Assembly (NCBI GenBank): GCA_900315485.1
Contig: OMZI01000007.1
Coordinates: forward strand, 1-64,000
Length of the DNA stretch: 64,000 nt
Source: an uncultured Eubacteriales bacterium
Lineage (GTDB): Bacteria > Bacillota > Clostridia > Peptostreptococcales > Anaerovoracaceae
Direction of reading: 5' to 3'
Positions within the stretch are counted from its first letter, which is position 1. Each line of letters starts with the position of its first letter. Shown here piece by piece: positions 1 through 64,000 of the stretch. The position numbers were made by a program, and so were the translations under genes. Under the pieces are notes generated by a model. It was not told the DNA's origin and did no database searches. It worked only from the letters and a program-made list of their open reading frames with translations.

Positions 1-470
1 TCCAGGTACTTGCCGTCCTTGTTCTGGACTGTGAACTTCAGTGCGCCGTTGAACTCTTCCTCTGTGATGTTATCGCCGTCGACTGTCTTCGTGATAACGA
101 GGTCACCCTTCTTCTTCTCATAAGTGTCCTTCAGTTCGACTGTTGCAGTCCCACCGTTTGTTACAGTGCCTTCACCGGATGTAGTACTCTGTGCAGCGAC
201 CAGATTATATCCCTCAACAGCGCTGTTTGTCTCTGTGACCGTGTACTTGCCCCCTACTACATTCTCAAAGGTCTTGGTGTACTTGCCATCTGTTCCCTTT
301 ACGAAGCCGCCGTCCTTAAGCGTCAGCTCTACCGGCTCATCACTCAGCTTACCGTCTTTATCCAGGTACTTGCCGTCCTCGTTCTGTACGGTGAACTTCA
401 GTGCGCCGTTGAACTCTTCCTCTGTGATGTTGTCGCCATCGACTGTCTTCGTGATGACAAGGTTGCCCTT
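1..470 (-). repeat. 360-bp tandem coding repeat (Cna-B/SpaA-like domain)
   Basis: Bases 1-110 and 361-470 align directly with few mismatches, an offset of exactly 360 bp (120 codons). The array continues past the left edge, so copy number is unknown. In-frame repeats like this commonly vary in number between strains. Confidence 0.9.
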
Positions 471-3179
471 ATTTGTAGTGTTTTCAAACAGAACATCTTC
501 TGGGCTCTTATCCGCTACAGCTGTTAATGTGCCTTTTCCGTCATCAGTTACAGTTACGGTTACAATAACTGCATCACTATCATAAGTGAACTTTCCGGAA
601 GTTCCGGCATTTTCTGTTATTTTATAGTAATGCTTCTTCCCTGATGCGGAGGCATCTGATGCAGTATACTTTATTTTATCGAATGTTACATTTCCGTTTG
701 CATCATTCTTCTTTGTATCTGTATATACAGTTTCTCCCTCTCCTGGAGTAATTGGAGTGCCTTCAGCATCTTCGACCTCTGTCAAAGTGAAACTAAATGC
801 ATCAGCGTCCGGTTTCTTTTCATCCAGTAATTTAGAAGCTCCAAGTTGAATTTCAGTTTCAGCATCATAATGGTTGAAAACATTTCCGAAAGTATATTCC
901 TCACCGGACACTTCAATTGGTCTGACATTGTTTTCCGGATTGCCAGCCTGTACGTCTTCAGCTGTCTGGTATCTATAGTATGTCATATCGAACATGATGG
1001 CATCATCAATCATATAAGCATGCAGCTTGATATTGATCTGTCCGTCCCAGTTTGTGACACCATTAGCACTGCTTCCGGTCTCATCTTCTTTAATGACATA
1101 ATAGAAATCTCCATTCGGCTGATTTTCTATCATCTCCTTCGTGAATTCAATTGAGGTAAAATTCACGGTTGCATTATCGCTGTTCTTAACAGTTTCTATT
1201 TTTTGGCCTACAGTAAAGTTGCTATCTGCATTGTAGAGCGAAAAATCGAACTTTCTTCCTCCTAATCCAATCTCCTTTCCATCTTTATCTTTGAGTCCCT
1301 TATAATTAGTGAACCTAAGTTTTCTGGATATTCCGCTTTGTGGTACATAATGTCTGTCTCTGTAGATAAAGTGGAATTCACAACCATCAGTTGTAACAGT
1401 TCCCCCACTTACAATCCAGCCAGCACTTGTTCCTGTAACATCAACATTTCCTCTTGGAACAAGGAAAACGCCCGCAGCTGTATTGAGATCAACCGCTGTA
1501 GAGTTAGGTACATTCCAGATTATTTTCTGAGCTATCTGCTCATCTATTCGCACATTTCTAGCTTCATTCTGTCCGCTTGGGCTGTAAGATCCATAGTTAT
1601 CGTCTTTTGTATCCATACTCTCGCCAGGGAGTGTGACTATCATTTGTTTAATAGACACTGGTTTCTCCCCCATAATATTTACAACGATAACCTGATCCGG
1701 TTTTTTATGCACATGAAATGATTTCTGCATCCCGATTACGGTTCTGATCATTGTATAGTCTGGCGTATCCGGAATGTTAAGGTATATTACAGCATCATCA
1801 TCGTATGAAGTAGTATCAACTACCAGCTGGTTCTGATCCGGTATTACATCATTAGTCAGATCTATTGTTGTAGAGTGACTGCTCATTGTGTCAGACTTGC
1901 TCTGAACACCTGTTATCATGGAATCAATGTTATTGTTTATTGCTGTAACCGGCTGGAATATATAATTAAGGGTAGATTTGTCAGTTTCAACAGTAATATA
2001 ATCATTTACCTTATCTTTATAATCATTTGGTAAATATATGTCATAAGTAACATTTTCACCTTGGTACGTACTTTGTCCAAACCGCATCTTTTTCCCGGTT
2101 ATACTTCCAACCTGATACGGAACGGTACATGTCCCGGCAAGGTCCGGTTCACCGTCGATACCTTGTGTGTTTTCATATTCTTTTACGGCAAAGTTAGTCT
2201 GCTGGTGGTTCTTCTGAATATACTTATCTGCAACAATTCCATACTCAACTGCACGACCTAATGCAAGGCTGTAGTTTACACTACTTTTAGTCGTATCCGT
2301 ATCATGGAATTTGTCCGAATTTGTATCAATTGCAACAATAGAAAAGCCATCGAGAGTAAACTCCGCAGAATTTGCAGAATCCAAAGAAATACTTGAATCA
2401 ACTGTCTCAAGTCTTATATCTTTTACCTCTATTTCTGTAGCATCTGAAGTTGAATCGTACTTATCCCTGACAGAATCAACAAGAGGCAGGTGAATAATAT
2501 TCACATCGTCAACTTTTTCTGCCCCGATCTCATTCTCCAGCTGACCTTTCTTGAATGTCATGCTGACCTTTACCTTGCCCTCTTCCGGCTGTACTTCGGT
2601 CTTCTTACCGTCTTCATTTACAATGAAGGCAATATCATAGAGAAGTGTATTGTCATCTGTGTACGATGATTCTTCTGAGCCCTTGTTGAGAGCTGCCATA
2701 TAGGCATCATAATTGTAGCCATCTGTATCCTTGGTTACAGGTGTTACAACAAGCTCGGCTTCATCAGGAACTGCGGACGGATCACTGAGAGTCGCAGTGA
2801 CTTTGATCTGCTTGTCACTGTAGACATATTCAGTTTTCTTATCTGCAGGTCCGGCATCTTTTTCCTCTTCCGCAGCTTCAGCGTCTGTCTTAGCTTCTGC
2901 TGCTTCTGATTTCTCCGCGCCCTCGCCTTTTTCCTCATAGGCATTGTCAGCGTTCTCTTCTTCGAGATCTGAGTCATTTGCCCCGGCCTGGCTCTCGGCA
3001 GGATCTGTCGCCTCTTCTGCTACATCTCCCGTTTCCGTAGTCTGCAGCTCTTCGCTGACTTCCGGTTCAGCTTCATTAGCTGCCCATACAGCCATCGGGA
3101 TACTGCTGTTATAGGTCAGCAGCATTGCCGCGATCATGAGTATGGATAAAAGTTTTGCTCCACTACGTTTAGTTGACAT
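1..3179 (-). CDS. Secreted repeat-containing adhesin/pilin-like surface protein (partial, C-terminus off window)
   Basis: Open from an ATG at 3179 (preceded by GAGGAAAG) to the left edge without a stop, about 1059 residues. Residues 1-34 form a signal peptide: basic start, hydrophobic core, AVWAA end. An acidic Glu/Ala-rich linker runs to about residue 110, followed by a large unrecognised region. Near residues 780-900 is a segment resembling the streptococcal pilin isopeptide-linkage (FctA/Spy0128-like) domain, containing DANGNVTFDKIKYT and YYKITENAG. After it come 120-residue repeats (GDLVITKTVDGDNITEEEFN type) with a period of exactly 360 bp, of the SpaA/Cna-B style. One full copy and the start of a second are visible. 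The family is usually sortase-anchored through a C-terminal LPxTG motif, which would lie outside the window. Role inferred: wall-anchored adhesin or pilus component. No homologue is identified by name. Confidence 0.85.
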   Translation of the reverse strand, partial: MSTKRSGAKLLSILMIAAMLLTYNSSIPMAVWAANEAEPEVSEELQTTETGDVAEEATDPAESQAGANDSDLEEENADNAYEEKGEGAEKSEAAEAKTDAEAAEEEKDAGPADKKTEYVYSDKQIKVTATLSDPSAVPDEAELVVTPVTKDTDGYNYDAYMAALNKGSEESSYTDDNTLLYDIAFIVNEDGKKTEVQPEEGKVKVSMTFKKGQLENEIGAEKVDDVNIIHLPLVDSVRDKYDSTSDATEIEVKDIRLETVDSSISLDSANSAEFTLDGFSIVAIDTNSDKFHDTDTTKSSVNYSLALGRAVEYGIVADKYIQKNHQQTNFAVKEYENTQGIDGEPDLAGTCTVPYQVGSITGKKMRFGQSTYQGENVTYDIYLPNDYKDKVNDYITVETDKSTLNYIFQPVTAINNNIDSMITGVQSKSDTMSSHSTTIDLTNDVIPDQNQLVVDTTSYDDDAVIYLNIPDTPDYTMIRTVIGMQKSFHVHKKPDQVIVVNIMGEKPVSIKQMIVTLPGESMDTKDDNYGSYSPSGQNEARNVRIDEQIAQKIIWNVPNSTAVDLNTAAGVFLVPRGNVDVTGTSAGWIVSGGTVTTDGCEFHFIYRDRHYVPQSGISRKLRFTNYKGLKDKDGKEIGLGGRKFDFSLYNADSNFTVGQKIETVKNSDNATVNFTSIEFTKEMIENQPNGDFYYVIKEDETGSSANGVTNWDGQINIKLHAYMIDDAIMFDMTYYRYQTAEDVQAGNPENNVRPIEVSGEEYTFGNVFNHYDAETEIQLGASKLLDEKKPDADAFSFTLTEVEDAEGTPITPGEGETVYTDTKKNDANGNVTFDKIKYTASDASASGKKHYYKITENAGTSGKFTYDSDAVIVTVTVTDDGKGTLTAVADKSPEDVLFENTTNKGNLVITKTVDGDNITEEEFNGALKFTVQNEDGKYLDKDGKLSDEPVELTLKDGGFVKGTDGKYTKTFENVVGGKYTVTETNSAVEGYNLVAAQSTTSGEGTVTNGGTATVELKDTYEKKKGDLVITKTVDGDNITEEEFNGALKFTVQNKDGKYL

Positions 3180-3331
3180 CTTTCTTTCCTCTTCTGATAT
3201 TTTTCTGCAATGCAAAAACAGGTTGCGCGCATAACATACTTTTGCATACTGCGCTATTATCTAAATCTTACCATCTGTATAGAAACGCTACAAATAAAAA
3301 AATTGGTCAAACCCTTGAAATTCCAACGTTT

Positions 3332-3359
3332 TTAATAGACTCTTTTCAAAATTCGTCAA
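3332..3359 (-). promoter_or_regulatory. Candidate promoter for the surface protein
   Basis: On the minus strand TTGACG (3354-3359) and TATTAA (3332-3337) are separated by 16 bp, about 150 bp before the adhesin ATG. Other AT-rich candidates exist closer to the gene, such as TTGTAG-17-TAAGAT, so the choice is uncertain. Otherwise the 333-bp gap 3180-3512 holds only this AT-rich leader and the gltP terminator. Confidence 0.3.
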
Positions 3360-3450
3360 GTTTCGATACTTTTTACCAGTTTCGGCGTTTTGTTTGATTC
3401 TACAAGCCACATACAGCACCCATTCCGCAATAAAACAAAAATGGCATTAC

Positions 3451-3472
3451 AAAAGGCCCGGCGGACCGGGCC
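3451..3472 (-). terminator. Rho-independent terminator after the symporter gene
   Basis: A 7-bp GC stem, GGCCCGG/CCGGGCC (3455-3461 with 3466-3472) with a 4-base loop, is followed on the minus strand by TTTT. It lies about 40 bp after the stop and ends the aspartate-module operon. Confidence 0.85.
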
Positions 3473-3512
3473 TCTGTATCTTTCAGTTCAGAAGCAGTGC
3501 TTCAGCTTCAGC

Positions 3513-4766
3513 TTATGCCTCTGCCTTTGCAGCCTTCTTGCCTTCTCTTGCTTCTCTTCTGGTCTCGTAATCACTGACGATCACTGCAGCAGACAGGTCG
3601 CCTACTACGTTGATGCCTGTACGTCCCATATCGAAGATACGGTCAACGCCGGCAACAAGTGCGATACCTTCAACAGGCAGTCCTACAGACTGGAGTACCA
3701 TAGCGAGCATGATCATGCCGGCACCAGGTGTTCCTGCTGTACCTACGGAAGCGAGTGTTGCTGTAAGTACGATCGTCAGCATCTGGCCGAATGTCAGCTG
3801 GATGCCGAAGCAGCTTGCGATGAAGATCGCGCATACACCCTGATAGATAGCAGTACCGTCCATGTTGATGGTAGCGCCGAGCGGAAGTGTAAAGCTTGCT
3901 ACGTCTCTGCGGGCACCCATCTTCTCAGCACACTCCAGGCTGACCGGCAGTGTTGCGATCGAGGATGTGCTTGAGAAAGCGAACAGGAATGCAGGGAATG
4001 CACCCTTGATGAACTTGATCGGATCCATATGTCCGAGTGTTTTTACTGCGATCGAGTAAGTGATCAGTGCGTGTGTGAAGTAAGCAAGGTAAGCTGTCAG
4101 AAGTACCATTGCGAGTGATCCGAGAACTGCAGGACCATTCTCTGCAACTACAGGAGTGATCAGGCAGAATACTGCGATCGGTGTTACCTTGATGATACCC
4201 TTCATGATGACCATGAATACTTCATAGCAGCTGTCGATCCATTCCTTGAATGCCTGTGACTTCTCACCTGCGATGATGATTCCGAATCCTACGAAGATCG
4301 CGATCACGATGATCTGCAGCATCGAGGAGTCAACCATCGGCTGGAAGAGGTTGGACGGGAAGATGTTTACGATCGTGTCCATGAAGCTTGTAGGCTCTGC
4401 TGCCTCATAAGCGAGGTCAGATGTCTGGAGAACCTTATATGTGCCCTTGAACAGGTTCGCAAAGATAAGTCCGATAGTGATAGCGATAGCTGTTGTGCAG
4501 AAGTAATAGATGATGGTACGGAGACCAATCGTTCCTACCTTCTTGATGTCCGACAGTGAAACAACACCCTGAACGATCGAAGTGATTACGATAGGCACTA
4601 CGATGAACTTAAGAAGATTCAGGAAAATAGTTCCGATCGGCTTGATGTAGGATACGGTAAACGCAACAGCATTCTCTCCTGCGGACAGGAAGATGAGTCC
4701 GGCTACGATACCAAGGCCCAGGGCGATGAATATCTGCAGCGGCAATGATTGTTTGATTTTCTGCAT
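3513..4766 (-). CDS. Dicarboxylate/amino acid:cation symporter (glutamate/aspartate type)
   Basis: 417-residue membrane protein of the DAACS (GltP/GltPh) family, which imports acidic amino acids with Na+ or H+. Family signatures are complete: serine-rich hairpin FAFSSTSS, NMDGTAIYQG, the second hairpin GTAGTPGAG, and DRIFDMGRTGINVVGD. The Arg of MGRT matches the residue that binds the substrate side-chain carboxylate in GltPh, which points to glutamate or aspartate rather than neutral amino acids. The C-terminus is Lys/Glu/Ala-rich. ATG preceded by AGAGAGG. It is the last gene of the operon, after an aspartate racemase. I infer that it supplies aspartate and may use the Na+ gradient made by the decarboxylase encoded upstream. 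Confidence 0.92.
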   Translation of the reverse strand: MQKIKQSLPLQIFIALGLGIVAGLIFLSAGENAVAFTVSYIKPIGTIFLNLLKFIVVPIVITSIVQGVVSLSDIKKVGTIGLRTIIYYFCTTAIAITIGLIFANLFKGTYKVLQTSDLAYEAAEPTSFMDTIVNIFPSNLFQPMVDSSMLQIIVIAIFVGFGIIIAGEKSQAFKEWIDSCYEVFMVIMKGIIKVTPIAVFCLITPVVAENGPAVLGSLAMVLLTAYLAYFTHALITYSIAVKTLGHMDPIKFIKGAFPAFLFAFSSTSSIATLPVSLECAEKMGARRDVASFTLPLGATINMDGTAIYQGVCAIFIASCFGIQLTFGQMLTIVLTATLASVGTAGTPGAGMIMLAMVLQSVGLPVEGIALVAGVDRIFDMGRTGINVVGDLSAAVIVSDYETRREAREGKKAAKAEA

Positions 4767-4815
4767 ACTCTTTACCTCTCTCTGTTAAAACCCTAGAAAT
4801 AACCTTTGAAACCTC

Positions 4816-5547
4816 TCAATAACGTACTCCCGGTCTGAGCTGTGCTCCTGCCTCCCGTATTGCGGCTCCCGCCAGGACAGATGTAGGATCGATACAGTCG
4901 TCCTCATACAGCCCCATAATGTCGAATGCCACCGGAAGTTCGGTGCAGGCGAGCAAAACCGCTGTCGCGCCCCTTGCTCTGAGACTGCTGCAGATCGCAG
5001 CCATCTCATCATGCGGCAGCTGTGCAGGATCAAGTATGCCTCTCTTGATATAGTCATATACCAGAGACATCACCGTCTTCTGCTGCTCATCATCCGGATA
5101 TATAGCCGAGATGCCCTCCGCGCGAAGAGCCTCTTCATAGAGGCCGCTCTGCACGGTGCCATCTGTAGCCAGAACCGCTGCTGTCTCAACGTCCATCTCC
5201 TTAAGAAGACGGGCCGTCTCAGCAGGCATGTTCAGGAAAGGTATGCCGACTTCACACTCCAGTGCCGGGATGAACCAGTGCGCTGTGTTGCAAGGCATTA
5301 TCAGAAAGTCCGCTCCGATAGACTCAAGGCGCTTTGATGCAGCCAGGAGCTCCGGCACCGGATTCTCTCCGCCGTGGAGTATGGCGGCTGTGCGGTCAGG
5401 TATATTTACATTCGAGTCGATAAGAAGATGGATGTGCTCCTGATCGCAGTCAGCGTCAGTCATGTCAGTTATCTTCTTCATGAGATCCGCTGTTGCTGCA
5501 GGCCCCATCCCGCCTACGATACCGATCGTCTTATACATCCGCCGCAT
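4816..5547 (-). CDS. Aspartate/glutamate racemase family protein
   Basis: 243 residues, the usual size for the PLP-independent Asp/Glu racemases. Both catalytic cysteines are present, in MPCNTAH (about residue 84) and LACTELP (about residue 200). The N-terminal GIVGGMGP motif is typical of RacX/aspartate racemase. It likely interconverts D- and L-aspartate. The ATG at 5547 follows AGGAAAGG; an in-frame ATG three codons later is possible. It sits between the aminotransferase and the acidic amino acid symporter, which suggests that D-aspartate is either used as a substrate or made from L-aspartate. Substrate choice (Asp or Glu) cannot be settled from motifs alone. Confidence 0.88.
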   Translation of the reverse strand: MRRMYKTIGIVGGMGPAATADLMKKITDMTDADCDQEHIHLLIDSNVNIPDRTAAILHGGENPVPELLAASKRLESIGADFLIMPCNTAHWFIPALECEVGIPFLNMPAETARLLKEMDVETAAVLATDGTVQSGLYEEALRAEGISAIYPDDEQQKTVMSLVYDYIKRGILDPAQLPHDEMAAICSSLRARGATAVLLACTELPVAFDIMGLYEDDCIDPTSVLAGAAIREAGAQLRPGVRY

Positions 5548-5633
5548 GTCCTTTCCTGTGAGATATAACTTATTCCTATACTTAATTTAACACATTGTAT
5601 GCAATTTGCCAAATTCGCAGACCACATGATGAT

Positions 5634-5700
5634 CCATCTGTTGGTCCCGCATACACTTTTATCCATGTAGAGGACCACTACTTCACCAACATCGCGATGG
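5634..5700 (-). repeat. GTCCTC/TGCGG hairpin element, weak member (E)
   Basis: In the 163-bp gap between the aminotransferase stop and the racemase start. On the minus strand CCATC and GATGG close the structure. TGGTCC pairs with GGACCA, and the TACA/TGTA helix carries the loop. GTCCTC precedes that helix and TGCGG follows it, as in the other members, but the internal loop has one extra G. It may be an intra-operon RNA structure. Weakest member of the family. Confidence 0.45.
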
Positions 5701-5710
5701 CAGCGGCAAA

Positions 5711-6928
5711 CTATTTCACAAGCTTTGCAATTGCCTCAGCGCACTTTACGCACTTCTCTTTTGAGATGGATGCGATGGATACTCTGATGCCCTTAGGCAG
5801 TGCGAGGCAGTAGATGTCCTGCTCCTCGAGCTTTGCACATACCGATGCAGCGTCGTCACATGCAACGGTTACGAAGAAACCTGCGCTGAACGGTACGCAC
5901 TTCACGCCGTTGTCGTTCAGGGTCTTCTCGAAGACTCTGCCTCTTTCGAGAAGCATGTCTCTGTATCCCCTTCTCTCCTCGTCGACCTTGGCCAGAAGTT
6001 CAGGATCGCTGTAGATCCTGCCCATTGCTACCTGTGCGGAGCGGTTGCAGTTGGACCATGTCGCACGTGCCATGTACTCGGAAGCTCTCTTGAACTCCTC
6101 TGCCGTCTCCTCATCATGAGCGACGCATACGATGGCTCCGCATCTCATGCCGTAAGCTGTGAGAGTCTTGGATGCGCTGTAGCCGTAGATCGTGAGAACG
6201 TTGCTGCCGAGCTCCTCAAGCATCGGCATAAATGCTCTTACCTCGTCATCCTCGCCTGCATAGTCGATGTATGCGACGTCGAGGAAGAGGACTACTTTGC
6301 ACTTTGCGGCATTGACGATCCTTATTACATTGCTCCAGTCCTCAAGGGACAGTGAGTAGCCTGTAGGATTGTGCGCCGGTGTGTTGATCATCAAGATGAC
6401 CTGATCCTGCTTCTCAGCGAGAGCGTACAGCTGCTTCTCAAGATCAGCGCTGTCGAACTTTCCGTCTTCATCGAAGAATCTGAAAGTCGCCAGATTGCGG
6501 CCGTTCTCACTGCAGATGTTTCTGTAGTTAGCCCAGCACCAGTCATGAGTCAGAACGCTGTCGCCGAAGTCCGAGTAGTTCTCTATAACGTTGGTGATGC
6601 TGCCTGTTCCGCCAGGTGTAGCGCATACGCGTACGAATCCCTTCGGCTGGAACTTTCCGAAGAGAGCCTTCTGAACGGCTTCCTTGAATGCAGGGGTTCC
6701 TGCGATAGGAGCGTACTCTGCATAGTCAGCAGGCCCGAGAGTCTTGATGGCATCCATTACAGATGACATTACTACGAGATCTCCGTTGTCATCCAGAAGA
6801 GCGCCGATAACGGCGTTAATGACAGCATCCTTGCCCTTTTCGGCAGTCGCAGCCTTGGCGCGTCCGTTAAGAGCGAATACTTTGTCAGCAACAGGAATAG
6901 TCCTGCCGTTTTCCTTTACAAAACCCAT
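5711..6928 (-). CDS. Class I/II PLP-dependent aminotransferase (aspartate/aromatic type)
   Basis: 405 residues from the ATG at 6928, which has GAGGTG at good spacing. An in-frame GTG nine bases upstream overlaps that ribosome site and is rejected. Fold-type I motifs: HNPTGY (about residue 190), LDVAYIDY, and GYSASKTLTAYG with the Schiff-base lysine; a late arginine in IRVSIAS may bind the substrate alpha-carboxylate. The sequence resembles the AspC/TyrB branch more than AlaT or HisC. Beside oxaloacetate decarboxylase and aspartate racemase it most likely transaminates aspartate to oxaloacetate. The exact amino donor is inference. Confidence 0.82.
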   Translation of the reverse strand: MGFVKENGRTIPVADKVFALNGRAKAATAEKGKDAVINAVIGALLDDNGDLVVMSSVMDAIKTLGPADYAEYAPIAGTPAFKEAVQKALFGKFQPKGFVRVCATPGGTGSITNVIENYSDFGDSVLTHDWCWANYRNICSENGRNLATFRFFDEDGKFDSADLEKQLYALAEKQDQVILMINTPAHNPTGYSLSLEDWSNVIRIVNAAKCKVVLFLDVAYIDYAGEDDEVRAFMPMLEELGSNVLTIYGYSASKTLTAYGMRCGAIVCVAHDEETAEEFKRASEYMARATWSNCNRSAQVAMGRIYSDPELLAKVDEERRGYRDMLLERGRVFEKTLNDNGVKCVPFSAGFFVTVACDDAASVCAKLEEQDIYCLALPKGIRVSIASISKEKCVKCAEAIAKLVK

Positions 6929-6998
6929 TTTTATCACCTCGCTTATTAGTAATATACTGCGTAATCGAACCGGTGTGCTGCCGCGGCCCGTATCTCAA

Positions 6999-8396
6999 TT
7001 ACGCCGGATATGCTTTGTTCTTCATGTCGATCGCATCAGGATCAACCTTGTTCCTGAGCGCGGCTCTTCTCTTGAAGTACTCTATAGCAACAGGTCCGAA
7101 GAGTGCGTATGTCAGCACGTCCTCCTCCTGCTCCTTGTAGTCTCCAATCTCCTCTTCCATCTTGGCCATTTCAGGCTCGAGGAGGTCTGCAGGTCTGCAG
7201 GAAATGATCTCCGAAGGGTCGATCCTGGCCAGAACTTCAGGATTCATAGGCAGCGGAGTCTGTCCGTACTTGCCTCTGAGGATCTCCTGTGTCTCCTTGG
7301 AGAGGATCTTGTATCTCTCGCCCATCAGGACGTTCAGTACAGCCTGTGTACCTACGATCTGTGATGACGGTGTTACCAGCGGCGGCATTCCGAGGTCGTT
7401 TCTTACACGAGGGACCTCCTGCAGTACGTCCATGTACTTGTCCTCTGCATTCTGGTCCTTGAGCTGTGATACGAGGTTGCTGAGCATTCCGCCCGGCACC
7501 TGATAGATCAGTGTCTTGATGTCTGTTCCGAGGACCTTGGTGTTCATGAGGCCGCTCTTAAGGGCGTTGTCCCTTACTGTCTGGAAGTGGGCAGCGATCT
7601 TCTCGAGCTTGCTCATGTCGAGACCTGTGTCTCTGTCCGATCCCTTGAACGTCTCGACCATTACCTCTGTTGACGGCTGGCTTGTACCGCCTGAGAACGG
7701 CGAGATAGCTGTGTCGATGCAGTCAACTCCTGCCTGTGCAGCGCAGTAGTAAGTGATAGGTGCTACTCCGCTGGTGCAGTGTGTGTGCAGGTGGATAGGG
7801 ATCTCAACATTGGCCTTGAGCATGCTTACCATCTCGGTAGCAGCTGCCGGAACCATGAGTCCTGCCATGTCCTTGATGCAGATGGAGTCAGCACCCATGT
7901 CCTGGATCCTCAGAGCGAGGTCCTTCCAGTACTCCGGTGTATACGGCTCGCCGATCGTATATGCCATAGCTACCTGTGCATGTCCGCCGTAAGCCTTGGT
8001 CGAATCGACCGCAGTCTTGAGGTTTCTGAGGTCGTTCAGTGCATCGAATATCCTGATGATATCGATACCGTTGTCGATCGATTTTTTGACAAAATAGTCG
8101 ACTACGTCATCCGAATAGTGTCTGTATCCGAGGATGTTCTGGCCTCTCAGCAGCATCTGAAGTCTGGTGTTAGGCATAGCATCTCTCAGCTTTCTGAGTC
8201 TTTCCCACGGATCCTCATCGAGGAATCTGATGCAGGCATCGAATGTAGCGCCGCCCCAGCACTCTACTGCGTCATAGCCGACGCTGTCGAGAAGAGCAAG
8301 TGCCGGTTCCATGTCGCTGAAAGGCATTCTGGTCGCTATCAGTGACTGCTGTCCGTCTCTTATTGCAGTCTCCATTATTTTAAGTTTATTTCCCAT
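6999..8396 (-). CDS. oadA: Oxaloacetate decarboxylase alpha / pyruvate carboxylase subunit B-type carboxyltransferase
   Basis: 465 residues covering the HMGL-like TIM barrel and the conserved carboxylase domain, without a C-terminal biotinyl domain; biotin is on a separate protein here. ETAIRDGQQSL at the N-terminus, IKDMAGL and HLHTHCTSG carry the metal- and substrate-binding residues of OadA/PycB/transcarboxylase 5S. It moves CO2 from oxaloacetate to the biotin carrier, leaving pyruvate. It follows oadB closely (13 bp). Its partners OadB, OadG and the biotin carrier are in the same operon. An alternative role is as the 5S-like half of a transcarboxylase with the MmdA-like subunit at the operon start. 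Confidence 0.93.
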   Translation of the reverse strand: MGNKLKIMETAIRDGQQSLIATRMPFSDMEPALALLDSVGYDAVECWGGATFDACIRFLDEDPWERLRKLRDAMPNTRLQMLLRGQNILGYRHYSDDVVDYFVKKSIDNGIDIIRIFDALNDLRNLKTAVDSTKAYGGHAQVAMAYTIGEPYTPEYWKDLALRIQDMGADSICIKDMAGLMVPAAATEMVSMLKANVEIPIHLHTHCTSGVAPITYYCAAQAGVDCIDTAISPFSGGTSQPSTEVMVETFKGSDRDTGLDMSKLEKIAAHFQTVRDNALKSGLMNTKVLGTDIKTLIYQVPGGMLSNLVSQLKDQNAEDKYMDVLQEVPRVRNDLGMPPLVTPSSQIVGTQAVLNVLMGERYKILSKETQEILRGKYGQTPLPMNPEVLARIDPSEIISCRPADLLEPEMAKMEEEIGDYKEQEEDVLTYALFGPVAIEYFKRRAALRNKVDPDAIDMKNKAYPA

Positions 8397-8409
8397 TTCT
8401 GATCCTTTC

Positions 8410-9525
8410 TTACACTCCGAAGATCGCCATGAATACTCCGGCTGCTACTGCTGTTCCGATAACGCCTGCTACGTTAGGTCCCATGGCATGCATGAGAAGG
8501 AAGTTGGTAGGGTCTGCTTCAGCACCGACCTTCTGCGAAACTCTCGCTGCCATCGGCACTGCGGATACGCCTGCCGAACCGATGAGCGGATTGATTTTGC
8601 CTCCCGTAAGCTTGCACATGAGCTTGCCGAAGAGGACTCCGGCAGCTGTTCCGAACGCAAAGGCTATGAGTCCGAGTATTACGATCTTGATCGTTGTCCA
8701 TTTGAGGAAAGCTTCAGCGCTGGTCGTAGCTCCTACTGATGTTCCGAGCAGGATTACTACGATGTACATAAGAGCGTTGGATGCTGTTTCCTGCAGCTGC
8801 CTTACTACTCCGCTCTCCCTGAAGAGGTTGCCGAGCATCAGCATTCCGATAAGCGGCGCTGTCGAAGGCAGGAGTGTACATACGATTATTGTTACGATGA
8901 TAGGGAATATTATTCTTTCTCTCTTCGATACATCCCTCAGCTGCTCCATCTTGATCTTGCGCTCCTTCTCTGTGGTCAGAGCTCTCATGATAGGCGGCTG
9001 GATGATCGGTACGAGAGACATGTATGAATAAGCCGCTACGGCGATCGGTCCCATCAGCTCTCTCTGCCCCAGCTTCATGGCCAGGAAGATCGAGGTCGGG
9101 CCGTCTGCGCCTCCGATGATACTTACGGCTGCTGCCTGGGCATCATTGAATCCCATCAACATTGCCAGGAAGAACGCACTGAATACTCCGAACTGGGCCG
9201 CCGCTCCGAGGAGGAAGCTCTTCGGGTTGGCGATGAGCGGTCCGAAGTCCGTCAGCGCTCCTACTCCGAGGAATATGAGTGACGGCAGTATCGTCCATTC
9301 ATCCAGCATGAAGAAGTAGTACAGAAGTCCTCCTTCTTCCATGATCGGCGGGTACAGGTTAACGAGCATCATGCCGAAGGATATCGGAAGGAGAAGGAGC
9401 GGCTCATACTGTTTGACGATGGCCAGATACATCAGCCCCAGGGCAACTGCTATCATCAGAACGTTGCCGAGGGAGAGGCTGAAGAAGGCCGTCTGGTGAG
9501 CCAGATTGGATAAGGTTTCTCCCAT
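8410..9525 (-). CDS. oadB: Na+-translocating decarboxylase beta subunit
   Basis: 371 residues, very hydrophobic, the expected length of OadB/MmdB/GcdB. The signature IIGGADGPTSIF (about residue 140) includes the aspartate essential for Na+ transport and decarboxylation of carboxybiotin. Conserved GSAGVSAVPMAARV and NFLLMHAMGPNVAG near the C-terminus match the family. It sits in the membrane, decarboxylates carboxybiotin and exports Na+. Start at the ATG at 9525, 10 bp after the biotin carrier stop. Confidence 0.95.
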   Translation of the reverse strand: MGETLSNLAHQTAFFSLSLGNVLMIAVALGLMYLAIVKQYEPLLLLPISFGMMLVNLYPPIMEEGGLLYYFFMLDEWTILPSLIFLGVGALTDFGPLIANPKSFLLGAAAQFGVFSAFFLAMLMGFNDAQAAAVSIIGGADGPTSIFLAMKLGQRELMGPIAVAAYSYMSLVPIIQPPIMRALTTEKERKIKMEQLRDVSKRERIIFPIIVTIIVCTLLPSTAPLIGMLMLGNLFRESGVVRQLQETASNALMYIVVILLGTSVGATTSAEAFLKWTTIKIVILGLIAFAFGTAAGVLFGKLMCKLTGGKINPLIGSAGVSAVPMAARVSQKVGAEADPTNFLLMHAMGPNVAGVIGTAVAAGVFMAIFGV

Positions 9526-9535
9526 GATGTTCCTC

Positions 9536-9898
9536 CTATGCTACGTATGCTACTGTCTGTCCTGACGAAGTGCTGTCACCTTCAGATACAACGATCTTGC
9601 TGACTGTGCCGTCCTTAGGCGCAACTACAGGGATCTCCATCTTCATAGCCTCGAGGATCAGGATGGTGTCTCCCGCCTTGACGCTGTCGCCTTCCTTGGC
9701 GACGACCTTGAAGACTTTGCCCGATGTTCCGCAGACTACAGGAGCACCGCTTCCTGCTGCCGCACTCTTAGGTGCTGCTGCCGGCTTTGCCGCTGGTGCT
9801 GCAGCTGCTGAAGGCTGAGCCTGTGCGCCGGATCCGTCTTTCTTTTCTACTTCTACTTCGAACTCCTGTCCGTTTACTCTTATGATGTATGTCTCCAT
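9536..9898 (-). CDS. Biotin carboxyl carrier subunit of the decarboxylase/transcarboxylase
   Basis: 120 residues: a short N-terminal beta segment, an Ala/Pro/Lys linker (about residues 25-50), and a biotinyl domain with the biotinylation motif EAMKME (lysine about residue 88). The same arrangement as GcdC/MmdC and transcarboxylase 1.3S. It shuttles CO2 between a carboxyltransferase and OadB. Its ATG lies inside the 3' end of oadG (19-bp overlap), so the two are probably translationally coupled. Confidence 0.93.
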   Translation of the reverse strand: METYIIRVNGQEFEVEVEKKDGSGAQAQPSAAAAPAAKPAAAPKSAAAGSGAPVVCGTSGKVFKVVAKEGDSVKAGDTILILEAMKMEIPVVAPKDGTVSKIVVSEGDSTSSGQTVAYVA

Positions 9899-10185
9899 GT
9901 TGCCCTCCGTACGTTCCTGACAATGTATTCTTCTTCGTTTCCGGCATTCTGATCCTTGATGAACTGATGTACCGCCGCTGTGATGGCTGCTATCATCTCA
10001 GGCGTGATGCCGTCTTCATCTGCCGCAGGCGCTGCCTCTGCCGCAGGTGCCGCTTTCGGCTTTTCCCTGCAGAGGATGCCCATGATCCAGATGCATATGG
10101 ATATGAAGATCAGTATCGCGAACACCGTCCCCATACCCAGCACTGTATCGACCAGTGCTATTCTTACAATTTCCTGAAAACTCAT
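9880..10185 (-). CDS. oadG: Decarboxylase gamma subunit (OadG-like)
   Basis: 101 residues with one N-terminal transmembrane helix (about residues 13-37), an Ala/Pro-rich linker, and a cytoplasmic tail ending EEEYIVRNVRRATWRHTS. This layout, and its place between a carboxyltransferase and a biotin carrier, identify it as the small gamma subunit that assembles the Na+-pump complex. The tail lacks an obvious His-rich zinc site. Sequence conservation in this family is low, so context carries much of the call. Confidence 0.8.
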   Translation of the reverse strand: MSFQEIVRIALVDTVLGMGTVFAILIFISICIWIMGILCREKPKAAPAAEAAPAADEDGITPEMIAAITAAVHQFIKDQNAGNEEEYIVRNVRRATWRHTS

Positions 10186-10193
10186 GCGATCAC

Positions 10194-11540
10194 CTACCTG
10201 CTGTTAATGAACGTCTGAAGAGCTCCGATGAGGTACTTCCTGGATTCTTCAGGTGCGATGACTTTGTCGGCAAAACCGTGTCTTGCCAGTGCGAGAGCGT
10301 TGGTCTGCGAGTCACGGAACTGCTGCTCCAGTTCAGGTGTCCACTTTCCGAAGATGACCTCGGTGGCCTGTCTCGGGTCGACGATGCTGATGTCTGCGCT
10401 GTCCCACATGAATACGTAGTCAGCTCCGAGTCCCTTGGAGTTCAGCATACTGTAAGCACTTCCGACTACAGTGCCCGTGATCAGGTTGATCTTAGGAACT
10501 GTCGCATTGATGAATGCGTTGATAAGTCTTCCGGCTGCACTCGGCATGAACTTCTCGCTCTCCGACTTGGTATCATATCCTTCTGTGTCCGTAATGGTCA
10601 GGATCGGAATATTGAACTTGTTGCAGAAGTTGACGAGCCTTGCAGCCTTGTCGCATCCTGCTGCTGTGATCCTCTTCTCTCCGTCTACCGCGTTGCAGGC
10701 GGCGACCCCGATGATCTGGCCGGCGATCCTGATGAATCCGGTGATCATGTCCTCGCCCCTGTCCTTGGCGGTCTCAACTACCCTGTGGTTGTCCGAGATG
10801 TCGTCGAGGATGGCTCTTGCATCGCCGAGCTTGTATCTCAGGTCAGGGCATACTCTGTTCAGTTCTTCATCGCTGATGTCCTTGATGTACGGTGCAAAAT
10901 CCGTGCTGGCAGGAAGGATACGGATGAGTCTCCTTATCCTCTCAACGATCTCTTCCCACTCGTATGTACCGTCATCGTTGGCCTGGATGTACGGGTTGTT
11001 TCCGATAGCATTGGCTACGACACCCTGCGGGTTAACGAATATGCTTCCCTTGTCCTTTTCAAGGAAGACAAAATCCGCGAGCTCTGCGGATATGGACATT
11101 CCGCCTCCGCACTGTCCGATGACAGCCATGAGCTGCGGGATCTTCTTCGATGCCTCCGACTGCCTCTTGTACAGCTTTGCAAACTGATAGAGTCCGTCGA
11201 GTCCTTCTTCTATACGGAAGCCCGCGCAGTCGAGAAGTCCGATGATCGGAGCCCTTGCCTTTATGGCGTGCTCGTACAGATCTACTAACTTCCTGCCGTG
11301 CTGCTCGCCGAAGGTTCCTCCCATGACCTCATTATCCTGCGCAAAAATAAAAACGAGGTTGCCTTCGACCGTGCCGTAACCGGTTACCACACCATCGGAT
11401 TCAACAACCTCATCCGGATGGTAGAACTCAGTATACCTGGCCGATACATGCTCCCCGATCTCCATAAAACTGCCCGGATCCAGGATATCGATTACCTTGG
11501 AAATGGCAGTCGTTCTTTCATCACTTGGTCTGACTTGCAT
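10194..11540 (-). CDS. Acyl-CoA-type carboxyltransferase subunit (MmdA / transcarboxylase 12S-like)
   Basis: 448 residues with the double crotonase fold of biotin-dependent carboxyltransferases. The N-half has GTFGEQHGRKL and GQCGGGMSISAELADF; the C-half has GCDKAARLVNFCNKFNIP and VVGSAYSMLNSKGLGADYVF. Shorter than typical methylmalonyl-CoA decarboxylase alpha subunits (about 510). It would exchange CO2 between an acyl-CoA and the biotin carrier. First gene of the operon, divergent from the LysR gene. Having this and OadA on one carrier is the transcarboxylase set (12S, 5S, 1.3S) plus a Na+ pump. The acyl-CoA substrate (propionyl, acetyl, glutaryl type) cannot be told from the sequence. Confidence 0.85.
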   Translation of the reverse strand: MQVRPSDERTTAISKVIDILDPGSFMEIGEHVSARYTEFYHPDEVVESDGVVTGYGTVEGNLVFIFAQDNEVMGGTFGEQHGRKLVDLYEHAIKARAPIIGLLDCAGFRIEEGLDGLYQFAKLYKRQSEASKKIPQLMAVIGQCGGGMSISAELADFVFLEKDKGSIFVNPQGVVANAIGNNPYIQANDDGTYEWEEIVERIRRLIRILPASTDFAPYIKDISDEELNRVCPDLRYKLGDARAILDDISDNHRVVETAKDRGEDMITGFIRIAGQIIGVAACNAVDGEKRITAAGCDKAARLVNFCNKFNIPILTITDTEGYDTKSESEKFMPSAAGRLINAFINATVPKINLITGTVVGSAYSMLNSKGLGADYVFMWDSADISIVDPRQATEVIFGKWTPELEQQFRDSQTNALALARHGFADKVIAPEESRKYLIGALQTFINSR

Positions 11541-11591
11541 GTCGCCCTCCTTATATCAAGGCTATTTATTGCGTTTAAAAGTTGACATTAT

Positions 11592-11618
11592 TTTATACCG
11601 CATATAGAGTATAATCAA
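11592..11618 (-). promoter_or_regulatory. Candidate promoter of the decarboxylase operon with LysR-type dyad
   Basis: On the minus strand TTGATT (11613-11618) and TATAAA (11592-11597) are separated by 15 bp, about 50 bp before the carboxyltransferase ATG. Between and over them lies TATAC-N10-GTATA (11594-11613), a T-N11-A type dyad as bound by LysR regulators. It overlaps the candidate -10, so binding could block or reposition RNA polymerase. The spacing is one base short of ideal. Confidence 0.4.
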
Positions 11619-11670
11619 ATATGAATAATGGTATGAATGCTATATTATTGTTCTTATATGTATACAGCGC

Positions 11671-11752
11671 GTTCAGCTTACCCTGCTCGCGTCCTCGAAA
11701 TGCCGCACATCCTTATGGCATTTCTGCGGAATACTCGCAGTGCAAGCTGAAC
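11671..11752 (+). repeat. GTCCTC/TGCGG hairpin element A, in the lysR leader
   Basis: Outer arms GTTCAGCTT (11671-11679) and AAGCTGAAC (11744-11752) pair perfectly. The inner helix is GAAATGCC (11697-11704) with GGCATTTC (11717-11724), loop GCACATCCTTAT. GCTCGCGTCCTC precedes the inner helix and TGCGGAATACTCGC follows it; this internal motif recurs at 28263, 48350 and 61499. It lies 38 bp before the lysR ATG in the same direction, so it would be in the transcript leader. No U-run follows, so it is not a simple terminator. Confidence 0.7.
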
Positions 11753-11790
11753 ATGCTGATGACAAAGATGACACATAAAGGAAACCGGCA

Positions 11791-12768
11791 ATGGATATAT
11801 TCAGGAAGAAAGAAATAGTAACTGCTATATATAAGGAAGGTGGATTCTCGAAGGCGGCCAAGGCTCTGCACATTGCTCAGCCTTCTCTCAGTGTCATGGT
11901 CTCGAATATAGAAAAGGAGATCGGTGCCAGGCTGTTTGACCGGAGCACCTCTCCGGTGCGTCTCACGCAGATCGGTGAGAAGTATCTCGAATGCTGCGGC
12001 AACATATCCATGATCGAAGAGGACTTCATCAGCTATGTCAACGACATCAAGGGTATCAAGGTCGGTGAGATTGCTCTCGGCGGAACGACTCTGTACATGT
12101 CGAATATCGTCCCGGACATACTGAATGAGTATTCGGTCATGCATCCTTCCATCCACATAAGACTGTATGACTACGACACTCCTGCACTCATCAGCATGCT
12201 TCTGAGCGGTGAGCTTGATATCGTAATAGATAACCTTCCGTCGGAAAACGAGCAGCTCGCAGGCCATTATCTCGGAACGGAATATCTGCTGATCGCCATA
12301 CCGAAGAGCTTTGCAGTCAACGTAAAGCTCGAAGAGAATGCATACTCCTTTGAGGAGATAACAGCCGGGAAGCATACCGAGAACATCCATCCAGCGCTCG
12401 ACTATTTCAGGCCGCTGACAAAGCAGCCGTTCATCCTCCTTCAGGATGGCTTCGACACACGCAGAAGATGCGATGCAGTGTTCAAGGACTACGGTGTCAG
12501 AATCGATCCGGTATATGAACTGAACCAGCTGTCAAGCGCTTTCGGTATGGCAGCTTCAGGCCTCGGCATTACTGTCGTCAGCGACACTCTTATCAGGCAC
12601 TCCCCTAACTGGGGCAGCCATATGCTCTACTACTCAGTAAACCACAGTGAATTCATCCGTGATGTGTGCTATTACACCAGAAAGCACAGGATGCTATCCC
12701 TCGCTCTCGAGGAGTTCATAGATATCAGCAGAGAGCTGCATCCTTTCACTCAGAGCCTGCCGCTCTGA
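11791..12768 (+). CDS. LysR-family transcriptional regulator
   Basis: 325 residues. The N-terminal winged HTH (about residues 5-65) has FSKAAKALHIAQPSLSVMVSNIEKEIG, typical of the family. The rest is a periplasmic-binding-protein-like effector domain. ATG preceded by AAGGAAA. It is divergent from the aspartate/oxaloacetate operon across 250 bp that contains a TATAC-N10-GTATA dyad, so it probably controls that operon. The ligand is unknown; aspartate or oxaloacetate would fit the context. Confidence 0.9.
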   Translation: MDIFRKKEIVTAIYKEGGFSKAAKALHIAQPSLSVMVSNIEKEIGARLFDRSTSPVRLTQIGEKYLECCGNISMIEEDFISYVNDIKGIKVGEIALGGTTLYMSNIVPDILNEYSVMHPSIHIRLYDYDTPALISMLLSGELDIVIDNLPSENEQLAGHYLGTEYLLIAIPKSFAVNVKLEENAYSFEEITAGKHTENIHPALDYFRPLTKQPFILLQDGFDTRRRCDAVFKDYGVRIDPVYELNQLSSAFGMAASGLGITVVSDTLIRHSPNWGSHMLYYSVNHSEFIRDVCYYTRKHRMLSLALEEFIDISRELHPFTQSLPL

Positions 12769-12828
12769 TAATAAATTAACCACTGAAGCAATAGTTAATG
12801 GCGTTATCCTTAATTAAATTAAGTGGAC

Positions 12829-12850
12829 GGGCGATTATTCGCTCTTTTTT
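12829..12850 (+). terminator. Terminator after lysR
   Basis: GGGCGA (12829-12834) pairs with TCGCTC (12839-12844, one G-T) and is followed by TTTTTT. It separates the lysR and pckA transcripts. Confidence 0.7.
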
Positions 12851-12971
12851 ATCATATTGTGCAAAATTATTGAAAGTATTAACGGCTTAAAGTATATATT
12901 TTTCAGAAAGAAGCACCGCTTCATTTCGATCATTAACGACAATATTTCATTTTTCAGCAGAGGTGATATCA

Positions 12972-14648
12972 ATGAGCATAAGCGCAGACAAGAAGAGTTT
13001 CTTCAAGATCAATCCCGCTATCGTTGAGGACAGCCAGGAGACATACACGATCCAGGAGAACTACAAAGAGACTTACGGTCTCGATGCTCTCGGACTCGCT
13101 CCTTCGACAGTGCACCGCAATCTCAGCCCTACCGTTCTCATAGAGAAAGCTATCAGAAACGGTGAAGGAATCCTGACAGATACCGGCGCCCTGGCAGTTA
13201 CGACCGGCAAATTCACAGGCCGTTCCCCTCACGACAAATACATCGTCGACACCGACGGAGTCCACGACCTCATCAACTGGGGCGATGTCAACCACCCTAT
13301 CGACAGGAAGGTTTTCGACGCACTCAAAGAGGAGATGATCGATTTCCTCGAGGGTCAGGAAGTGTATATCTTCGATGGCTTTGCAGGAGCTGACCCGCAG
13401 CACAGGCGCAAATTCCGCGTCATCAACGAGCTGCCTTCACAGAACCTGTTCATCCGTGACCTTCTAATCAGACCTACAGCAGAAGAACTGGCTACTTTTG
13501 GCGAAGCTGACTACACCATCCTCGTGGCCCCTGGCTACAAGTGCAATGCAAAGCGTTACGGCATCCACTCAGAGGCTGCCATCATCATCGACTACGAAGC
13601 TCATTTTGCCATAATCGCCGGCTCACAGTACTCAGGCGAGATCAAGAAGACCGTCTTCTCGATCATGAATTTCGCAATGCCTGTCGAGGACAACGTTCTC
13701 CCGATGCACTGCTCAGCCAACATGGACCCTGCCACAGGCGAGACTGCAGTATTCTTCGGTCTTTCCGGTACGGGCAAAACAACGCTCTCAGCTGACCCTA
13801 ACCGCGAGCTGATCGGCGATGACGAGCACGGCTGGTCCGACAACGGCGTATTCAACTTCGAGGGCGGGTGCTATGCAAAGTGCATCGACCTTGAGGAATC
13901 CAAAGAGCCTGAGATCTATCGCGCCATCCACTTCGGTTCGGTCCTTGAGAACGTCGTCACCAACGAAGACCACGTTCCGGACTATGCCGACAGATCGCTC
14001 ACAGAGAACACCCGCGTCGGATATCCTATAGATTTTATCCCTAATGCCAGCAGGGCAGGCCGCGGCGGCATCCCTAAGGTCGTGCTGTTCCTCACAGCAG
14101 ACGCGTTCGGAGTTCTGCCTCCAATCTCAAAGCTCACAAGAAACGCCGCGATCTACCACTTCGTAACAGGCTTCACAGCCAAGCTCGCAGGTACGGAGCG
14201 CGGAGTCAAAGAGCCGCAGCCGACATTCTCCACTCTGTTCGGAGAGCCTTTCATGCCGCTCAAAACCGAGCGCTATGCTGAGATGTTCGGCGAACGCCTT
14301 GATGAGTACGGCACACAGGTATATCTTGTAAACACGGGATGGTCAGGCGGAGCATTCGGAACTGGCAGCCGCATCAAGCTTGCTTACACTAGAGCAATGG
14401 TAACAGCCGCCCTGAACGGAGACCTTGAGAATGCTGAATACGTCCATGACGACAGATTCAACCTCGAGATTCCTGTCAGCGTCAAGGGAGTTCCTGAGGA
14501 GATCATGATCCCTAAGAACACCTGGGCAGATGCAGAAGCGTATGACAGACAGGCCGATGAGCTCGCTGAGATGTTCATCACCAACTTCGAGAAGAAATAC
14601 CCTGACATGCCTGCCGAGATCTCAGAAGCAGGTCCTGCAAGAAAGTAG
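12972..14648 (+). CDS. pckA: Phosphoenolpyruvate carboxykinase (ATP)
   Basis: 558 residues from the ATG at 12972, which has GAGGTG ahead of it; an in-frame GTG at 12963 lies within that site and is rejected. Motifs of ATP-type PEPCK: FTGRSPHDKY, RDLLIRPT, kinase-1a P-loop GLSGTGKTTLSADP (about residues 264-277), the kinase-2/metal motif GDDEHGW, and NTGWSGGAFGTGSRI. Converts oxaloacetate and ATP to PEP, ADP and CO2. In fermenters it often runs the other way to make ATP. It has its own leader after the lysR terminator. With the adjacent oxaloacetate decarboxylase operon it forms a branch point at oxaloacetate. Confidence 0.97.
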   Translation: MSISADKKSFFKINPAIVEDSQETYTIQENYKETYGLDALGLAPSTVHRNLSPTVLIEKAIRNGEGILTDTGALAVTTGKFTGRSPHDKYIVDTDGVHDLINWGDVNHPIDRKVFDALKEEMIDFLEGQEVYIFDGFAGADPQHRRKFRVINELPSQNLFIRDLLIRPTAEELATFGEADYTILVAPGYKCNAKRYGIHSEAAIIIDYEAHFAIIAGSQYSGEIKKTVFSIMNFAMPVEDNVLPMHCSANMDPATGETAVFFGLSGTGKTTLSADPNRELIGDDEHGWSDNGVFNFEGGCYAKCIDLEESKEPEIYRAIHFGSVLENVVTNEDHVPDYADRSLTENTRVGYPIDFIPNASRAGRGGIPKVVLFLTADAFGVLPPISKLTRNAAIYHFVTGFTAKLAGTERGVKEPQPTFSTLFGEPFMPLKTERYAEMFGERLDEYGTQVYLVNTGWSGGAFGTGSRIKLAYTRAMVTAALNGDLENAEYVHDDRFNLEIPVSVKGVPEEIMIPKNTWADAEAYDRQADELAEMFITNFEKKYPDMPAEISEAGPARK

Positions 14649-14752
14649 CAGCAGTCAGAGCAGACATGCAAAATAAGCATGCACATCAGGCATACAGATC
14701 AGGTGCATAACCTGAGACAGAAGAACAGATATTAATCAAGAAAGGAAAAGCC

Positions 14753-15181
14753 ATGAAGAATATAGATGAAATGGACGTTCAGATCCTCAACCTCCTCAAG
14801 ATGAACGCACGTATGTCACTCAAGGAACTCTCCTCTGAGGTGCATCTGACTACCCCTGCACTCTCTGCACGCATAGACAAGCTCGAAAATGCAGGATTCA
14901 TCAAGGGCTATCACGCAGATGTTGATCTTGAGAAGATCGGCTACAAGATCAAGGCCTTCATCCAGATGTCCGTACTCCCTGAAGACCAGCGCAAGTTCTA
15001 CGACTTCATCCAGAAGAAGGACTTCGTTCTCGAGTGCAACCACATCACAGGACCTTATTCCATGCTCCTCAAGGTAGTCACACCGACAACATCCGAGCTC
15101 GACACATTCATCGGCGAACTGCAGGAGTTCGGAAGAACCGAGACACAGGTAGTCTTCTCTACAGTACTCGAGAGATTCTAG
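14753..15181 (+). CDS. Lrp/AsnC-family transcriptional regulator
   Basis: 142 residues: N-terminal HTH (MDVQILNLLKMNARMSLKELS start, then LTTPALSARIDKLENAGFIKGY) and a C-terminal RAM/AsnC effector domain. ATG preceded by AAAGGAAA. It follows pckA by about 100 bp, possibly cotranscribed. Such regulators sense amino acids and could act on either neighbouring module; the target is unknown. Confidence 0.92.
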   Translation: MKNIDEMDVQILNLLKMNARMSLKELSSEVHLTTPALSARIDKLENAGFIKGYHADVDLEKIGYKIKAFIQMSVLPEDQRKFYDFIQKKDFVLECNHITGPYSMLLKVVTPTTSELDTFIGELQEFGRTETQVVFSTVLERF

Positions 15182-15228
15182 TATACCCGGCAGACAGAAA
15201 CTACGTCATCCAAAAATAATACAATTGC

Positions 15229-15262
15229 AAAAGGCAGATTCCCGTCAGGGTCTCTGCCTTTT
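15229..15262. terminator. Bidirectional terminator between lrp and lysA
   Basis: AAAAGGCAGA (15229-15238) pairs with TCTGCCTTTT (15253-15262), with an inner CCC/GGG extension. T-runs lie on both sides, so it can end both the plus-strand pckA/lrp transcript and the minus-strand lysine operon. Confidence 0.88.
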
Positions 15263-15267
15263 CTTAT

Positions 15268-16563
15268 CTACAGCTCATTCTTCATGAGATCTGCGTAGGT
15301 CTCTCTCTTTACTACGAGCCTCGCCTTGCCGTCCTTTATCATTATCATCGCCGGCTTCGGGATCCTGTTGTAGTTGGATGCCATCGCGTAGTTGTATGCG
15401 CCCGTGGTGAGGACGGCGATGATGTCGCCTCTCTCAGGCTTTGCGATGCTGACGTATTCCGCGACACGGTCGCCGCTCTCGCAGCATCTGCCTGCGATCG
15501 TGCATTCGTAGTCTGCAGGCTCGCCTGCTTTGCTCGCATTAAGGACTGTATACTCCGACTTGTAGAGAGCATATCTCGGATTATCGGTCATGCCGCCGTC
15601 TACGGTGACGTAGTTGCGGTATCCCTTGACTTCCTTGCAGCCGCCCGTAGTGTACAGGGTCGTGCCCGCATCGGCTATGATGCTGCGGCCAGGCTCCATG
15701 TAGATGGCTTCAAACGAGATGCCGTATTTCTCACATGCTGCCTTGAGGTGCTCCGACACTTCCTTGATGCGTGCCGGAATGTCGATCTGCGGGTCCTTCT
15801 CGGTGTATCTGACGCCGAAGCCGCCGCCGATATTCAGTATCCTTACAGTAAGACCATAAGCATATTTCATTTTGGCCGCATACTCAGTCAGGATCTCCAC
15901 CTGCCTGTTGAAGGAATCGCTTTCGAATATCTGCGATCCAACGTGGCTGTGGAATCCCGCGACCTCTATGTACTCACACGAAAGAGCCGTGCGCACGAAT
16001 TCATCCGCCTGACCCGTATCGATCGGAACGCCGAACTGCGAATCGACTTTGCCCGTATTGATTGCTTCAAGTGTGTGCGGATCAAGTCCACAAGTCAGCC
16101 TCAGAAGCACATTTTGAATGACCCCCTGCTCTGAGGCGACTTTATTGAGGACTTCCAGTTCATTCAGATTGTCGACTACAAAATATCCTATCCCCTGTGA
16201 GACACCGTATTCGATATCTGCGTCTGTTTTGTTGGTGCCGTGGAAAAACATTTTCGATGCAGGAAAACCTGCAGCGACTGCTGTAAATATCTCTCCCGGT
16301 GAAACGACATCAACGCACATCCCCTCAGACTGAACCACCGGGTATATGCCCTTGAAGCACAGGGCTTTGCTCGCGAAAAGCGGAGCAGATTCCGGTCCAA
16401 AGTATTCATGCATGGCATTGACGTATGTCCTGCAGTTAGCGCGGATCACATCCTCGTCGAGGACGTAGAGCGGTGTGCCGTATTCAGCAGCAAGCTCGAC
16501 CGCGTCCAGGCCGCCGATTGCCAGATGCCCTTTTTCGTTTACTGTAAGATTGTTGTATAGCAT
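15268..16563 (-). CDS. lysA: Diaminopimelate decarboxylase
   Basis: 431 residues, fold-type III PLP enzyme (alanine-racemase-like barrel plus beta domain). The PLP lysine lies in FASKALC near residue 66. GFHSHVGSQI, GGGFGVRY and EPGRSI are the expected phosphate- and substrate-contact motifs, and CCESGD near the C-terminus contributes the partner-subunit cysteine. Makes L-lysine from meso-DAP. ATG preceded by AAGGTG. Last gene of the lysine operon, separated from ddh by a REP-like palindrome. Confidence 0.96.
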   Translation of the reverse strand: MLYNNLTVNEKGHLAIGGLDAVELAAEYGTPLYVLDEDVIRANCRTYVNAMHEYFGPESAPLFASKALCFKGIYPVVQSEGMCVDVVSPGEIFTAVAAGFPASKMFFHGTNKTDADIEYGVSQGIGYFVVDNLNELEVLNKVASEQGVIQNVLLRLTCGLDPHTLEAINTGKVDSQFGVPIDTGQADEFVRTALSCEYIEVAGFHSHVGSQIFESDSFNRQVEILTEYAAKMKYAYGLTVRILNIGGGFGVRYTEKDPQIDIPARIKEVSEHLKAACEKYGISFEAIYMEPGRSIIADAGTTLYTTGGCKEVKGYRNYVTVDGGMTDNPRYALYKSEYTVLNASKAGEPADYECTIAGRCCESGDRVAEYVSIAKPERGDIIAVLTTGAYNYAMASNYNRIPKPAMIMIKDGKARLVVKRETYADLMKNEL

Positions 16564-16576
16564 GTTTTCACCTTTT

Positions 16577-16694
16577 TGTGACAGTGGGGACGGTTCTGAT
16601 TGTCATCTTTTTGTGTCAAAAGGGACGGTCCTTTTTTGACGCATTCCGGTTCTGTCTGCAGAAGATGACAAACAGAACCGTCCCCATTGTCATA
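16577..16694. repeat. REP-like palindromic element 1 (GGGGACGGTTCT core)
   Basis: Terminal inverted arms at 16577-16598 (starting TGTGACAGTGGGGACGG) and 16673-16694 enclose an inner hairpin in which AAAAGGGAC pairs with GTCCTTTTTT. The right arm abuts the ddh stop codon; the left arm is 2 bp from the lysA ribosome site. The right half matches element 2 (17731-17810) almost base for base. Confidence 0.85.
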
Positions 16695-17675
16695 TTAAAG
16701 CATGTGTGCGAGCAGCTGTTCTCTTGTATGATGCGACAGGTATGCAGGCGGTACGTCGAAGAGTGTCTTCGCTCCGCACTGACCTTCCTGGTTCATCCTG
16801 TAAGCAGCTCTTGCTGCTGCAACGAGGATGCTGCCTGTGAAGAACGGATTGGAGTCGAGGTGGAGAGTGAACTCTACTGTGTTGTTGAACTCTCTGTTTA
16901 ATCCTGTGCGTCCGCTTCTGATCACGCTGCCGCCGTGCGGAAGTCCGCTGTGATCTCTCTCGAGCTCTTCCTGTGTGATGAAGGTGACTGTTGTGTCATA
17001 TGGCTCGAAGTAGTCCGGCATTGTCTTGATAGCCTCTTCGATGGCAGCCTTGTCAGCTCCGTCCTCAGCAACTACCCAGCACTCTCTGAGGTGCATCTGA
17101 CGTGCAGTGAACTCAGGGTGCTCGTTATTTCTCACGCTCTCAAGAGCAGCCTCAACAGGTACAGTGTACTGTCTTGCGTCCTTTACACCCTCGATCCTTC
17201 TGATAGCGTCGGAGTGTCCCTGGCTGACTCCGCGTCCCCAGAATGTATAGCTGTCGCCTTCCGGAAGAGCCGAATCTGCGAGGATCCTTGCCAGTGAGAA
17301 GTATCCCGGGTCCCATCCGCAGGAGATGATGCCGACCTTGCCTGATGCAGATGCGGCTTCATCTACCTTTGCAAAATGCTCCGGTATGTGATGATGGTTG
17401 TCAAAACTGTCGATGACGTTGAACTTTGCTGCAAGCTCAGGTGTCATCCAAGGCAGGTCTGTTGCGCTGCCTCCGCAGATGATTACTACATCGATGTCAC
17501 CGGCGCATTCTCCGATCTTATCATAAGCGACAACCGGTACACCTGTTACGGTCTGTACTGTTGCCGGGTCTCTTCTTGAGAAAACTGCTACAAGCTCCAT
17601 GTCCTGCGCCTGTGTTACAGCAGCCTCAACGCCTCTTCCGATATTTCCGTATCCTGCTATTCCTACCCTTATCAT
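16695..17675 (-). CDS. ddh: meso-Diaminopimelate dehydrogenase
   Basis: 326 residues, NADPH-dependent. Rossmann motif GIAGYGNIGRGVE at the N-terminus; family-specific SFDNHHHIPEHF, CGWDPGYFSLAR and WGRGVSQGHSDAIRRI (substrate-binding region) are intact. It converts tetrahydrodipicolinate to meso-DAP in one step, so the operon uses the dehydrogenase variant of the lysine pathway rather than the succinylase or acetylase routes. Lies between dapB and lysA, with repeat elements on both sides. Confidence 0.96.
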   Translation of the reverse strand: MIRVGIAGYGNIGRGVEAAVTQAQDMELVAVFSRRDPATVQTVTGVPVVAYDKIGECAGDIDVVIICGGSATDLPWMTPELAAKFNVIDSFDNHHHIPEHFAKVDEAASASGKVGIISCGWDPGYFSLARILADSALPEGDSYTFWGRGVSQGHSDAIRRIEGVKDARQYTVPVEAALESVRNNEHPEFTARQMHLRECWVVAEDGADKAAIEEAIKTMPDYFEPYDTTVTFITQEELERDHSGLPHGGSVIRSGRTGLNREFNNTVEFTLHLDSNPFFTGSILVAAARAAYRMNQEGQCGAKTLFDVPPAYLSHHTREQLLAHML

Positions 17676-17730
17676 TTTGATTCTCCTTTTCGATTCCTGA
17701 TCTCTGATCCCATTACTGTCCCGTATAGTG

Positions 17731-17810
17731 TGTCACCGGGGACGGTCCTTGCTGACACATTCCGGCCCTGTCTGCAAAAGATGACAAACAGAACCGTCCC
17801 CACTGTCACA
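17731..17810. repeat. REP-like palindromic element 2
   Basis: The left arm starts TGTCACCGGGGACGGTCC (17731) and the right arm ends GAACCGTCCCCACTGTCACA (17810). It shares the interior TTCTGTCTGCAGAAGATGAC-type segment with element 1, with a few changes. It sits in the dapB-ddh gap of the lysine operon. Confidence 0.8.
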
Positions 17811-17854
17811 TTTTTATACACCCTGAGCTCCCCCAAGCTCAGGATATCCGGCTT

Positions 17855-18586
17855 TTAGTCCGCTACCAGATCGTCCATGTTGTACATGCCGGCCGGTTTG
17901 CCTGCAAGGAATCTTGCGGCAGCTACGGCACCGTCTGCAAACAGTGCCCTGTCATGTGCCTGGTGTGTAACTGTGATGGTCTGGGTATTAGTACCGAACA
18001 TGACCTCGTGAATACCGACTATGTTGCCCATTCTGACTGAATTGATGCCGATCTCATCAGGCTCGCGCTTGCAGTCTCCCGATCTTCCGAGATTGTAGTG
18101 GAGCTCAGGTCTTGCCTCTCTTACAGCGTCAGCCAGCATGAGTGCTGTGCCGCTCGGAGCGTCGACCTTTCTATTGTGATGAGTTTCTACGATCTCGATG
18201 TCACATGCACCGAACTTCGCAGCGATCTCCTTTACCACTTTGGCCGTGATCGCAACTCCGACAGACATGTTCCCAGACTTGAATACCGGGATGCTCTCAG
18301 CCGCCCTGGTGATGCATGCCATCTCCTCTTCAGTCTGGCCGGTAGTACATACGACAACAGGAAGATTTCTCTTTACGCAGTACTCCATCAGGTCGGCAGT
18401 CACAGAATGATGTGAAAAATCTATGACCATGTCAGCAGGTCCCTGATATGCATCCATAGTCAGGTAAGCCCCGTCAGCACCAGTCGGTGTGACGCCTGCT
18501 ATGACCTCCATGTCATCAGTCTTCTCTATGATGCGGGCGAGGACTGAACCCATCGCCCCGTCGATTCCGTTAACAATTACTTTCAT
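17855..18586 (-). CDS. dapB: 4-Hydroxy-tetrahydrodipicolinate reductase
   Basis: 243 residues. N-terminal dinucleotide site (VNGIDGAMGSVLARII, a variant of the usual GxxGxMG), VIDFSHH, the substrate-binding ETHHNRKVDAPSGTAL, and a C-terminal QAHDRALFADGAV region are all as expected for DapB. Reduces hydroxy-tetrahydrodipicolinate with NAD(P)H. It starts 29 bp after the dapA stop and is probably translated from the same riboswitch-controlled mRNA. Confidence 0.96.
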   Translation of the reverse strand: MKVIVNGIDGAMGSVLARIIEKTDDMEVIAGVTPTGADGAYLTMDAYQGPADMVIDFSHHSVTADLMEYCVKRNLPVVVCTTGQTEEEMACITRAAESIPVFKSGNMSVGVAITAKVVKEIAAKFGACDIEIVETHHNRKVDAPSGTALMLADAVREARPELHYNLGRSGDCKREPDEIGINSVRMGNIVGIHEVMFGTNTQTITVTHQAHDRALFADGAVAAARFLAGKPAGMYNMDDLVAD

Positions 18587-18614
18587 CAGGCTATCTTCCT
18601 CCGTTTATGCTATT

Positions 18615-19426
18615 TTACTGAATGATTCCCAGATCCAGCATAGCCTTGCGGAGCCTCTGAAGATTAGCCTCCTCCATGCGGTACAGCGGTGATCTGAGGA
18701 TAGGATCGCACCAGCCCATCATTGCCAGAGCTTCCTTGACCGGGATCGGGTTGACCTCGCAGAAGAGAGCCTTGACGAGCTCATTGTACTTGCACTGGAG
18801 TGCTGCGGAACCTGCTACATCGCCATCCCAGAACTTTGTGCAGATCTCTCTTGTCTCCTTAGGGATGACATTGGAGAGTACCGAGATGACTCCCTTTCCA
18901 CGATCTTGGAGATGTTGCTGTTTGCTTCCTTGATAGCTGCTACTCCGTCGATCTCGGCGAGCTTGACATATGTTGAAGGCTCTATGTTGAGACCTGTTCT
19001 CGAAGGAACGTTGTAAGCGATGATAGGAACATCACTGACACTTGCGTACTCGCTGAAGAGCTTTACAAGACCGTTCTGTGTAGCCTTGTTGTAGTACGAA
19101 GTTACGATCAGGCATGCTGCTGCGCCGGCGTCACTTGCGTACTTGGTCAGCTGCTTACCGTATTCTGTGTGGTTGGAGCCGGTTCCTGCGATGATAGGGA
19201 CTCTGCCGGCTGCTCTTTCTACGGCAAAGCTGATGCATTCCTTGTGCTCCTCGTCGGTAAGTGTCGAACCCTCACCTGTTGTTCCTGCGATGACGAGTGC
19301 ATCGATGCCCGATTCGATCTGCCAGTCGATCAGTTTGCCGAACTGGTCAAAATTGACTCCGGTCTCTGTCATCGGAGTAATGAGAGCAGTTGCAACTCCT
19401 TCGAAAATAGTCTGTGTTCTTGCCAT
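18615..19426 (-). pseudogene. dapA: 4-Hydroxy-tetrahydrodipicolinate synthase, frameshifted by an internal deletion
   Basis: The N-terminal part reads from the ATG at 19426 (GAGGAGGT ahead) through PMTETG, AGTTGEGSTL, YYNKATQNG, YNVPSRTG and AIKEANSNISKIVE, then leaves frame near 18902. The other frame resumes with KGVISVLSNVIPKETREIC and runs to a normal C-terminus ending at 18615. Family members carry about 26 more residues here, including a SGNDD-like segment, so roughly 80 bp are missing, not one base. Key residues Thr-Thr (GTTGEG), Tyr (YNVPSR) and the Schiff-base Lys (IKEAN) remain. No other damage is seen, so the event is recent or an assembly fault. DapA is needed for DAP and wall synthesis unless another copy exists. 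Confidence 0.85.
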
Positions 19427-19518
19427 TGTTTGATACCTCCTCATTTTGAATGGTGTTTTCCAAGAATGAGATAAGGCTACCTCTAAGATACTTCAGATAC
19501 TGCCGTGATTTGTAATAG

Positions 19519-19546
19519 AAAAAGCAGCCGACACGGATCAGCTGCT
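19519..19546 (-). terminator. Attenuator terminator of the lysine riboswitch
   Basis: On the minus strand AGCAGC and GCTGCT (19541-19546 with 19523-19528) form a stem followed by TTTTT. It lies between the aptamer and the dapA ATG, the position of a riboswitch-controlled terminator. Confidence 0.82.
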
Positions 19547-19582
19547 CATGACAAATCAAAACAATCTCTGATTTCTTATCAT

Positions 19583-19749
19583 GGATAGCGCTCCGCGTAA
19601 TCGCGACAGTCGGCCGTATCTTATTCCGTCCGCCCAGATCAGAAAGGGTGCAGCCTTTACATCACTTCGGCGTCAGCCCCTTTCATTTCACCCTCCACTG
19701 CACTGATCTCCGGGATCACTACTGATGACGTGACGCGTCCTCTATCTCA
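19583..19749 (-). promoter_or_regulatory. Lysine riboswitch (L-box) aptamer
   Basis: Reading the minus strand, P1 is GATAG (19742-19746) with CTATC (19584-19588). Between them are the L-box landmarks in order: AGAGGACGC at the start, CAGTAGTGATCC, GACGCCGAAGT, AAGGCTGCACC, CGACTGTCGC and GGAGCGCTATCC. These match the known lysC leader motifs (AGAGGTGC, GCCGAAG, GGCTG, CTGTC, GGAGGGCTATC). Lysine binding should favour the terminator at 19519-19546 and so shut off dapA-dapB-ddh-lysA. It accounts for most of the 487-bp gap before dapA. Confidence 0.9.
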
Positions 19750-19758
19750 ATTATTCGC

Positions 19759-19787
19759 ATTTTATTATGTATGTTGAAATATGTCAA
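19759..19787 (-). promoter_or_regulatory. Promoter of the lysine operon
   Basis: Minus strand TTGACA (19782-19787), 17-bp spacer, TAAAAT (19759-19764), ending about 10 bp before the start of the riboswitch. A near-consensus sigma-A promoter in the right place. Confidence 0.8.
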
Positions 19788-19828
19788 CGCATATACATCA
19801 ATATTTTGGTATTTTTCACAAAACACAA

Positions 19829-19858
19829 GGCATGCGTCCGTATAATTGGTCGCATGCC
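19829..19858 (-). terminator. Terminator after the hypB pair
   Basis: GGCATGCG (19829-19836) pairs perfectly with CGCATGCC (19851-19858). On the minus strand it is followed by TTGTGTTTT. It ends the hypB transcript just before the lysine promoter region. Confidence 0.7.
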
Positions 19859-19913
19859 TTTGATTTCAATCGTTCGCGGCTCCTGCAGCGTGCGCTTAGT
19901 CTTTAAGCTGCAC

Positions 19914-20585
19914 TTATTCAGCCTTATAAGCCCCGATCTGCTCTCTGAGCCATCCGGTCCACGCATCGAAGCCCTCTCCTGTCTTGGATGAAAGGAAGAA
20001 GATCTTCGCATCCGGATTGAGGCTGTGGACTCTCTCGATGAATGCTTCATCGTCGAATCTGAAGAACTTGCGGGTATCGACCTTGTTTACGATGACTGCC
20101 TGGCATACCGTGAACATCAGAGGGTACTTGAGAGGCTTGTCGTCTCCCTCAGGAAGCGAGAGGATCTCGACGTTGACTGTGGCGCCTGTATCCTGCTCAG
20201 CTGTGCATACGAGGTTGCCGACATTCTCCATGAACAGGAGGTCGAGGTCCGATGTATCGAACTCGTTAAGTGCCTGCTGTGTCATCGAAGCGTCCATAGC
20301 GCACTCTCCGCCTGTGTGGATCTGGATGGAGCGGACTCCTGCCTTGATCATCTTCTCAGCATCCACTGAAGCATCGATGTCTGCTTCCATAACGCCGATC
20401 TTGTACTCATCTCTCAGCTCAGCGATGGTCCTCAGGAGAGTCGTTGTCTTGCCCGATCCCGGTGATGCCATGAGGTTGACCATGAATGTTCCGTTAGCCT
20501 TATTGCGTGCCCTTACCTCATCAGCGATGCGGTCGTTCATCTCGAACACGCCCATGTTTACGTCAATTACTCTTACAGCACACAT
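19914..20585 (-). CDS. HypB-type GTPase paralog with altered metal site
   Basis: 223 residues, SIMIBI-class GTPase of the HypB family. P-loop MASPGSGKTTTLL (about residues 39-51), EADIDASVD, NKVD specificity motif, and the HypB signature EGDDKPLKYPLMF. HypB normally has a Cys-His pair after the IHTGG segment as metal ligands; here it reads GGECAMDA, with Ala for His, although the later NLVC cysteine is kept. No N-terminal CxxCGC or His-rich tail. It overlaps the stop of the second hypB gene by one base (TAATG). It likely arose by tandem duplication. Nickel binding may be lost or changed; a role as heterodimer partner or for another metalloenzyme is possible. Confidence 0.85.
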   Translation of the reverse strand: MCAVRVIDVNMGVFEMNDRIADEVRARNKANGTFMVNLMASPGSGKTTTLLRTIAELRDEYKIGVMEADIDASVDAEKMIKAGVRSIQIHTGGECAMDASMTQQALNEFDTSDLDLLFMENVGNLVCTAEQDTGATVNVEILSLPEGDDKPLKYPLMFTVCQAVIVNKVDTRKFFRFDDEAFIERVHSLNPDAKIFFLSSKTGEGFDAWTGWLREQIGAYKAE

Positions 20586-21268
20586 TACTTTGCACCTCCC
20601 AGAAATTCTTCAGCAGCATTTCTGATCCACGCAGCTGCTTCGTCGAAGCCCTCGCCTGTCTCTGCAGATACTGCGATGACATCAGCATTGGCGTTTCTCA
20701 TTCTGACGTTCTCAGTGAACTTCTCAAGGTCGAAGTCGAATGCCTCGAGTGCATCGATCTTGTTGACAAGCACCACGTCTGCCTTAGTGAACATCAGAGG
20801 GTACTTGAGAGGCTTGTCGTCGCCTTCAGGTACGGACAGAATAACGAGGTCCTTGACTGCTCCGGTGTCGAATTCAGCCGGGCATACGAGGTTGCCGACG
20901 TTTTCGAGGATGACGAGGTCGAGATCCTTCGAGCCGATCTCCTTAAGGCTCTGTCTGCTCATGTCCGCGTCAAGGTGGCACATGCCGCCTGTGTGGATCT
21001 GTACGGAAGCAACGCCTGCGTTCAGCATAGTTCTCGTATCCACATCACCGTCGATGTCTGCCTCGAGCACTCCGATACGGAAATCGTCCTTCAGCCTCTT
21101 GATGAGCTGCAGGATGCTTGACGTTTTGCCAGATCCCGGTGATGACATTATATTCAGATAAAAGGTCTTCTCATCCAGAAGCTCGCCGCGCAGCTTGTCT
21201 GCATCTGCGTCGTTGTCTTCGAGGATGCTCTCCTTGACCTTGATGATTCTAGGTTCTCTTTCCAGCAT
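20585..21268 (-). CDS. hypB: Hydrogenase/nickel maturation GTPase HypB
   Basis: 227 residues. P-loop MSSPGSGKTSSIL, EADIDGDVD, NKID and EGDDKPLKYPLMF define HypB. The metal-site residues are kept: Cys-His in GGMCHLDADM and the cysteine of NLVCPAEFD. Known HypB proteins use GTP hydrolysis to deliver nickel during [NiFe]-hydrogenase maturation, and in some bacteria urease. No hydrogenase, urease or other hyp genes are in the window. First of the two-gene hypB unit. Confidence 0.9.
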   Translation of the reverse strand: MLEREPRIIKVKESILEDNDADADKLRGELLDEKTFYLNIMSSPGSGKTSSILQLIKRLKDDFRIGVLEADIDGDVDTRTMLNAGVASVQIHTGGMCHLDADMSRQSLKEIGSKDLDLVILENVGNLVCPAEFDTGAVKDLVILSVPEGDDKPLKYPLMFTKADVVLVNKIDALEAFDFDLEKFTENVRMRNANADVIAVSAETGEGFDEAAAWIRNAAEEFLGGAK

Positions 21269-21375
21269 TTTACTGTGCCCCTTTCTCAGCTTACGTCACG
21301 CCTTTCCGCGCAGACGCGCCTGTCTGTATCTGTTTCAGAGTCTTTTCTCACTGCACTATTCTAACATTTTGCCGT

Positions 21376-21403
21376 GTGACACTCAATCCGAATGTGTTAC
21401 AAT
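21376..21403 (+). promoter_or_regulatory. Candidate promoter of ansA
   Basis: GTGACA (21376-21381), 16-bp spacer, TACAAT (21398-21403), 40 bp before the asparaginase ATG. Each box has one mismatch to consensus. Confidence 0.5.
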
Positions 21404-21443
21404 TGTTGTGTTTCAGGGGGAATATACTCACACGGAGGATAAA

Positions 21444-22457
21444 ATGTCTAAGAAAAAAGTATGCATTCTGTACACCGGCGGAACGATCGGAATGATCCCG
21501 ACTGAGAACGGGTTCGCTCCTGCGCCGGGAACTTTTGCTAAAGAGCTCGCAGCGATCAGGGATCTTTCATCCCCGCGCATGCCGGACTGGGATCTTGTGG
21601 AATTCGATCCGCTGCTGGACAGCTCGAACATTACATATAAGCAGTGGAATCAGATCGCCGGGGCGATCGAATCAAGATATGATGATTATGACGGATTCGT
21701 CGTGCTGCACGGTACAGATACAATGGCCTACAGCGCATCTGCCCTTTCCTTCATGCTTGAGGGCCTGAGCAAGCCTGTCATCTTCACGGGCTCGCAGATA
21801 CCTCTCTGCGAACTCAGAAGCGACGGCAAGGACAACCTTATAACTTCCGTCCTGATCGCGGCACAGGATGTCGTGCATGAAGTATGCCTGTACTTCAGCA
21901 ACGAGCTTCTCCGGGGCAACAGAGCCACGAAGTACTCATCCGACCGTCTTATCGCCTTCAAGTCGCCTAATTACACGGAACTTGCCAAGGCCGGGATCGA
22001 CATGAGATACAGAAAGCGTGCATTCCTTGAAGTCGATCCTGATCAGCCGCTTACCGTCAGATATCTCAGGGATACAAGACTGGCAGTCATCAAGGTATTC
22101 CCGGGTATCAAGTTCGAGCTCTTCACACCTATCGTCAACGGCATGCAGGGCCTTATACTTGAGACATTCGGCTCGGGCAACATCCCGAACTATGACAAGG
22201 CTCTGTCCAATCTGATTGACGAAGCTTCGAGAACAGGCGCTGTCGTAGTAGTATGCACCCAGTGTCCGCAGGGAGCAGTCAGGCTCGGCACATACGAAGC
22301 CGGCTCGGCTCTTGTCAATGCAGGCGCAGTCAGCGGCTACAACATGACCACTGAGGCCGCAGTCGCCAAGCTGCAGTACCTTCTGAGCCAGGATCTGACC
22401 CGCGAGCAGGTCATCGAGCTCATGGAGACCGACCTCCGCGGCGAACTAGACAAATAA
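21444..22457 (+). CDS. ansA: L-asparaginase, type I (cytoplasmic)
   Basis: 337 residues from the ATG at 21444, preceded by ACGGAGG. Longer in-frame starts upstream lie in the promoter region. Both threonine motifs are present: YTGGTIGM (residues 9-16) and VLHGTDTMAYSA (about residues 88-99), with the later ELRSDGKDN loop typical of AnsA. No signal peptide, so cytoplasmic type I. Releases ammonia and aspartate from asparagine, feeding the aspartate module at 3513-14648. The stop codon directly abuts a repeat insert. Confidence 0.93.
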   Translation: MSKKKVCILYTGGTIGMIPTENGFAPAPGTFAKELAAIRDLSSPRMPDWDLVEFDPLLDSSNITYKQWNQIAGAIESRYDDYDGFVVLHGTDTMAYSASALSFMLEGLSKPVIFTGSQIPLCELRSDGKDNLITSVLIAAQDVVHEVCLYFSNELLRGNRATKYSSDRLIAFKSPNYTELAKAGIDMRYRKRAFLEVDPDQPLTVRYLRDTRLAVIKVFPGIKFELFTPIVNGMQGLILETFGSGNIPNYDKALSNLIDEASRTGAVVVVCTQCPQGAVRLGTYEAGSALVNAGAVSGYNMTTEAAVAKLQYLLSQDLTREQVIELMETDLRGELDK

Positions 22458-22867
22458 TGTGACAGTGGGGACGGTTCTTTTTGTCATATTACGTACAAAC
22501 GCAATACGGGAGTCGCGATTTTCGTGGCTCTCTTTTATTATGCCTGGATGAGTCTGAGGGATTGGTCCTGCGCGTGGTCCTGAAAGATGGTTTTGCATGC
22601 GATTTGCTGCCAAATTGGTCCTGCGCGTGGCCCTGAAAGATGGTTTTGCATGCGATTTGCTGTCAAATTGGTCCTGCGCGTGGCCCTGAAAGATGGTTTT
22701 GCATGTGATTTGCTACCAAATTGGTCCTGCGCGTGGTCTTCTGCAAAGGAAATCAAAAAAAATGACAAGGAATTCTGAATAATCCTTGTCAATTCCTGTA
22801 TTCCTTTTTTCTGAGCCTTCTGCTCAATGAAAGTGTGACAAAAAGAACCGTCCCCACTGTCACATTA
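22455..22867. repeat. Composite insert: 32-bp perfect terminal inverted repeats around a 53-bp tandem array
   Basis: The left end (22455-22486, TAATGTGACAGTGGGG start) is the exact reverse complement of the right end (22836-22867). The ends contain the same GGGGACGGTTCT core as the REP-like elements in the lysine operon. The insert exactly fills the space between the convergent ansA and flavoprotein genes, and each terminal TAA is a stop codon. No believable reading frame crosses it. Confidence 0.88.
22561..22738. repeat. 53-bp direct tandem repeat, about 3.3 copies
   Basis: Copies begin at 22561, 22614, 22667 and 22720 (ATTGGTCCTGCGCGTGG start), each 53 bp and nearly identical, with no spacer between them. 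53 is not a multiple of three and both strands have shadow frames only, so it is a minisatellite, not a gene or CRISPR array. Confidence 0.93.
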
Positions 22868-23341
22868 CGCCTCGTGTACGAGCTTTCCGTTGATGTCCTC
22901 GATGGTGATCGAGAAGCAGAGTGTTCTGCCTGCATCTTTCTCGACTTCGGTCCTGATGTACTCCTCTGTGCAAGGGAACTTGCTGCAGAGCCTGACTGAC
23001 CACTTGATGACTTCGTCGATATCCTCGATCAGCTCAGCCTTGCCGAATATGATGACGCTCTTGACATACTTGGCCCAGTCGCCTTCCTTCTGGTAGTCCT
23101 GGCCGAATACGCAGTAGGATACCTTAGGGTCTCTCTTTATAGCATCTACTCTGTGGCCGAAGTTCGCGCCGTGGAAGTACAGCTTGCCTGTCTCTTCATC
23201 ATAATAGTGATTGATAGGAACTCCGTATGGATATCCGTCATCACCCTGAACTGAAAGCACCCCTCTTGTCTCCTTCTTCAGAACTTCGATTATCTCATCC
23301 TGACTCAGAGCCTGCGGGCTTCTTCTCATTTTCCTGAACAT
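22865..23341 (-). CDS. Pyridoxamine 5'-phosphate oxidase-family flavoprotein (NimA-like)
   Basis: 158 residues, split-barrel FMN-binding fold. Opening RRSPQALSQDEIIEVLKKE, then GVLSVQGDDGYPYGVPINHYYD and YFHGANFGHRVDAIK are typical of the COG3467/NimA-like group. Some members reduce nitroimidazoles; most are uncharacterised, so only the family is called. Preceded by AAAGGGAGAG. Its stop codon forms the right edge of the composite repeat insert. Confidence 0.85.
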   Translation of the reverse strand: MFRKMRRSPQALSQDEIIEVLKKETRGVLSVQGDDGYPYGVPINHYYDEETGKLYFHGANFGHRVDAIKRDPKVSYCVFGQDYQKEGDWAKYVKSVIIFGKAELIEDIDEVIKWSVRLCSKFPCTEEYIRTEVEKDAGRTLCFSITIEDINGKLVHEA

Positions 23342-23372
23342 AGAATTCTCTCCCTTTCTGAATCAGATAGTG

Positions 23373-26300
23373 TTATATCCTGCCGGTCTTCTCTGCGAGT
23401 TCCCTGAACCATGCTGCACGTTCAGCTGTATCCTCAAATGATTCCTCAACCGAGTCAGCCGGTGTGCGCCATGACCAGTTACCCTCTGCTACGCCCGGTA
23501 CATTGATCCTTGTCTCACTGCCGAGCATGAACATGTCCTGCAGCTGGACCATAGCGAGCGCCGCCGGGCTCTCGTATATCTGTCTTATTATATTCAGCGC
23601 CTCGATCTCGGCTTCCGTACGTTTCTCGTCTGATACAGAGTCTGTATCCTCCTCATCTCCGAGCAGGAATCCCATCAGAGTATTGTTGTCGTGGGTGCCT
23701 GTATAGAACGCTCTGTGTGCGGCCTTCTCAGGATCCATAGCCAGCATCTCGTCAGCAGTGAACTGCCAGATATCCATTCCCGGAAGTCCTGTCAGCTTCA
23801 GCAGGCTCAGCACGCCGTCATCGAGGAATCCGAGGTCCTCTGCCAGCAGTTTCATGCCGAGTCCTTCTTCCTTCAGCATCTTCTTCACTGCCTTGAAGAA
23901 TTCGAGACCTGCGCTGTGCTGCCATGAGCCTTCCTTAGGAGTTGCTCCCTCCGGAATAGCATAGTATTCCGAGAATCCCCTGAAGTGGTCGATGCGGAGA
24001 ATGTCGAATCTCTCAGCGCACTGCTTCAGCCTTCTCATCCACCAGCTGTAGCCTTCATCCTTCATGACATCCCAGTTGTACAGCGGGTTGCCCCAGTCCT
24101 GGCCGTCTTTGCTGAAAGCATCAGGCGGTACTCCTGAATGGACCTTCTTCCTGCCGTCCTCGTCGAGTCCGAACTCTCCCTTAGCGGCCCAGACATCAGC
24201 GCTGTCCGAAGCCATGTACATAGGAAGGTCGCCCATCATCTCGATTCCCAGGCTGTTGGCATATTCTCTCAGGTCATTCCACTGGACGAAGAAGTAGTAC
24301 TGATCCTTCGCCAGCTCTTCTATCCTCGCGCCATATTCAGCAGAAAGCTCTTCGATCATCTTGTCCGGGTCGCCGAACTTGTGCTCATCCGGCCACTCGT
24401 ACCACGCTTTGCCCCCGTTTATCTCCTTGAGGACAGTGAACGCGATGTATTCGGTGAGCCAGTCCTTATTGTCTTTGCAGAACTGCTCGTATCCGCTGTG
24501 GTCAGGGAGCTCGTCCCTGTTGATCATCTCCGGATATCCGGCAAAAGCAGCGTAGCTTGAATATGGCGATCCGCCGAGTCCGGTAGGATTGAGCGGCAGC
24601 ACCTGCCATACCTTCATGCCCGCGCTTGCTATGTAGTCAGCAAACTTCTTCGCAGGTGTGCCGAGCACGCCTCTGCCCAGTGTGCTTATGTGGCATATGA
24701 CTCCGGCCTTCCTCCCGAGGTCGACCTTCTCAGGTGCCTCATCAAGAAGGCAGATTATCTTGACGCTCAGCGGATCCATTGTGACCGTGCCGAGGCTTCC
24801 GTCTTCACTGACAGGTATCTCCTTTGCGGACTTCAGAAGGTCGAGCGCATAACCGCACTTTGCCTCTTCGATGCCGCTGAGATCCACCTCTACAGGTCCG
24901 TAGCTTCTGCTTGCGAGCACCAGAATGCGCTCATCTGCTTCAGGGTACGACCTTGTGAAGGCGAATATGTCATCACTGATGCCTTCCCTTCCGGAGAGCA
25001 TCGTGAATTCGCCGTCCTTGAGGACCGGATGCTCATCATAGATGAGTCCCAGCATCCTGTAATGGTATCCGAGGTCGAGATTCTCATATCCCCACGGGTA
25101 GCCGCTTCTGTTTTCAGGGTCCCTGCCGCCTGTCAGGCCTACCTCGTCACCGTAGTAGATGCAAGGCACTCCCGGCAGAGTGAACTCGAGAGCCGACATG
25201 ACTCTCACCTTCTTAACGGCTGCCTGGTAATCCTCCTCAGCAGCCATCGCAGTCATTATCCTCTCCCTGTCATGGCTTCCGATGAGGTTCAGGGCTCCGT
25301 AGAAGTTCTCCCTCGGGTAATTCTCGCTCAGGCTTTCGAGCCTCTCAGCCGCATAGCCCGAGCCGATCGTATAGTTGATGTAGTCGAGAAGGATGTCCCT
25401 CAGCGGGTAATTCATGGTGCCGTCAAGCTCGTCGCCCATGAAATACTTCCTTCTCTCTCCGTAGCTTATCTTGTTGCTGGCATCCTCCCAGACCTCTCCG
25501 ATGAGAAGGCCGTCAGGATCGCATTTCTTTATCCTGCTTCTCGTCTCAGCGATGAATGAGTCAGGCAGCTCGTCAGCGACATCAAGTCTCCAGCCGCTCG
25601 CGCCCATCTTCATCCAGTGCTCGATCACGCCGTCCTCGCCGAGGATGAAATCCATGTAATCATCATTGGTCTCATTGACCTCAGGCAGATCGGTGACGCC
25701 CCACCATGAGCTGTAGCCGCACGCCTCGTTCTCATCGAACTTGTACCACGGCCTGTACGGCGAATCCTCACTCTGCCATGCGCCCTCAGCGTCATGCGGC
25801 AGCGTTTTGCCCTCAGCCTTGTAATTGCCGAACATATTGAAGTATATGCTGTCGGCACCGGTATGGCTGAAGACTCCGTCGAGTATAAGGCGGATGCCCT
25901 GCGCCCTGGCTTCCTCTGCAAGGTGTGCAAAATCCTCGTTGGTACCGAGGGTCGGGTCGATCGTCATGTAATCGGCCGTGTCGTAGTGATGTGTCGATGC
26001 TGACTCGAATACAGGATTGAGGTAGATGGCAGTAACGCCAAGCGACTTAAGATAACCAAGTTTCTCTTCAATGCCCTTGAGGCTGCCACCGTAGACAGGC
26101 CACTCAGTGACCCTGCCCTCATTGTCTCTTACGTAATAGGCTTTTCTGTTCCAGTCTTCCTGGATGACGCGCTTTATGTCCGTGCGCCTTTCGTTGACGC
26201 GCTTTACCGCTTCCCCGCACCTCTCGCGCCAGTCATCATCCCTTGCGAATCTGCCCGGGAAAATCTGATAGACGATGCCGTTCTTATACCATTCAGGAAC

Positions 26301-26756
26301 AGCCGCTTCCTTATATACGGTTATCTGGAATGCCGGCACATCGTGCTCAGACATCTCATCTTCGCCGTACATCCAGCCCTCGCCGCCGAGTCTCTCCGGA
26401 TTGTTTCCGTACCACAGGATGCGGCGCTGATCATAGTCGTCAGTCAGCTCTATTCCGAATGTGTACCACAGGAGGCCTCCCTCATCAGGTGCTGTTATCT
26501 CAGCGCTGTAGGTGCCTCCGCGTGTCTCTTCGATGCATGCAGTCTGATGCATCTGAATATACTCAGGAGTCCTGTTCTCGCCGTGCCAGAGGAGCAAAGT
26601 GACATCCTCAGGCGTGAAGTCGACGGCATCGATGCTGATGCGCACCCTGCTGCCGGTCGTAACGGCGCCGAACGGGCTCCTGTACTTCAGTTCTCTTGAA
26701 TTATGGATTAATTTCAAATGCTGTTTCCCCCTTGCCGGAACGTTCAGATCCGGCAT
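23373..26756 (-). CDS. Bifunctional alpha-amylase-family (GH13) and 4-alpha-glucanotransferase (GH77, MalQ) fusion
   Basis: 1127 residues. Roughly 1-150 is a beta-rich substrate-binding region. About 160-640 is a GH13 domain (YQIFPGRFARDD, then catalytic Asp in GWRLDVADE near 390, Glu in LIGEVWED near 420, Asp in GSHDRER near 495). About 680-1127 is a GH77 domain (Asp in LRIDHFRGF, Glu in LAEDLGF, Asp in GTHDNNT). It would hydrolyse or debranch alpha-glucans and disproportionate the maltodextrins formed. It starts 6 bp after the glgA stop. The ATG at 26756 has a poor ribosome site; a TTG at 26717 follows AAGGGGG and is a credible alternative. The fusion is continuous, with no frameshift seen. 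Confidence 0.9.
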   Translation of the reverse strand: MPDLNVPARGKQHLKLIHNSRELKYRSPFGAVTTGSRVRISIDAVDFTPEDVTLLLWHGENRTPEYIQMHQTACIEETRGGTYSAEITAPDEGGLLWYTFGIELTDDYDQRRILWYGNNPERLGGEGWMYGEDEMSEHDVPAFQITVYKEAAVPEWYKNGIVYQIFPGRFARDDDWRERCGEAVKRVNERRTDIKRVIQEDWNRKAYYVRDNEGRVTEWPVYGGSLKGIEEKLGYLKSLGVTAIYLNPVFESASTHHYDTADYMTIDPTLGTNEDFAHLAEEARAQGIRLILDGVFSHTGADSIYFNMFGNYKAEGKTLPHDAEGAWQSEDSPYRPWYKFDENEACGYSSWWGVTDLPEVNETNDDYMDFILGEDGVIEHWMKMGASGWRLDVADELPDSFIAETRSRIKKCDPDGLLIGEVWEDASNKISYGERRKYFMGDELDGTMNYPLRDILLDYINYTIGSGYAAERLESLSENYPRENFYGALNLIGSHDRERIMTAMAAEEDYQAAVKKVRVMSALEFTLPGVPCIYYGDEVGLTGGRDPENRSGYPWGYENLDLGYHYRMLGLIYDEHPVLKDGEFTMLSGREGISDDIFAFTRSYPEADERILVLASRSYGPVEVDLSGIEEAKCGYALDLLKSAKEIPVSEDGSLGTVTMDPLSVKIICLLDEAPEKVDLGRKAGVICHISTLGRGVLGTPAKKFADYIASAGMKVWQVLPLNPTGLGGSPYSSYAAFAGYPEMINRDELPDHSGYEQFCKDNKDWLTEYIAFTVLKEINGGKAWYEWPDEHKFGDPDKMIEELSAEYGARIEELAKDQYYFFVQWNDLREYANSLGIEMMGDLPMYMASDSADVWAAKGEFGLDEDGRKKVHSGVPPDAFSKDGQDWGNPLYNWDVMKDEGYSWWMRRLKQCAERFDILRIDHFRGFSEYYAIPEGATPKEGSWQHSAGLEFFKAVKKMLKEEGLGMKLLAEDLGFLDDGVLSLLKLTGLPGMDIWQFTADEMLAMDPEKAAHRAFYTGTHDNNTLMGFLLGDEEDTDSVSDEKRTEAEIEALNIIRQIYESPAALAMVQLQDMFMLGSETRINVPGVAEGNWSWRTPADSVEESFEDTAERAAWFRELAEKTGRI

Positions 26757-26762
26757 ATTGAA

Positions 26763-28214
26763 TTACCAGCCAAGCAGGCCGTCGTACAGCTCTCTGTACT
26801 TCTCAGCGGACTCTTCCCATCCGAAGTTGGCGTCGAATGCGTTCTGCTGGAGCTTTTCCCATACATCATGGTGCTCGAACCACAGGTTGAGCGCGAGGTC
26901 AACAGTGCTTCTGAGGCCGTTGACATCAAAATCCTTGAAAGAGAATCCGTTGGCATTTTCACCGTAGTCCCAGTAACCTGCTACGGTATCCTTAAGTCCG
27001 CCTGTCTCTCTTACGAGCGGAAGTGTTCCGTATCTCATCGAGATCATCTGAGCAAGGCCGCATGGCTCGAACTCTGAAGGCATCAGGAATACGTCAGCTG
27101 CAGCATAGAATCTTCTTGAGAGTTTCTCGTCGAAGGTGATCCTTGCAGCGAAGTTCTCAGGATTGTGATATGCAAAATCGCCGATGGCGTTCTCGAATCC
27201 GAAGTCGCCCGTACCGAGAACTGCGACCTGCATGTATCTCTCGCGGAATTCAGGCAGGAGCTCTGCGATCAGGTTGGCACCCTTCTGCTGTGTCAGACGG
27301 CTTACCATTGCGAACAGCGGAACATCCGGGTCCTCTCTCAGGCCGAGCTCTCTCTGGAGCTCCAGCTTGGCCTCTGTCTTCTTCTCGAGATGGTATCTGT
27401 CAAAGTGTACAGGGATAGCAGGATCCTTCTCCGGATCATAGTTCTTCTTGTCGATTCCGTTGATGATGCCGGAGAGCTTGTACTTTCTCGAAGTGAACAG
27501 TCCCTCAAGACCTTCGCCGTATCTTACGGTGCAGATCTCATCAGCGTATGTAGGGCTTACAGTCGTTACTGCATCTGAGTATATAACAGCTCCCTGCATG
27601 AAGTTGACAGCGTCATCGTGGATCATCTGTCCGTCAGCCGGTGTGCCTGTGAGACCGAGAACGTCGCCGACCATGGTTCTGCTGTACTGTCCCTGGAACT
27701 TCAGGTTGTGGATGGTGAATACAGTCTTGATGCGGTCATAGAGCTCATCACCGTTGTAGTACTCTCTGAGGTATACAGGTACGAGAGCTGTATGCCAGTC
27801 GTTGCAGTGGAGGATGTCCGGTGCAAAAGTCCTTGCGATGTGTCTGATCGTCTCAAGCACTGCTACCGAGAAGAAAGCGACTCTCTCGCCGTCATCAAAC
27901 TCTCCGTATACTCCGCTTCTGCTGAAGTAGTACTCGTTGTCGAGGAAGTAGTATGTGACTCCGCCCTTTCTCAGGGTGAAGAGTCCGCAGTACAGGCTGC
28001 GCCATCCGAGCCTTACCTCATAATTCTCGACGTATTTCATCTTCTCTCTGTACTCCCATAGAATGGAGCTCAGCAGAGGCAGGATTACTCTTGCATCGTA
28101 GTCATCATTCTTGATATATGCAGGCAGCGATCCTGCAACATCACCGAGACCTCCGGTCTTGATGAACGGAGTAGCTTCGAATGCTGCGAATAAGACCTTC
28201 TTTTTCTCTCCCAT
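26763..28214 (-). CDS. glgA: Glycogen synthase (ADP-glucose)
   Basis: 483 residues, GT5 family. The ADP-glucose-binding KTGGLGDVAGSLP lies near residue 20; HCNDWHTALVP, VSRLTQQKGANLI and PSEFEPCGLAQMISMRYGTLPLVRETGGL in the C-terminal half are the expected GT-B motifs with the catalytic glutamates. Extends alpha-1,4-glucan chains. ATG preceded by AAGGAGA. It heads its own transcript with the GH13-GH77 fusion, since a terminator separates it from glgD. Confidence 0.96.
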   Translation of the reverse strand: MGEKKKVLFAAFEATPFIKTGGLGDVAGSLPAYIKNDDYDARVILPLLSSILWEYREKMKYVENYEVRLGWRSLYCGLFTLRKGGVTYYFLDNEYYFSRSGVYGEFDDGERVAFFSVAVLETIRHIARTFAPDILHCNDWHTALVPVYLREYYNGDELYDRIKTVFTIHNLKFQGQYSRTMVGDVLGLTGTPADGQMIHDDAVNFMQGAVIYSDAVTTVSPTYADEICTVRYGEGLEGLFTSRKYKLSGIINGIDKKNYDPEKDPAIPVHFDRYHLEKKTEAKLELQRELGLREDPDVPLFAMVSRLTQQKGANLIAELLPEFRERYMQVAVLGTGDFGFENAIGDFAYHNPENFAARITFDEKLSRRFYAAADVFLMPSEFEPCGLAQMISMRYGTLPLVRETGGLKDTVAGYWDYGENANGFSFKDFDVNGLRSTVDLALNLWFEHHDVWEKLQQNAFDANFGWEESAEKYRELYDGLLGW

Positions 28215-28262
28215 AATACCGTTTCTCCTTTTTTCTTAATCAGCTATATAGTTACATGTAGT

Positions 28263-28482
28263 GTTTGCGGGCGGAGTGCGTAAAAATTGTCGTCCTCGGA
28301 ACAGGACAATTATCTCAATTTCTTCGGTCTTCACGGGACACTTGCAAAACTCGCTCTGCAGCTTCATTTCGCTCGGACAGTTGCAAGTGTCAGCCGTTCA
28401 GTCTGTCAGAAATTTCGTAATTGTCAGCAGCCCTGAAACTGTTCCTGCGGAATAACAATTTTTACGTACCCCGACCGCAAAC
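28263..28482 (+). repeat. GTCCTC/TGCGG hairpin element D, 220-bp long imperfect palindrome
   Basis: Nested paired segments from outside in: GTTTGCGG (28263) with CCGCAAAC (28475); CGTAAAAATTGT (28279-28290) with ACAATTTTTACG (28455-28466); GGAACAG (28298-28304) with CTGTTCC (28439-28445); then GACAATTA/TAATTGTC and GACACTTGCAA/TTGCAAGTGTC towards the tip. The family motif is at CGTCCTC (28291) and TGCGGAATA (28446). It fills most of the 370-bp glgA-glgD gap, which holds no reading frame. On the plus strand it is antisense to its neighbours. Confidence 0.72.
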
Positions 28483-28522
28483 TTATGAATTATTACTCTA
28501 ATCACCTGTACTATTAAATCAG

Positions 28523-28553
28523 AAAAAAAGGCTTCCTGCAACTGCAGGAAGCC
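28523..28553 (-). terminator. Terminator after glgD
   Basis: Perfect 11-bp stem GGCTTCCTGCA/TGCAGGAAGCC (28530-28540 with 28543-28553), followed on the minus strand by seven T. It ends the upstream glycogen transcript. Confidence 0.92.
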
Positions 28554-28584
28554 ATGTTGAACATATTGAGTTATCTGAGGATAA

Positions 28585-29688
28585 CTAGATCGTCATCTCC
28601 TTGCCGATTACTACCGGCTTGTCTTCTGAACCGAAGATCTTGACGCCGTCATTGATGGTGACGTACTTGTCGCAGATGACGTTGTCGAGGACTACGTCCT
28701 TTCCGATGTGGCAGTGCATCATGATGACACTGTTTCTTACAACTGCGCCCTCCTCGATGGTTACACTTCTGAAGATCGTGCTGTTCTCGACCTTGCCCTC
28801 GATAGCGCAGCCTGCGGAGATCGTTGAGTTGCGGACGTCAGAGCCCGGCAGATAGAATACCGGAGCCTCGTCCTGTGTCTTGGTGTAGATGGTTCTCTCA
28901 GGATTGCAGAATACTTCGTTTCTGATGACGTAGTCTGTCATATCCTGATTGACCTTCAGAAGATCGGAAGTGCTTCTTACTCTTCCGAAGTATCCTCTGA
29001 ACTCGAATGCGCCTACATCGAATACGTCGAGGTGATCCTTGACTACATCGAAGAAGTCCATATATTCAAGAGCTCCGAACCACTTCAGGAACTCGAGCAT
29101 GAATTCTCTGTTTACGATGCAGCAGTCGATGAAGTAGTTGCCCCATCCTTCAGCCGTTGTGTTGAACTTCTCTACTCTTCCGTCTTCATTGATGTCGATG
29201 AAGAATCCTTCGTAGTCCTCAGCTCTAGGAACCTTCTTGTAAACAACAGTCATCGCTCTGCCGGATTCGCTGTGCTGCTTGATCAGAGGCTTGTAGTCCA
29301 TGTTGTATACGTCAGTGCTGCTCGAGATGATAACATAGTCAGCACCATCTCTCTCGAAGAACTTGATGTTCTTGAGCACGTCTCTGATCAGGAATCTTCT
29401 GCCCTCAGCCTGTACGCCGTATACCGAGCCAGGCATAAGGAAGAGTCCGCCGTTCTTGCGGCCGAGTGACCACGGGTTACCGATACCGATGTGGTCGATC
29501 AGTGATCCGGATGTGTACGGAGCAATGATGCCGATAGTGGTAATGCCCGAGTTGGCCATGTTGGAAAGCGCAAAATCTATGAGTCTGTATCTGCCGCCGT
29601 ACGGAACGGATGCGAGTGTTCTCTCTTCAGTGAGCTCACCGAATCCCTTGCCCTGATAGTTAGCGGAAATAAGTCCGATTGTCTTCAT
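28585..29688 (-). CDS. glgD: Glucose-1-phosphate adenylyltransferase regulatory-type subunit GlgD
   Basis: 367 residues, related to GlgC but diverged. It keeps the nucleotidyltransferase fold (VPYGGRYRLIDFALSNMANSGI) and a C-terminal left-handed beta-helix of hexapeptide-like repeats. The catalytic GGxGxRL loop of GlgC is replaced by NYQGKGFGELTEERTL, as known for GlgD subunits that associate with GlgC in Gram-positives. It follows glgC by 17 bp. Confidence 0.93.
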   Translation of the reverse strand: MKTIGLISANYQGKGFGELTEERTLASVPYGGRYRLIDFALSNMANSGITTIGIIAPYTSGSLIDHIGIGNPWSLGRKNGGLFLMPGSVYGVQAEGRRFLIRDVLKNIKFFERDGADYVIISSSTDVYNMDYKPLIKQHSESGRAMTVVYKKVPRAEDYEGFFIDINEDGRVEKFNTTAEGWGNYFIDCCIVNREFMLEFLKWFGALEYMDFFDVVKDHLDVFDVGAFEFRGYFGRVRSTSDLLKVNQDMTDYVIRNEVFCNPERTIYTKTQDEAPVFYLPGSDVRNSTISAGCAIEGKVENSTIFRSVTIEEGAVVRNSVIMMHCHIGKDVVLDNVICDKYVTINDGVKIFGSEDKPVVIGKEMTI

Positions 29689-29705
29689 TTTCGTGCCTCC
29701 CTCTT

Positions 29706-30836
29706 CTATACCGACAGCTTGGATGTGCCGTAAACTACGATCTTGCCGTCAGCATCACCGATCTCTGTCCTGTCATCGACTACAACGCCCTCGTTTACGA
29801 TAGACTTGTTGATCGTGCAGTTGCGGCCGATGATAGCGTTAGGAAGAATGATGGAATCCTTGATAACAGATCCCTCTCCTATTACTACGCCGCTTCCGAG
29901 AATCGAGTGATCTACATCGCCGTATACCGTGCATCCGTTGCTGATAAGCGCCTTGCCGATATTTGCCTCAGGTCCGATGTACTGAGGAGGGTAGATGTTG
30001 GAGTTGGAGAATACTCTGGCATCCTTGGTAAATACGTTGATGCTCTCAACATCATCCATAAGATCCATCTGGCTCTCATAGTAGCTGTCTACTGTTCCTA
30101 CATCTCTCCAGTAGCCTTCGAATCTGTATACGATAAGCTTCTTCTTCTCTTCGAGCATCTTAGGAATGATGTTCTTTCCGAAGTCATGCTCTGAACCGGA
30201 ATCTTCGTGATCCTCGAGAAGAGCCTTCCTGAGTGACGGCCATGAGAAGATATAGATACCCATTGAAGCGAGGTTGCTGTCCGGTTCCTTCGGCTTTTCG
30301 GTAAACTTTACGATGTTGCCTTCATCATCGGCAGTCATGATACCGAATCTGCTTGCCTCTTCGATCGGAACCTCGATTACTGAAACAGTGAGGTCTGCTT
30401 TGTTTGCCTCATGCACTTCAAGCATCTTGTTGTAATCAGTCTTGTAGATGTGGTCACCCGAGAGGATGAGCACATGCTCGGGGCTGTACAGATCGATAAA
30501 ATCTATGTTGTGATATATAGCGTCTGCAGTACCCTCGTACCACTCACCACCTGTCTCACCTGCATAAGGCGGAAGGATGTGGACGCCGCCGTCTGCTACA
30601 GCCATGTCCCAGGATTCGCCTGTGCCTACATACTTGTTGAGTATGAGCGGCTTGTACTGGACCAGAATGCCAACTGTATCAATACCTGAATTGACGCAGT
30701 TGGAAAGGCTGAAGTCGATGATACGGTACTTTCCTCCGAAAGAAACCGCAGGCTTTGCAATGCTCGAAGTCAGGCTTCCGAGTCTGCTGCCCTGTCCTCC
30801 GGCAAGCAGCATAGCAATGCATTTTTTCTTCTTCAT
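29706..30836 (-). CDS. glgC: Glucose-1-phosphate adenylyltransferase
   Basis: 376 residues. Catalytic loop [45 protein letters not shown] (metal-binding Asp), FTEKP and [12 protein letters not shown], then a beta-helix C-terminus. Makes ADP-glucose from glucose-1-phosphate and ATP, the committed step of bacterial glycogen synthesis. Works with GlgD encoded next. ATG preceded by AGGAGG. Confidence 0.97.
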
Positions 30837-30875
30837 GTTAAGATGCCTCCTGTTGTTGCCACAATAACGTATGCT

Positions 30876-30916
30876 TACCGGCCTGCCATTCCTGCCCGCA
30901 GGCTGGCAGACCGGTA
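30876..30916. other. 41-bp hairpin in the glgP-glgC gap
   Basis: TACCGGCCTGCCA (30876-30888) pairs with TGGCAGACCGGTA (30904-30916) apart from one C-A mismatch, and CCTGC/GCAGG extends the stem inward. T-run follows only on the plus strand; on the minus strand it would sit in the glgC leader, about 40 bp before the ATG. It could reduce read-through from glgP or act as an attenuator; function unknown. Confidence 0.5.
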
Positions 30917-31024
30917 TTTTAACTATTTATCTGTTATTATTGTAAACCTAATCAGCGCAAAATGGGTAATTATCTGCTATTTTGTACAATGTCATACAAT
31001 CGTCACAGCGTCCGTCACAGAATC

Positions 31025-33442
31025 CTACAGAGCGTGCCAGATCTCCTCAGCATACTCTCTGATCGTTCTGTCGCTTGAAAAGAACGCGGAGTTTGCGATG
31101 TTGGCAAGAGACATTGCCTGCCACTTCTCCTTGTCTGAATAGATCTTGTCAAGATTCTCCCATGCCTTGACGTAGGAATCAAAGTCTCCGAGAACGAAGT
31201 ACTCGTCGTTTGCTCCGATGAGTGCATCGTGGATGCCCCAGAAGTTGTAATCGGACTTCGAGAAGAATCCGTTGACGAGCTGCTCTGTTATGCGTGCGAG
31301 TCTCGGGTCGCTGTTTATGCAGTTCTGTGCGGAGTATCCGCCGTGTCTGTAGAAGTTCTCGACCTCATCTGATGAGTATCCGAAGATGCCCATGTTGTCG
31401 TCTCCTACGAGCTGGTTGATCTCAACGTTGGCTCCGTCCATTGTGCCGAGTGTAACAGCTCCGTTCATCATGAACTTCATGTTGCCCGTACCGCTGGCTT
31501 CCTTGCCGGCTGTCGAGATCTGCTCGCTGATGTCAGCTGCAGGATAGATGAGCTGAGCGTTGCTTACGCAGAAGTTCTCGATGAATACGACCTTGATCCT
31601 CTTGCTTACAACCGGATCTGAGTTGACCACGTCAGCGATGCTGTTGATGAACTTGATGACTTCCTTGGCGAACACATATCCCTGAGCGGCCTTGCCGGCA
31701 AAGATGAATGTGTAGTTGTTGATAGGAAGATCAGGGTTCTCCTTGAGTCTGTTGTAGAGGTCGAGGATCTTGAAGCAGTTCAGAAGCTGTCTCTTATATG
31801 CGTGAAGTCTCTTGACCTGTACGTCGAATACCGAGTCAGGATCGATCTCGATCTCCATATTCTTCTTGATGTATTCAGCAAGTCTGACCTTGTTCTCTCT
31901 CTTGGCCTCTGCGAGCTCTGCAAGGAAAAGGCTGTCCTTGCTGTATGCGTTGAGCTTGCTGAGCTGCTCAAGGTCGCTCTGCCACTTTGTTCCGATAGTC
32001 CTGTCGATCAGCCTGGTGAGAGGCTGATTGGCCTGGATCAGGAACCTTCTGTGGCTGATTCCGTTGGTCTTGTTGTTGAATCTCTCAGGATACAGCTTGA
32101 AGAACTCCCTGAATACTGTCTTGGTCAGGATATCCGAGTGAAGAGCGGATACGCCGTTGACCGAGTGGCTTCCGATAACTGACAGATTGGCCATCTTGAC
32201 CTGTCCGTCCCACAGAGCCAAGGTCTCTCTCGACATGACATGGTAGTTCTCATCTTCTCCCGGAAGATGTGCCTGCCATCTTCTGTTGATCTCGTCGATG
32301 ATCATATAGATCCTTGGCAGCAGCTCCTGGAATTCAGGGATGCTCCACTTCTCGAGAGCTTCAGGAAGTACTGTATGGTTGGTGAATGAGATGGTAGCCT
32401 TTACGATCTTCCATGCGTCGTCCCATTCAACGCCCTCTTCATCCATCAGGACTCTCATGAGTTCAGGGATGCACATTGTAGGGTGTGTATCGTTGATGTG
32501 GATCTGCACTCTGTCAGGCAGCTTGTCCCATTCATTCTTGCCGTATTTGGTCTTGTAGTCCCTGATGATCATGCCGATGCCGGCAGCGACGAGGAAGTAC
32601 TCCTGTCTGAGTCTCAGCTTCTTGCCGATACCCTGTCTGTCATCAGGATAGAGGATGCTTGTGATAGCCTCGATCTCACTTCTCTCCTTCATTGCCTTGC
32701 TGTAGTCGCCGGCATTGAAGGCTTCCATGTCGATGGTGTCGTGTACAGGCTGTGCATCCCACAGATGCAGTGTGTTGACTGTTGTTCCGCCAAAACCGAG
32801 TACCGGTACGTCGTAAGGTACCGCTCTTACGGTGTTGTAGTCAACGTGCTCGTACTCCATCTCACCGTTTTTATAAGTTCTCTCTACTCTGCCCCCGAAT
32901 CTTACGATAACAGACTCAAAAGGTTTTTCTCTTTCCCATGAATACCCTTCGTCAAGCCAAGCGTCCGGAAGCTCGATCTGATAGCCGCTCTCGATCTTCT
33001 GTCTGAAGAGTCCGAACTTGTATCTGAGGCCCATGCCGTCGCCTCTGATGCCGAGTGCTGCCATGGAATCGATAAAGCATGCTGCCAGTCTTCCGAGACC
33101 GCCGTTTCCGAGACCCGGATCCGGCTCAACTGCGCAGACGCTGTCAAGGCTGGAGCCGAGCTCTTTGAGCCCTTCTGCTGCGTAATCCCTGATGCCGAGG
33201 TTGATGAGGTAGTTCTCCATCAGCTTTCCGATCAGGAACTCCATGGAGAAGTAGTATACCTTCTTGCCGGCAGGTGCCGACGGATCGGTGAATGCTTCTC
33301 TTCTCAGAGCAGTCTCATGCTGAACGAGCCTTACGAGGACCTCAAACTGATCCTTTTCACTCAGCTTCTCAGCGTGGATACCGTATAGCTCTTCTGCAAT
33401 GCGTGTAAATTCTCTCTTGAAACCTTCTTTTGATTTGATCAT
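31025..33442 (-). CDS. glgP: Glycogen phosphorylase
   Basis: 805 residues, GT35. VYYFSMEFLIGKLMENYL and DPGLGNGGLGRLAACFIDSMA in the N-half; the PLP site EASGTGNMKFMMNGAVTLGTMDGANVEI near the C-terminus carries the Schiff-base lysine. Releases glucose-1-phosphate from alpha-1,4-glucan ends. It lies between glgB and glgC and is probably transcribed with glgB (24-bp gap), so synthesis and breakdown enzymes share the locus. Confidence 0.97.
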   Translation of the reverse strand: MIKSKEGFKREFTRIAEELYGIHAEKLSEKDQFEVLVRLVQHETALRREAFTDPSAPAGKKVYYFSMEFLIGKLMENYLINLGIRDYAAEGLKELGSSLDSVCAVEPDPGLGNGGLGRLAACFIDSMAALGIRGDGMGLRYKFGLFRQKIESGYQIELPDAWLDEGYSWEREKPFESVIVRFGGRVERTYKNGEMEYEHVDYNTVRAVPYDVPVLGFGGTTVNTLHLWDAQPVHDTIDMEAFNAGDYSKAMKERSEIEAITSILYPDDRQGIGKKLRLRQEYFLVAAGIGMIIRDYKTKYGKNEWDKLPDRVQIHINDTHPTMCIPELMRVLMDEEGVEWDDAWKIVKATISFTNHTVLPEALEKWSIPEFQELLPRIYMIIDEINRRWQAHLPGEDENYHVMSRETLALWDGQVKMANLSVIGSHSVNGVSALHSDILTKTVFREFFKLYPERFNNKTNGISHRRFLIQANQPLTRLIDRTIGTKWQSDLEQLSKLNAYSKDSLFLAELAEAKRENKVRLAEYIKKNMEIEIDPDSVFDVQVKRLHAYKRQLLNCFKILDLYNRLKENPDLPINNYTFIFAGKAAQGYVFAKEVIKFINSIADVVNSDPVVSKRIKVVFIENFCVSNAQLIYPAADISEQISTAGKEASGTGNMKFMMNGAVTLGTMDGANVEINQLVGDDNMGIFGYSSDEVENFYRHGGYSAQNCINSDPRLARITEQLVNGFFSKSDYNFWGIHDALIGANDEYFVLGDFDSYVKAWENLDKIYSDKEKWQAMSLANIANSAFFSSDRTIREYAEEIWHAL

Positions 33443-33466
33443 ACAGTCTCTCTATCCCTTCATTTT

Positions 33467-35350
33467 TTATTTTCTTTTTAACTTAAATATGCAACCTCCG
33501 ATGACCGGCAGTTTGACGGTGATCGAGTACGGCATGCCGTGCATAGGCTTTTTCTTAGCCCTGACCTGGCGTGTGTTGACTCTGTTGCTGCCTGCGTACT
33601 TAGCCGCATCGGAACTGAATATTTCCTTGTAGAATCCCTTCTCCGGAACACCGATGGTGAACTCGTCGAAGGCCTGGACGCCTGTGTTGAGGATGACTAT
33701 GAGGGTCTCCTCATCAGAGATCCTCATGTAGCTGTAGATGTTCTGGTCTCTGTTGTCAGCATCGATCCACTTAAAGCCATCCCAGCTCGTATCCTGCGCC
33801 CACAGTGCAGGATGTTCGAGATAGAGCTCGTTGAGCTCCTTTACGAACCTCTTGTGTTTCTCATGGTTCTCATACTCAAGGAGGAACCATTCGAGCTGCT
33901 CATATTCTCTCCACTCGATGAACTGTGCTATCTCGTGGCCCATGAATCTGAGCTTCTTTCCCGGATGTGTCATCTGATACATCATCAGGAGCCTGCTGCC
34001 GGCGAACTGTCTCCATGTATCTCCCGGCATCCTTCCGATGAGGGACGCCTTGCCGTGGACGACCTCGTCATGCGACAGAGGCAGTATGAAATTCTCGCTG
34101 TACGCATATGTCAGTGAGAATGTAAGCTTGTTGTGGTGATAGCTCCTGTACGGGAAGTCCTGCTTCATGTACTCGAGCGTATCGTTCATCCAGCCCATGT
34201 TCCACTTGTAGTGGAATCCAAGGCCTCCGTTTTCAGGCGGCCATGTGACCATAGGCCATGCGGTGCTCTCCTCGGCGACTGTGAAGACACCTGAGAATGC
34301 AGTACCGATCATATAGTTTAACTCCCTGAGGAACGAGATCGCCTCGAGATCTCCGTCTCCGCCTTCTCTGTTCTTCTTGAACTTTGACCTGTCTGAAATG
34401 CCGAAGTTCAGATAGAGCATGCTGCTGACGCCGTCGACTCTGATGCCGTCCGCATGATACTCATCCACCCAGAACATCGCGTTGGACAGGAGGAAGCTCC
34501 TGACCTGATTTCTGCTGAAGTCGAACTTGTATGTTCCCCAGTCAGGGTGTATCTCTGTTTCGTACAGCTTGCTGCCGTTGAAATTGCACAGTCCCTGCTC
34601 GTCAGGACAGAAGTGGCCCGGCACCCAGTCGAGGATGACTCCGATGCCCTCCTGATGGCAGCGGTCCATGAAATACTTGAAGTCAGCAGGGCTGCCGTAT
34701 CTCGATGTAGGGGCATAGTATCCCGTTACCTGATATCCCCACGAAGCATCGAGAGGATGCTCCATGACAGGCATCAGCTCAAGATGGGTGTATCCCATGT
34801 CCTTGACGTAAGGGATCAGCTTGTCTGCCACCTCACGGTAGTTGTAGAACTCTTCGCTTCCCGGCTCTCTGATCCATGCTCCGAGGTGGCACTCGTAGAT
34901 GTTCATCGGCCCTGCGAAGGTGTTCTTCTTCTCTCTCTCAGCCAGCCATTCGTCATCATGCCACTCATATGAGATGTCGCTGACCACTGATGTCGTTCCA
35001 GGTCTCAGCTCAGCTCCGAAGGCAAACGGATCCGCCTTGAAGATGTGCTCTCCAGAGAACGCCTCAATTTCATATTTATATTTGTCACCGGCAGCGGCGT
35101 TCTTTATGAATCCCGTATATATGCCGGTGTCTCCGAGCAGCTCAAGCGTGTCTTCTTCTCCCGGGTTCCATCCGTTGAAGTCTCCTGTGACCTTAACGCT
35201 GCGCACTCCCGGCACCCATACTGTGAACTGGACTCCGCCGCCGTCAATAAGATGCGCGCCGAATGTTCTGTATGCGTGATACAGCTTGCCTGTATTGAAA
35301 AGATAGAGCAGTTCATCGCTCAGTTTTTCGCTGATAAAATTCTTGTTCAT
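33467..35350 (-). CDS. glgB: 1,4-alpha-glucan branching enzyme
   Basis: 627 residues: N-terminal CBM48 (GVQFTVWVPGVRSVKVTGDFNGWNP), GH13 catalytic domain with nucleophile Asp in GIRVDGVSSMLY, acid Glu in FTVAEESTAWP and Asp in LPLSHDEVVHGKASL, then a beta-sandwich C-terminus. Makes alpha-1,6 branches in glycogen. First gene of the glgB-glgP group; starts about 55 bp after the prsW stop. Confidence 0.96.
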   Translation of the reverse strand: MNKNFISEKLSDELLYLFNTGKLYHAYRTFGAHLIDGGGVQFTVWVPGVRSVKVTGDFNGWNPGEEDTLELLGDTGIYTGFIKNAAAGDKYKYEIEAFSGEHIFKADPFAFGAELRPGTTSVVSDISYEWHDDEWLAEREKKNTFAGPMNIYECHLGAWIREPGSEEFYNYREVADKLIPYVKDMGYTHLELMPVMEHPLDASWGYQVTGYYAPTSRYGSPADFKYFMDRCHQEGIGVILDWVPGHFCPDEQGLCNFNGSKLYETEIHPDWGTYKFDFSRNQVRSFLLSNAMFWVDEYHADGIRVDGVSSMLYLNFGISDRSKFKKNREGGDGDLEAISFLRELNYMIGTAFSGVFTVAEESTAWPMVTWPPENGGLGFHYKWNMGWMNDTLEYMKQDFPYRSYHHNKLTFSLTYAYSENFILPLSHDEVVHGKASLIGRMPGDTWRQFAGSRLLMMYQMTHPGKKLRFMGHEIAQFIEWREYEQLEWFLLEYENHEKHKRFVKELNELYLEHPALWAQDTSWDGFKWIDADNRDQNIYSYMRISDEETLIVILNTGVQAFDEFTIGVPEKGFYKEIFSSDAAKYAGSNRVNTRQVRAKKKPMHGMPYSITVKLPVIGGCIFKLKRK

Positions 35351-35406
35351 AGTCTGTCCCCTATAGCTGCGTGATACAGAATCTTTCCGGAATCAGCATG
35401 TCCGGA

Positions 35407-36153
35407 CTACTCTGTAAGTGTCGTATCGTATTCGATGACGCGTGCTTCCGGGTAGAAGCCGGCATCTCTGTCCTCTGCAGACATCTTTCTGATCGTGCTT
35501 ATAGCTGCAATATACAGCAGAACTACAAAGCCCAGCAGTATATATGTGAATGCCTGTGTTCCCATGAATGCACAGGTGTCATAGACGCCGTGAATGATCA
35601 TCGGAACTATCAGCGCGAGCAGTGTGCATGCCGCAGAAACGCCGCCCTCTCCGACGATGGCCGCTTTCTTGGAATACGAGTAGAACACGCCCATGAATAC
35701 CCCACAGAAAGCATGCAGCGGAACTGCCAGGAACGCCCTTGTGATAGCTGTACCGATACCGTACATCGCCACGTACTGGATGTTCTCAAATACAGCAAAG
35801 CCTACAGCTGAAGAAACAGCGTAAACGATGCCGTCGAATCTGTAGTTGAAGTAGCGGCTTCTCCATGATCCTATCCTGAGAGCAAGATACTTTACCGTCT
35901 CCTCGCAGAAGGCCGCCAGGCAGAATGATGTCTGCAGCGCGAACTGGATCGTTCCACGCTCATACTGCGGCAGTACCGACTGAAGAGCTCCTTCTGCAGC
36001 TCCTGCAACAAGGCATGATGCCGCCCCCATGAACACGATCTTCATTATCATACTCAGCGGCTCCTTTTCGACCTTGTCCTTACCGTATACGTATCCGAGG
36101 ATAAGAAGTCCCGGAATTATGGCGAGTGCCATAAGATTATTGTCCATGTACAT
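35407..36153 (-). CDS. prsW: PrsW-family intramembrane metalloprotease
   Basis: 248 residues with about seven predicted membrane segments. Family motifs: AFCEETVKYLALR (the EExxK motif), RFDGIVYAVSSAVGFAVFEN, FLAVPLHAFCGVFMG and IVPMIIHGVYD, with histidines and glutamates likely binding zinc. In Bacillus, PrsW performs site-1 cleavage of an anti-sigma factor; no sigma/anti-sigma pair is present here, so the substrate is unknown. GGGTGG precedes the ATG. Confidence 0.88.
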   Translation of the reverse strand: MYMDNNLMALAIIPGLLILGYVYGKDKVEKEPLSMIMKIVFMGAASCLVAGAAEGALQSVLPQYERGTIQFALQTSFCLAAFCEETVKYLALRIGSWRSRYFNYRFDGIVYAVSSAVGFAVFENIQYVAMYGIGTAITRAFLAVPLHAFCGVFMGVFYSYSKKAAIVGEGGVSAACTLLALIVPMIIHGVYDTCAFMGTQAFTYILLGFVVLLYIAAISTIRKMSAEDRDAGFYPEARVIEYDTTLTE

Positions 36154-36197
36154 TGATGTTCCACCCTTTTCTTATCTGTTAAAAATCCTTGCTGCTG

Positions 36198-36287
36198 TTA
36201 CAGTCTGTTTCTGTTGTTCTTGTACAGAAGGAGTATGTACCACAGGCAGAGCGCCACCAGTACGGCTCCGAGTATTTTGGCTAACAT
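36198..36287 (-). CDS. 29-residue single-pass membrane protein
   Basis: ATG at 36287 with a strong ribosome site (AAAGGCGG, six bases ahead) and stop at 36198. Encodes MLAKILGAVLVALCLWYILL, then a short basic tail (LYKNNRNRL). One transmembrane helix fills most of it. It lies between fbp and prsW in the same direction, 27 bp after the fbp stop. No family recognised. The ribosome site and spacing argue for a real gene. Confidence 0.6.
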   Translation of the reverse strand: MLAKILGAVLVALCLWYILLLYKNNRNRL

Positions 36288-36314
36288 AGCTTACCGCCTT
36301 TCTGTATATGTGTA

Positions 36315-38258
36315 TCAGTAGTTTTCCTTGATGAGACCGCTCTTGAATGCATCGAAGAGTGCCTCAAGGTTTCTTATCTGTTCACGCAGTTCCTCACCTG
36401 TGTCGGTGTCTCTGATCAGTATCCTCTCAGCGACTGAGTCGACAAGGTGCATGACAGGTCTGTGGAACACCTGTGTCCCGTCCTCACGGAGCGGCTCATA
36501 AGGCTGATGCTCTGCGAGGTACATGTGCTTGGATGTCATGATAGCAGTATATCCTGCTATGCCCGTTGTCTTGTGGTATGCCTTGGAGATACCGCCGTCG
36601 ATTACGAACATCTTGCCGTTGGCCTTGATAGGGCTCTCACCCTTGCTCTGCTTGACAGGCACGTGTCCGTTCAGGATCCTTCCGATCTTAGGGTTGATTC
36701 CGAAGTCCTTGAGGATCTTGTCCGCCATCTCCTCGCTGTCCATATGCTTGTAGTAAGGGACCTTGTTCTCCTTGTGTGTTGCCTTGTCCTCGATGAAGTA
36801 CCTCTCGAAGGTCGTCATCTTGTCCTTGCCGAACAGAGGTGAATCCTCGGAGAGCCACAGGAACCACATGATGGCTGCCTCTTCAGGTCTGTCCTTCTCA
36901 GGGCTGAACCTTGCGGCTCTGATCATCTCGTCAAGCTTCTGGATATATGCGGCGCCTCTGTATCTGCCTCCGTCAATCTGCACGGTCTTGAATGTGCCGT
37001 TCTCATTGAGCTGCATGCAGCCGTGATAGAGAAGGTTGTTGTTCATGATCTTGTAGAGGCCGCCGACCTCGAACATATAGTTGATGTGCTTCTGGAGCTT
37101 CTCGGAATTGATGATCGAGGACTCGAGAGCGACCATGACTTCTTCTTCCTCCGGAGTCAGCTTCAGCGGATCCGCAGGGTCGACTGTAGGGAGATTCATA
37201 TCCCTCATCGGATACTCCTTGCCCTCGATGTTGACTGTTCCCTTATCGAAGTCGATGTTCAGCAGGAGGTTCCTCTTGTCGAGCTTGTATTCAGGATGCT
37301 TGATTATCTCCTGTCCCTCTATCTTGAACTGGATGATCGAGATCATCTTGTGCATCTTGGCTGCCAGTTCAGGCGGGATAGGGTCATACTTGTTCTGCTC
37401 GAGCAGATTAGGCCTGAAGTACTCGCACGGATCGTCTCCGTAGATCTTCTCGGCGAGCGATGCCAGCGGCCTCAGGTTGAAGCCGTAGCCTACCTCGAGC
37501 ATGTCAAAGTTGTTGTACCTTACGTTGATACGGATGATGGTCGCGATGCAGGCTCTGTTGCCGCACGCTGCACCCATCCACAGGACATCGTGGTTGCCCC
37601 ACTGGATGTCCACGCCGCGGTTGGACATAAGGTAGTCCATGATGACATGGGATTTTGCACCTCTGTCGAAGATATCTCCGATGATGTGGAGCCTGTCGAC
37701 TGTGAGGTTGGCGATGGTCTCTGTGAGGTCTGTGATGAACACCTCAGCAGCGCCGTACTCGATGAGTGTGTCGATGATCTCATCGTAGTATTTGTGTCTG
37801 TCCAGTACATCGTCAGCGAACAGGAGCTCGTCCATGATGTATGACGATGCCTTAGGAAGACGTTTCTTTACTTTCGATCTTGTGTATTTATTGGAGACTA
37901 CGCGGCATACTGCGACAAGCCTTCTGATGGCAACTTTGCACCATGCGTCAAAGTCAGGCTCGCTCTTCTTTCTTCTCTTAAGCTCCGCTTCCGGATTGTA
38001 GATAAGAGAGGCGAGCTCATCGCACTCCTTCTCGGTCAGGATGTTGCCGAAGACCTCATCGATCCTCATCCTGATCATTCCGGAGCCTGATCTTACGAAA
38101 TACTGGAAAGCGTCGAACTCTCCGTGCAGGTCACTCAGAAAGAACTCCGTAGCCTTAGGAAGAGCCAGAATAGCTCTGAGGTTTATGATTTCTGTCCTTG
38201 CAGCTCTCGCATTAGGATATTTCTCCGCAAGCAGCTTGAGATACTGGATATCCGGCAT
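36315..38258 (-). CDS. fbp: Fructose-1,6-bisphosphatase class III
   Basis: 647 residues, the Firmicutes-type large FBPase with a metallophosphatase core: LSDLHGEFDAF (about residues 41-51), GDIFDRGAKSH, WGNHDVLWMGA and LNGHVPVK supply the metal and phosphate ligands. Gluconeogenic dephosphorylation of fructose-1,6-bisphosphate, fitting PEP carboxykinase and glycogen synthesis in the same window. Lies directly after murA. Confidence 0.96.
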   Translation of the reverse strand: MPDIQYLKLLAEKYPNARAARTEIINLRAILALPKATEFFLSDLHGEFDAFQYFVRSGSGMIRMRIDEVFGNILTEKECDELASLIYNPEAELKRRKKSEPDFDAWCKVAIRRLVAVCRVVSNKYTRSKVKKRLPKASSYIMDELLFADDVLDRHKYYDEIIDTLIEYGAAEVFITDLTETIANLTVDRLHIIGDIFDRGAKSHVIMDYLMSNRGVDIQWGNHDVLWMGAACGNRACIATIIRINVRYNNFDMLEVGYGFNLRPLASLAEKIYGDDPCEYFRPNLLEQNKYDPIPPELAAKMHKMISIIQFKIEGQEIIKHPEYKLDKRNLLLNIDFDKGTVNIEGKEYPMRDMNLPTVDPADPLKLTPEEEEVMVALESSIINSEKLQKHINYMFEVGGLYKIMNNNLLYHGCMQLNENGTFKTVQIDGGRYRGAAYIQKLDEMIRAARFSPEKDRPEEAAIMWFLWLSEDSPLFGKDKMTTFERYFIEDKATHKENKVPYYKHMDSEEMADKILKDFGINPKIGRILNGHVPVKQSKGESPIKANGKMFVIDGGISKAYHKTTGIAGYTAIMTSKHMYLAEHQPYEPLREDGTQVFHRPVMHLVDSVAERILIRDTDTGEELREQIRNLEALFDAFKSGLIKENY

Positions 38259-38313
38259 AGTCTTACCTCCTTACACAGCGGATCATATCGCAGGCCTGTA
38301 TGCCAGGGGCTTA

Positions 38314-39588
38314 TCAGTCCTGCTCGATCTTCATTATGTCAGCTCCGAGGCCCTTGAACTTACCGACGAAGTTCTCATAGCCTCTCTCTATGTGATATAT
38401 CTCGCTTATCTCTGTAGTCCCCTTTGCAACAAGTCCCGCGAGCACCATTGCGGCACCGGCTCTTAAATCCGTAGCTCTGACCTTGGCACCCTTCAGCTTC
38501 TTTCCGCCCGGAACTATGGCTTCTCTGTTTTCCGTGGAAATGTCAGCACCCATTCTGTTCAGCTCGACAACATGCATGAATCTGTTTTCGAAAACTGTCT
38601 CCCTGACGATGCTCTGGCCCTTTACGGTGGTCAGGAACGCCATGAACGGTGACTGGATGTCTGTCGGGAAGCCCGGATAAGGAAGTGTCTTGATGTCCGT
38701 GGCAACGAGCTCTCTGTCTCTTGCGTCCACGTAGATGCCTTCAGGCAGTACCTCAACGTCAACGTTGCACTCCTTGAGCTTGGCGATTATAGGTCTTACG
38801 TGGCCCGGCAGAGCGTTCTTTACAAGAACGTCGCCTCTTGTTATAGCTGCAGCCAGCATGAATGTGCCTGTTTCGATCCTGTCCGGGATGACAGCATGGA
38901 TACAGCCGGAGAGCTTTTCGACTCCCTCGATCCTGATCATGTCTGTTCCGGCGTACTTGATCCTTGCGCCCATCTTGTTCAGAAGGTTGGCAAGGTCGAT
39001 GATCTCAGGCTCCTTGGCCGCATTCTCTATGATGGTCGTTCCCTTTGAGAGGGTCGCTGCCATCATGATGTTCTCTGTAGCACCTACGCTCGGGAAGTCG
39101 AGGTAGATGGCATCCCCTGCGAGTCCGTCCTCAGGAGCGGTGACGATGACTCTTCCGTTATCATCATCTTCCACAACGTCAGCGCCGAGTGCCCTGAATC
39201 CCTTGAGGTGCAGGTCGATAGGCCTCTTGCCTATAGTGCAGCCTCCCGGCATAGGCATTACGACCTTGCCGTGACGGGCAAGCATAGGACCCATAGTAAA
39301 TACGGAAGCTCTCATCTCCTGGACAAGTTCAGCCTTGCCCTCGCAGCACCTGACTTCCTTCATTGCCGCCTTTATGACTCCCTTCTCGCTGTCGTCGATA
39401 ACAGAGCCGTAATTGGTCAGCATTTCCTTCATTACATTAACGTCAACAAGATCAGGCACGCCCTCGATGGTGCATGTCTGATCTGTGAGTATCGTAGCGG
39501 CAAGCAGCGGAAGGACTGAGTTCTTCGCGCCGCTTATTTCGACCTCTCCGTGAAGAGGTCCGCTGCTGTTGACAAGTATTTTTGCCAT
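38314..39588 (-). CDS. murA: UDP-N-acetylglucosamine 1-carboxyvinyltransferase
   Basis: 424 residues, EPSP-synthase-like fold. SGAKNSVLPLLAA near the N-terminus contains the catalytic Lys-Asn. PGGCTIGKRPIDLHLKG carries the active-site cysteine that binds PEP and fosfomycin, so it should be fosfomycin-sensitive by this criterion. First committed step of peptidoglycan synthesis. Starts 3 bp after the stop of the preceding basic membrane protein gene. Confidence 0.97.
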   Translation of the reverse strand: MAKILVNSSGPLHGEVEISGAKNSVLPLLAATILTDQTCTIEGVPDLVDVNVMKEMLTNYGSVIDDSEKGVIKAAMKEVRCCEGKAELVQEMRASVFTMGPMLARHGKVVMPMPGGCTIGKRPIDLHLKGFRALGADVVEDDDNGRVIVTAPEDGLAGDAIYLDFPSVGATENIMMAATLSKGTTIIENAAKEPEIIDLANLLNKMGARIKYAGTDMIRIEGVEKLSGCIHAVIPDRIETGTFMLAAAITRGDVLVKNALPGHVRPIIAKLKECNVDVEVLPEGIYVDARDRELVATDIKTLPYPGFPTDIQSPFMAFLTTVKGQSIVRETVFENRFMHVVELNRMGADISTENREAIVPGGKKLKGAKVRATDLRAGAAMVLAGLVAKGTTEISEIYHIERGYENFVGKFKGLGADIMKIEQD

Positions 39589-39591
39589 TTA

Positions 39592-40329
39592 TTATCTCCC
39601 CAGTAGTATTTTTTTAAATTTTGTCCAGACAGTGCTCAGGAAGCCTTTTCCCTTTGCTTTCTTTGCACTCTTTGCTGCCTTTGCTTCAGCCCTTAAGGAC
39701 TCTTTTGCAGCCTTTGCCTCAGCCCTTAAAGCCTCTTTTGCAGCCGCTTTCGCAGCTTTTGCATCAACGATCGCTGCCTTTTTTGCAACTCTTGCTTCTG
39801 CTTTTGCGACCCTTCTCATGGCTATTGCTTCGGCCTTTGCAGTATTCCTTAAGTTTCTTGCTTCTGCTTTTGCAGCCTTTTTGCTCATCTTCTTGGCCTT
39901 CAGCATGGCCTTTCTCTCGAGTTCAGTCTGCTTATTGACCTTTCTGATCATCTTCTGTGACCTTTTGAGTTCCTTGCGGGCCTGCTTGCGGGCTCTCCTT
40001 TCCGATCCGCTTCTTCCGGTCAGTTTTCTTCCGATCATCCCCAGAAGATTGATCACTGTAAGTCCGGCCGCTCCGGCGGCGATAGCCTTGATCGCAGGTG
40101 AAGTATCTGCAGCAATATTTGAAGCTGCAGAGATGATTGAATTCTCAGTCTCGGTTGCCTTTGTTTTGGTTTCCTCCAGCATCGTCTGTCCGTCGTCCAC
40201 GAGCTTTTTGCTCTTCTTCAGAAGCTCGATGGCATGCTTTGCCATTATGGCCACGACGACCACGAAAGCGATAAGAACGAGGATCAGGCATATCACAAGG
40301 ATCTGATTAACTGATAAAGCACAAATCAT
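39592..40329 (-). CDS. Membrane-anchored Lys/Ala-rich helical protein, unknown function
   Basis: 245 residues. One N-terminal transmembrane helix (about residues 8-30), an amphipathic stretch (HAIELLKKSKKLVDDGQTML) resembling the DUF948 style, a short hydrophobic segment near residue 90, then a very basic region (about 105-235) with repeated KAEA, AKAAKAAAK and LRAEAKAAK units that should form a long charged helix. The C-terminus is basic (FKKILLGR). The repetitive tail could bind nucleic acid or the wall. No confident homologue. It is tightly coupled to murA. Confidence 0.7.
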   Translation of the reverse strand: MICALSVNQILVICLILVLIAFVVVVAIMAKHAIELLKKSKKLVDDGQTMLEETKTKATETENSIISAASNIAADTSPAIKAIAAGAAGLTVINLLGMIGRKLTGRSGSERRARKQARKELKRSQKMIRKVNKQTELERKAMLKAKKMSKKAAKAEARNLRNTAKAEAIAMRRVAKAEARVAKKAAIVDAKAAKAAAKEALRAEAKAAKESLRAEAKAAKSAKKAKGKGFLSTVWTKFKKILLGR

Positions 40330-40353
40330 TTTGTTTCTCCTTTTCCTCTGTTC

Positions 40354-40629
40354 CTATTTCCAGAATCTCTCAAGCGCATTGCTGGCGAGCGCAACGCCCT
40401 TAGCAACGACTCCGGCAATCTGTGATGCTTTTTCCCTGATGATCGAACCTACACCGTCTACCGTCTCCTTGACGCTCTTTGCAGCTCCGGTGCCACCGTC
40501 GAGGATGGCATTGGCCTTCTTGATGGTGTCTGTGACGTTGGCGACCATTACGATCAGGAATACCACCAGCACGATCAGTGCGATCAGAAGAATACCGATC
40601 AGTACGCCTTTCACACTTACAGTAATCAT
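40354..40629 (-). CDS. Small DUF948-like membrane protein
   Basis: 91 residues: an N-terminal helix (VLIGILLIALIVLVVFLIVMVANV) and an amphipathic stretch (TDTIKKANAILDGGTGAAKSV). It resembles the N-terminal part of the next gene, so the two may be diverged duplicates. Preceded by AAAGGAGAGA. About 110 bp separate it from the methyltransferase gene, with a TATAAT-like box near 40702, so a promoter may lie here. Confidence 0.7.
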   Translation of the reverse strand: MITVSVKGVLIGILLIALIVLVVFLIVMVANVTDTIKKANAILDGGTGAAKSVKETVDGVGSIIREKASQIAGVVAKGVALASNALERFWK

Positions 40630-40737
40630 ATCTGTTCTCTCCTTTTGTTCTTACTTTCCCCGCCCTGCAGGCAGGAAGAGGTGTTTTATTATTAACTCCT
40701 ATTATAATATAAGTAGCATCTGATATGTTGAAGAATT

Positions 40738-41508
40738 TCACTGCCGCTCATATATTCTCATGATGTCATCCGTGTATCCGCCGTCCGGTGTATGGACCGC
40801 TATCTGAGGCAGCATCCTGAGTTCGGCTCCCGCCCCTTTTACAGCGTGTATCAGGACGATGTTGGCCGCCTGAGCCTCCGCCGGGACGACCATCTGCATC
40901 TCCTTGGGCTCAAGTCCTGCCTCCCTCAGCGCACTGAATATGTCCGCCAGTCTGTCCGGTCTGTGCACCAGGTAGAAGCTGCCGCCGTCCCTGAGCATCG
41001 CTGCCGCCGCACGGGCAAAATCCCCGATGTCCGCGGTAGTCTCATGCCTCGCGATGTAACGGTCTCCGGATTCACTCGGTATCGCGGAGTTTCGCCTGAA
41101 GTACGGAGGGTTGGATACGACTGCGTCGAACGCTCCTCTGAGGCCGGATGTTTCCGCATCTGTTTCAGCGGTCCCGGTGCCGCCGGCAATACCGCTCACA
41201 TCGGCCGTGATGATCCTGACTCTGTCCTCAAGGCCGTTGAGAGATACGGCCTCTCTCGCCCTGTCTGCCGCTTCTTCCCTCTTCTCGACTCCGGTGACAC
41301 GGATGCCCGCCACCTTGTGCGTCAGTATGAATGCGACTATGCCGCAGTCCGTTCCGAGGTCTGCTGCAGTGCTCCCCTGAGGTATGCCGCGCGCACCGGT
41401 CTCTCCGGCCGCGAAGGCTGCGAGCAGAACGGCATCGACTCCGTAGCCGAATCCCTTCTTCTGGATGACCTTAATATTCCCGAATCCGGTGTCATCTGTT
41501 CTCAGCAT
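40738..41508 (-). CDS. tRNA1(Val) (adenine37-N6)-methyltransferase-like protein
   Basis: 256 residues, SAM-dependent Rossmann methyltransferase. GYGVDAVLLAAFA at the start, SAM loop AADLGTDCGIVAF (usually DLGTGxG), and the N6-adenine signature VVSNPPYF, followed by the ARHET segment typical of COG4123/TrmN6. Likely modifies tRNA; the exact target is inference. Close behind ricT (5 bp), in a replication/maintenance cluster common in Clostridia. Confidence 0.85.
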   Translation of the reverse strand: MLRTDDTGFGNIKVIQKKGFGYGVDAVLLAAFAAGETGARGIPQGSTAADLGTDCGIVAFILTHKVAGIRVTGVEKREEAADRAREAVSLNGLEDRVRIITADVSGIAGGTGTAETDAETSGLRGAFDAVVSNPPYFRRNSAIPSESGDRYIARHETTADIGDFARAAAAMLRDGGSFYLVHRPDRLADIFSALREAGLEPKEMQMVVPAEAQAANIVLIHAVKGAGAELRMLPQIAVHTPDGGYTDDIMRIYERQ

Positions 41509-41513
41509 CGGGA

Positions 41514-42467
41514 TCAGAATTCGCGCATCAGTTCTTCGAGCTCACGGATCTCCTCATCGTCTGCAAGCTCTTCCTTTTCAGCATCAAGGTCGATCCCGAT
41601 GTCGCTGTCAGCTGCCTGACCTCCCTTTTTGCCCTTCTTGCGCCTTCTTATATCCTCCTTCGCGTAGGACTTTATCTCCTGAGCGAAGATCTCCTCACCT
41701 GTGTCAGGGTCGATCTCGATGCCTCTAGTGTTGATCCTGCCGTTGAAGTAGTCAACGCTGATGACCTTGGCAAGGCCGTCAGGTGTATCGACTCTCTCGT
41801 TGTCCTTAGGCATGCCCTTGCGGAGCTCCTTGTATGTCTTGTCCTCGAAGTTGAGGCAGCACATGAGCCTTCCGCATGTCCCGGAGATCTTGGTCGGGTT
41901 CAGCGAGAGGTTCTGCTGTTTTGCCATCTTGATGGAGACCGGCTGGAAGTCGTGGAGCCACTTGCTGCAGCACAGCGGTCTTCCGCATATGCCGATGCCG
42001 CCGAGCATCTTGGCTTCGTCTCTGACTCCGATCTGTCTCAGCTCGATCCTGTTGTGGAAGTGGCCTGCCAGGTCCTTGGCGAGTTCTCTGAAGTCCACTC
42101 TGCCGTCTGCCGAGAAATAGAAGACTATCTTGGAGCCGTCGATCATGAACTCAACGTCGATCAGTTTCATGTCCAGTCCGTGCTTTGCTATCTTCTCAGC
42201 GCAGACCTTCATGGCCCCGTCTCTCTTTGCGAGGTTCTCCTTGTACTTCTTAAGGTCCTCATCTGTGGCCTTGCGCTCTACCGGCTTGAGTGCCGCGACG
42301 AGCTTGTCCTCTTCTATCATTCTGTTGGCGATCAGTATGTGGCCGAGCTCAAGACCTCTTGCGGTCTCGACTATGACCATGTCGCCCAGTTCGTACTTCT
42401 GACCTGCAGGGTCGAAGTAATATGTCTTGCCGGCCTTAAGGAAGCCGACGCCGACGATCTCTACCAT
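41514..42467 (-). CDS. ricT: RicT/YaaT, PSP1-domain protein
   Basis: 317 residues. Contains the PSP1 domain with paired cysteine clusters GICGRPLCCSKW and GTCGRLMCCLNFED. In Bacillus RicT joins RicA and RicF in an Fe-S-carrying Y-complex that guides RNase Y in mRNA maturation. The acidic C-terminal tail (AEKEELADDEEIRELEEL) is extra. The holB-ricT-methyltransferase order is conserved in Firmicutes. Confidence 0.93.
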   Translation of the reverse strand: MVEIVGVGFLKAGKTYYFDPAGQKYELGDMVIVETARGLELGHILIANRMIEEDKLVAALKPVERKATDEDLKKYKENLAKRDGAMKVCAEKIAKHGLDMKLIDVEFMIDGSKIVFYFSADGRVDFRELAKDLAGHFHNRIELRQIGVRDEAKMLGGIGICGRPLCCSKWLHDFQPVSIKMAKQQNLSLNPTKISGTCGRLMCCLNFEDKTYKELRKGMPKDNERVDTPDGLAKVISVDYFNGRINTRGIEIDPDTGEEIFAQEIKSYAKEDIRRRKKGKKGGQAADSDIGIDLDAEKEELADDEEIRELEELMREF

Positions 42468-42480
42468 ATATGTTTCCTTT

Positions 42481-43335
42481 CTATATATCCAGATACAGCC
42501 GCTTCAGCGCCTTGGTGTGCTGCATATCGCGGCGTATATCCATTCTTGCCTTGTTTATCTCTTCTATCGCATGGGCACATGCTGCCGGGCTGCCCTGACG
42601 CTCTCCGCGGGCTGCCGCTGTCATGCGCTCCCTGAATTCATCCTCTATAACGTTCAGAAGATACAGTGCATCTTCTCTGCTCTTTATGTTCTTCTCGAGC
42701 GCGCTTCTGATCTCATGGAATGCGTGCTTTCTGTCCGCATACATTGCCGCGATGGTCTCTGATGCAGACTGAAGCTTGGCATCCGCATCCACTTCATCCG
42801 CTCCTTCCGCCTCGGCATCGGATGCGGTGTAGCCTTCGTAGTCTGCAGTCCTGACAAAGCTCAGTCTCGACTGCACCGTGTCCAGCAGATTATCCCTGTT
42901 CGAGACTCCCAGCAGGATGATGGTGTCCGGCGCAGGCTCCTCGAGAGTCTTCAGGAGCTTGTTCTGGATGATCTCGCTTAATGTGTCAGCCTCGTCGACG
43001 ATACCTATGAGATACCTTCCGTAAGAACCCATGCTGAGCCTCTCGATAAAAGCCGCGGCATCATCGACTCTGTATGTCTCTCTTCCCGTCTTTGATGCGC
43101 CGGTGCTCCTGCTCATGCGGACGATGTCCAGGCTGGTACCTGCCGCTGCCTGAAGGCATGACGGGCATCTGCCGCAAGGGCGCGCACCCGCCTCCGGCGA
43201 GGTGCAGAGAAGGCCCGCAGCCAGGTCATTTATGAAGGCTCTGCGGGCTTCTCCCGCTCTGCCTTCGCAGGCGAAGGCATGAGCCGCCCTTGCCCCTTCA
43301 GTAATATTCATGACCAGTTCATTAATGCTTTGCAT
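42481..43335 (-). CDS. holB: DNA polymerase III delta-prime subunit
   Basis: 284 residues, AAA+ clamp-loader fold. Zinc module CGRCPSC with an upstream Cys; GIVDEADTLSEIIQNKLLKTLEEPAPDTIILLGVSNRDNLLDTVQSR is the delta-prime/DnaX core with the SRC-like region altered to QSRLSF. The normal P-loop is absent, as in delta-prime. Loads the sliding clamp with DnaX and HolA. Follows tmk by 6 bp. Confidence 0.88.
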   Translation of the reverse strand: MQSINELVMNITEGARAAHAFACEGRAGEARRAFINDLAAGLLCTSPEAGARPCGRCPSCLQAAAGTSLDIVRMSRSTGASKTGRETYRVDDAAAFIERLSMGSYGRYLIGIVDEADTLSEIIQNKLLKTLEEPAPDTIILLGVSNRDNLLDTVQSRLSFVRTADYEGYTASDAEAEGADEVDADAKLQSASETIAAMYADRKHAFHEIRSALEKNIKSREDALYLLNVIEDEFRERMTAAARGERQGSPAACAHAIEEINKARMDIRRDMQHTKALKRLYLDI

Positions 43336-43341
43336 CAGGAA

Positions 43342-43971
43342 TCAGATACCCTTCTCAGCGCACAGCTCTTCGAGACATGCGTATATATTGCTGCAGATCT
43401 CCTCAACAGTGTCAGCGGCATTGATGCGCTTTACCCTGTCAGGCTCTGCTTCTGCTATCTTCTTATATCCTTCGTAGACTCTGTAGTGGAAGTCCAGCTT
43501 TTCAAGCTCAAGCCTGTCGAGCTCGCCCGCCTTCTCAGCTCTCGCCCTGCCTGCCGCCGGGTCTATGTCGAGCCAGAAGGTGATGTCCGGTCTGAGCCCG
43601 CCGGTCGCATGCCTGTTGACCTCCGCGACCATGTCCCCGAGTCCGCGGCCGTATGCCTGATAGGCCACCGAGGAGTCCACGAACCTGTCGCAGATGACCA
43701 CTTCGCCCCTCTCAAGGGCCGGGATGATCAGCTCCCTTACGTGCTGTGCCCTCGATGCTGCGTATATCATCATCTCGGTAACATCGGTCATCTCGGTGTT
43801 GCGGTTGTCGAGGAGGATGTCTCTCAGCTTCTCACTTATCTGAGTCCCGCCCGGCTCTCTCGTATGCACGACAACGAGGCCCTTCTCAGTGAAGAACCTC
43901 TCGATGTTTCTTATCTGTGTGGATTTGCCCGCACCGTCTCCGCCTTCAAGCGTAATGAACAGCCCTTTCAT
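43342..43971 (-). CDS. tmk: Thymidylate kinase
   Basis: 209 residues from the ATG at 43971, preceded by AAGGAGG; a longer frame upstream is not supported. P-loop LEGGDGAGKSTQ at the N-terminus, HTREPGGTQISEKLRDILL, and DRFVDSSVAYQAYGRGLG (DR motif). Phosphorylates dTMP to dTDP. Its ATG overlaps the stop of a small membrane-protein gene (ATGA), so translation may be coupled. Confidence 0.95.
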   Translation of the reverse strand: MKGLFITLEGGDGAGKSTQIRNIERFFTEKGLVVVHTREPGGTQISEKLRDILLDNRNTEMTDVTEMMIYAASRAQHVRELIIPALERGEVVICDRFVDSSVAYQAYGRGLGDMVAEVNRHATGGLRPDITFWLDIDPAAGRARAEKAGELDRLELEKLDFHYRVYEGYKKIAEAEPDRVKRINAADTVEEICSNIYACLEELCAEKGI

Positions 43972-44123
43972 CTCCGCCTCCTTTTTCTGAGTGATGGATT
44001 CTCGAGGGCATCCTGGCGGTTTTTGCGTCTGACGTATTCTGCGACCTGGAGCCACAGGTAGAACGCCAGTGCCAGCACCGGTGCAGCCACAAGTATTATC
44101 AGTAAAATCTTAAAGAAAATCAT
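43968..44123 (-). CDS. 51-residue membrane protein upstream of tmk
   Basis: ATG at 44123, stop overlapping the tmk start by four bases. MIFFKILLIILVAAPVLALA forms one transmembrane helix, followed by FYLWLQVAEYVRRKNRQDAL and a basic end (LRKRRRR). No clear ribosome site is seen, so the start is uncertain. The overlap with tmk and the clean helix-plus-basic-tail design favour a real gene. No known family. Confidence 0.5.
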   Translation of the reverse strand: MIFFKILLIILVAAPVLALAFYLWLQVAEYVRRKNRQDALENPSLRKRRRR

Positions 44124-44153
44124 ACGCAGTTATTGTATCACATTATGCGTCCG

Positions 44154-45032
44154 TCAATCTACGAATCGCTTCTGGAAGTTGCCTGCTACTCTGGCGTGAT
44201 CGGTGATTATCACGAAGGCGTTAGGGTCGATGCGCCCGATGATCTCGCGCAGGTGCGCCTCCTCGTACTTGGATATGACGGTCACGAGCACGTGTGAGTT
44301 TTCACCGGTGTACACGCCCTCGCCTTCCCAGGCAGTTACGCCGCGCCCGAGCTCCTCCATGATCGCAGCCGCGATGCCTTCTTTCTTGGTGAAGATCATG
44401 CACTCGATCTTGATATTCTGGATGTGTACCCTGTCGATGACGAGGCCTGTCACCACTGCGAAAATGATCGAATACAGAACTGTCTGGATGTCATAGAGGA
44501 ACAGACATATCGTATAGATGCATACGCTGATGATGATCCCGATGGCTCCCACCTTGAAGTCCGGATGCGTCTTGGCGAGGCACACTCCGATCAGGTCCTG
44601 TCCTCCCTGCGAGCTTCCTGCTCTCAGCACGAGGCCCGCTCCGAATCCCGAGCCCAGTCCTCCGACCACTGATGCCAGGATGCGGTCATCCACTATCGGT
44701 GTGGAAGGCACAGGTATTATCGAAAGGAAGGCAGATGCCATAGCGATCGATATGAGTGTGGTGATGCAGAACTTCCTGCCCATCACCCTGTACGCCATGA
44801 TGAAGAACGGCACGTTGATGAGAAAATATATGATTCCCATGTAGTCAAGGCCGCCTATCTGCGGAATATGCAGAAAGTCCAGAAGGAATGTCCTTATGAG
44901 CTGGGCTATACCCGTAAAGCCTCCGCTGTACAGGTGGATCGGATTGATCATGAGATTGACGCCCGCTGCATATGTCAGATTTCCGAGAACAGTTATGCCG
45001 GCCTTGTACAGAGTTTTTTTGTTAAGTTCCAT
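44154..45032 (-). CDS. YitT-family membrane protein
   Basis: 292 residues. N-terminal DUF161-type membrane region of five to six helices (NLMINPIHLYSGGFTGIAQ, then GGLGSGFGAGLVLRAGSSQGGQD), and a C-terminal cytoplasmic DUF2179 domain (SHVLVTVISKYEEAHLREIIGRIDPNAFVIITD). Function of the family is unknown; transport is often suggested. ATG preceded by AGGAGCA. Confidence 0.9.
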   Translation of the reverse strand: MELNKKTLYKAGITVLGNLTYAAGVNLMINPIHLYSGGFTGIAQLIRTFLLDFLHIPQIGGLDYMGIIYFLINVPFFIMAYRVMGRKFCITTLISIAMASAFLSIIPVPSTPIVDDRILASVVGGLGSGFGAGLVLRAGSSQGGQDLIGVCLAKTHPDFKVGAIGIIISVCIYTICLFLYDIQTVLYSIIFAVVTGLVIDRVHIQNIKIECMIFTKKEGIAAAIMEELGRGVTAWEGEGVYTGENSHVLVTVISKYEEAHLREIIGRIDPNAFVIITDHARVAGNFQKRFVD

Positions 45033-45055
45033 CTCTATATGCTCCTGTCCTCTTC

Positions 45056-45301
45056 CTATTCCCCAAGGTCGGATCTTATGGCCTTGCCCATGTTCCAGAT
45101 GGCAGCAGCCTTTTTTGCCGCAGCCTCTCTGTCCTCAGCTCTTCTGTACTCAAACGATGCTGTCTGCGATCCGCAGTCCATGCATGTCACATACCAGCAC
45201 CATCCGTTTTCTTCTTCGAGCAGTCCTGCTCCTCCGCAGTACGGGCAGTCTTCAAGAATGATTTTTTCAGCTATATCCAAAGTATTATCCTCCTGATCCA
45301 T
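45056..45301 (-). CDS. Small zinc-ribbon protein, Lar-like
   Basis: 81 residues with two CxxC knuckles, CPYCGG and CMDCGS, spaced about 20 residues apart, and the A-x-W-N helix (AAAIWNMGK) seen in Lar (restriction alleviation) family proteins. Lar proteins are best known from phages and prophages, where they protect against type I restriction. No phage genes surround it here, so a chromosomal zinc-ribbon role is equally likely. It starts 4 bp after the ABC-transporter stop without an evident ribosome site. Confidence 0.7.
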   Translation of the reverse strand: MDQEDNTLDIAEKIILEDCPYCGGAGLLEEENGWCWYVTCMDCGSQTASFEYRRAEDREAAAKKAAAIWNMGKAIRSDLGE

Positions 45302-45305
45302 GTTT

Positions 45306-47087
45306 TTACAGCGTTATATTGTTCATTGCGGCATATATGCCGTTTTTCTCCATCAGCTCGTCGTGAGTCCCCTCTTCCTCGATGCCGTTCTCGGTCAGGA
45401 CTATGATGCGGTCGGCGTTCCTGATGGTCGACAGCCTGTGCGCGATGGTTATCGTGGTCCTTCCCTTGGACAGCTCCGCAAGGGACTTCTGTACAAAATA
45501 TTCGCTCTCGTTGTCGAGGGCTGACGTAGCCTCGTCGAGTATCAGGACAGGCGGGTTCTTTAGGAAGACTCTCGCAATGCTTATCCTCTGCTTCTGTCCT
45601 CCCGAGAGCCTTGCGCCTCTCTCGCCGACGAAGGTGTCGTATCCGTCAGGCAGCTCGCGTATGAATGCATCGGCTCCGGCCATCTTCGCCGCTTCGATAA
45701 CTTCCTCGCGGCTCGCTCCCGGTCTTCCGTACGCAATATTGTTCGCCACGGTATCCGAGAACAGATAGACCTCCTGCTGCACCATGCCGATCTTCGTCCT
45801 CAGGGACCTGACCTGCACGTCGCGGATATCTATTCCGTCGATGCGGATCGTTCCGCCTGTGACATCGTAGAACCTCGGGATGAGGTTGCAGAAGGTGGTT
45901 TTGCCCGCACCGCTCGGACCGACAAGAGCCACATTCTCGCCTTTTGCTATCTTCAGATTCAGGCCTGAGAGCACGCAGCTTTCAGCAGAGGCCTCCGGGT
46001 CCTCTTCATTCTGTGTTCTGTCATACGTGAAGGATACGTTGTCGAATTCTATCTCACCCTCCACATCAGGCATCGGGCCTGCGCCCGGGGCATCGTCGAC
46101 ATCGATGTGAGCATCCATGACCTCGACGAATCTCTCTATGCCCGTGATTCCCTTCTGGAACTGCTCGGTGAACTCGACTATCCTCCTGATGGCCTCAAGA
46201 AGAACGCTCACGTACATGAGATACGCGATGAAGTCGCCAGCCTCGATGTGTCCGCCTATGAGCGCCAGCGATCCGAGCAAAACGATGGTTATGTACATCA
46301 GTCCGTCGAACAGCCTCGTGACGCTGCGGAAGCCCGCCATGTTGCGGTAGCTCACCTTCTTGGTCGTAAGGAACCTCTCGTTGCCCTCCTCGAATCTCTG
46401 CTGCTCTACATCCTCGTTGGCGAAAGACTTTGAAACTCTTATGCCGAGGAGACTGTCCTCGACGTGCGAGTTGATCTCGCCGAGCTCGCTTCTCTGCCAC
46501 TTGAACGCCTTTCTCAGCTTGACCCTGAACTTCAGAGCGAAGAAGAGCATCAGAGGTATCATGGCGAATACCACGACTGTGAGCACCACGTTGACTCTTA
46601 TGAGTATGACGAAGGCCACGACTATCTTGACTGCCGCTATGAAGTACTCCTCAGGGCAGTGGTGTGCGAACTCGGCTATGTCGAACAGGTCCGTCGTTAT
46701 ACGGGATATGAGCTGGCCTGTCTTGTTCTCTGTATAGTACGCGTATGAGAGCCTCTGGAATTTCTCGAAGAGATCCCGCCTCATGTCGCTCTCGATCATG
46801 GCGCCCATCACATGGCCGGTGTTCTGCATATAGTAATTGGCCAGCACATCGATGACTCTGAACAGGACATACAGCGCTGTGATTTTGAGAACTATCTCAA
46901 CTGTCAGCGCGGCCGGTTCCTTCACGACTGTGTTTGTTATGAACCTAACCATGAGAGGCAGAACCAGATCGCACGCACTCGTAAAGGCTGCACACACCAG
47001 GTCGAAGACCAGTATGTGCAGGTATGGTTTGAAATACGGATAGAACCTCTTCAGCAGATATTTTGTTGAAACAGGGGTTTCATTCAT
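45306..47087 (-). CDS. ABC transporter, fused permease and ATPase (exporter type)
   Basis: 593 residues from the ATG at 47087; a longer frame runs into the preceding gene and is not supported. Six-helix ABC membrane domain (about 10-310), then ATPase with Walker A GPSGAGKTTFCNLI, Q-loop MVQQEVYLF, signature LSGGQKQRISIARVF, Walker B ILDEATSAL, H-loop AHRLSTI. Half-transporter of the MsbA/multidrug class, probably homodimeric. Substrate unknown. Confidence 0.93.
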   Translation of the reverse strand: MNETPVSTKYLLKRFYPYFKPYLHILVFDLVCAAFTSACDLVLPLMVRFITNTVVKEPAALTVEIVLKITALYVLFRVIDVLANYYMQNTGHVMGAMIESDMRRDLFEKFQRLSYAYYTENKTGQLISRITTDLFDIAEFAHHCPEEYFIAAVKIVVAFVILIRVNVVLTVVVFAMIPLMLFFALKFRVKLRKAFKWQRSELGEINSHVEDSLLGIRVSKSFANEDVEQQRFEEGNERFLTTKKVSYRNMAGFRSVTRLFDGLMYITIVLLGSLALIGGHIEAGDFIAYLMYVSVLLEAIRRIVEFTEQFQKGITGIERFVEVMDAHIDVDDAPGAGPMPDVEGEIEFDNVSFTYDRTQNEEDPEASAESCVLSGLNLKIAKGENVALVGPSGAGKTTFCNLIPRFYDVTGGTIRIDGIDIRDVQVRSLRTKIGMVQQEVYLFSDTVANNIAYGRPGASREEVIEAAKMAGADAFIRELPDGYDTFVGERGARLSGGQKQRISIARVFLKNPPVLILDEATSALDNESEYFVQKSLAELSKGRTTITIAHRLSTIRNADRIIVLTENGIEEEGTHDELMEKNGIYAAMNNITL

Positions 47088-47115
47088 ATATGTCTTGCCT
47101 GTCCCTTTTCCTTTT

Positions 47116-48255
47116 CTATATCTCCTTGATGAAGCATCTGCGCCTCTTGTGAGGCTCCACATCGAACATCTTCCACTGGTGATGCACCTTGGTATTGGTC
47201 TCAAGCTGCGGTCCGGTCTCTGCCTGACGGATGCCGTGCTTGACGCATCCGGTATACAGATGCTCCATGATGATGCCGTTGACTCCGGTCTTCTGGAGCT
47301 CAGGTCTTACCGCAATAAGGAAGAGGTCAAGTGTGTCGTTGAACTTGAGTGACTTCAGCACTCCTGCCCAGCCTACCGGGAAGAGGTGGCCGCGGCACTT
47401 CTTCATGGCTTCAGCCATGGAAGGCGCTCCGACTCCGAATCCCATCAGGTCGTCATTGTCATCGGCAATGAGGCAGCAGAAATCCGGGTCTATAAGAGGC
47501 AGGAATTTGTCAGTGTACTTGTCTATCTGTCTCTCTGTCAGCTCGACAACTCCGTACAGCGGCGCATACGCGATATTGATGAGCTCAAACGCTTTGCGCA
47601 CATACGGCTTGACGTCGCTTCTTCTCTTTACAGTTACCTTGTGATATCCCGTACGCCTCAGCATGGCATCGGATATCCTCTTGAGTCTGGCGTAGATCCT
47701 GTCATCCTCGCCGCCGTCGCCAACAGGGATCATGTGCTCGATCCAGTCGATGTCCTTGACATAGCCGAGTGCCTCGAGGTGATCCAGATAATACGGATGG
47801 TTGTAGTATGTGATGAACATGCTGCGCTTATCGAAGCCCTCTACCAGCATGCCCTCTCTGTCAAGATCGCAGAATCCAAGCGGTCCGTGGACCTCCTTCA
47901 TGCCCTTCTCGCGGGCCCAGTTCTCGACAGTTTCGAAGAGCGCTGCGGACACTTCGCGGTCATCTATGAAATCGACCTGAGAGAATCTCATGCGCTTTGT
48001 TCCCCATCTCTCATTCGCCCTGTGGCTGAGGATGGCTCCTATCCTTCCCACGACTTGGCCGTCGCGGTATGCGAGAAACGCTCTCGCTTCACAATATTCG
48101 AATGCGGGATTCTTCTCCCTGTCCCAGTCGGCCATATCGTCGCCGTAGAATGCAGGAACAAAATTTTCCACATCACGATAAAGGCGGTTCGGATATTCCA
48201 CGAAGGTCTTCCTGTCCGCCCTTGATAATACCTCTTTGATCAATACGCTGCTCAA
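47116..48255 (-). CDS. GNAT-like acyltransferase family protein, unknown substrate
   Basis: About 379 residues if translated from the TTG at 48255, which follows AGGGAAAGG; no ATG lies near the conserved N-terminus, and longer frames run into the upstream repeat. Conserved blocks: VEYPNRLYRDVENFVPAFYGDD, KRMRFSQVDFIDD, MKEVHGPLGFCDLDREGMLVEGFD, and a second acetyltransferase-like half ending AETGPQLETNTKVHHQWKMFD. The pattern matches a widespread uncharacterised clostridial protein with tandem GNAT-like folds. A coupled ABC exporter follows 28 bp downstream. Confidence 0.75.
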   Translation of the reverse strand: MSSVLIKEVLSRADRKTFVEYPNRLYRDVENFVPAFYGDDMADWDREKNPAFEYCEARAFLAYRDGQVVGRIGAILSHRANERWGTKRMRFSQVDFIDDREVSAALFETVENWAREKGMKEVHGPLGFCDLDREGMLVEGFDKRSMFITYYNHPYYLDHLEALGYVKDIDWIEHMIPVGDGGEDDRIYARLKRISDAMLRRTGYHKVTVKRRSDVKPYVRKAFELINIAYAPLYGVVELTERQIDKYTDKFLPLIDPDFCCLIADDNDDLMGFGVGAPSMAEAMKKCRGHLFPVGWAGVLKSLKFNDTLDLFLIAVRPELQKTGVNGIIMEHLYTGCVKHGIRQAETGPQLETNTKVHHQWKMFDVEPHKRRRCFIKEI

Positions 48256-48349
48256 TTGTCTAAAACCTTTCCCTGTTAAGTCAGAATGCCCCTCTGCATA
48301 ATAACTCAAAGTGCAGTATATCACATCTTCAGTCATTTCTTCCACGAAA

Positions 48350-48440
48350 AGCAGGATAAAAGCGTATTCCGCTCGAGTCCTCGCTGCCGCAGTCATTACA
48401 TGCACCTGCGGGTTCTCTCTCCACACGCTTTTATCCTGCT
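48350..48440 (+). repeat. GTCCTC/TGCGG hairpin element B
   Basis: Perfect 16-bp arms AGCAGGATAAAAGCGT (48350-48365) and ACGCTTTTATCCTGCT (48425-48440). Inside are GCTCGAGTCCTC, then a short helix with loop GCAGTCATTACAT, then TGCGGGTTCTCTC. The interior matches elements A and C; the arms do not. It lies between the pta terminator and the acyltransferase gene, on the strand opposite to both. Confidence 0.75.
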
Positions 48441-48450
48441 CTCTTAAACA

Positions 48451-48483
48451 TAAAAAATAACCCGCAGACAGGATATCTGCGGG
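48451..48483 (-). terminator. Terminator after pta
   Basis: CCCGCAGA (48461-48468) pairs with TCTGCGGG (48476-48483). On the minus strand it is followed by TTATTTTTTA. Confidence 0.88.
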
Positions 48484-48504
48484 CTTCGTACGAGCGTGCT
48501 GTTT

Positions 48505-49515
48505 TTACAGTGCTGCTGTGATGATCGCCATCTTGTAGACTTCTTCTGCGTCGCATCCGCGGGAGAGGTCATTGATAGGTGCATTGAGTCCGAGGAGGAT
48601 AGGGCCGTAAGCTGCATATCCGCCGAGTCTCTGTGCGATCTTGTATCCGATGTTTCCTGCCTCGATGAGCGGGAATACGAATGTGTTGGCATATCCTGCT
48701 ACCTTGGAGCCAGGGAACTTGAGCTGGCCTACTGTAGGGGATACAGCTGCGTCGAACTGCATCTCGCCGTCGATAGCCATGTCAGGGTTGAGCTCCTTAG
48801 CGATCTTTGTTGCCTCTGCGGAGAGTGCAACTGTGCCGCCCTTGCCGGATCCCTTGGTGGAGAAGCTCAGCATTGCAACCTTAGGGTCGATGCCGAATAC
48901 TCTTGCGCACTTCTCGATCTCAACTGCTACTTCAGCAAGCTTCTGAGCTCCTGTGAATGTAACGTTGCCTTCCTTGTCTACGCTGTCAGTGTAGTCGAGG
49001 TTGACTGCGCAGTCGCCCATAGCGATAGTTCTGAGGTTCTCGTCTCCACCCTCTCTTGTGAGGATGAAGCATGAGCTTACGAGGTGAGCGCCCGGCTTGG
49101 TCTTTACGAGCTGGAGTGCAGGACGGATGGTGTCAGCTGTGGAATATGTTGCTCCGCCGAGGAGGCAGTCAGCCTTGCCCATCTTGACGAGCATGGTTCC
49201 GAAGTAGTTGCCCTTGAGGAGGTTAGCTCTGCACTCATCTGCAGTCATCTTGCCCTTGCGGAGCTCTACCATCTTCTCAACCATTTCTTCCATGCCTTCA
49301 TATGTCTCAGGATCGAGGATCTCTGCTCCGTCGATATTGAAGCCGCCCTTAACTGCAGCAGCCTTTACCTCATCAACATTGCCTACGAGAACGACCTTCA
49401 TCAGGCCCTCTGCGAGCAGCTTTGCAGTTGCTTCCTGGATACGGGCATCAGTACCCTCTGTGAAAACGATAGTCTTAGGCTGTGCCTTGACTTTTTCAAT
49501 AAGTTTATCGAACAT
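48505..49515 (-). CDS. pta: Phosphate acetyltransferase
   Basis: 336 residues from the ATG at 49515 (AGGAGACAG ahead); the longer frame has no support. Class I Pta core: IVFTEGTDARIQEA, DCLLGGATYSTADTIRPALQL, SCFIL, MLSFSTKGSGKGG, DGEMQFDAAV and FVFPLIEAGNIGYKIAQRLGGYAAYGPILLGLN. Interconverts acetyl-CoA and acetyl phosphate for acetate-linked ATP formation. No acetate kinase gene is adjacent. Confidence 0.95.
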   Translation of the reverse strand: MFDKLIEKVKAQPKTIVFTEGTDARIQEATAKLLAEGLMKVVLVGNVDEVKAAAVKGGFNIDGAEILDPETYEGMEEMVEKMVELRKGKMTADECRANLLKGNYFGTMLVKMGKADCLLGGATYSTADTIRPALQLVKTKPGAHLVSSCFILTREGGDENLRTIAMGDCAVNLDYTDSVDKEGNVTFTGAQKLAEVAVEIEKCARVFGIDPKVAMLSFSTKGSGKGGTVALSAEATKIAKELNPDMAIDGEMQFDAAVSPTVGQLKFPGSKVAGYANTFVFPLIEAGNIGYKIAQRLGGYAAYGPILLGLNAPINDLSRGCDAEEVYKMAIITAAL

Positions 49516-49629
49516 TTTCTGTCTCCTGTTTGTTCCTTTTACGTTATAAAATATGTGTTTCCATCGCATGAACTTCAGTGAGCCCATACACAGAAATTAT
49601 ATCCTACAGGTCTCTGCAATTCAATAGAA

Positions 49630-50721
49630 TTACTCCCACTCTCCTAACCCTTTGCACAGGTTCACTATGAAGTCCTGTACATTGGTTATGATGCCCTTGG
49701 CGCTGAGGCTGCCTCTGTCGGCAAGCTTGTTGACTGTGAACTCGGAGATGTCCACGCAGTAGAAGTATACCTGTCTGACTGTGCCGTCATCGAGCACTCT
49801 GTATGAAGGTGTCATGTTGCCTACTGCGATCGAGTGGAGCATGGTAGCCATACAGATAACGGTAGTTGCTCCTCTTACCTCTTTTCTCATCGCATCCTGA
49901 GCCTCATATACATTTCCGTATACCGGAGGAAGCGGACCGTCGTCTCTTATCGAGCCGCCGAGCACATACGGGATGCCCTTCTTCTCGCAGGCAGCCATGA
50001 TGCCGTCATCAAGTCCCTCTTCCTCGAGGAACTTGCCGATGCTTCCGTAGTATCTGACCTTGTTGATGGTCTCAAGGTGGTTGTAGTGTCCGTTAGGAAC
50101 GCTCTCCTGAGTGTAGATATTCTGTCCGAGTCCGGTATTGAGATATGCGCCCTCAAGGTCATGTGTTGCAAGCGCATTTCCGGCTAGCAGTGCGTGTACG
50201 TATCCGCCCTCGATTATCTTCTGGAAAGCCTTTCTTGCATCGTGGTCGAATGCGAATGCAGGTCCCATTACCCATACGATCTTGCCGTGATCCTTCTCAT
50301 ACTTGAGGATCTCATACAGCTCATCATAATCTACGGAGAAAGCTGTCTCTCTTGATCTCGATGTCCTGAATGCGAAGATATCCTTGTCCTCAGGCTTTCC
50401 TTCGCTGAATCCGTACGGATAGACATAGATGCCGTCCTCGCAGTTCTCTGTTCTGCCGACACCTACAAGATCACCTTTGCTGAGATTTCTGAACTCAACT
50501 ACATGGATCTTTCCGTCCTTAAGGACCGGCACGCAGTCCATCCTGCTCTCCTCTGCAAGGAGCCACTTTCCGTCGACCTTGAAGTATTCAGGGAAAATGC
50601 TCATCGCATGGAAGTTCTCAGGCGCTACGCCGTCCATCGGTGCAGGTACGAACACTGCCTCAGGGCAGTTTACGAACTTCTCTTCTGTAAAGTCCGGATG
50701 TGTGTATTCTCTAAGCTTCAT
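49630..50721 (-). CDS. LOR/SDH-domain protein (TIGR00300 type; possible ornithine cyclodeaminase)
   Basis: 363 residues. The opening (FVPAPMDGVAPENFHAMS, YFKVDGKWLLAEESRMDCV) matches the LOR/SDH bifunctional-enzyme conserved region. The rest has a nucleotide-binding-like stretch (GPAFAFDHDARKAF, LLAGNALATHDLEG) and VPNGHYNHLETINKVRYYG. An archaeal member of this family has been reported as an ornithine cyclodeaminase; activity here is inference. If so it would make proline from ornithine, relevant to the hydroxyproline enzyme HypD at 61618. Its start overlaps the hslO stop by 11 bp. Confidence 0.65.
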   Translation of the reverse strand: MKLREYTHPDFTEEKFVNCPEAVFVPAPMDGVAPENFHAMSIFPEYFKVDGKWLLAEESRMDCVPVLKDGKIHVVEFRNLSKGDLVGVGRTENCEDGIYVYPYGFSEGKPEDKDIFAFRTSRSRETAFSVDYDELYEILKYEKDHGKIVWVMGPAFAFDHDARKAFQKIIEGGYVHALLAGNALATHDLEGAYLNTGLGQNIYTQESVPNGHYNHLETINKVRYYGSIGKFLEEEGLDDGIMAACEKKGIPYVLGGSIRDDGPLPPVYGNVYEAQDAMRKEVRGATTVICMATMLHSIAVGNMTPSYRVLDDGTVRQVYFYCVDISEFTVNKLADRGSLSAKGIITNVQDFIVNLCKGLGEWE

Positions 50722-51601
50722 TGTCCCTTCCCTCCATTATCTTATTCAGTTCATCTATATCGAACGTATATGCGGAGTTGCAGAAATAGCATTTTACCTC
50801 TATCTCCTCACCGTCATTGATGATCTCCTCGAGGTCACTTCTGCTGAGTGTCGCAAGAGCTCCCGCTACTCTCTCCTTGGAGCAGTCGCAGTGGAATCTG
50901 ACAGCCTCCGTCTCATTTATGCTGAGATCCAGGTCTCCGAGATAGTACTCCAGGATGTCCTCAGGTGTCATTCCGTCCTCCATCATGGATGTGACAGACG
51001 GAGCACCGCTGACTTTGCTCTCTATAGCAGCGATGGTCTCCTCCGATGCGTCAGGCATTATCTGGATTATGAATCCGCCGGAGTGCTTTACAGAACTGTC
51101 TGTATCCACCATCACGCCGAGACCTACCGCAGAAGGAGTCTGCTCGGATACGGTGAAGTAGTACGCAAGATCGTCGCCGATCTCTCCGGTCTGTATCTCG
51201 ACCTGTCCGTTGTACGGCTCTCTGAGTCCGAGGTCCATTATTACGGTCAGGACTCCCTTGCCGACCGCAGCTCCTACATCAAGCTTGCCTGCATATTTTC
51301 TCGGGATATCCACAGCCGGGTTGGCAGGAAAGCCCTTGACATTGCCGTGGCTGTCTGCTGTGACCGTCAGCATTCCGATAGGACCGTCGCCTTTCATCTG
51401 CAGCGTCAGCTTGTCCTTCTCTCCCTTCATCATCGAGCCCATCATGGCTCCGGCCGAGAGAAGCCTTCCGAGAGCTGCAGTCACTACAGGCAGAGTCATG
51501 TGTTTCTCCCTGGCTGTTGCCGCCATCTCAGTTGATCTTACAGCAAAAGCTCTGACCGTCTCACCGGCAGCCGTCGCTCTTACCAGATAATCTCCATTCA
51601 T
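50711..51601 (-). CDS. hslO: Redox-regulated chaperone Hsp33
   Basis: 296 residues. N-terminal domain with GRLLSAGAMMGSMMKGEKDKLTL and GxGVLTVIMD; C-terminal zinc/redox switch with CDC and CYFC cysteines in FHCDCSKERV and VKCYFCN. Holds unfolding proteins when oxidation releases its zinc. ATG preceded by AAAGGAG. Start of a two-gene unit with the LOR/SDH protein. Confidence 0.95.
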   Translation of the reverse strand: MNGDYLVRATAAGETVRAFAVRSTEMAATAREKHMTLPVVTAALGRLLSAGAMMGSMMKGEKDKLTLQMKGDGPIGMLTVTADSHGNVKGFPANPAVDIPRKYAGKLDVGAAVGKGVLTVIMDLGLREPYNGQVEIQTGEIGDDLAYYFTVSEQTPSAVGLGVMVDTDSSVKHSGGFIIQIMPDASEETIAAIESKVSGAPSVTSMMEDGMTPEDILEYYLGDLDLSINETEAVRFHCDCSKERVAGALATLSRSDLEEIINDGEEIEVKCYFCNSAYTFDIDELNKIMEGRDNEA

Positions 51602-51633
51602 AGGATCAGCTCCTTTTAATCGTAAAATTCCGC

Positions 51634-51669
51634 TAAAAGAGCTGCACTATCAGTCATGCAGCCCTTTTA
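51634..51669 (-). terminator. Hairpin between the macrodomain gene and hslO
   Basis: A 13-bp stem, TAAAAGAGCTGCA (51634-51646) with TGCAGCCCTTTTA (51657-51669), one G-T pair on RNA. The T-tract lies within the stem end rather than after it, so it is a weak terminator or a leader structure. Confidence 0.45.
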
Positions 51670-51734
51670 CAACAATTATTTTATACCACTAATCAAAAAT
51701 CTCAAGTAATTATTGATTAAGGAGCCGTTAAGGC

Positions 51735-52589
51735 TCATTTCTCCAGGATGTTTTCGTATATCTGACGGTCACGGTCCGAGAATACATTGAAGATGACCTT
51801 CTCTATACCTTTATATGTGTCCCCGCCTGCAGCCTGCCCGGCTCCTGAACCGATATACGATGACACCTCGCTGTACCTTCTGTCCTGCTCATCAAGATAG
51901 TCCCTTACGGTTTCCACTGCTATGTGTGCAGCCTCCTCTGCCGGGAACATGAACACGCCGGTGGATATACAGCAGAATGCGACGCTGCGAAGTCCGTTCT
52001 TCTCTGCCAGTTCAAGGCATGACCTGTATGATGATCTGAGGAGGTCTCTGTGCTCATCTGTGAGCGGGCCCTGAACAATAGGGCCGACTGTATGCAGTAC
52101 ATAACGGGCCGGAAGGCAGTATCCCGGTGTGATCTTGGCCTGACCTGTCGGCTCATCGTGCCCCTGCAGGTTCATGATACGGGCGCACTCGTTTCTCAGC
52201 TCGATGCCGGCCGCGCTGTGTATGCAGTTGTCGATGCAGTTGTGCAGCGGCTGATAGCATCCCGTCATCCCTGAGTTGGCGGCATTGGTTATCGCGTCGA
52301 CTCCAAGTCTTGTGATATCGCCCTGCCATATGCACAGTCTCGGGTCAAGGCTGCACGGCTCTATCATCTTCTCATTCACGATGCCCTTCATGAAGTTTTC
52401 CTTCTTAAGATAGGCATCCTGTATCTCGCGGAACTCAGCGCTGATCGGATGCGGCATCCTCACGTTCATAAGCATGCGGAGAAAATCCTTCTGCGTCTGT
52501 TCATCCGCAGGCACCGGGATCTTCCTGTATCCCGGGTTCTCCGCCTTGAGTTTTTCAATAAGCCATACGCGTTCTTCTTCGTGTGTCAT
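51735..52589 (-). CDS. Macrodomain protein, probable ADP-ribose hydrolase (zinc-macro type)
   Basis: 284 residues from the ATG at 52589, preceded by TAAGGAG. An N-terminal extension of about 95 residues precedes the macrodomain: WQGDITRLGVDAITNAANSGMTGC (ADP-ribose-binding Asp and Asn), HNCIDNCIHSAAG, and ISTGVFMFPAEEAA (phosphate loop). The layout matches zinc-dependent protein-ADP-ribose hydrolases that reverse sirtuin ADP-ribosylation; the usual sirtuin and GcvH-like partners are not adjacent. Target unknown. Confidence 0.85.
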   Translation of the reverse strand: MTHEEERVWLIEKLKAENPGYRKIPVPADEQTQKDFLRMLMNVRMPHPISAEFREIQDAYLKKENFMKGIVNEKMIEPCSLDPRLCIWQGDITRLGVDAITNAANSGMTGCYQPLHNCIDNCIHSAAGIELRNECARIMNLQGHDEPTGQAKITPGYCLPARYVLHTVGPIVQGPLTDEHRDLLRSSYRSCLELAEKNGLRSVAFCCISTGVFMFPAEEAAHIAVETVRDYLDEQDRRYSEVSSYIGSGAGQAAGGDTYKGIEKVIFNVFSDRDRQIYENILEK

Positions 52590-52634
52590 GGCAGCAAGCT
52601 CCTTACATTTCAATTGACTGTTCCGGTTTCTGAA

Positions 52635-52667
52635 TGAAAAAGCAGCGCGGGCTGTATGCCTGCGCTG
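52635..52667 (-). terminator. Terminator after pfk
   Basis: CAGCGC (52643-52648) pairs with GCGCTG (52662-52667). On the minus strand the stem is followed by CTTTTTC. Confidence 0.75.
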
Positions 52668-52679
52668 TATGAAGTACGG

Positions 52680-53927
52680 TTACTTTCTCTTCTTCTTCAT
52701 TGTGAGGTGTGTCGGAAGTCCTCCTGCTGTGTACGGCTGGATGGATCCGATGATGAACGGTCTTGCATACTCAAGATATTCATCACTTACATATGTTCCG
52801 TCATTGATGATCCACTTCTTAGGGACCTTACGCTCGATGTTGGCTACCTCGTGGATGTCAAAGCTGTTGTATGTCTCAACATACGGCTCTCTTGACTTGA
52901 CTTCGATGGTGATCATCTTTCCTGTCTCGCCGTTGAAGGCAGCCTCTGCAGCGAGGTAACCTACGTTGTATGCTTCGTCAGCATCAACACGGGAAGCGAG
53001 GTGGGATGCGCATCTCTGAAGCGATGAGAACTCGATATATCTTGACTTGAGGCCTGTCTCAGCAGTAACTCTGTTTGCCAGATATGATGCTGTACCTGCA
53101 AGCTGCTTGTGACCGAATGCGTCAACATGATCGTTTACTGTTCCGAGTTCGCATACGAACTTTCCGTCAGCAGTCTTGAGACCTTCAGAAACAGCTACTA
53201 CTATGGACTTCTTGGTCTCTGCGAGCTTCTTGATCCTTGCGATGAAGTCGTCGATGTCGAATGTGACCTCAGGCAGATAGATCAGGTCCGGTCCGCTGCA
53301 GTCGATGTCCTTGGACAGAGCTGCTGTAGCTGTGAGCCATCCTGCGTGACGTCCCATGATCTCAACGATGCAGATAGTCGGCTTGGATACTCCGTAGCTC
53401 TCGTTGTCCCTGATGATCTCCTTCATCGAAGTAGCGATGTACTTAGCGGATGAACCGTATCCCGGGCAGTGGTCTGTCATAGGCAGATCGTTGTCGATGG
53501 TCTTAGGGATACCCATGAACTTCTGCTTCTTATTATGTGTAATAGCGTAGTCGGAAAGCATCTTGATGGTATCCATCGAGTCATTTCCGCCGTTGTACAG
53601 GAAGAACTCGATGTTCTTCTTGTCAAGGATGTCGAAGATCTTCTCATATACATCTTCGTGTCCCTCAACAGGCGGCAGCTTGTATCTGCATGTGCCGAGG
53701 AAAGCAGACGGTGTTCTCTTGAGCAGAGACAGGTCCTGTCCGCTTGTGATGTAATCCTCGATATCTACGATGTCCTCCTGAAGGAGACCTTCGATACCGT
53801 AGTGCATTCCGTATATCCTTCTGATCCCTGCCTTCCAGGATGCCTTGATGACACCTGCAAGACTGGAGTTGATAACTGCTGTCGGACCCCCTGACTGTCC
53901 TACAATAAGATTTCCCTTCATTGCCAT
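52680..53927 (-). CDS. 6-Phosphofructokinase, probably pyrophosphate-dependent
   Basis: 415 residues. GQSGGPTAVINSS at the phosphoryl-donor loop, YNGGNDSMDT where ATP enzymes have GGDGS, and IPKTIDND where ATP enzymes have GTIDND. The lysine in that motif is the known mark of PPi-dependent enzymes. MGRHAGWLT and the long C-terminal region are also of that type. Phosphorylates fructose-6-phosphate, possibly reversibly. ATG preceded by AAGGAGGG. Promoter and terminator are both visible, so it is a single-gene transcript. Confidence 0.88.
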   Translation of the reverse strand: MAMKGNLIVGQSGGPTAVINSSLAGVIKASWKAGIRRIYGMHYGIEGLLQEDIVDIEDYITSGQDLSLLKRTPSAFLGTCRYKLPPVEGHEDVYEKIFDILDKKNIEFFLYNGGNDSMDTIKMLSDYAITHNKKQKFMGIPKTIDNDLPMTDHCPGYGSSAKYIATSMKEIIRDNESYGVSKPTICIVEIMGRHAGWLTATAALSKDIDCSGPDLIYLPEVTFDIDDFIARIKKLAETKKSIVVAVSEGLKTADGKFVCELGTVNDHVDAFGHKQLAGTASYLANRVTAETGLKSRYIEFSSLQRCASHLASRVDADEAYNVGYLAAEAAFNGETGKMITIEVKSREPYVETYNSFDIHEVANIERKVPKKWIINDGTYVSDEYLEYARPFIIGSIQPYTAGGLPTHLTMKKKRK

Positions 53928-54011
53928 TATATGTCCCTCCTTCTGATCGCTGACACCGCGCTTATGCGGTTACTGATCAAAGCAAAACTTTAATTAACCG
54001 AAATCGCGTCT

Positions 54012-54041
54012 ATTATATGCGCGCAGGTTATCCCGAGTCAA
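54012..54041 (-). promoter_or_regulatory. Promoter of the phosphofructokinase gene
   Basis: Minus strand TTGACT (54036-54041), 18-bp spacer, TATAAT (54012-54017), about 85 bp before the ATG. The -35 box sits inside a CCCGAGT-N7-ACTCGGG dyad. Confidence 0.72.
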
Positions 54042-54058
54042 TTGCACTCGGGAACTTT
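54032..54058. promoter_or_regulatory. Dyad CCCGAGT-N7-ACTCGGG between pfk and gltX
   Basis: A perfect 7-bp inverted repeat (54032-54038 with 54046-54052), followed on the plus strand by AACTTTTTT. It may be a terminator for a short plus-strand transcript, or an operator, since it covers the -35 of the pfk promoter. It lies 38 bp before the gltX -35. Confidence 0.5.
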
Positions 54059-54095
54059 TTTGAAGTTTTCGGTGGTTTCGCTCCTTTCGTCCAAA

Positions 54096-54124
54096 TTGCA
54101 AAAGGCAGCCTCATAAGCTATAAT
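54096..54124 (+). promoter_or_regulatory. Promoter of gltX
   Basis: TTGCAA (54096-54101), 17-bp spacer, perfect TATAAT (54119-54124), 48 bp before the gltX ATG. Confidence 0.78.
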
Positions 54125-54172
54125 AGAGCAGCTGAAACAAGAAACAACTCAGACAGCAAGGAGTTTTACACA

Positions 54173-55843
54173 ATGACCAATCATGAATTAGCCGATCTGA
54201 TATATCCTTCCCTTCCTCATACACCTGAGGATTACGAAGCGATGTATCCTGAAAGAGATCTGCCGGAAGGCGCCATGGTCACAAGACTCGGCCCGAGCCC
54301 GACAGGTTTCATACATCTCGGAAACCTCTACGGAGCATTCGTCGATGAGAGGCTCGCCCACCAGAGCGGCGGCACTTTCTTCCTCAGGATCGAGGACACC
54401 GACGACAAGAGATTCGTGGAGAACGCAGTCGAGACCATAATCACATCACTCGCATTCTTCGACATCAGGTTCGACGAGGGCGTCACCCAGAGCGGAGACA
54501 TCGGGTCCTACGGCGACTACACACAGAGCCACCGCGGCGAGATATACCGCACATTCGCGAAGAAGATGCTGGAGCAGGGCGATGCCTACCCGTGCTTCCT
54601 CTCAGAGGATGAGATCACTGAGATCAGGGAAAAGCAGGAAGCGGCAAAACTGTCACCGGGCATCTATGCAGGATGGTCGAAGTACAGAGACTGGGACAGG
54701 GACGAGGCTGTCGCTGCCGAAGTAGAGCAGCGCATCAAGGCCGGCGACCCGTTCGTCATCAGGCTCAAGTCCAGAGGCGTTCCTAATGCGAGCGCAGAGG
54801 AGACCGCAAGACACACCGTCGTTGACGCGATCAGAGGCGAGCTGTCAGTACCTGACAACTTCCTCGACATCGTCATCATCAAGCAGTCGGGCATCCCGAC
54901 ATATCATTTTGCACACGTCGTCGACGACCACCTCATGAGGACCACTCACGTAGTAAGAGGCGAGGAATGGCTTCCTTCCCTTCCGATCCACGTCGAGCTC
55001 TTCGAGGACCTCGGCTGGGAACTGCCGGTATACTGCCACACAGCACAGCTGATGAAGATCGGTGAAGACGGCAACAAGCGCAAGCTGTCCAAGAGAAAGG
55101 ACCCTGAGCTCTCACTCGACTATTACAGGAGCCAGGGCTATCACCCTGCAGCTGTCAGGGAATATCTCCTGACCATCCTCAACTCCAACTACGAGGAGTG
55201 GAGAGCAGAGAATCCTGACGCATCATCCGATGATTTTGCATTCACAACAGAAAAGATGTCCAGCAGCGGAGCTCTCTTCGATCTCGACAAGCTGAACGAC
55301 GTCAGCAAGAGCACTCTTCTGAGAATAGATGCACACGAGCTCGCAGAGTGGCTCAAGTCATGGTCCGATGAGTTCGCACCCGAGTACGGCTATGTATTCA
55401 GCGACATGGATCACCTTGCAGCTATCCTCGATCTCGGAAGACATGATGCGCGCCCGAGAGCCGATCTCATATATGCAAAGCAGATCATGGAATACATCGG
55501 ATATTTCTTCGATGAGTCATTCAGGATCGAGGATGAATATCCTGCAGAGGCAGCCGCTGATGCAGAGGCTATCCTCAGGGCATATCTTGACTCGTACGAT
55601 CACAGCGACGACAACGGGACCTGGTTCGATAAGATCAGACAGATCGCTGTAGACCTCGGATACGCAGCCAAGCCTAAGGATTTCAAGAAGCATCCTGAAG
55701 AATACAAGGGACATGTCGGACATGTCAGCACCGTGATCCGTATCGCACTGATGGGAAGAGCGACTTCACCTGACGTATGGGCGATCCAGCAGATCATGGG
55801 AGAGGACAAGGTCCGCGAGAGGATCGGTGCCGGAATAGGCTAA
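54173..55843 (+). CDS. gltX: Glutamate--tRNA ligase
   Basis: 556 residues from the ATG at 54173 (AAGGAG ahead); the longer frame would start within the promoter. Class I synthetase: HIGH-like RLGPSPTGFIHLGNLYG (about residues 38-54), FLRIEDTDDKRFV, and KMSKS-like RKLSKRKDPELS (about 303-314). Charges tRNA-Glu; whether it also mischarges tRNA-Gln is not visible from these motifs. Probably cotranscribed with the nucleotidyltransferase gene 51 bp downstream. Confidence 0.95.
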   Translation: MTNHELADLIYPSLPHTPEDYEAMYPERDLPEGAMVTRLGPSPTGFIHLGNLYGAFVDERLAHQSGGTFFLRIEDTDDKRFVENAVETIITSLAFFDIRFDEGVTQSGDIGSYGDYTQSHRGEIYRTFAKKMLEQGDAYPCFLSEDEITEIREKQEAAKLSPGIYAGWSKYRDWDRDEAVAAEVEQRIKAGDPFVIRLKSRGVPNASAEETARHTVVDAIRGELSVPDNFLDIVIIKQSGIPTYHFAHVVDDHLMRTTHVVRGEEWLPSLPIHVELFEDLGWELPVYCHTAQLMKIGEDGNKRKLSKRKDPELSLDYYRSQGYHPAAVREYLLTILNSNYEEWRAENPDASSDDFAFTTEKMSSSGALFDLDKLNDVSKSTLLRIDAHELAEWLKSWSDEFAPEYGYVFSDMDHLAAILDLGRHDARPRADLIYAKQIMEYIGYFFDESFRIEDEYPAEAAADAEAILRAYLDSYDHSDDNGTWFDKIRQIAVDLGYAAKPKDFKKHPEEYKGHVGHVSTVIRIALMGRATSPDVWAIQQIMGEDKVRERIGAGIG

Positions 55844-55894
55844 CCGGTACAGTAAATCTTTCAATAATACAAGGCACTGGAGGAACAATTCAAA

Positions 55895-56836
55895 ATGGAA
55901 CCGATTCTGGTAATCATGGCTGCAGGAATGGGCAGCAGATATGGCGGCAACAAGCAGCTCGACAAGATCACCGAACAGGGTGACATCATCATGGACTTCA
56001 GCCTCTACGATGCATGGGAGGCAGGATTCAGAAGAGTATGCTTTATCATCAAGCATGATTTTGAAGAAGTCTTCAAAGAGCACATAGAGAACGGCGCAGG
56101 CAGGAAGTACGAAACATACTACGCTTTTCAGGAGGGAACCGACCTTCCTGAGGGCTTCACCCTTCCTGAAGGCAGGACCAAGCCATGGGGCACAGGTCAG
56201 GCTGTTCTTGCAGCAAGAGATATCATCGACGCACCTTTTGCCGTCATCAACGCTGATGACTATTACGGCAAGGAAGGCTTCGTCAAGATCTACGACTTCC
56301 TGACAACCAGGGCAGATGCATCGCACAACTGCATGGTCGGATTCGAGATCGAGAACACCCTGTCCGAGAACGGAACAGTTTCCCGCGGAATATGCAGGGC
56401 ATCGGACGGAAAGCTCACTGATATAGTTGAGCACCTCAAGGTCGCCAAGGAGCCTGAGCTGAATGAAGACGGAACACCTAACCCGCTCGCAGGCAAGGTG
56501 ACCGATACTCACGAGGACGGCACCAAGGAGGTTATCCCGAACGATTCGCCGGTATCGATGAACCTGTGGGGATTCTCCGCAGAGTACATGGATCTCCTGA
56601 AAGAGGGATTCGCTGAAGCTCTTGTCACAATAATGAAGGAAAACCCTATGAAGGGCGAGTACTACATCCAGACTCCGATCAACAGGCAGATCGCAGAGGG
56701 GACCGCGACTTATGAAGTGCTGACCTCTTCCGACAAGTGGTTCGGAGTTACATACAAGGAAGACAAGCCTGAGGTAGTTGCAAAATTCGCATCGCTCAAG
56801 GCGGAAGGCTTCTATCCGGTCAACCTGTGGGGCTAA
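55895..56836 (+). CDS. Sugar-nucleotidyltransferase-fold protein
   Basis: 313 residues, GT-A-like nucleotidyltransferase. N-terminal VIMAAGMGSRYGGNKQLDKI is the nucleotide loop (AAGxGxR), WGTGQAVLAAR and VINADDYYG provide the base-recognition and metal-binding Asp motifs. No C-terminal beta-helix. Substrates unknown; sugar-phosphate activation is the family role. Preceded by ACTGGAGGA. Confidence 0.82.
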   Translation: MEPILVIMAAGMGSRYGGNKQLDKITEQGDIIMDFSLYDAWEAGFRRVCFIIKHDFEEVFKEHIENGAGRKYETYYAFQEGTDLPEGFTLPEGRTKPWGTGQAVLAARDIIDAPFAVINADDYYGKEGFVKIYDFLTTRADASHNCMVGFEIENTLSENGTVSRGICRASDGKLTDIVEHLKVAKEPELNEDGTPNPLAGKVTDTHEDGTKEVIPNDSPVSMNLWGFSAEYMDLLKEGFAEALVTIMKENPMKGEYYIQTPINRQIAEGTATYEVLTSSDKWFGVTYKEDKPEVVAKFASLKAEGFYPVNLWG

Positions 56837-56883
56837 CCGGAGCCCGCGCCGGCATCAGTCCGGCAGACATATGAGTACAGAGG

Positions 56884-56928
56884 AAAAGACGCCGCGCATC
56901 ATCACGATGCCGGCGTCTTTGATTTTGC
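56884..56928. terminator. Bidirectional terminator between nucleotidyltransferase and cdaR genes
   Basis: AAGACGCCG (56886-56894) pairs with CGGCGTCTT (56911-56919). TTTGATTTT follows on the plus strand and TTTTCC on the minus strand. It lies between convergent genes. Confidence 0.82.
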
Positions 56929-56950
56929 CTTATTCAGTCCGCTGCTGATA

Positions 56951-57919
56951 TCAGTGGACCGTTTCCGATTCGTTTTTGGTTACTTTCACCTTCATGACGA
57001 GCCCCTCGGATTCGTATGCGAGATGCACTCCTTCAGGCAGGTCATAAGTCAGTTCCACTTCCTGGCTCTCATACATATTGTTTATGTCGATCAGCTCGGT
57101 GGATATCGAATCGATCTTGCTGACTACATCTTCCGAGCCCTTGATCACGATTGTATCAGGAGCAGAATAGGTTCTTGTGTAGCCGTCGCTTTCCTCTTCA
57201 TCCGTATCCTCTGAGGATTTCTTCTCTTCCGTTACGACATTGAGCTGAACGGTCTTTTTTACACCTGTGTAAGCCTTGAAGTTGATCTCGTCCGGATATA
57301 TGACAAGATGATCTATCTTATCTCCGTCTTCATCGAGAGCAGTCAGGCCTGTTGTAAAGTTCCAGACCCTGTTGCTCGTGTCGCTGTGTGAGATCAGTGC
57401 CACGACCTTATCAACGCGCTCGACCTCTGACGCTGCGCCCATGACAGTGGCCCTGGTGGAGGTCATGTTGGAGGTCACAGGCTCAAGCCCTTCAGGGTCA
57501 TCCCTGTATTCCACAAAGATCTGCTTCTCTACGGTATCCGACTCTTCAACATCAACAGATATGGCACGTCTCTCTGCCTCAGCGACCTGTGTTCCTGACG
57601 GCCCGCTGATCTGAAGGCTGATCCCGTTTTCGCCCTCGGCTGCGTCGCTGACATCAGCGATGACTGTGATATCATCCGCAGTGATCTGGCTGGTTTCTAT
57701 CCTCTTCTGATTGAGCGTGACATCTATCGTTTCCGTGCTTATCTGTGAGATACCGAGCCCTCTGTTGGCAAGATCATGCTCCCCGACGAAGGAGATCGGA
57801 ATGTCCTTGTATCTGACTTCGGTCATAGGGTCGTTATTGTATACCACGTATATCCAGCCGCCGATCGCAACTACGATAGCGATGATGATATTAAGAAACT
57901 TACGTCCTCTTTCACTCAT
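56951..57919 (-). CDS. cdaR: CdaA regulator CdaR, YbbR-domain protein
   Basis: 322 residues: one N-terminal membrane anchor (FLNIIIAIVVAIGGWIYVVY) and extracellular YbbR-type beta repeats (for example DIPISFVGEHDLANRG, ADDITVIADVSDAAEG). An acidic insert (EEKKSSEDTDEEESDG) precedes the last repeat. Binds and modulates the diadenylate cyclase CdaA. Start overlaps the cdaA stop by 8 bp. The usual glmM does not follow. Confidence 0.92.
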   Translation of the reverse strand: MSERGRKFLNIIIAIVVAIGGWIYVVYNNDPMTEVRYKDIPISFVGEHDLANRGLGISQISTETIDVTLNQKRIETSQITADDITVIADVSDAAEGENGISLQISGPSGTQVAEAERRAISVDVEESDTVEKQIFVEYRDDPEGLEPVTSNMTSTRATVMGAASEVERVDKVVALISHSDTSNRVWNFTTGLTALDEDGDKIDHLVIYPDEINFKAYTGVKKTVQLNVVTEEKKSSEDTDEEESDGYTRTYSAPDTIVIKGSEDVVSKIDSISTELIDINNMYESQEVELTYDLPEGVHLAYESEGLVMKVKVTKNESETVH

Positions 57920-58748
57920 CCTTCTTACCTCCCTTCAGCAGTCTGGAAATGAAGGATTCATTAGCATCTCCTGACGGCAGGTATATATCGAGAAGCATCT
58001 TCTCGAGTGTCTTGAGGTCAAGGAATCTCCTGAGAGTTCCGTTGCGGGCAACCGAGATAGCGCCGGTTTCCTCAGACACGATGATTATGAAAGCATCCGA
58101 GACCTCACTGAGTCCGACTCCGGCTCTGTGTCTCGTTCCGAGGTTCTTGCCGATGCTGGTCCTGTTAGTCAGAGGCAGGACGCAGCTTGCAGCATGTATC
58201 CTTACTCCTCTTATGATAACAGCCCCGTCATGCAGCGGTGATCCCTCGTAGAAGAGGTTGCCGAGCAGTCTTACGGATATCTCTGCATCGACTATAACGC
58301 CGGTCTCGATGATATCGTTCAGCGTGGTCTCACGCTCGATAGCGATAAGAGCTCCGGTCCTTGTGGATGAGAAGTCATCGACAGCATCCACTATTTTGTG
58401 CACCGTAGCATACAGTTCTTCCTTGCCGATGTCCCTGAACTGGCTGGTAAGCGCTCCCCTGCGGCCGATCTGCTCAAGAGCACGCCGTATCTCAGGCTGG
58501 AACAGTATCATTACTCCGATAAGACCTACGGTGATAAGTCTTGTCAGGAGCCAGTTGAGAAGACTCAGGTCAAAGAGTTCCGAAGCGAGGAAAACGCCGA
58601 CAATCAAAAGTACTCCCCTGAACAGCTGCTGTGCTCTGGTCTCCTTGATCATTCCGAGCACTCTGTACAGGATGTATGCAACGATAAGGATATCAATGAT
58701 ATCCGTTATCTTGATACTAAGAAGTAACCCCGTAAGATTGTCTATCAT
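57912..58748 (-). CDS. cdaA: Diadenylate cyclase CdaA
   Basis: 278 residues. Three N-terminal membrane helices (to about residue 85), then the DAC domain with LHDGAVIIRG (DGA motif, about residues 172-181) and GTRHRAGVGLSE (RHR motif). Makes cyclic di-AMP from two ATP, which controls osmolyte uptake and wall homeostasis. Its start overlaps the LCP stop by 4 bp, so the two are translationally linked. Confidence 0.96.
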   Translation of the reverse strand: MIDNLTGLLLSIKITDIIDILIVAYILYRVLGMIKETRAQQLFRGVLLIVGVFLASELFDLSLLNWLLTRLITVGLIGVMILFQPEIRRALEQIGRRGALTSQFRDIGKEELYATVHKIVDAVDDFSSTRTGALIAIERETTLNDIIETGVIVDAEISVRLLGNLFYEGSPLHDGAVIIRGVRIHAASCVLPLTNRTSIGKNLGTRHRAGVGLSEVSDAFIIIVSEETGAISVARNGTLRRFLDLKTLEKMLLDIYLPSGDANESFISRLLKGGKKDE

Positions 58749-60778
58749 TCTCCTTCAGATTCTCCGCTTTCTCCGGCTTCTTCGCCGCTTACTACATAAA
58801 CGTTGTCATCATCGTCCTTATCAAGCATCTGTCCTGCTAGGACTGCATTGATAAGTGTCTTGGCATTTTCTATGCTGTCAGGATCCTGCGTCATTACGTA
58901 CGCATACGCATTGCCTGTGGAATATGTAGGCATGGATCCGTTTCCGCCTATTATTGTATTCTTGTAGATCTTCCACTGAGGATTTCTGGCAAGCTGCAGT
59001 TTCATGAGTGATCTCAGTTCAGCCGAACTGAAACTCATCTTGAAGTAGTCTCTCAGATTGGAAAGAATCTTGTTGTAGCTCAGCAACATTGTCTTGCTGC
59101 TTGTGGCTTTTTTGATGACAGCCTCAAAGACAGCCTGCTGATTTTTGATTCTCTGGTTATCTCCGTCGATGAAGGCCTTACGCTCTCTTGCAAAAGCAAG
59201 TGCCTGATTACCATTCATATGGTTCCAGCCCTTCTTAACAGTCCAATAACTCCTTTTTACCGGCTGGAATTCATATTCTGAGTAAACATCTATCCCGCCA
59301 ATTGACTCAATGAATACTTTGACAGTTGTAAAGTTTACCTTTACATAGTAGTTGATATTTGTATCAAGCAGGTTTTCCTCCGCTCCGATCGTCGTATCGA
59401 TGCTGTAGAACCCTGTGTGCGTCAGCTTATCCATCGCCATGTCCTTGTCAGGCATGTAGATCTCATAGTCCCTCGGAATGGAGGTCATGAGTATCTGCTG
59501 AGTCTGAGGATTGACAGTTACTATCATGTTTACATCCGAACGTCCCTGCTCATCGATTGTCCCGTAAACATCCATTCCTGAAATACAGACGTTGAAAGGT
59601 TCTTTCGTGATAGCTGCAACCTTCTTCTCATTCTCAACAGATGTAAAGTCGAGGAATGAGAGCGTTCCCATCGCATAGGCAGTTCCAACGCCGAATCCGC
59701 AGATAAGGAGTATCGCCGTCACAGAGGCCAGCCCCCTCACCCATTTCTTTACATTCGGTTTGCGAAGCTGCACGACTATTATCAGACTCAGAAGTCCGAG
59801 AATCACATAGAAGGCGATGAGCATTCCGAATGGCAGGACGTTCATTATCGTCATTATTCCTGCAAATGCTGCAAACGCAAGGACGTAGATCCTTGAAAGC
59901 CATCTCGGGAAAGGGCCAGCCTTTCCGGTGCTCATTTTCTTCTTCACGCCCTTCATGTAGTTGCCGCGGTATCTGTCATAAGCTTCTTCCTGAGCCTGTC
60001 TGAGCGCTTCATTGTCATCACTGGTCAGAGGCTCTGCCCCGGTCTCTCCGAGTTCGGCAAAGAGTTCCGCAAGCTGGTCTCTCTCCTCAGCCGGCTCTGC
60101 AGCAGGTTCAGCATAGCTGCTCTTATTGCTGCCTGAAGATGTAAGATCTTCTATGTCCGTAAGGCTTGCAGCCGCAGCGGACGGGATCTCCTCCGGAGGA
60201 ACATCCTCATCAGATGCAACGAACTTTTTCGCAGCTCCCAGAGCTTCGTTGGCAAGTTCTGAAGCGCGTACATGTCTGCGTTTTCCGAACAGTTTTCCTT
60301 TCAGACCGGATTCAGCAGGAGCAGGCTCTGCTTCCACAGGAGGTTCTGCCTTTGCAGGGATCTCCTCCTTCGCTGCAGCTGCCTGTACGGCAGGTTCCGG
60401 TGTTTTCTTCTCATGCAAAACCGGCGCGGCCGGCTCTGCTGTGCGCTCAGCAGTCCTGCCCGCATGTTTTGCCGACAGCGGTTCGAGTATTTCCGGCTGG
60501 AAGGCATCCGAAGAACGCAGGTCATGCGTTCCGGCTTCCGCTGATGCATGTTTTCCCGCGTCTCCGTCCTTTCCATGTCTCAGTGCTTCATACGCCTTGT
60601 AGTCGTCGAAGTCCTTTCCGAGACCGAAACTCTTATTCTCTTGTTTAGACTTAGTTACTTCTTCTGCGGGAAGACCCCTTGAATGCTTTCCCTCAGCGTG
60701 ATCCGGTACAGGCTTCCTGTAGTCGAAATCAAGAAACTCGTCTAGGAAATCATCGGTCTCCCACTCTTTGTGGCCCAT
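58745..60778 (-). CDS. LytR-CpsA-Psr (LCP) family wall-polymer ligase with long cytoplasmic region
   Basis: 677 residues. About 1-285 is hydrophilic, Ala/Glu/Pro-rich and probably disordered. Three membrane helices follow (about 290-385), then the extracellular LCP domain: FNVCISGMDVYGT, SDVNMIVTVNPQTQQILMTSIPRDYEIY (Arg for the pyrophosphate lipid), and GNQALAFARERKAFIDGDNQRIKNQQAV. LCP enzymes attach teichoic acids or capsule to peptidoglycan. The three-helix layout recalls streptococcal CpsA. The acidic C-terminal tail ends GESEGE. Linkage to cdaA suggests coordination with c-di-AMP. Confidence 0.9.
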   Translation of the reverse strand: MGHKEWETDDFLDEFLDFDYRKPVPDHAEGKHSRGLPAEEVTKSKQENKSFGLGKDFDDYKAYEALRHGKDGDAGKHASAEAGTHDLRSSDAFQPEILEPLSAKHAGRTAERTAEPAAPVLHEKKTPEPAVQAAAAKEEIPAKAEPPVEAEPAPAESGLKGKLFGKRRHVRASELANEALGAAKKFVASDEDVPPEEIPSAAAASLTDIEDLTSSGSNKSSYAEPAAEPAEERDQLAELFAELGETGAEPLTSDDNEALRQAQEEAYDRYRGNYMKGVKKKMSTGKAGPFPRWLSRIYVLAFAAFAGIMTIMNVLPFGMLIAFYVILGLLSLIIVVQLRKPNVKKWVRGLASVTAILLICGFGVGTAYAMGTLSFLDFTSVENEKKVAAITKEPFNVCISGMDVYGTIDEQGRSDVNMIVTVNPQTQQILMTSIPRDYEIYMPDKDMAMDKLTHTGFYSIDTTIGAEENLLDTNINYYVKVNFTTVKVFIESIGGIDVYSEYEFQPVKRSYWTVKKGWNHMNGNQALAFARERKAFIDGDNQRIKNQQAVFEAVIKKATSSKTMLLSYNKILSNLRDYFKMSFSSAELRSLMKLQLARNPQWKIYKNTIIGGNGSMPTYSTGNAYAYVMTQDPDSIENAKTLINAVLAGQMLDKDDDDNVYVVSGEEAGESGESEGE

Positions 60779-60829
60779 AGGCTTAGTTCCCTTTCAGTCA
60801 GGTTTTTTATATATTCAGTCTGCCTGCGT

Positions 60830-61366
60830 CTATCTTCTGTCTGTCTCGATAAGGCCGTACTCACCGCCCTTACGCTTGTAGACTACGCTGACAGCATCTG
60901 TGTCCATATCCAGGAACACGAAGAAATCGTGTCCGAGCATCTCCATCTGGAGGATTGCTTCTTCAGCTACCATAGGATCAAGTTCAACTTCCTTTCTTCT
61001 TACGATAGCCATTTCTTCTTCATAGTCTTCATTCTCAGGTTCCGGAACGAATTCCAGCTTGAGAGCCTTGTTGTCTTTATATCTTGCCTCAAGCTTACCC
61101 TTGAGCTTGGACATCTGATTAGCGAGTTTATCCGTTGCCATGTCAACTGCATCATAGATGCTGTCGTTGACCATCTCAGCTCTGAATACAGCCTGCTTTG
61201 CATTGATCGTAGCCTCAAACTTCGGAGTCTCTCTGAGCTTGGATACTACTATGTTAGCGGTGACATCCTCATTGAAGTACTTGTCAAGTTTGCCAAGCTT
61301 CTTTTCGATATAGGTGCCGAGCTTGTCACTCATAGGATAATTCTTAGCTGAAATCTGAATCTTCAT
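60830..61366 (-). CDS. hpf: Ribosome hibernation promoting factor, long form
   Basis: 178 residues. N-terminal S30AE/RaiA domain (about 1-100) and C-terminal dimerisation domain (VVRRKEVELDPMVAEEAILQMEMLGHDFFVF-type region). Long HPF dimerises 70S ribosomes into 100S particles in stationary phase. AAGGAGGATC precedes the ATG. About 50 bp separate it from the LCP gene. Confidence 0.95.
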   Translation of the reverse strand: MKIQISAKNYPMSDKLGTYIEKKLGKLDKYFNEDVTANIVVSKLRETPKFEATINAKQAVFRAEMVNDSIYDAVDMATDKLANQMSKLKGKLEARYKDNKALKLEFVPEPENEDYEEEMAIVRRKEVELDPMVAEEAILQMEMLGHDFFVFLDMDTDAVSVVYKRKGGEYGLIETDRR

Positions 61367-61498
61367 AATCGGATCCTCCTTATACTATATATTTAATGAC
61401 ACAAAGTTTATAGAACTCCCTTGTATCATCTTAGACAAAGTATACCATACATTTTGTGCTATTTGTGTAGCACGAGTGCAAAATCTGCGAAATAAAAC

Positions 61499-61608
61499 AA
61501 AGCAAAAACTAAAGCATGCCCGTGCGAGAATCCGCAGAACGTGCCATGAAGATATGCGGCACGTTCGAGGACTCGAGCAAAGGGCATGCTTTGTTTTCGT
61601 TTTGCTTT
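61499..61608 (-). repeat. GTCCTC/TGCGG hairpin element C, after hypD
   Basis: On the minus strand AAAGCATGCCC (61582-61592) pairs with GGGCATGCTTT (61511-61521), with an outer AAAGCAAAA/TTTTGCTTT helix. Inside are GCTCGAGTCCTC, then the helix GAACGTGCC/GGCACGTTC with loop GCATATCTTCAT, then TGCGGATTCTCGC. It starts about 10 bp after the hypD stop and a T-rich stretch follows it, so it may also terminate hypD. It lies about 130 bp before hpf. Confidence 0.75.
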
Positions 61609-61617
61609 TAAAGAATA

Positions 61618-63990
61618 CTAGAAGCTCTGAGCTGTTCTGTTGATGATCTCATCCTGCAGCTCTTTGTCCAGATTCCTGAAGTAATCAGAGTATCCTGCAA
61701 CACGGACGATCAGATCCTTGTAATCATCAGGGTTCTGCTGTGCCTTGAGCAGAGTCTCCTTATCGAATACGTTGAACTGTATGTGGTGACCGTCCATAGC
61801 GAAGTATGATCTGATAAGGCTTGCCAGGTTGTCAAGGCCGGTCTCGCCTGCGATAGCGCTCGGTGTGAACTTCTGGTTCAGAAGTGTTCCGCCTGTTGAG
61901 CAGTGGTCCATCTTAGCGCAGGACTTGATAACAGCTGTAGGGCCGTTTGTATCAGCGAACTTCTCAGGTGAGATACCCTCGGATACAGGCTTGTTTGCAA
62001 GTCTGCCGTTTGCTGTAGCACCGATAACTTCACCGAAGTAGATGTGGCATGTTGTCGGCAGCATGTCAACGTGATACTGTCCGCCGCTCATTGTAGGACG
62101 TCCTGTTACCTCGTCTCTGTACTGCTTGAATACATCCTGCATGATGTCATCAGCATAGTCGTCATCGTTTCCGTACTTAGGAGTCTTGTTCGTGACCATG
62201 TTGAAGATCTCTTCGTGGCCGACGAAGTTGTCATCCATAGCCTGGATCAGCTCTTCCATTGTGAAGTTGTGGTTATCAAATACGTTGTACTTGATAGCTG
62301 ACAGGCAGTCTGTGATAGTTCCGATACCAACACCCTGGATGTATCTTGTGTTGTATCTTGCACCGCCGTTGTTGTAATCCTTGCCCTTTTTGATGCAGTC
62401 GTTGGTTACGATCGACAGGCATGGTGCAGGCATGTAGTTAGCGTAAAGCTTCTCGATAACGTTGTTTCCGCGTACCTTGACATCTACCATGTGGTGGAGC
62501 TGCTTTTTGAAAGCATCCCAGAGATCATCATAGCTCTTGAAGTCCTTGGCATATCCTGTCTCGAGTCCGAGCTGCATTCCGGACTGGTTGTCGAATCCGT
62601 TGTAAAGTGTGAGCTGGAAGATCTTAGGGATGTTGAGGTATCCTGTCAGGATGTAAGCCTCGTTGCCCCATGAACCTGTCTCTACGCAGCCGGATGATCC
62701 GCCCTGTCTTGCGTCATCAAGAGTTTTGCCTGCATTGAGGAGCTCCTGAACGATCTCGTCTGTGTTGTAGAATGCCGGCTGGCCCCAGCCCTTTCTTGAG
62801 ATCTCGCATGCTCTCTTGAGGAATCTCTGCGGAGTCTTCTTGCTGATCTGAACATTGGAGTTAGGCTGAACGAGCTTCATCTCGTCCATGCAGTCGAGGA
62901 TCAGATAGCTGACGGCGTTGACGCCGTTGGTTCCGTCTTCCTTGATTCCGCCTGTGTTGATGTTTGCAAAATCTGTATATGTGCCGCTCTCCTTGAGAGT
63001 AACGCCTACCTTTACAGGTGCAGGCTGGTTGTTGAACTTGACCCAGAGGCACTCGAGGAGTTCGAGAGCTCTCTCGTCATCGAGGATGCCGTCCTCAACG
63101 TCCTTCTCATAGTAAGGGATGAGGTGCTGGTCGAGTCTTCCCGGGCTGAATGCGTCCCAAGGGTTCAGCTCTGTAGTAACTGCGAGGTGTGTGAACCAGT
63201 ACAGCTGGATAGCCTGCCAGTAAGTCTGAGGCTTGTGAGCCGGAATTACCTCGAGGTTAGCTGCCATCTGCTCGAGCTCTGCCTTACGTACAGGGTCTGT
63301 GCACTTTGCAGCCTCTTCCTTGATGAGGTCATGATATCTCTGGCCGAGGATAATAACTGCATCGCAGTCGATAGCCATAGCTTCAAGTTCGTCCTTCTTA
63401 GCGAGAGCTTCAGGATCGTTCATGAAGTCCAGATTGTTGATAGCTTCCTGGATCTCTTCCTTATATTCAGCGTATCCCTTTGTGAATACGTTCTTGCCGC
63501 CACATGTGTGTCCCGGACCTCTCTGCTCCATGAACTCTGTGAACATTCCTGCTGCATAGCAGTCTCTCCACTCCTGAGTCATGCTTGAGAGCAGCTTGTC
63601 TCTCATCGACTTACCCTTCCAGTAAGGGATGATGATCTCTTCCTGATCCCTGAGGTCCTGCTCAGTAACGGAATAGTTAACGACCTTTCTGTCGTTCATG
63701 ATGTGCATATCCTCAAGGGTATGGCATGTGAGCTCAGGGAATGTCGGTGAGGACTGTGGGTCCTTACCCTTTTCGCCTACGATCAGTTCGCCTTCTCCGA
63801 GGTAGAGAGTCTTCCTGCTGAAGTACTCTTTGAGCACGAGAGCTCTGAGTACAGGGAGGGAGACCTTGTCTTCCCATTCCTTGTAGACTTCAGTCTCGAT
63901 AAGTGCTCTTTCGAGATCGATGTGCGGCTGAGTCTCCATACTTACTTTTCTGAGAGCCTTGATCCTTGCATTCATTCCGCGTTCTTCCAT
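61618..63990 (-). CDS. hypD: trans-4-Hydroxy-L-proline dehydratase (glycyl radical enzyme)
   Basis: 790 residues. The active-site loop GGSSGCVETGSWG holds the thiyl cysteine and catalytic Glu, and the glycyl-radical loop RVAGYSDYF lies near the C-terminus. These, with NTGGI, QISKKTPQRFLKRACEISRKGWGQPAFYN and RGPGHTCGG, match the characterised Clostridioides difficile HypD rather than pyruvate formate-lyase or choline lyase (GCVEP). It removes water from hydroxyproline to give pyrroline-5-carboxylate, for reduction to proline. It needs a radical-SAM activase (HypE), expected outside the window. Start ATG follows GAGGATC; the window ends 10 bp beyond. Oxygen-sensitive, so the organism is anaerobic. 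Confidence 0.96.
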   Translation of the reverse strand: MEERGMNARIKALRKVSMETQPHIDLERALIETEVYKEWEDKVSLPVLRALVLKEYFSRKTLYLGEGELIVGEKGKDPQSSPTFPELTCHTLEDMHIMNDRKVVNYSVTEQDLRDQEEIIIPYWKGKSMRDKLLSSMTQEWRDCYAAGMFTEFMEQRGPGHTCGGKNVFTKGYAEYKEEIQEAINNLDFMNDPEALAKKDELEAMAIDCDAVIILGQRYHDLIKEEAAKCTDPVRKAELEQMAANLEVIPAHKPQTYWQAIQLYWFTHLAVTTELNPWDAFSPGRLDQHLIPYYEKDVEDGILDDERALELLECLWVKFNNQPAPVKVGVTLKESGTYTDFANINTGGIKEDGTNGVNAVSYLILDCMDEMKLVQPNSNVQISKKTPQRFLKRACEISRKGWGQPAFYNTDEIVQELLNAGKTLDDARQGGSSGCVETGSWGNEAYILTGYLNIPKIFQLTLYNGFDNQSGMQLGLETGYAKDFKSYDDLWDAFKKQLHHMVDVKVRGNNVIEKLYANYMPAPCLSIVTNDCIKKGKDYNNGGARYNTRYIQGVGIGTITDCLSAIKYNVFDNHNFTMEELIQAMDDNFVGHEEIFNMVTNKTPKYGNDDDYADDIMQDVFKQYRDEVTGRPTMSGGQYHVDMLPTTCHIYFGEVIGATANGRLANKPVSEGISPEKFADTNGPTAVIKSCAKMDHCSTGGTLLNQKFTPSAIAGETGLDNLASLIRSYFAMDGHHIQFNVFDKETLLKAQQNPDDYKDLIVRVAGYSDYFRNLDKELQDEIINRTAQSF

Positions 63991-64000
63991 TTTGATCCTC

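Follow-up and report, generated by a model that had tools for sequence, protein, structure and literature searches.

Long hairpins with a fixed, mismatched core and with arms that differ from copy to copy are dispersed between the genes of an uncultured Eubacteriales bacterium and some of its relatives. We read them, with a confidence that stops slightly short of even, as a family of dispersed extragenic palindromes that resembles REPs in placement and turnover and carries its conserved core in the middle of the hairpin. The copies form one family with a common fold, their core diverges little between orthologues, most of them lie at stop codons, and both the arms and an extra hairpin turn over between genomes.

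Window elements and anatomy of the core

The window, that is the whole stretch of 64,000 nucleotides that was analysed, belongs to a genome of 2.52 Mb (G000) and contains three of these hairpins (Table 1). All three are present in the sequence as an earlier note on this DNA had described them, the third on the minus strand, and the arms it had named were correct: GTTCAGCTT pairs with AAGCTGAAC, AGCAGGATAAAAGCGT and ACGCTTTTATCCTGCT form a perfect 16-bp pairing, and an outer repeat of 29 nt, 72% complementary, ends in AAAGCATGCCC/GGGCATGCTTT. The shared core that it proposed is real, with a conserved part larger than first stated, and the agreement it saw between apical loops proved loose and mostly confined to one subtype. 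When the folds were compared with 200 dinucleotide shuffles, z-scores of -5.0, -6.6 and -8.9 were obtained for elements 1, 2 and 3, with 0/200 shuffles as good in each case. A covariance model recovered the elements at 11667-11755 (+, 75.9 bits), 48353-48436 (+, 63.5 bits) and 61508-61596 (-, 63.1 bits), scores that are not independent because all three were among the 30 sequences from which the model was built. A weak match at 6314-6391 (15.4 bits) was left out of the family.

Table 1. Positions in the window of the three hairpins, their cores and one site that is occupied in relatives
Feature	Position	Strand	Description
Element 1	11667..11755	+	subtype A: CTGCTCGC-GTCCTCG...CTGCGG-AATACTCGCAG
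Element 2	48350..48440	+	subtype B: CCGCTCGA-GTCCTCG...CTGCGG-GTTCTC
Element 3	61494..61610	-	subtype B
Element 1, core and apical helix (GTCCTCG ... CTGCGG)	11691..11729	+	
Element 2, core and apical helix	48377..48411	+	
Element 3, core and apical helix	61532..61572	-	
Site without element between dapA-like and dapB-like genes	18613..18640	-	comparison with relatives

Element 1 lies between divergent genes for a carboxyl transferase (10194-11540, -) and a LysR-type regulator (11791-12768, +), a setting atypical for the family, and its orthologues in G001 and G067 contain an additional hairpin of 43-45 nt within the core. Element 2 is antisense to both of its neighbours, a PTA_PTB-family gene (48505-49587, -) and a GNAT gene (47116-48426, -); in G001 and G067 the 5' arm is kept and the 3' half is lost, with part of the core also kept in G001. 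A separate terminator-like hairpin (CCCGCAG/CTGCGGG, at about 48460-48485) directly adjoins element 2 and has the hexamer CTGCGG inside its stem, possibly by chance. Element 3 is in sense and begins about 9 nt past the stop codon of a pyruvate formate-lyase-like gene (61618-63990, -). At its place in G035, G022 and G015 there is a plain GC-rich, terminator-like hairpin instead.

The anatomy of the hairpin was read from an alignment (A1, MAFFT) of 30 members from G000, G001 and G022, in which the core aligns cleanly. The core reads 5' GUCC-U-C-G / C-U-GC-GG-A-RU 3' and usually adjoins a UC/UC loop. Outermost are the copy-specific arms; over 43 sites, the median number of pairs beyond the core is 16. 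Inside them follow a GC/GC clamp and a 2x2 UC/UC mismatch, from which one of the 30 rows deviates on one side, then an R-Y pair (G-C in 22 rows, A-U in 8) and a position with C.A (15 rows), A-U (14) or C-G (1). Further inward come an invariant G.U, a U-A and a purine bulge missing from some rows, and then two invariant C-G pairs, U.C, C-G and a bulged U. A G-C pair starts the copy-specific apical helix, in which both sides vary at the later pairs. The signature of subtype A is CTGCTCRC...AATAYTCGCAG and that of subtype B CGCTCGA...(G)RTTCTCGC. In distant members GUCC-UC / UGC-GG and long arms persist, and the UC/UC loop may be missing (G015, G026). On the opposite strand this loop would be a tandem G-A, so by sequence either strand may be the active one. 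One divergent member (L224, G001 C139:2802-2907) has a long apical part and lacks the UC/UC loop, its arms leading directly to GTCC; the place in the window orthologous to it (28205-28514, minus strand) is longer, and no core can be recognised there.

The outer arms differ between copies yet pair, and the fold is supported by the covariation score. In the 30-row alignment this score was 0.560, whereas shuffles gave 0.180 and slid pairings no more than 0.185. Among 78 model-aligned rows (73 distinct), which were fitted to the structure and contain one doubtful match from the window, it reached 0.694 against 0.173 and 0.139, respectively, with 91.5% of 1783 cells paired; kinship among the sequences inflates scores of this kind. 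Two of five structure measures on the 30-row alignment were barely above shuffles, namely pairs changed on both sides (18 vs 15.7, reached in 15/500 shuffles) and pair types (57 vs 51.0, reached in 9/500).

Structured RNA families in Rfam resemble these elements in having a covariation-supported fold with a conserved internal loop; they differ in that none matches, and in that the copies here are found on either strand with respect to the neighbouring gene. At the gathering threshold of Rfam 15 the sole match in the window was a lysine riboswitch elsewhere, with none at the elements, and a tRNA was the only match at 11 loci that carry distant, divergent or other members. At a relaxed threshold, the element-overlapping matches at 20 loci of the same genome, two eukaryotic miRNA models among them, fell far below thresholds, and none was convincing. 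A ribozyme, riboswitch or other known RNA was rejected on this lack of an Rfam match, no Rfam ribozyme having matched, and some 27 copies would also seem too many for a riboswitch. The family for which the earlier note had proposed building a covariance model is real, its internal core is fixed and its arms covary; the arms differ among copies at different places, not having been copied along with the core.

Distribution and placement

The pattern GTCCTCG-N(8-38)-TGCGG occurs at 44 places in the window's genome, against 11 with a reversed control, and inspection of the pattern loci gave 22 exact-core members. By covariance model, 27 copies were found in this genome, 21 in G067, 15 in G001 and 8 in G022, with single copies in G029, G015 and G026 and a doubtful one in G011, the arms of which pair poorly; overall, 10/47 genomes in the genus search had matches. 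Partial 20-bit matches in G019 and G016 are taken to be chance. The close relatives G035 and G069, whose dapB proteins are 95 and 97% identical, gave no covariance-model match. An order-wide search with 11 candidates scored per genome found matches in at least 10 of 393 genomes, three of them in the same genus, six in other genera of the family and one in another family. Those in G321, G306 and G350, from other genera of the family, have long paired arms, those in G080, G356 and G338 are doubtful, and the match in another family (G230) is convincing, again with long paired arms.

A pattern scan of named genomes matched Mogibacterium sp. RGIG5733, Clostridiales RUG11020 and Clostridia SRR12081301_bin.56, the matching loci of which are those of G022, G067 and G001, respectively. 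It also yielded a member in a Clostridiaceae MAG (39.3 bits), judged convincing, and several further matches that are apparently chance. A Nitrospira stretch that looks coding, from contigs chosen beforehand by the core pattern, reached 31.9 bits, and a score of about 30 bits is therefore no proof of membership on its own. Viral, phage or plasmid carriage was rejected: viral contigs gave one pattern match with a weak model score of 12.4 bits, and element 3 had no blastn match in phage and plasmid records. No description of the core was found in a literature search that covered few subscription journals.

Of 43 distinct sites, 31 have a stop codon no more than 16 nt from where the hairpin begins, a limit chosen after the distances had been seen; at sites 44, 54 and 76 a short ORF also ends near the other side. 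The core of these stop-adjacent copies is on the coding strand in 24/31 and on the opposite strand in 7/31 (p = 0.003), a preference that leaves room for a role in RNA. The sense, antisense and convergent classes were assigned by reading from simple longest-ORF gene calls, and at tandem sites alone (17 sense vs 11) the strand bias is not significant (p = 0.34). Twelve of the 43 sites lie between convergent genes, and 17 between co-directional genes in sense, many beginning at the stop codon. Members do occur on either strand, as first noticed in the window, and the antisense copies carry intact cores. At least six T among the ten bases after the 3' arm were seen at 7/43 sites and the mirror tract on the opposite strand at 9/43, so termination cannot be the common role. 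According to PMC12306157, REPs no more than 15 nt from a stop codon stall ribosomes in E. coli, where 446 of 4,072 lie within 15 nt of one, and PMC4824070 describes a terminator starting at the stop codon that was almost completely repressed when tested in E. coli.

Divergence, turnover and covariation of the arms

Between orthologues the core changed at 5/866 sites (0.6%), the apical helix and loop at 49/809 and the arms at 74/1391 (5-6%); Fisher tests of core against apical part and core against arms gave 2.6e-11 and 5.8e-11, on 31 pairwise comparisons among G000, G001 and G067 that share genomes and are not independent. Copies from G022, copies that were not the same element and rearranged copies were excluded. 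Because copies were found by their core, decayed copies are hidden, and element 2 in G001 and G067 is an example of such decay. The low core divergence may come in part from concerted evolution between copies, or from the core-based finding itself.

Among 59 pairs that changed between orthologues, 32 were single changes, paired in one genome and unpaired in the other, and pairing is therefore not strictly maintained; 15 double and 10 single changes kept the pair. Symmetric scoring of mispairs in the arms and apical helices of the 43 sites gave 21 G.T and 28 A.C, against 20 G.T and 9 A.C in 24 ordinary terminators behind ORFs in the DNA of the examined loci (Fisher p = 0.035), a control that required a T-rich tail and ungapped stems and was counted in a similar, not identical, way. 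The elements thus have no G.U excess, and the 17 tandem sense sites alone gave 5 G.T vs 11 A.C. Between G000 and G001 one copy (C38:35790) has been inverted in place, and in another G001 copy the 3' arm extends as an imperfect inverted copy of sequence reaching the end of the preceding gene, as a template switch would leave it. Homogenisation of arms and inversion of the spacer by template switching between palindrome arms have been published (PMC8604942, PMC8794818). Given the wobble balance, the in-place inversion and the inverted extension, arm covariation weighs less as evidence for RNA. The earlier note had taken compensatory arms as the sign of an RNA class, which is not supported as stated: the G.U excess is missing, antisense copies have intact cores and one copy is inverted. 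What stands of its structured RNA is the family, the fixed core and the covarying arms; given the strand preference and the near-invariant core, a role in RNA is possible.

Turnover is visible where whole elements are present or absent. Between the dapA-like and dapB-like genes a member is found in G001 and G067 and nothing in the window's genome; G035 has a perfect 18-bp hairpin that lacks the core and has its outer arm in common with the core-bearing copies of G001 and G067, and G069 has the 5' arm only. At a second intergenic site the members of G067 and G022 differ in subtype and arms, and G000 is empty. Insertion of the core into a ready-made host terminator was not supported at the site empty in the window, which has no arms, and the G035 hairpin with its common outer arm partly revives this idea in the form of an exchange of tips. 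Derivation of the arms by copying the flank of the empty site was set aside: neither of the two empty sites whose flanks are closest showed it. The dapA-like gene of the window (18613-19530, -) is led by a lysine riboswitch (19578-19752, -, 72.3 bits) and followed by dapB. Its frame is interrupted in this genome, with a 209-aa piece that has a DHDPS match and the remainder in another frame; G001 and G067 have an open dapA-like frame of about 304 codons at the same place.

In some copies the extra hairpin of 43-45 nt occupies the purine bulge of the core. Its presence differs at three sites between genomes with flanks 81-99% identical. The hairpin has a conserved sequence around CGCTTGCGGTGGAT (L006, L081, L195, L196, L197, L198, L219, L245 and L247), and exact matches to the CGCTTGCGGTGGAT 14-mer in six genomes all lie inside family members, L245 and L247 included. 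In our reading, L245 and L247 are a divergent member with the extra hairpin in its core and with a compensated change at a pair that is invariant in the alignment. L211 is an extra-hairpin variant that lacks the 14-mer.

Known systems and competing explanations

REPs are described in PMC3733652 as short extragenic palindromes, mostly 3' of coding regions between unidirectional or convergent genes, that vary in abundance among related species, and the present family is like the GTAG and CGTC super-families, with or without RAYT, in palindrome type, in placement behind genes and in abundance differing between relatives. The CGTC repeats, too, lack a dedicated transposase, and none of the candidates tested here follows the family. 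The same source gives REP families a common stem sequence with an unpaired terminal tag, and CGTC stems A-T pairs at the start almost invariably and a short tail mostly fitting CCA; here, by contrast, a longer paired stem encloses the tag-like GTC, the mismatched middle is conserved and the stems are copy-specific. In A1 the base before GTC is C in 16/30 rows and A in 14/30, GTCC pairs with GG-A-RU, and the stem after GTCC starts with C-G and G-C pairs, with no conserved CCA tail and no GTAG in the conserved columns. Intrinsic terminators share the hairpin 3' of genes, with a T tract ending some copies, and differ in that the family has a conserved mismatched core, usually no T tract, and stems often starting at the stop codon; a hairpin followed by a T tract describes some copies and not the family. 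Integron attC sites also fold into hairpins with conserved irregularities and a variable terminal structure. Their outer boxes are RYYYAAC / GTTRRRY, whereas the outermost arms here are long, unconserved and without such boxes (A1 columns 1-15 and 78-92 are not conserved). The family is best filed as a REP or stem-loop repeat with a conserved middle and renewed arms.

An enzyme that could mobilise the family was sought. A Y1_Tnp RAYT-like transposase gene (37 bits; L260) at G000 C35:67150-67893 (-), about 3 kb beyond the window, has a different palindrome around GGGACGGTCC on both sides and no R1 match in its flanks. The palindromes around GGGACGGTCC are a second, distinct REP-like family. The gene occurs in G000 and G001, partially in G067, and in 11/47 genomes of the genus; G022, with 8 copies, has no RAYT-like match, and the protein occurs in genomes where no family copy was found. 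PF01797 was found in 6/14 chosen genomes. Neither this distribution nor the flanking palindromes fit a RAYT or other IS200-like Y1 transposase as mobiliser. PF00078 reverse transcriptases, present in 4/14 chosen genomes with no match in G000, G001 and G022, were rejected because they do not follow the family either.

As palindromes of this kind, the long hairpins would act in the 3' untranslated or intercistronic part of an mRNA, through protection of the 3' end, as a brake on the ribosome at the stop codon, and by termination where a T tract follows. A putative trans-acting factor would dock at the core, reading the folded single strand, and the arms would stay paired largely by template switching between them. 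Such switching would account for the one flipped copy and for double substitutions that skip G.U intermediates, so arm covariation alone is no proof of RNA. Several observations stand against the palindrome reading: the seven stop-adjacent antisense copies are not explained by recognition in mRNA alone, neither the tested Y1 transposases (including the RAYT-like one) nor the reverse transcriptases match the family in distribution, a T tract follows few copies, 32 of the 59 changed pairs were paired in one genome only, and the low core divergence may have the other causes named above. A sequence-specific RNA class (a protein-binding 3' UTR motif, a processing signal or a small ribozyme), which would have to be transcribed in the orientation of the core, draws support from the 24/31 stop-adjacent copies in sense and from the near-invariant G.U pair, the C.A/A-U exchange, the pyrimidine loops and the low divergence of the core. 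We consider it unlikely, since seven stop-adjacent antisense copies have intact cores, one copy was inverted in place, the 17 tandem sense sites, too, show no wobble excess, and Rfam has no match. It is very improbable that the copies are ordinary intrinsic terminators sharing a tip by descent; plain terminator-like hairpins do occupy the place of element 3 in relatives, and 12/43 sites are between convergent genes, but a T-rich tail follows on the core strand at only 7/43 sites and on the opposite strand at 9/43, 17 sense sites are co-directional with many starting at the stop codon, and the core is conserved across unrelated loci.

A purely selfish mobile DNA, in which the folded single strand (core and apical helix) would be the substrate of a putative hairpin-specific recombinase or transposase, is as improbable in our estimate as the RNA class. 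It would have no use to the host, and the stop-codon placement would merely mark where insertion is tolerated; attC and the ends of IS608 are comparable in principle. The patchy spread, with many copies in four genomes and none by model in the close relatives G035 and G069, agrees with it, as do the presence or absence of whole elements and of the inner hairpin between close genomes, the invariant mismatches and bulges that mark one strand, and the lack of a G.U excess. However, dead copies should decay evenly unless conversion repairs them, and orthologous cores are 0.6% diverged against 5-6% in arms and apical parts; moreover, no enzyme was found among the Y1 transposases and reverse transcriptases tested, element 3 had no blastn match in phages or plasmids, and no viral-contig pattern match was convincing. 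A somewhat less doubtful possibility, still well below the palindrome reading, is that the mismatched centre alone is the heritable unit. The core would then spread among existing hairpins behind stop codons and the small hairpin into the bulge of the core, the arms being re-made locally by template switching and the core fixed by a putative hairpin-reading factor; re-made from local sequence, the arms would make copies look unrelated outside the core. The coreless G035 hairpin with the common outer arm and the G001 copy with the extended, inverted 3' arm lend this partial support.

A structured RNA is usually proved by covariation of its arms. In this family the covariation is very strong, yet the wobble balance, the strand and the inversion suggest that copying of arms at the level of DNA accounts for much of it, whereas a short core hardly changes; this makes the family a natural test case for separating selection on RNA from template switching. 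Should a factor indeed bind the core, the family would mark a system of 3'-end regulation or of mobile DNA in gut Clostridia related to Mogibacterium.
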